Shown: in pieces, positions 1-11,700 of the stretch
Position numbering within the stretch: position 1 is the stretch's first letter
How the letters are laid out: every line of letters begins with the position of its first letter
DNA from: Candidatus Rokuibacteriota bacterium
Lineage (GTDB): Bacteria > Methylomirabilota > Methylomirabilia > Rokubacteriales > JACPHL01
Reading direction: 5' to 3'
DNA length: 11,700 bases
Assembly: GCA_016188625.1 (NCBI GenBank)
Contig: JACPHL010000066.1
Location: 1-11,700 of the forward strand
Notes under the pieces: generated by a model
The model's input: only the letters and a program-made list of their open reading frames with translations
What the model was told of the DNA's origin: nothing
The model's database searches: none
Translations under genes and position numbers: made by a program

Positions 1-2
1 CC

Positions 3-524
3 CCGGACGGCAAGAAGGCCTACGTCTCCAACGGCGGCTCCGGCGACGTCTCGGTGATCCACACGGCCACCTACGAGGTGGTGAAGACCCTCTTCGCGGG
101 GAAGGACGCCATGGGGATGACGCTCGCGCCGGGTGGCAGGGAGGTCTGGGTGACCGAGGGCGGGGACAGCATCGTCTCGATCATCGACACGGGCGAGGAC
201 AAGGTGGTCGGCGAGATCCGGATCGGCAATGACACCCACGGGGTTGTCCTGACCCCGGACGGCAAGCGCGCCTACGTCAGCGTTCGGAAGGAGCACCTGG
301 TGGCGGTGGTGGACGTCTCGAGCCGCAGCGTGGTGGCGAAGATCCCCGTCTCGGAGCTCCCGGACATCCTGGACCTGAGCCCGGACGGCAAGGAGCTCTG
401 GGTCACCAGCCGGAAGGCCAACGCCGTGGACGTGATCGACACGGCCACCAACCAGAAGATCCTGACGATCCCGGTGGGGATGACGGCTACGCCGGACCCC
501 CACGGGCTCGTCATCACCAAGTAG
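3..524 (+). CDS. YVTN-type beta-propeller repeat protein, 3' end only
   Basis: The gene is cut by the window edge; its frame is open from base 3, so no start is visible. The 173 visible residues contain four copies of a P-[DG]-G-[KR]-x-[AVL]-[YW]-V motif, beginning at visible residues 1, 43, 85 and 127. This is an exact 42-residue period, typical of the YVTN/YncE-like seven-bladed beta-propellers, which are often periplasmic or surface proteins and are related to the cytochrome d1 propeller. The last blade ends in PDPHGLVITK. No catalytic residue identifies a substrate, and any signal peptide would lie upstream of the window. A palindrome follows the stop. The 44-base gap to the dsrE-like genes and the shared strand allow co-transcription, but a functional link to sulfur metabolism is only a guess. 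Confidence 0.85.
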   Translation, partial: PDGKKAYVSNGGSGDVSVIHTATYEVVKTLFAGKDAMGMTLAPGGREVWVTEGGDSIVSIIDTGEDKVVGEIRIGNDTHGVVLTPDGKRAYVSVRKEHLVAVVDVSSRSVVAKIPVSELPDILDLSPDGKELWVTSRKANAVDVIDTATNQKILTIPVGMTATPDPHGLVITK

Positions 525-525
525 G

Positions 526-543
526 CCCGCGCCGCGGCGCGGG
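526..543 (+). terminator. perfect GC palindrome after the beta-propeller gene
   Basis: The 18-base sequence is its own reverse complement (half-site CCCGCGCCG) and starts two bases after the stop at 522-524. It could form a strong hairpin. No T-run follows, so it may be only a weak terminator or an mRNA 3'-end stabiliser ahead of the sulfur gene array. Confidence 0.35.
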
Positions 544-568
544 GATCCGGTCAGAAAGGAGGGAGGCG

Positions 569-898
569 ATGCCCAGGTATCTCCTGATCGAGAGCAAGGA
601 CCCCCTCGATGGGGGGCAGTACTCCTTCGATCTCGGCACGCAGCTCCGTGAGATCAAGCACGACGTGACCGTCTACCTCGTCCAGGACGCGGTCTTCGCC
701 GCCCGGAAGGGGTTCGCGGCCGGCGAGAGGCTCCTGGCCGAGGCCAGGAAGCACGGCCTGACCCTGCTGGCGGACGAGATCTCGCTCCGGCAGCGGGGGG
801 TCGTCAAGGACCGGCTGTCGGCCGAGGTCAAGGTCAGCAACATGGGCGAGTTGGTCGATCTGCTCATGGAGCGGAGCGACAAGGCCATCTGGCACTGA
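569..898 (+). CDS. DsrE-family protein without cysteine (array member 1)
   Basis: A 109-residue protein of the DsrE/DsrF/DsrH fold. It opens with a hydrophobic strand (YLLIES) and has the ordered elements DPLDGGQYSF, VTVYLVQDAVFAARKG and LLADEISLRQRGV, ending in a VDLLMERSDKAIWH tail. The segment ending in RGV aligns with the active-site loop of TusD/DsrE, but the catalytic cysteine position is not a cysteine, and the protein has no cysteine at all. It therefore cannot carry a persulfide itself and is more likely a structural or partner subunit, as in DsrEFH- or TusBCD-type complexes. The start is supported by a strong ribosome binding site (AAAGGAGGGAGG, just upstream of ATG 569). It is the first gene of a tight array; the next starts 11 bases later. 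Cytoplasmic by family. The exact partner is unknown. Confidence 0.88.
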   Translation: MPRYLLIESKDPLDGGQYSFDLGTQLREIKHDVTVYLVQDAVFAARKGFAAGERLLAEARKHGLTLLADEISLRQRGVVKDRLSAEVKVSNMGELVDLLMERSDKAIWH

Positions 899-909
899 GG
901 GAGGGGATC

Positions 910-1341
910 ATGGCGGATCGCAAGACGCTCCACATCACCTTCACGGCCGGGCCGTACGGGAACGAGACCCCCATCAGCATCTTCCGGCTGGTGGACGCGG
1001 CCCTGGACAAGGGGTACCACGTCAACGTGCTGGGGTACGAGGACGGGGTGCTCCTCTCGTCCAAGGCCCAGGTCCAGCACGACGACCCCATCTGGAAGAC
1101 CATGCCCGAGCACCACACCGACGCCGGGAAGGCCCACAACACCACCGCCGAGTTCGTGGCGCGGCTCCTGGACAAGGGCAAGGGGGAGCCCAAGCTCAAC
1201 TGGTACGTCTGAGGGCTCTGCTGCCTGGAACGGGGCGTTCCACAGGGCTATCATCTGGATCCGGTCGTGCACGGCACCCTCGCCGACATCTACAAGTTCA
1301 CCGACCAGGCCGACAAGACCCTCATGGTCTCGGGCCACTGA
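910..1341 (+). CDS. DsrE-family selenoprotein (in-frame UGA read as selenocysteine)
   Basis: The frame opened by ATG 910 (ribosome site GAGGGAGGGG) reaches TGA at 1210-1212 after 100 residues, then stays open for 42 more codons to TGA 1339-1341. Read through, it gives 143 residues, a normal DsrE length; stopping at 100 would lose the last strand and helix of the fold. The context is WYV-U101-GLCCLERGV. In E. coli TusD the active-site Cys is followed by VAAALRRGV, so U101 lies at the same distance from the conserved RGV and replaces the persulfide-carrying cysteine. C104 and C105 could form a selenenylsulfide with U101. The read-through part ends in LADIYKFTDQADKTLMVSGH, the usual DsrE tail. 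A SECIS-like hairpin follows the UGA. The next gene begins 15 bases after the second TGA, so the read-through codons fill what would otherwise be a 144-base gap in a compact array. Alternative: a true stop with decayed 3' codons, which is unlikely given the intact wobble pattern. Confidence 0.85.
1213..1248 (+). promoter_or_regulatory. candidate bacterial SECIS element
   Basis: Thirteen bases after the UGA a perfect 6-bp stem forms between 1226-1231 (TGGAAC) and 1237-1242 (GTTCCA), closed by the 5-base loop GGGGC (1232-1236). The lower stem can extend through 1221-1223 with 1243-1245 (two bulged C), or through 1223-1225 with 1246-1248. Known bacterial SECIS elements, such as that of E. coli fdhF, sit about 11 bases after the UGA with a short apical loop that has G in its first two positions, for SelB binding. 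The geometry matches. Codons across this region include GAA, GTT and CCA, which are otherwise rare in this gene, as expected when RNA structure constrains the sequence. Confidence 0.75.
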
Positions 1342-1356
1342 GCCGGAGGAGGCGCC

Positions 1357-1740
1357 ATGCCGAAGAAGATCCTGTCGGTCCTCTCGCACACCGAGTACGG
1401 GAACCTCGAGGACTCGGACATCGGCCTCTTCGCCTCGGCCTTCGCCCCGGTGGCGGGGCAGCAGATGACCCTCCTGCTCGCCGAGGAGGCGGTCAACTAC
1501 GCCGTCCGGGGGCAGGACGGGACCGGGATCAAGATCGCCGGGGCCATGGTCCAGCCCGGCTTCCTGATCGAGACCGACCTCGTCTCGGTCGGCCAGGCCA
1601 ACATCCCCGTCCACGTCATCCAGGAGGACCTGGCGGAGCGGGGGATCAAGCAGGAGGACCTGGTGTCGGGGGTCAAGCTGCTCAGCCGGAAGGAGCTGGG
1701 GCGCTTCGTCGACCAGTTCGACACGGTCTGGAACTGGTGA
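1357..1740 (+). CDS. DsrE-family protein without cysteine (array member 3)
   Basis: A 127-residue protein preceded by a textbook ribosome binding site (GGAGGAGG, a few bases before ATG 1357). The fold elements follow DsrE order: KKILSVLSHTEYG strand and loop, QQMTLLLAEEAVNYAVRG, the variable middle, then IPVHVIQEDLAERGI, where the ERGI matches the RG[IV] that ends the active loop of DsrE/TusD. It ends in GRFVDQFDTVWNW. Like the first array member it has no cysteine, so it cannot hold sulfur covalently and may complete a hetero-oligomer with the selenoprotein. The stop TGA (1738-1740) overlaps the GTG start of the tusA-like gene by four bases, implying translational coupling. DsrE/DsrF/DsrH assignment is by fold pattern; the subfamily is uncertain. 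Confidence 0.85.
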   Translation: MPKKILSVLSHTEYGNLEDSDIGLFASAFAPVAGQQMTLLLAEEAVNYAVRGQDGTGIKIAGAMVQPGFLIETDLVSVGQANIPVHVIQEDLAERGIKQEDLVSGVKLLSRKELGRFVDQFDTVWNW

Positions 1741-2015
1741 GTGGCGCGCCCCTGCCGGTCGAGGCGGCCGCCCCGGCGGCCGTGGTGGACAATCGGGGGA
1801 TGCTCTGCGCCCAGGGCATCCTCCGGTTGATGCGGACCATGGTCGCGGTCCCGCCCGAGGGGGTGGTGAAGGTCCTCTCCACGGATCCCGCGGCCGAGCA
1901 CGACTACCCCGCCTGGTGCCGGAGCACCGGCCACGCCTTCCTCGCACACGTCACCGAGCAGGACGCCGCCTGGGGGCGGCTGATTGTCTCCTATATCCGG
2001 AAGCGGCAGGGGTAG
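1737..2015 (+). CDS. TusA-like sulfur carrier with atypical CAQG motif
   Basis: A 92-residue protein starting at a GTG that overlaps the upstream stop (GTGA). It shows the TusA/SirA layout: DNRGMLCAQGILRLMRTM, then EGVVKVLSTDPAAEHDYPAWCRSTGHAFL. TusA proteins carry sulfur on the cysteine of a CPxP motif at the start of the first helix. Here C24 is kept but both prolines are replaced (CAQG). A second cysteine, C61, lies in the AWCRSTGH segment that many TusA proteins also have. By family it would receive a persulfide and pass it to DsrE-type partners, and its place at the end of a DsrE array fits that. The first 17 residues are Ala/Pro-rich and may be a tail rather than part of the fold. It could be a TusA variant with altered partner specificity. 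Confidence 0.82.
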   Translation: MSGAPLPVEAAAPAAVVDNRGMLCAQGILRLMRTMVAVPPEGVVKVLSTDPAAEHDYPAWCRSTGHAFLAHVTEQDAAWGRLIVSYIRKRQG

Positions 2016-2023
2016 GTGCCTCA

Positions 2024-2084
2024 GAGGGGGGCTCCGCCCCCCCTTCCGAACCTCCCCCCGGGGTTGCGGCGGCAAAGCCGCCGC
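2024..2084 (+). terminator. double hairpin after the TusA-like gene
   Basis: A first hairpin pairs 2026-2032 (GGGGGGC) with 2036-2042 (GCCCCCC) around a 3-base loop. A second, perfect 8-bp hairpin pairs 2066-2073 (GCGGCGGC) with 2077-2084 (GCCGCCGC) around AAA. Their position 9 bases past the tusA-like stop suggests transcription termination or pausing before the next dsrE-like gene. The first is followed only by C and TT, so it is not a strong intrinsic terminator. The 10-base string CGGACCACCC at about 2091-2100 recurs in repeat copy A (about 2637-2646), hinting at shared origin. The rest of the gap up to 2194 shows no gene. Confidence 0.45.
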
Positions 2085-2194
2085 GCGGAGCGGACCACCC
2101 AATCCGTGAGCCGACAATCCAGAGCGCGCGAGCGCATAGCATTACTCGGACGGACTCCTAGCCGCGCGCGGGGAGCCCCCGTGGGCGGCGACCC

Positions 2195-2608
2195 ATGAAG
2201 AAGCTGGCGCTCATCGTCTCCCGCGGGAGCCACAACAGCCTGGTGCAGGTCCTCACCCTCGTGATGGCGGCCGTCGGCTCCGAGATCGCCGTCCGGGTCT
2301 TCTTCCGCGACGAGGCGGTCCTCAAGCTCACCAGGGCGCGGGCGGGGGAGCTGAACCTCTCCGAGGGCTACCGGGGGCGGGAGGCCGAGACCGCCGAGCG
2401 GCTGGCCGCCCAGGGGCTGCTCGACCTCCGCCGGGTGATGCGCGAGGTGAAGGAGGCGGGCGACGTCCGCCTCTACGCCTGCAGCTCCTCCATGGCGATC
2501 TGCGGGGTCACGGCCGAGGATCTCCTCGAGGAGATCGACGAGGTCCGGGGGCTCGCCGCCTTCCTCCTCGAGGACGTGGCCGGGGCCGACCGCGTCCTCA
2601 CCTTCTAA
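2195..2608 (+). CDS. DsrE/DsrF-like (DsrE2-type) protein with active-site cysteine
   Basis: A 137-residue protein that begins with a long strand and helix (KKLALIVSRGSHNSLVQVLTL) and contains VRLYACSSSMAICGV at residues 92-105. C96 lies nine residues before the valine of the GV motif, the same spacing as the catalytic cysteine of TusD/DsrE; C103 is a second thiol close by. The tail (EDLLEEIDEVRGLAAFLLEDVAGADRVLTF) is the helix-strand pattern that ends DsrE/DsrE2 proteins. It probably acts as a cytoplasmic or membrane-associated sulfane-sulfur acceptor in the same pathway as the array upstream. It is separated from that array by a 179-base hairpin-rich gap. The Shine-Dalgarno (GGGCGG) is weak. 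The stop is followed at once by a large palindrome and the convergent yeeE gene. Confidence 0.85.
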   Translation: MKKLALIVSRGSHNSLVQVLTLVMAAVGSEIAVRVFFRDEAVLKLTRARAGELNLSEGYRGREAETAERLAAQGLLDLRRVMREVKEAGDVRLYACSSSMAICGVTAEDLLEEIDEVRGLAAFLLEDVAGADRVLTF

Positions 2609-2612
2609 AACG

Positions 2613-2638
2613 CGGAGGGGGGCCGCGGCCCCCCTCCG
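2613..2638 (-). terminator. 26-bp perfect palindrome between convergent dsrE-like gene and yeeE
   Basis: The sequence equals its own reverse complement (half-site CGGAGGGGGGCCG), so it can form a hairpin with an 11-bp or longer stem in either transcript. On the - strand it is followed by GCGTTTTAG, a short T-run, so it could terminate yeeE transcription. On the + strand it sits 4 bases after the dsrE-like stop but without a T-run. It is also the distal end of repeat copy A; in copy B the corresponding hairpin is imperfect. Confidence 0.55.
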
Positions 2639-2722
2639 GACCACCCCGCGGGAGGCGTCAGCCCCTCGCTCCACACGCTCCGCGGCGCACCCGTCTGTGG
2701 CTCGCCGGGCGGGGCCCCTCCT
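2613..2722 (-). repeat. dispersed ~110-bp repeat, copy A
   Basis: Read on the - strand, this 110-base stretch matches 8206-8314 on the + strand with about 87% identity by hand alignment. The first 26 bases are identical, starting AGGAGGGGCCCCGCCCGGCG, and a central block GAGCGTGTGGAGCGAGGGGC is also identical. One single-base gap is needed near the end. It begins where the yeeE protein should finish and ends in the 26-bp palindrome. It has no coding capacity of its own and no evident terminal inverted repeats or target duplication, so it resembles a REP-like or MITE-like palindromic element rather than an insertion sequence. Confidence 0.8.
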
Positions 2723-3697
2723 CGCCCAGACCGCCACCCAGGCCCCCAGGATCATCGCCGCGAAGGCGGTGAGGCTTCCCGCCGCCAGGGTCGCCGCGTT
2801 CGTGAGGCCCTGGGTGATGTTGCACCCCTCGGCGATGATGGCCCCCGTCCCCATCACCACCCCGCCCGCGAAGAGCTGGACCGCCGTGAACCCCGGGGGG
2901 ACCTTCCAGCCGAACTCCCCCCGCCGCCAGGCGGCCAGGAAGGCCCCCACCGGGACGCCGAAGAGGAGGAGCATGCTCCAGGTCACCCGGGTGGGGTAGC
3001 CGACCAGGGGGTAGGTGAAGAGGTGGCTCGTGTTGATGGCGAAGGTGATGCCGGTGGGGGCCTCCCCGAACGTCGAGGCGTACCAGCCGAGGGCGATGGT
3101 CGTCCCCACGACCATCCCCGTCAGGGGCCACGGCCACTTGCCGCTCTCCGGCTCCCCCCGGCCCCGCGCGAGCCAGACGAGCGCCGCCCCCCCGAGGACC
3201 AGGAGGACGGTCCAGGGCGGGAGCCCCACCAGGGTCGCGAGGGTCGGCGCCTCGCCGCCCACCAGCACCTCGGGCCCCTGGAGGGCCCGCCGGAGGGGGG
3301 CGAGGCGCCCGACGCTGGTAGCGGTGGCGCCCATGGCGAAGCCCAGAACGACGATCCAGGCCCCGATCGCCCCCTCTCCGAGGCGGTACCAGGAGCTCCC
3401 CGAGCACCCCCCCGAGAGGATCATCCCGATCCCGAAGATGAAGCCGCCCACCAGGTTGGCGAGCCAGTGGAAGGGTCGGACGGGGATCTCCACCCAGCCG
3501 GCGGCGACCATGATCTGCACCCCCGCGGCCGCCACGACGAGGGCCAGGACGTAGGCGCGGAAGACCGTCGCGTCCCCCATGAGGAAGAGGTTCGACGTGG
3601 CACGCGTCAGGCAGAATCCGCCGCGCTGGGTGACGTACCCGAAGGCGAGCCCCGTCCCCAGGGCGGTGGCGATCATGAGCCACTGGACCGGTTCCAT
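2717..3697 (-). CDS. YeeE/YedE-family (TsuA-like) thiosulfate or sulfur-compound transporter; 3' end without stop
   Basis: A polytopic membrane protein of about 327 recognisable residues with roughly nine hydrophobic segments. It carries the three cysteine motifs of the YeeE/YedE (DUF395) family: RGGFC (C29), SGGCSGSSWYR (C98) and EGCNITQGLTN (C292). In the thiosulfate transporter YeeE/TsuA these cysteines line the conduction path in the inner membrane. The repeated halves (GGFIFGIGMILSGGC and GGVVMGTGAIIAEGC) are the internal duplication of the family. The ATG at 3697 gives a normal N-terminus. At the expected C-terminus (WVAVWARR) there is no stop: the frame enters repeat copy A and stays open to TGA at 2021-2023, antisense to the whole dsrE-like gene. 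I annotate only the homologous part. The neighbouring DsrE and TusA genes support sulfur-compound uptake. The exact substrate is not shown. Confidence 0.85.
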
Positions 3698-3707
3698 CCG
3701 AGCGCCT

Positions 3708-3736
3708 ATGCTACCGCGACCGGAGGGCTGGGTAAA
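3708..3736 (-). promoter_or_regulatory. weak candidate promoter for yeeE
   Basis: On the - strand TTTACC (3736-3731) is followed after 17 bases by TAGCAT (3713-3708), four of six matches at each box to the sigma-70 consensus. The predicted start of transcription, near 3701, leaves almost no leader before ATG 3697, and no Shine-Dalgarno is seen, so this is uncertain. Confidence 0.25.
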
Positions 3737-3780
3737 GGGTCGCCGGGGCCGGGTAGCTGGCCACTGAGCGGGCGGAAACC

Positions 3781-3808
3781 TTGACAACGCCGCGCGGCGG
3801 GTGATAGT
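3781..3808 (+). promoter_or_regulatory. sigma-70-like promoter of the YbgF/CpoB-like gene
   Basis: A perfect -35 box TTGACA (3781-3786) is followed after 16 bases by GATAGT (3803-3808), which matches four of six bases of TATAAT. Transcription would start near 3815, giving a leader of about 30 bases before ATG 3845. This argues against the in-frame upstream GTG at 3809 as a start. Confidence 0.6.
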
Positions 3809-3844
3809 GTGCCACCCCGACAGCGGAAGGGGCGTGATCGAGCG

Positions 3845-4756
3845 ATGGCGATCAGGATGAAGCGAGCCACCACGGGGCCGACGCGAGGCCTCGGGAGCCG
3901 GACCCGGGGCCTCCGCCTCGCGCTGGCCGCGCTCCTCCCCGGCCTCGTCCTCTGGGCTGGGTGCGCCGGGCGAGGCGTGGCCCGGGTGGAGCAGGGGCTC
4001 GGCGAGCTCCGCGGCGAGCTGGCCACCCTCGGGCGGGCCCAGGCCGAGCTCAGGGACACCCAGACCGGGCTCAGGGACGCCCAGGCGGCGCTCGCCCGCG
4101 AGATGGCCGAGGTCCGCGAGGCCCTTCAGGCCGCCGATGCCAGGGCGCGGGAGGGACTCCGGGAGCAGGAGCGAGCCCGAACCCAGGCGCTCGCATCGCT
4201 CGACGCGGCGCTCGGGCGCATCCAGGAGGTCGAGGCGCGCCTGGAGGCCGTCCGGGGGAGCGTGGTGCGCCTCGAGGCCACCCTGGACGCGTTGCGCGAT
4301 GAGCTGGACCGGCTCGAGGCCATCGCCCCGCCGCCGCAACCCCAGACAGGACCTCCCCCCACCACCCCGCCCGAGCAGCTCTACGTCCGCGCGCTCGATC
4401 GGTATCGCGCCGGCGAGTTCGGGCAGGCGGTCCTCGACTTCGAGGAGTTCGTGGCCAAGTTCCGCTCGCACCCCCTGGCGGGGAACGCCCAGTATTGGAT
4501 CGGCGAGGCCTTCTTCCTCCACCGCGACTTCCAGCAGGCCGTCGTCGAGTTCCGCAAGGCCCTCGACCTCGCCCCGCGGGGGGAGAAGAGCCCGGACGTC
4601 CTCCTGCGCCTCGGCCAGGCCTATCGCGCCCTGAAGCGGCCCGAGCGGGCGCGCGAGGTCTGGGAGCAGCTGCTCCGCGACTTCCCCATGAGCGAGGCGG
4701 CCCGGAGGGCGCGGGTGGCCCTCCGCGAGGGGCGGGACCCGGGCGCCGACAAGTAG
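3845..4756 (+). CDS. ybgF: YbgF/CpoB-like lipoprotein with coiled coil and TPRs
   Basis: A 303-residue protein. Basic residues up to about 24 are followed by a hydrophobic segment (LRLALAALLPGLVLWAGC), so C40 is a plausible lipidation site; the tryptophan at -3 of the lipobox is atypical. Residues about 45-160 are a long Glu/Arg/Ala-rich heptad stretch predicted as coiled coil. A Pro-rich linker (161-176) leads to a TPR domain, residues 177-293, with the typical EQLYVRALDRYRAGEFGQA, HPLAGNAQYWIGEAFF and PDVLLRLGQAYRAL repeats. This coil-linker-TPR order is that of YbgF/CpoB, which binds TolA and links outer-membrane constriction with septal peptidoglycan synthesis in the periplasm. No tol-pal gene is next to it, so it may instead be a related TPR lipoprotein. 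ATG 3845 is preferred because the promoter places the mRNA start downstream of GTG 3809; GGAAGGGG lies about 11 bases before it. Confidence 0.82.
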   Translation: MAIRMKRATTGPTRGLGSRTRGLRLALAALLPGLVLWAGCAGRGVARVEQGLGELRGELATLGRAQAELRDTQTGLRDAQAALAREMAEVREALQAADARAREGLREQERARTQALASLDAALGRIQEVEARLEAVRGSVVRLEATLDALRDELDRLEAIAPPPQPQTGPPPTTPPEQLYVRALDRYRAGEFGQAVLDFEEFVAKFRSHPLAGNAQYWIGEAFFLHRDFQQAVVEFRKALDLAPRGEKSPDVLLRLGQAYRALKRPERAREVWEQLLRDFPMSEAARRARVALREGRDPGADK

Positions 4757-4758
4757 TC

Positions 4759-4777
4759 CGGCCCCTCCGGCGGGCCG
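4759..4777 (+). terminator. possible terminator hairpin after the YbgF-like gene
   Basis: CGGCCC (4759-4764) pairs perfectly with GGGCCG (4772-4777) around a 7-base loop, three bases past the stop and just upstream of the dprA promoter. Only a loose run of T (GGTTCCTT) follows, so it is a weak call. Confidence 0.35.
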
Positions 4778-4784
4778 CGGTTCC

Positions 4785-4812
4785 TTGACTCCCCCTTTTC
4801 GGCCGGTATAAT
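4785..4812 (+). promoter_or_regulatory. near-consensus sigma-70 promoter of dprA
   Basis: TTGACT (4785-4790) and a perfect TATAAT (4807-4812) are separated by 16 bases, in a local AT-richer patch of an otherwise GC-dominated region. Transcription is expected at about 4818-4820. It would drive dprA and, across a 4-base gap, topA. It also indicates that GTG 4816, which sits on the predicted start site, is not the normal translation start. Confidence 0.75.
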
Positions 4813-4845
4813 ACGGTGAATTGTCCGACGACGGCGGTCACGGAG

Positions 4846-5925
4846 ATGGACGAGGGATGGGACTGGGTGGCGCTCGCGATGGTGCCGGGGATCGGTCTGG
4901 CCCGCTACTACGCCCTCCTCGAGGCGTGGTCCCCCACCGAGCTCTTCGGGGTCTCCCGCCGGGATCTCGCGGCGCGGGTGGGCGGGGGCGTGGCCAGGGC
5001 CGTCGCGGGCTTTGACCGGGCGCGGGCCATCGCGCGGCAGCGCCGTGAGGCGGAGCGCGTCGGGGCGGCCCTCCTGACCCTGCGCGACGCCGGCTACCCG
5101 TCCGCGCTCCGGGCCATCCCGCTGCCGCCGCCGTTCCTGTTCGTCCGCGGCGCGCTGACCGCCGAGGACGCCCTGGCCATCGCCATCGTCGGCTCGCGCC
5201 GCCCTTCCCCCTACGGGGTGCGGACGGCCACGCGCCTGGCCGCGGACCTGGCGGCCCGAGGGGTCACCGTGGTCAGCGGCTTCGCCCGGGGGATCGACAC
5301 CGCCGCGCATCGCGGCGCCCTCGAGGCGGCCGGGCGGACGGTGGCGGTGCTGGGCTCCGGCGTGGACGCGGTCTATCCGCCCGAGAACCGCCGCCTGATC
5401 GAGGCGGTCACCCGCCAGGGGGCCATCGTCTCGGAGTTCCCCATGGGCACCCCGCCCCTGTCCGAGCACTTCCCGCGCCGGAACCGGGTGATCGCGGGCC
5501 TCGCCCTCGGGACCGCGGTCGTGGAGGCCGCCGAGCGGAGCGGGGCCCTCATCACCGCCGGGTGCGCGGGGGAGTTCGGCCGGGAGGTGTTCGCCGTCCC
5601 CGGCAACGTCACCTCGCCCGTCTCCGACGGGACCAACCGGCTCATCCAGGACGGGGCCAAGCTGGTCCGCGGATGGGAGGACGTGGTGGGCGAGCTCCCC
5701 GAGGTCTGGCGCCGCGCCCTCCGACCGGTCGCGGCCGTGGCGCGCCCCGCCGTGGGGGGGGCCGAAGGGACGCTGCTCGATCTCCTCTCGGACGAGCCCG
5801 TCCCGATCGACGCCCTGATCCGCGGGAGCGGGCTCCCCACGGGACAGGTGGCCGCCCTCCTCGTCACCCTCGAGCTCAAGGGCCTGGTCCGTCAGCTCCC
5901 CGGCCAGCGGTATACTCAGGCTTAG
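4846..5925 (+). CDS. dprA: DNA-protecting protein DprA (Smf)
   Basis: A 359-residue protein from ATG 4846. DprA binds incoming single-stranded DNA in the cytoplasm and loads RecA during natural transformation; it is also widespread in non-transforming bacteria. An N-terminal SAM/HhH-like part (WVALAMVPGIGLARYYALL) precedes the Rossmann-like DprA core with FLFVRG (98-102), IAIVGSRRPSPYG (112-124), SGFARGIDTAAHRGAL (144-159), VLGSGVDAVYPPEN (168-181), FPRRNRVIAGL (209-219) and GREVFAVPGN (245-254). The C-terminal 50 residues (LLDLLSDEPVPIDALI to VRQLPGQRY) form the winged-helix domain found in many DprA proteins. The in-frame GTG at 4816 would add ten residues but coincides with the predicted transcription start. 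The ATG has only a GGAG directly abutting it, so the start is moderately sure. The promoter lies directly upstream and topA follows after 4 bases. Confidence 0.93.
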   Translation: MDEGWDWVALAMVPGIGLARYYALLEAWSPTELFGVSRRDLAARVGGGVARAVAGFDRARAIARQRREAERVGAALLTLRDAGYPSALRAIPLPPPFLFVRGALTAEDALAIAIVGSRRPSPYGVRTATRLAADLAARGVTVVSGFARGIDTAAHRGALEAAGRTVAVLGSGVDAVYPPENRRLIEAVTRQGAIVSEFPMGTPPLSEHFPRRNRVIAGLALGTAVVEAAERSGALITAGCAGEFGREVFAVPGNVTSPVSDGTNRLIQDGAKLVRGWEDVVGELPEVWRRALRPVAAVARPAVGGAEGTLLDLLSDEPVPIDALIRGSGLPTGQVAALLVTLELKGLVRQLPGQRYTQA

Positions 5926-5929
5926 GAAG

Positions 5930-8033
5930 ATGCGTATCCGTCGCGCCCTCGTCGTCGTCGAATCGCCCGCCAAGGTGAAGACCATCCAGAAGTACCTGGA
6001 CAAGGGCTTCGTCGTGAAGGCCTCCCTCGGCCACGTCAAGGACCTCCCCTCCAACCGGCTCGGGGTGGACGTGGAGCGGGACTTCGCCCCGCAGTACGTG
6101 GCGCTCCGCGCCAAGTCGAAGGTCCTCCAGGAGCTCAAGCGCGCCGCGGCGGGGGCCGAGGCCCTCTACGTGGCCACCGACCCCGACCGCGAAGGGGAGG
6201 CCATCGGCTGGCACGTGGCCCAGGAGCTGGCCCTCCCGGCGGACAAGGTCTACCGTGTGCTCTTCAACGAGATCACCGAGAAGGCGATCAAGGCCGCCTT
6301 CAAGCACCCGGGCCGGATCGATCTCCGGAAGGTGGACGCCCAGCAGGCCCGGCGGGTCCTGGACCGCCTCGTCGGCTACAAGCTCTCCCCCCTCCTCTGG
6401 GCCAAGGTCCAGCGGGGCCTCTCGGCCGGGCGGGTCCAGTCGGTCGCCGTCCGCCTCGTCTGCGAGCGCGAGCGCGGGATCTCCGAGTTCGTCCCCCAGG
6501 AGTACTGGACCCTCGACGCCCGTCTGGCGGCCGGCGAGGCGCCACCGTTCGCCGCCGCGCTACGCGCGAAGGACGGGGAGAAGGTCGCCCTCGCCCGCGA
6601 GGCCGACGTCCAGGCGGTCATCCGAGAGCTCGACGGGCTGGCCTTCACGGTCTCGGCGGTCACCACCGGGGAGCGGAAGCGGAACCCCGCCCCGCCCTTC
6701 ATCACCTCGACCCTCCAGCAGGAGGCGGCCCGGAAGCTCCGCTTCTCCGCCCAGAAGACCATGCTGGTCGCCCAGCAGCTCTACGAGGGGGTCGAGCTGG
6801 ACGCCGAGGGGCCGGTCGGGCTCATCACCTACATGCGGACCGACTCGCCCCGGGTCGCCGCGGAGGCCCAGGCCGAGGCGCGGGAGTACATCGCCGGGCG
6901 CTTCGGGGCCGAGCACCTCCCCGAGCGGTCCCCGACCTACCGCGCCCGGCGGTCGGCCCAGGAGGCCCATGAGGCGATCCGCCCGACCAGCGCCCTCAGG
7001 CTCCCCCAGGCCCTGGCGGGATCGCTCACCCGGGACCAGCTGGCCCTCTACCGGCTTATCTGGGAGCGCTTCCTGGCCAGCCAGATGCGCCCGGCGGTCC
7101 GGGCTGCCCCCGCTCGCGATCGGGCAGCGCCTGGCCCTCCTGGGGCTCGAGCCCAAGCAGCACTTCACCCAGCCCCCGCCCCGGTACACGGAGGCCTCGC
7201 TGGTCAAGGAGCTCGAGGAGCAGGGGATCGGCCGCCCCTCGACCTACGCCACCATCCTCTCCACCATCCAGCAGCGGGGCTACGTCAATCGGGAGCGGGG
7301 CGGGGTCCTCGTCCCCAGCGAGCTGGGCCAGGTGGTCACCGGCCTCCTGGTGGCCAACTTCCCCGACGTGCTGGAGGTGGCCTTCACGGCGCAGATGGAG
7401 GAGTCCCTCGACCAGGTCGAGGAGGGCGGTCGGCCGTGGGTGGAGACGATCCGGACCTTCTACGAGCCCTTCGCCAAGGACCTCAAGCGCGCGCAGCGCG
7501 AGATGACGGACCTCAAGGAGGGGCGCCCCACCGACGAGATCTGCCCCCGCTGCGGGGCCCCGCTCCTCGAGCGCTGGGGGCGGTACGGGCGCTTCCTGGC
7601 CTGCTCGACCTTCCCCAAGTGCACCTTCACCCAGGACGTCGGCGACAACGGCCAGGCCGTCGAGCCCACGGGGGAGGTCTGCGACCGCTGCGGCAAGCCG
7701 ATGGTGGTCAAGGAGGGGCGGTACGGGCGCTTCCTGGCCTGCCAGGGCTATCCGCGGTGCCGGAACACCAAACCGATCCCCGTGGGGGTCGCCTGCCCCG
7801 AGCAGGGGTGCGACGGGGCCCTCACGGAGCGCCGCTCCCGGCGCGGGAAGGTCTACTACGCCTGCTCCAACTACCCGCGCTGCACCTTCATCCTCTGGCA
7901 GCGGCCGTTCCCCGAGCCCTGCCCCAAGTGCGGGGCGCCGTTCCTCGTGGAGCGCTCGAGCCGGGGGCGCCGGACCCTCGCCTGCAGCCTGCGGGGGTGC
8001 GACTATCGCCGCGACGCCGACGAGTCGGTCTGA
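5930..8033 (+). CDS. topA: DNA topoisomerase I, interrupted by an internal deletion and frame change
   Basis: Type IA topoisomerase, which relaxes negative supercoils. ATG 5930 follows the dprA stop by four bases with TAGGAAG as ribosome site. The first frame encodes residues 1-390: TOPRIM domain with catalytic E11 (VVESPAK) and DPDREGE at 84-90, SAGRVQSVAVRLVCERE (165-181), and the active tyrosine Y301 in TYMRTDSPR. After QMRPAV (about 7099) the frame loses similarity, and the protein resumes in a different frame at LPPLAIGQRLALLGLEPKQHF (from about 7101), through the conserved EEQGIGRPSTYATI, to four C-terminal zinc-ribbon modules (CPRCG, CDRCG, CPEQGC, CPKCG). The two parts total about 700 residues. 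The segment that normally joins them, about 55-65 residues, is missing, so this is a deletion not divisible by three, not a simple indel. A true lesion or an assembly error are both possible; topA is normally essential. Confidence 0.88.
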
Positions 8034-8163
8034 TGATCTGTCTGAGCAGGGTTTTTGGGGCGGCCGTGCGGGGATCCCGCGCTGAAGGGCGACCGGTCCC
8101 CGCGGGGGAGGCGTCGGTCCCGAGCGGAACGTTTAAGCGGAACGGCGCGGGTCCCCGCCGTGA

Positions 8164-8190
8164 GCGAGCCGGGTGGGGAAGCCGGCTCGC
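8164..8190 (+). other. perfect 9-bp inverted repeat (RNA hairpin or protein-binding site)
   Basis: GCGAGCCGG and CCGGCTCGC flank the 9-base loop GTGGGGAAG. It lies 15 bases before repeat copy B and about 150 bases before xerC. No T-run follows, so it is not a typical terminator. Operator, RNA-stability element or part of a larger repeat unit are all possible. Confidence 0.4.
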
Positions 8191-8205
8191 GGGCGGAACA
8201 CAACC

Positions 8206-8314
8206 AGGAGGGGCCCCGCCCGGCGAGCCACTGGCGGGTGCGCCGTGGAGCGTGTGGAGCGAGGGGCCGGTGCCTCCCGCGAGGCCGTCCGAAGAGGGCC
8301 GGGGTCTCCCTCCG
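8206..8314 (+). repeat. dispersed ~110-bp repeat, copy B
   Basis: About 87% identical to copy A (2613-2722, opposite strand); the two lie about 5.5 kb apart as inverted copies. Differences are mostly transitions and cluster in the second half, where copy B's terminal hairpin has decayed (GAAGAGGGCCGGGGTCTCCC). It ends about 23 bases before the xerC start. Confidence 0.8.
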
Positions 8315-8337
8315 AGTTCCCTGAGGAGACACCGCGG

Positions 8338-9210
8338 GTGACCGAGCCGATCGGGCAGTTCCTCCAGTACCTCAGGGTGGAGCGCGGAGCCTCCGCGCAC
8401 ACCCTCCGGGGCTACCGCCAGGACCTCGAGCAGTTCGCCCGGTTCCTCGAGGCCAGCGGGCTCGGCCCGCCCCTCGGGGCCGACGCCCGGGCGATCCGGG
8501 TCTGGCTGGCGCACTTCCACGACCTCGGCCTGGCGCGGACCTCCGTCGCCCGGAAGCTCGCCACCCTGCGGAGCTTCTATCGGTTCTGGGTGCGGCGGGG
8601 CCACCTCCGGCGCAATCCGGCCCGGGAGGTCGGCGGCCCGCGGCCCGGGACGCGCCTGCCGAGCTTTCTCCCCAAGGACGAGGCCCGCCATCTCATGGAG
8701 GCGCCCGTCCCCGACTCCTTCCAGGGGGCCCGGGACCGCGCCGTCCTGGAGACCCTCTACGCCACCGGGGTCCGGGTCGGCGAGCTGGCCGGCCTCGACC
8801 TGGACGACCTCGACCTCTCGGGGGCGACCCTCCGCGTCCACGGCAAGGGGGGGCGGGAGCGGATCGTCCCCATCGGGGGGAAGGCGCTGGAGGCGCTCCG
8901 GGTCTACCTGGCCCGGCGGGGGAGGGGGGAGGGGCCCCTCTTCCAGAACCGCCTCAGGGGGCGGCTCACGGTCCGGAGCCTGCACCGGATCGTCCGGGCT
9001 CGGGCCCGGGCGGCGGGCCTCTACCGCGCGGTGACCCCCCACACCCTGCGGCACACCTTCGCCACCCACCTCCTCGACGAGGGGGCGGACCTCCGGCTGA
9101 TCCAGGAGCTCCTCGGGCACGCGCGCCTGGCGACGACCCAGCGGTACACCCACGTGAGCGCGGACCACCTGATGCGGGTCTACGACCGCGCCCACCCCAG
9201 GGCCCGGTGA
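8338..9210 (+). CDS. xerC: tyrosine recombinase XerC
   Basis: A 290-residue tyrosine recombinase; with a partner (XerD) such enzymes resolve chromosome dimers at dif. The N-terminal SAM-like core-binding domain covers about residues 4-88 ([23 protein letters not shown]). The catalytic domain carries the full set: R146 ([10 protein letters not shown]), K170 (VHGKGGRER), H235 and R238 (HTLRH), H261 ([11 protein letters not shown]) and nucleophile Y270 (QRYTHV). The length is normal for XerC/D. The GTG at 8338, preceded by GAGGAG at about 8 bases, is chosen as start; the frame is open upstream to 8173 but that part is repeat sequence. The stop overlaps the hslV GTG start by four bases. The position next to hslVU, as in many bacteria, favours XerC over XerD or an integron or phage integrase. 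Confidence 0.93.
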
Positions 9211-9758
9211 GGGCGCCCGTGCGCCGCGGCCGGATCGAGGCGACCACCGTGGTCTCGGTCCGCCATCGGGGGCGGGTGGCCATCGGGGCGGACGGGCAGG
9301 TGAGCCTGGGGCAGACGATCCTCAAGCACGGGGCGCGGAAGGTCCGTAAGGTCTACCACGACCGGGTCCTGGCGGGGTTCGCCGGGGCCGCGGCGGACGC
9401 CTTCACGCTCTTCGCCAAGTTCGAGGGGAAGCTCGAGGAGCATCGCGGCAACCTCCCGCGGGCCACCGTGGAGCTGGCCAAGGAGTGGCGGACCGATCGG
9501 TTCCTCCGCCGCCTGGAGGCCCTCCTGGCGGTCGCCGACCAGGAACACTCCTTCATCATCTCCGGGACCGGCGAGGTGATCGAGCCCGACGACGGCGTGA
9601 TCGGGATCGGGACGGGCGGCCCGTACGCCCTGGCCGCGGCCCGCGCCCTCATCGCCCACTCCGACCTCGACGCCAAGGGGATCGTGGAGGAGGCCATGCG
9701 GATCGCCGCGGCGATCTGCGTCTACACCAACGACCAGATCACCGTGGAAGAGCTCTAA
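9207..9758 (+). CDS. hslV: ATP-dependent protease subunit HslV (ClpQ)
   Basis: The proteolytic subunit of the HslUV (ClpYQ) protease, an N-terminal-threonine hydrolase that assembles as a double hexamer in the cytoplasm. The conserved mature N-terminus [19 protein letters not shown] starts at residue 13 when GTG 9207 is used, so a 12-residue propeptide would be removed to free the catalytic T13. GTG 9219 would leave an 8-residue propeptide and has a better-spaced GGTGAGGG site. The [42 protein letters not shown] and [15 protein letters not shown] segments are typical of HslV, as is the total length of 183. It overlaps xerC by four bases and hslU begins four bases after its stop, so HslV and HslU are likely made in linked amounts. 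Confidence 0.95.

Positions 9759-11700
<1,942 letters not shown>

Follow-up and report, generated by a model that had tools for sequence, protein, structure and literature searches.

Selenoproteins with a DsrE-like domain (PF02635), in which a predicted selenocysteine (Sec) occupies a UxxC motif, have been described in the accessible parts of published surveys, with two cases from the Sargasso Sea, the GOS entries 'DsrE 1' and 'DsrE 2', and a case in Desulfovibrio vulgaris (PMC1088965, PMC2398784, PMC1794560). The Sargasso Sea and GOS cases in this literature agree with the statement of an earlier sequence-only reading of the present DNA that DsrE-like selenoproteins had been predicted from marine metagenomes. 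Among cysteine-containing relatives, DsrE3A of Metallosphaera cuprina is a two-cysteine carrier of the DsrE fold, and the exchange of a sulfur group between it and TusA provides a precedent for a two-thiol DsrE partner of a TusA-like protein (PMC4175335). The Rokubacteria are uncultured bacteria of soil and groundwater. For the Methylomirabilota, the accessible part of a review mentions a metagenome-assembled genome (MAG) for which 63 selenoprotein genes are predicted (PMC13188914), and a Rokubacterial Sec-DsrE may already be among those 63 genes. In the titles and abstracts of the open-access literature, no report of a Sec-DsrE protein from Rokubacteria or Methylomirabilota was found.

The window analyzed here, a stretch of 11,700 nucleotides, is the entire contig C201 of a Rokubacterial draft genome (G000; 2.6 Mb in 344 contigs, approximately 84% complete), and its relevant features are collected in Table 1. 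On computational evidence, the window encodes a DsrE-fold selenoprotein within a sulfur-relay-like operon. It is very probable that the protein has Sec at residue 101, inserted by means of a SECIS hairpin downstream of the UGA and the SelA, SelB, SelC and SelD of its own genome; its likely function would be that of the carrier in a TusBCD/DsrEFH-like sulfur relay. As DsrE-like UxxC selenoproteins have been predicted before, the Rokubacterial protein represents a further, well-supported case of a known type; what is new is the Rokubacterial clade, the sulfur-relay operon around the gene, and the occurrence of another candidate Sec-DsrE within the class.

Table 1. Position and strand of the predicted selenoprotein gene, its recoding elements and the neighboring genes in the window.
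Feature	Position	Strand	Remarks
TusB/DsrH-like partner, 109 aa, no cysteine	569..898	+	Conserved beside the gene in most loci
Sec DsrE/YchN-fold gene, 143 aa, Sec101, UxxC motif U101-G-L-C104	910..1341	+	Predicted
In-frame UGA, predicted selenocysteine codon 101	1210..1212	+	TGA in 9 genomes; TGC/TGT in scored Cys homologs
Predicted SECIS hairpin of bacterial type, arms 1226-1232 (5') and 1236-1242 (3'), loop GGG 1233-1235	1226..1242	+	Conservation, codon choice
TusC/DsrF-like partner, 127 aa, no cysteine	1357..1740	+	Conserved beside the gene in most loci
TusA-like protein, C-A-Q-G replacing the usual C-P-x-P	1737..2015	+	Pfam TusA; 5 other Sec loci
DsrE2-like protein, 137 aa	2195..2608	+	Pfam DsrE, DrsE_2; weak NCBIfam DsrE2; 5 other Sec loci
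Convergent thiosulfate (sulfur) transporter of the TsuA/YeeE type, C-terminal end tentative	2700..3697	-	Sulf_transp 6.5e-65

The frame that opens at position 910 extends over 100 codons to the TGA at 1210-1212 and continues for a further 42 codons to a TGA stop at 1339-1341, so that translation agrees with the read-through product of 143 residues proposed by the sequence-only reading. The restoration of the DsrE C-terminus claimed in the same reading is borne out by the Pfam DsrE profile, of which the 100-residue form covers positions 5-54 of 116 (22.1 bits, just below the gathering cut-off of 22.7) and the read-through product positions 5-114 (35.7 bits). Nucleotide changes 3' of the TGA, summed over six relatives with L031 left out, are distributed over codon positions 1, 2 and 3 as 31, 15 and 75, which is a third-position bias of the coding type. 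An AlphaFold2 model, based on an alignment of the window and locus proteins and with Cys modelled at position 101, reached a pLDDT of 88.6 and a pTM of 0.83, with residues 102-143 mostly above pLDDT 90 and forming part of the fold. Ordinary annotation would truncate the protein directly before its active residue.

Eight other genomes contain this read-through gene (77-85% identity) with the TGA at the identical codon, and seven of them are Rokubacteria of the same order (G007, G009, G019, G030, G038, G058 and G059); the copies in G058 and G059 end at contig ends. The eighth relative, L029, derives from a MAG labelled Acidobacteria gp22, yet its Sec gene is nested within the Rokubacterial clade with moderate support, and transfer, mislabelling and misbinning of the MAG are the alternative explanations for this placement. 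The L029 locus has a TusB-like gene, and no TusC-like gene was detected there. More than 40 distant homologs, mostly at 28-42% identity, carry Cys (TGC/TGT) at position 101 wherever the motif was scored, in agreement with the earlier proposal that the UGA occupies a conserved active-site Cys position. They come from many phyla, including Chloroflexota, Acidobacteriota, Pseudomonadota, Cyanobacteriota and Myxococcota, and three of them are Rokubacterial. The alignment of homologs beyond residue 100, suggested as a check by the sequence-only reading, is observed, with either Cys or TGA at position 101. In trees of the Sec and Cys homologs, the Sec forms constitute a single group in 90% of bootstrap trees (support 89/81), in which no Cys homolog was observed.

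The predicted SECIS element is the hairpin TGGAACG-GGG-CGTTCCA, which has 7 bp and a loop located 20 nt 3' of the TGA. It lies directly downstream of the UGA, and its small apical loop (GGG) begins with a G, as expected of a bacterial SECIS. The hairpin is identical in all eight Sec sequences compared and one or two pairs longer in other Sec genes (7-9 bp). With at least 7 bp and a G at loop position 1 or 2 as the criterion, a hairpin was found in 9/9 Sec genes versus 2/65 Cys genes (Fisher p=5e-10, a nominal value because the Sec genes are related and the counts not independent). The hairpin sequence forces the use of GAA, GTT and CCA codons, which are held fixed and are nearly absent otherwise in nine window genes (GAA in 3 of 154 Glu codons, GTT in 0 of 162 Val codons and CCA in 1 of 87 Pro codons). 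Among columns that are invariant in amino acid and have at least four codons, codon invariance is found in 5 of 7 within residues 102-113 versus 2 of 41 elsewhere (p=2.4e-4). Compared with shuffled sequences, the window hairpin is only modestly stable (z -0.95 and -1.67), so that the case for a SECIS is based on conservation and codon choice rather than on folding energy. An Rfam scan of window positions 1-3000 returned no SECIS family and nothing above the gathering score; below threshold, PhotoRC-I was matched with E 0.013 by a G+C-rich and for the most part intergenic segment at 2004-2065.

A search of the phylum yielded a further DsrE gene in G073, a member of another family of the same class (L128:1501-1833; G073:C92:15363-15695). 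It encodes a protein of approximately 113 residues with TGA at the corresponding place (V*GSCLVTRGV), and its hairpin GTGACCC-GTG-GGGTCAC also has 7 bp. Whereas the stem is almost invariant among the eight orthologs, that of L128 is unrelated in sequence, with nearly the same geometry and nearly the same distance from the TGA. A further frame 3' of this gene has a start that by eye resembles DsrF. Judged from these sequence features, the G073 gene is a candidate for an independent Sec-DsrE.

The genome to which the window belongs encodes the machinery needed for Sec insertion, and all four genes that the sequence-only reading had named for verification were located: selC (a tRNA-Sec with a UCA anticodon) is followed on one contig (C273) by selA and then selB, and selD, with an in-frame TGA of its own, is found on C179. 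Within the group, SelB scores above its family cut-off in 63 of 69 genomes. Among the genomes with the TGA gene, G007 (approximately 100% complete) and G038 (81%) yielded no selA, and neither selB nor tRNA-Sec scored above cut-off in them; selD has an in-frame TGA in both. As selA, selB and selC share one contig in G000, these cases could result from the absence of one contig in each MAG, and the selABC contig is probably missing from both MAGs.

In the AlphaFold2 model, residue 101 is situated at the end of a strand, directly followed by a helix, and the closest fold matches are YchN (1jx7, Z 17.4), DsrE (2hy5_A, Z 17.2) and TusD (2d1p_A, Z 16.2). Over 43 homologs, U101 (scored as C), G102, C104, E107 and R108 are invariant, which defines the UxxC motif. 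Of the two cysteines earlier put forward as selenenylsulfide partners, Cys104 remains the candidate for this role, being invariant in Sec and Cys homologs, while Cys105 is confined to the Sec clade; the resolving partner of Sec101 is therefore likely to be Cys104, as judged from the alignment. The earlier designation as a DsrE-family carrier can be refined: the protein has the DsrE/YchN fold but is not TusD or DsrE proper, as it scores only 17.9 bits against the TusD equivalog TIGR03012, far below its cut-off of 89.25. It belongs to an unnamed TusBCD-like trio, and at most it may work like TusD/DsrE by analogy.

Comparison with the described systems reveals the following similarities and differences. 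With TusD/DsrE of the TusBCD and DsrEFH complexes (2D1P, 2HY5), the protein shares the fold and a trio with TusB-like and TusC-like partners, and the spacing of U101 before the RGV motif corresponds to that of the TusD active-site residue; it differs from them in having Sec for Cys, an extra resolving cysteine of the CxxC type and the gene order B-E-C, besides its low equivalog score. E. coli YchN (1JX7) is the best fold match, and its C-x-x-C...RG aligns by sequence with U101-G-L-C104...RG, but it is a Cys protein of 117 rather than 143 residues and is not known as a member of a three-gene operon. DsrE3A of M. cuprina differs in its Cys-x7-Cys arrangement (here U-x2-C), the lack of Sec and the linkage to Hdr-like genes (PMC4175335). 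In common with the DsrE-like selenoproteins of the surveys, as far as their accessible parts describe them, the protein has a DsrE domain, a predicted Sec in UxxC and a SECIS hairpin 3' of the UGA; unlike those, which are listed as families with neither operon nor mechanism, the Rokubacterial clade is found in a TusBCD-like trio, a comparison made by description only.

The TusB-like, DsrE and TusC-like genes are adjacent in this B-E-C order in the window, as they are in most of the loci of both Sec and Cys types, and neither partner has a conserved cysteine across loci, which leaves Sec101 as the sole conserved chalcogen of the trio and hence its likely carrier. The TusA-like protein scores 48.1 bits against Pfam TusA (gathering cut-off 28.6), with CAQG in place of CPxP, and this motif is kept in all four sister Sec loci scored. 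At L030, the trio follows a sulfite reductase, here a separate protein, and siroheme genes; at L026, it lies downstream of an ATP-sulfurylase (Sat)/sulfite-reductase fusion, siroheme synthase and CobA. The L026 fusion is a single 972-aa frame (L026:1278-4193) of ATP sulfurylase and siroheme sulfite/nitrite reductase, after which siroheme synthase and CobA are encoded. CysJ-CysI precede the Cys trio in Methylotenera, Methylophilus and Methylobacillus, and a metallo-beta-lactamase/rhodanese protein is encoded near the trio in several other genomes; the Sat/sulfite-reductase context applies to some loci only. The TsuA/YeeE-type transporter was considered as a part of the system and rejected, as none of the other loci retrieved had it nearby. 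The window also contains an inverted pair of G+C-rich segments (2618-2722 and 8206-8310; 105 nt, 85% match), possibly a dispersed repeat.

By analogy with the family and from the neighboring genes, we infer a sulfur-relay chemistry in which Sec101 is the sulfur acceptor. Together with its TusB-like and TusC-like neighbors, the selenoprotein would form a TusBCD/DsrEFH-like complex, in which it would be the subunit that carries the chalcogen. Sec101 would accept sulfane sulfur from a donor, probably the adjacent TusA-like protein, whereupon Cys104 would attack the Se-S bond to form a selenenylsulfide, with the sulfur passed on as a persulfide or released as sulfide. The relay would feed sulfur assimilation, a role suggested by the siroheme sulfite reductase and siroheme genes at two sister loci and by CysJ-CysI beside the methylotroph Cys homologs. 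On a wider view, to which about even chances are given, the protein would belong to a widespread, unnamed TusBCD-like relay encoded near sulfate/sulfite assimilation genes, in which Rokubacteria exchanged the sole conserved carrier thiol for a selenol that carries Se-bound sulfur, an exchange that would have occurred again in the shorter DsrE of the same class.

Several other explanations of the in-frame TGA and of the function of the protein have to be weighed. That the gene is a pseudogene or a sequencing error, with a Cys codon mutated or misread as TGA and a remnant of 100 residues, draws some support from topA on the same contig, which is split over two frames near 7110-7120 (5930-8033; the N-terminal part in the 5930 frame, the C-terminal part in the 6255 frame) by a probable frameshift or an assembly error, so that base errors may exist. 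The TGA, which the sequence-only reading had proposed to verify by resequencing, nevertheless recurs in nine genomes, which excludes a sequencing error, and the intact downstream frame in the other genomes, the third-position-biased substitutions 3' of the TGA and the frozen hairpin make this explanation extremely improbable. Decoding of the UGA as another amino acid, through suppression or a reassigned code, would be compatible with the open frame by itself, but the Sec gene and the TusC-like gene both terminate at TGA, the genome has a full Sec apparatus including the tRNA-Sec with a UCA anticodon, homologs have Cys at this position and the UGA precedes a SECIS-like hairpin, all of which render it very improbable.

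With regard to function, the main rival to a sulfur relay is a plain redox role, in which the protein would be a thiol/selenol oxidoreductase with a UxxC redox switch, for example a persulfide or disulfide reductase, and not a sulfur carrier. Such a role is consistent with the UxxC/CxxC pair that results from the invariance of Cys104 across both types of homolog, Sec and Cys, and the accessible parts of published surveys place DsrE-like UxxC selenoproteins among redox proteins (PMC1088965). The DsrE/TusD/YchN fold and the TusBCD-like trio, however, favor a sulfur relay, and the two roles overlap, as a carrier of persulfide that also has a resolving Cys would act as a reductase too; the redox role is possible, though rather unlikely. 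It is quite improbable that the complex handles selenium itself, delivering selenide or perselenide rather than sulfur. In other bacteria, selenium genes show a link to YedE and to YedF, which is a fusion of SirA and DsrE (PMC5322559), but the window transporter fits thiosulfate transporter models far better than YedE selenium models, sulfate/sulfite assimilation genes occur at sister loci, and the surroundings of the trio showed no sel gene.

For twenty years, selenoproteins of the DsrE-like type have appeared in published lists, and in the accessible parts of the literature their function is little known. A clade with a conserved operon, a clean division between Sec and Cys forms and a genome-wide Sec machinery makes the role of a selenol in sulfur relay testable.
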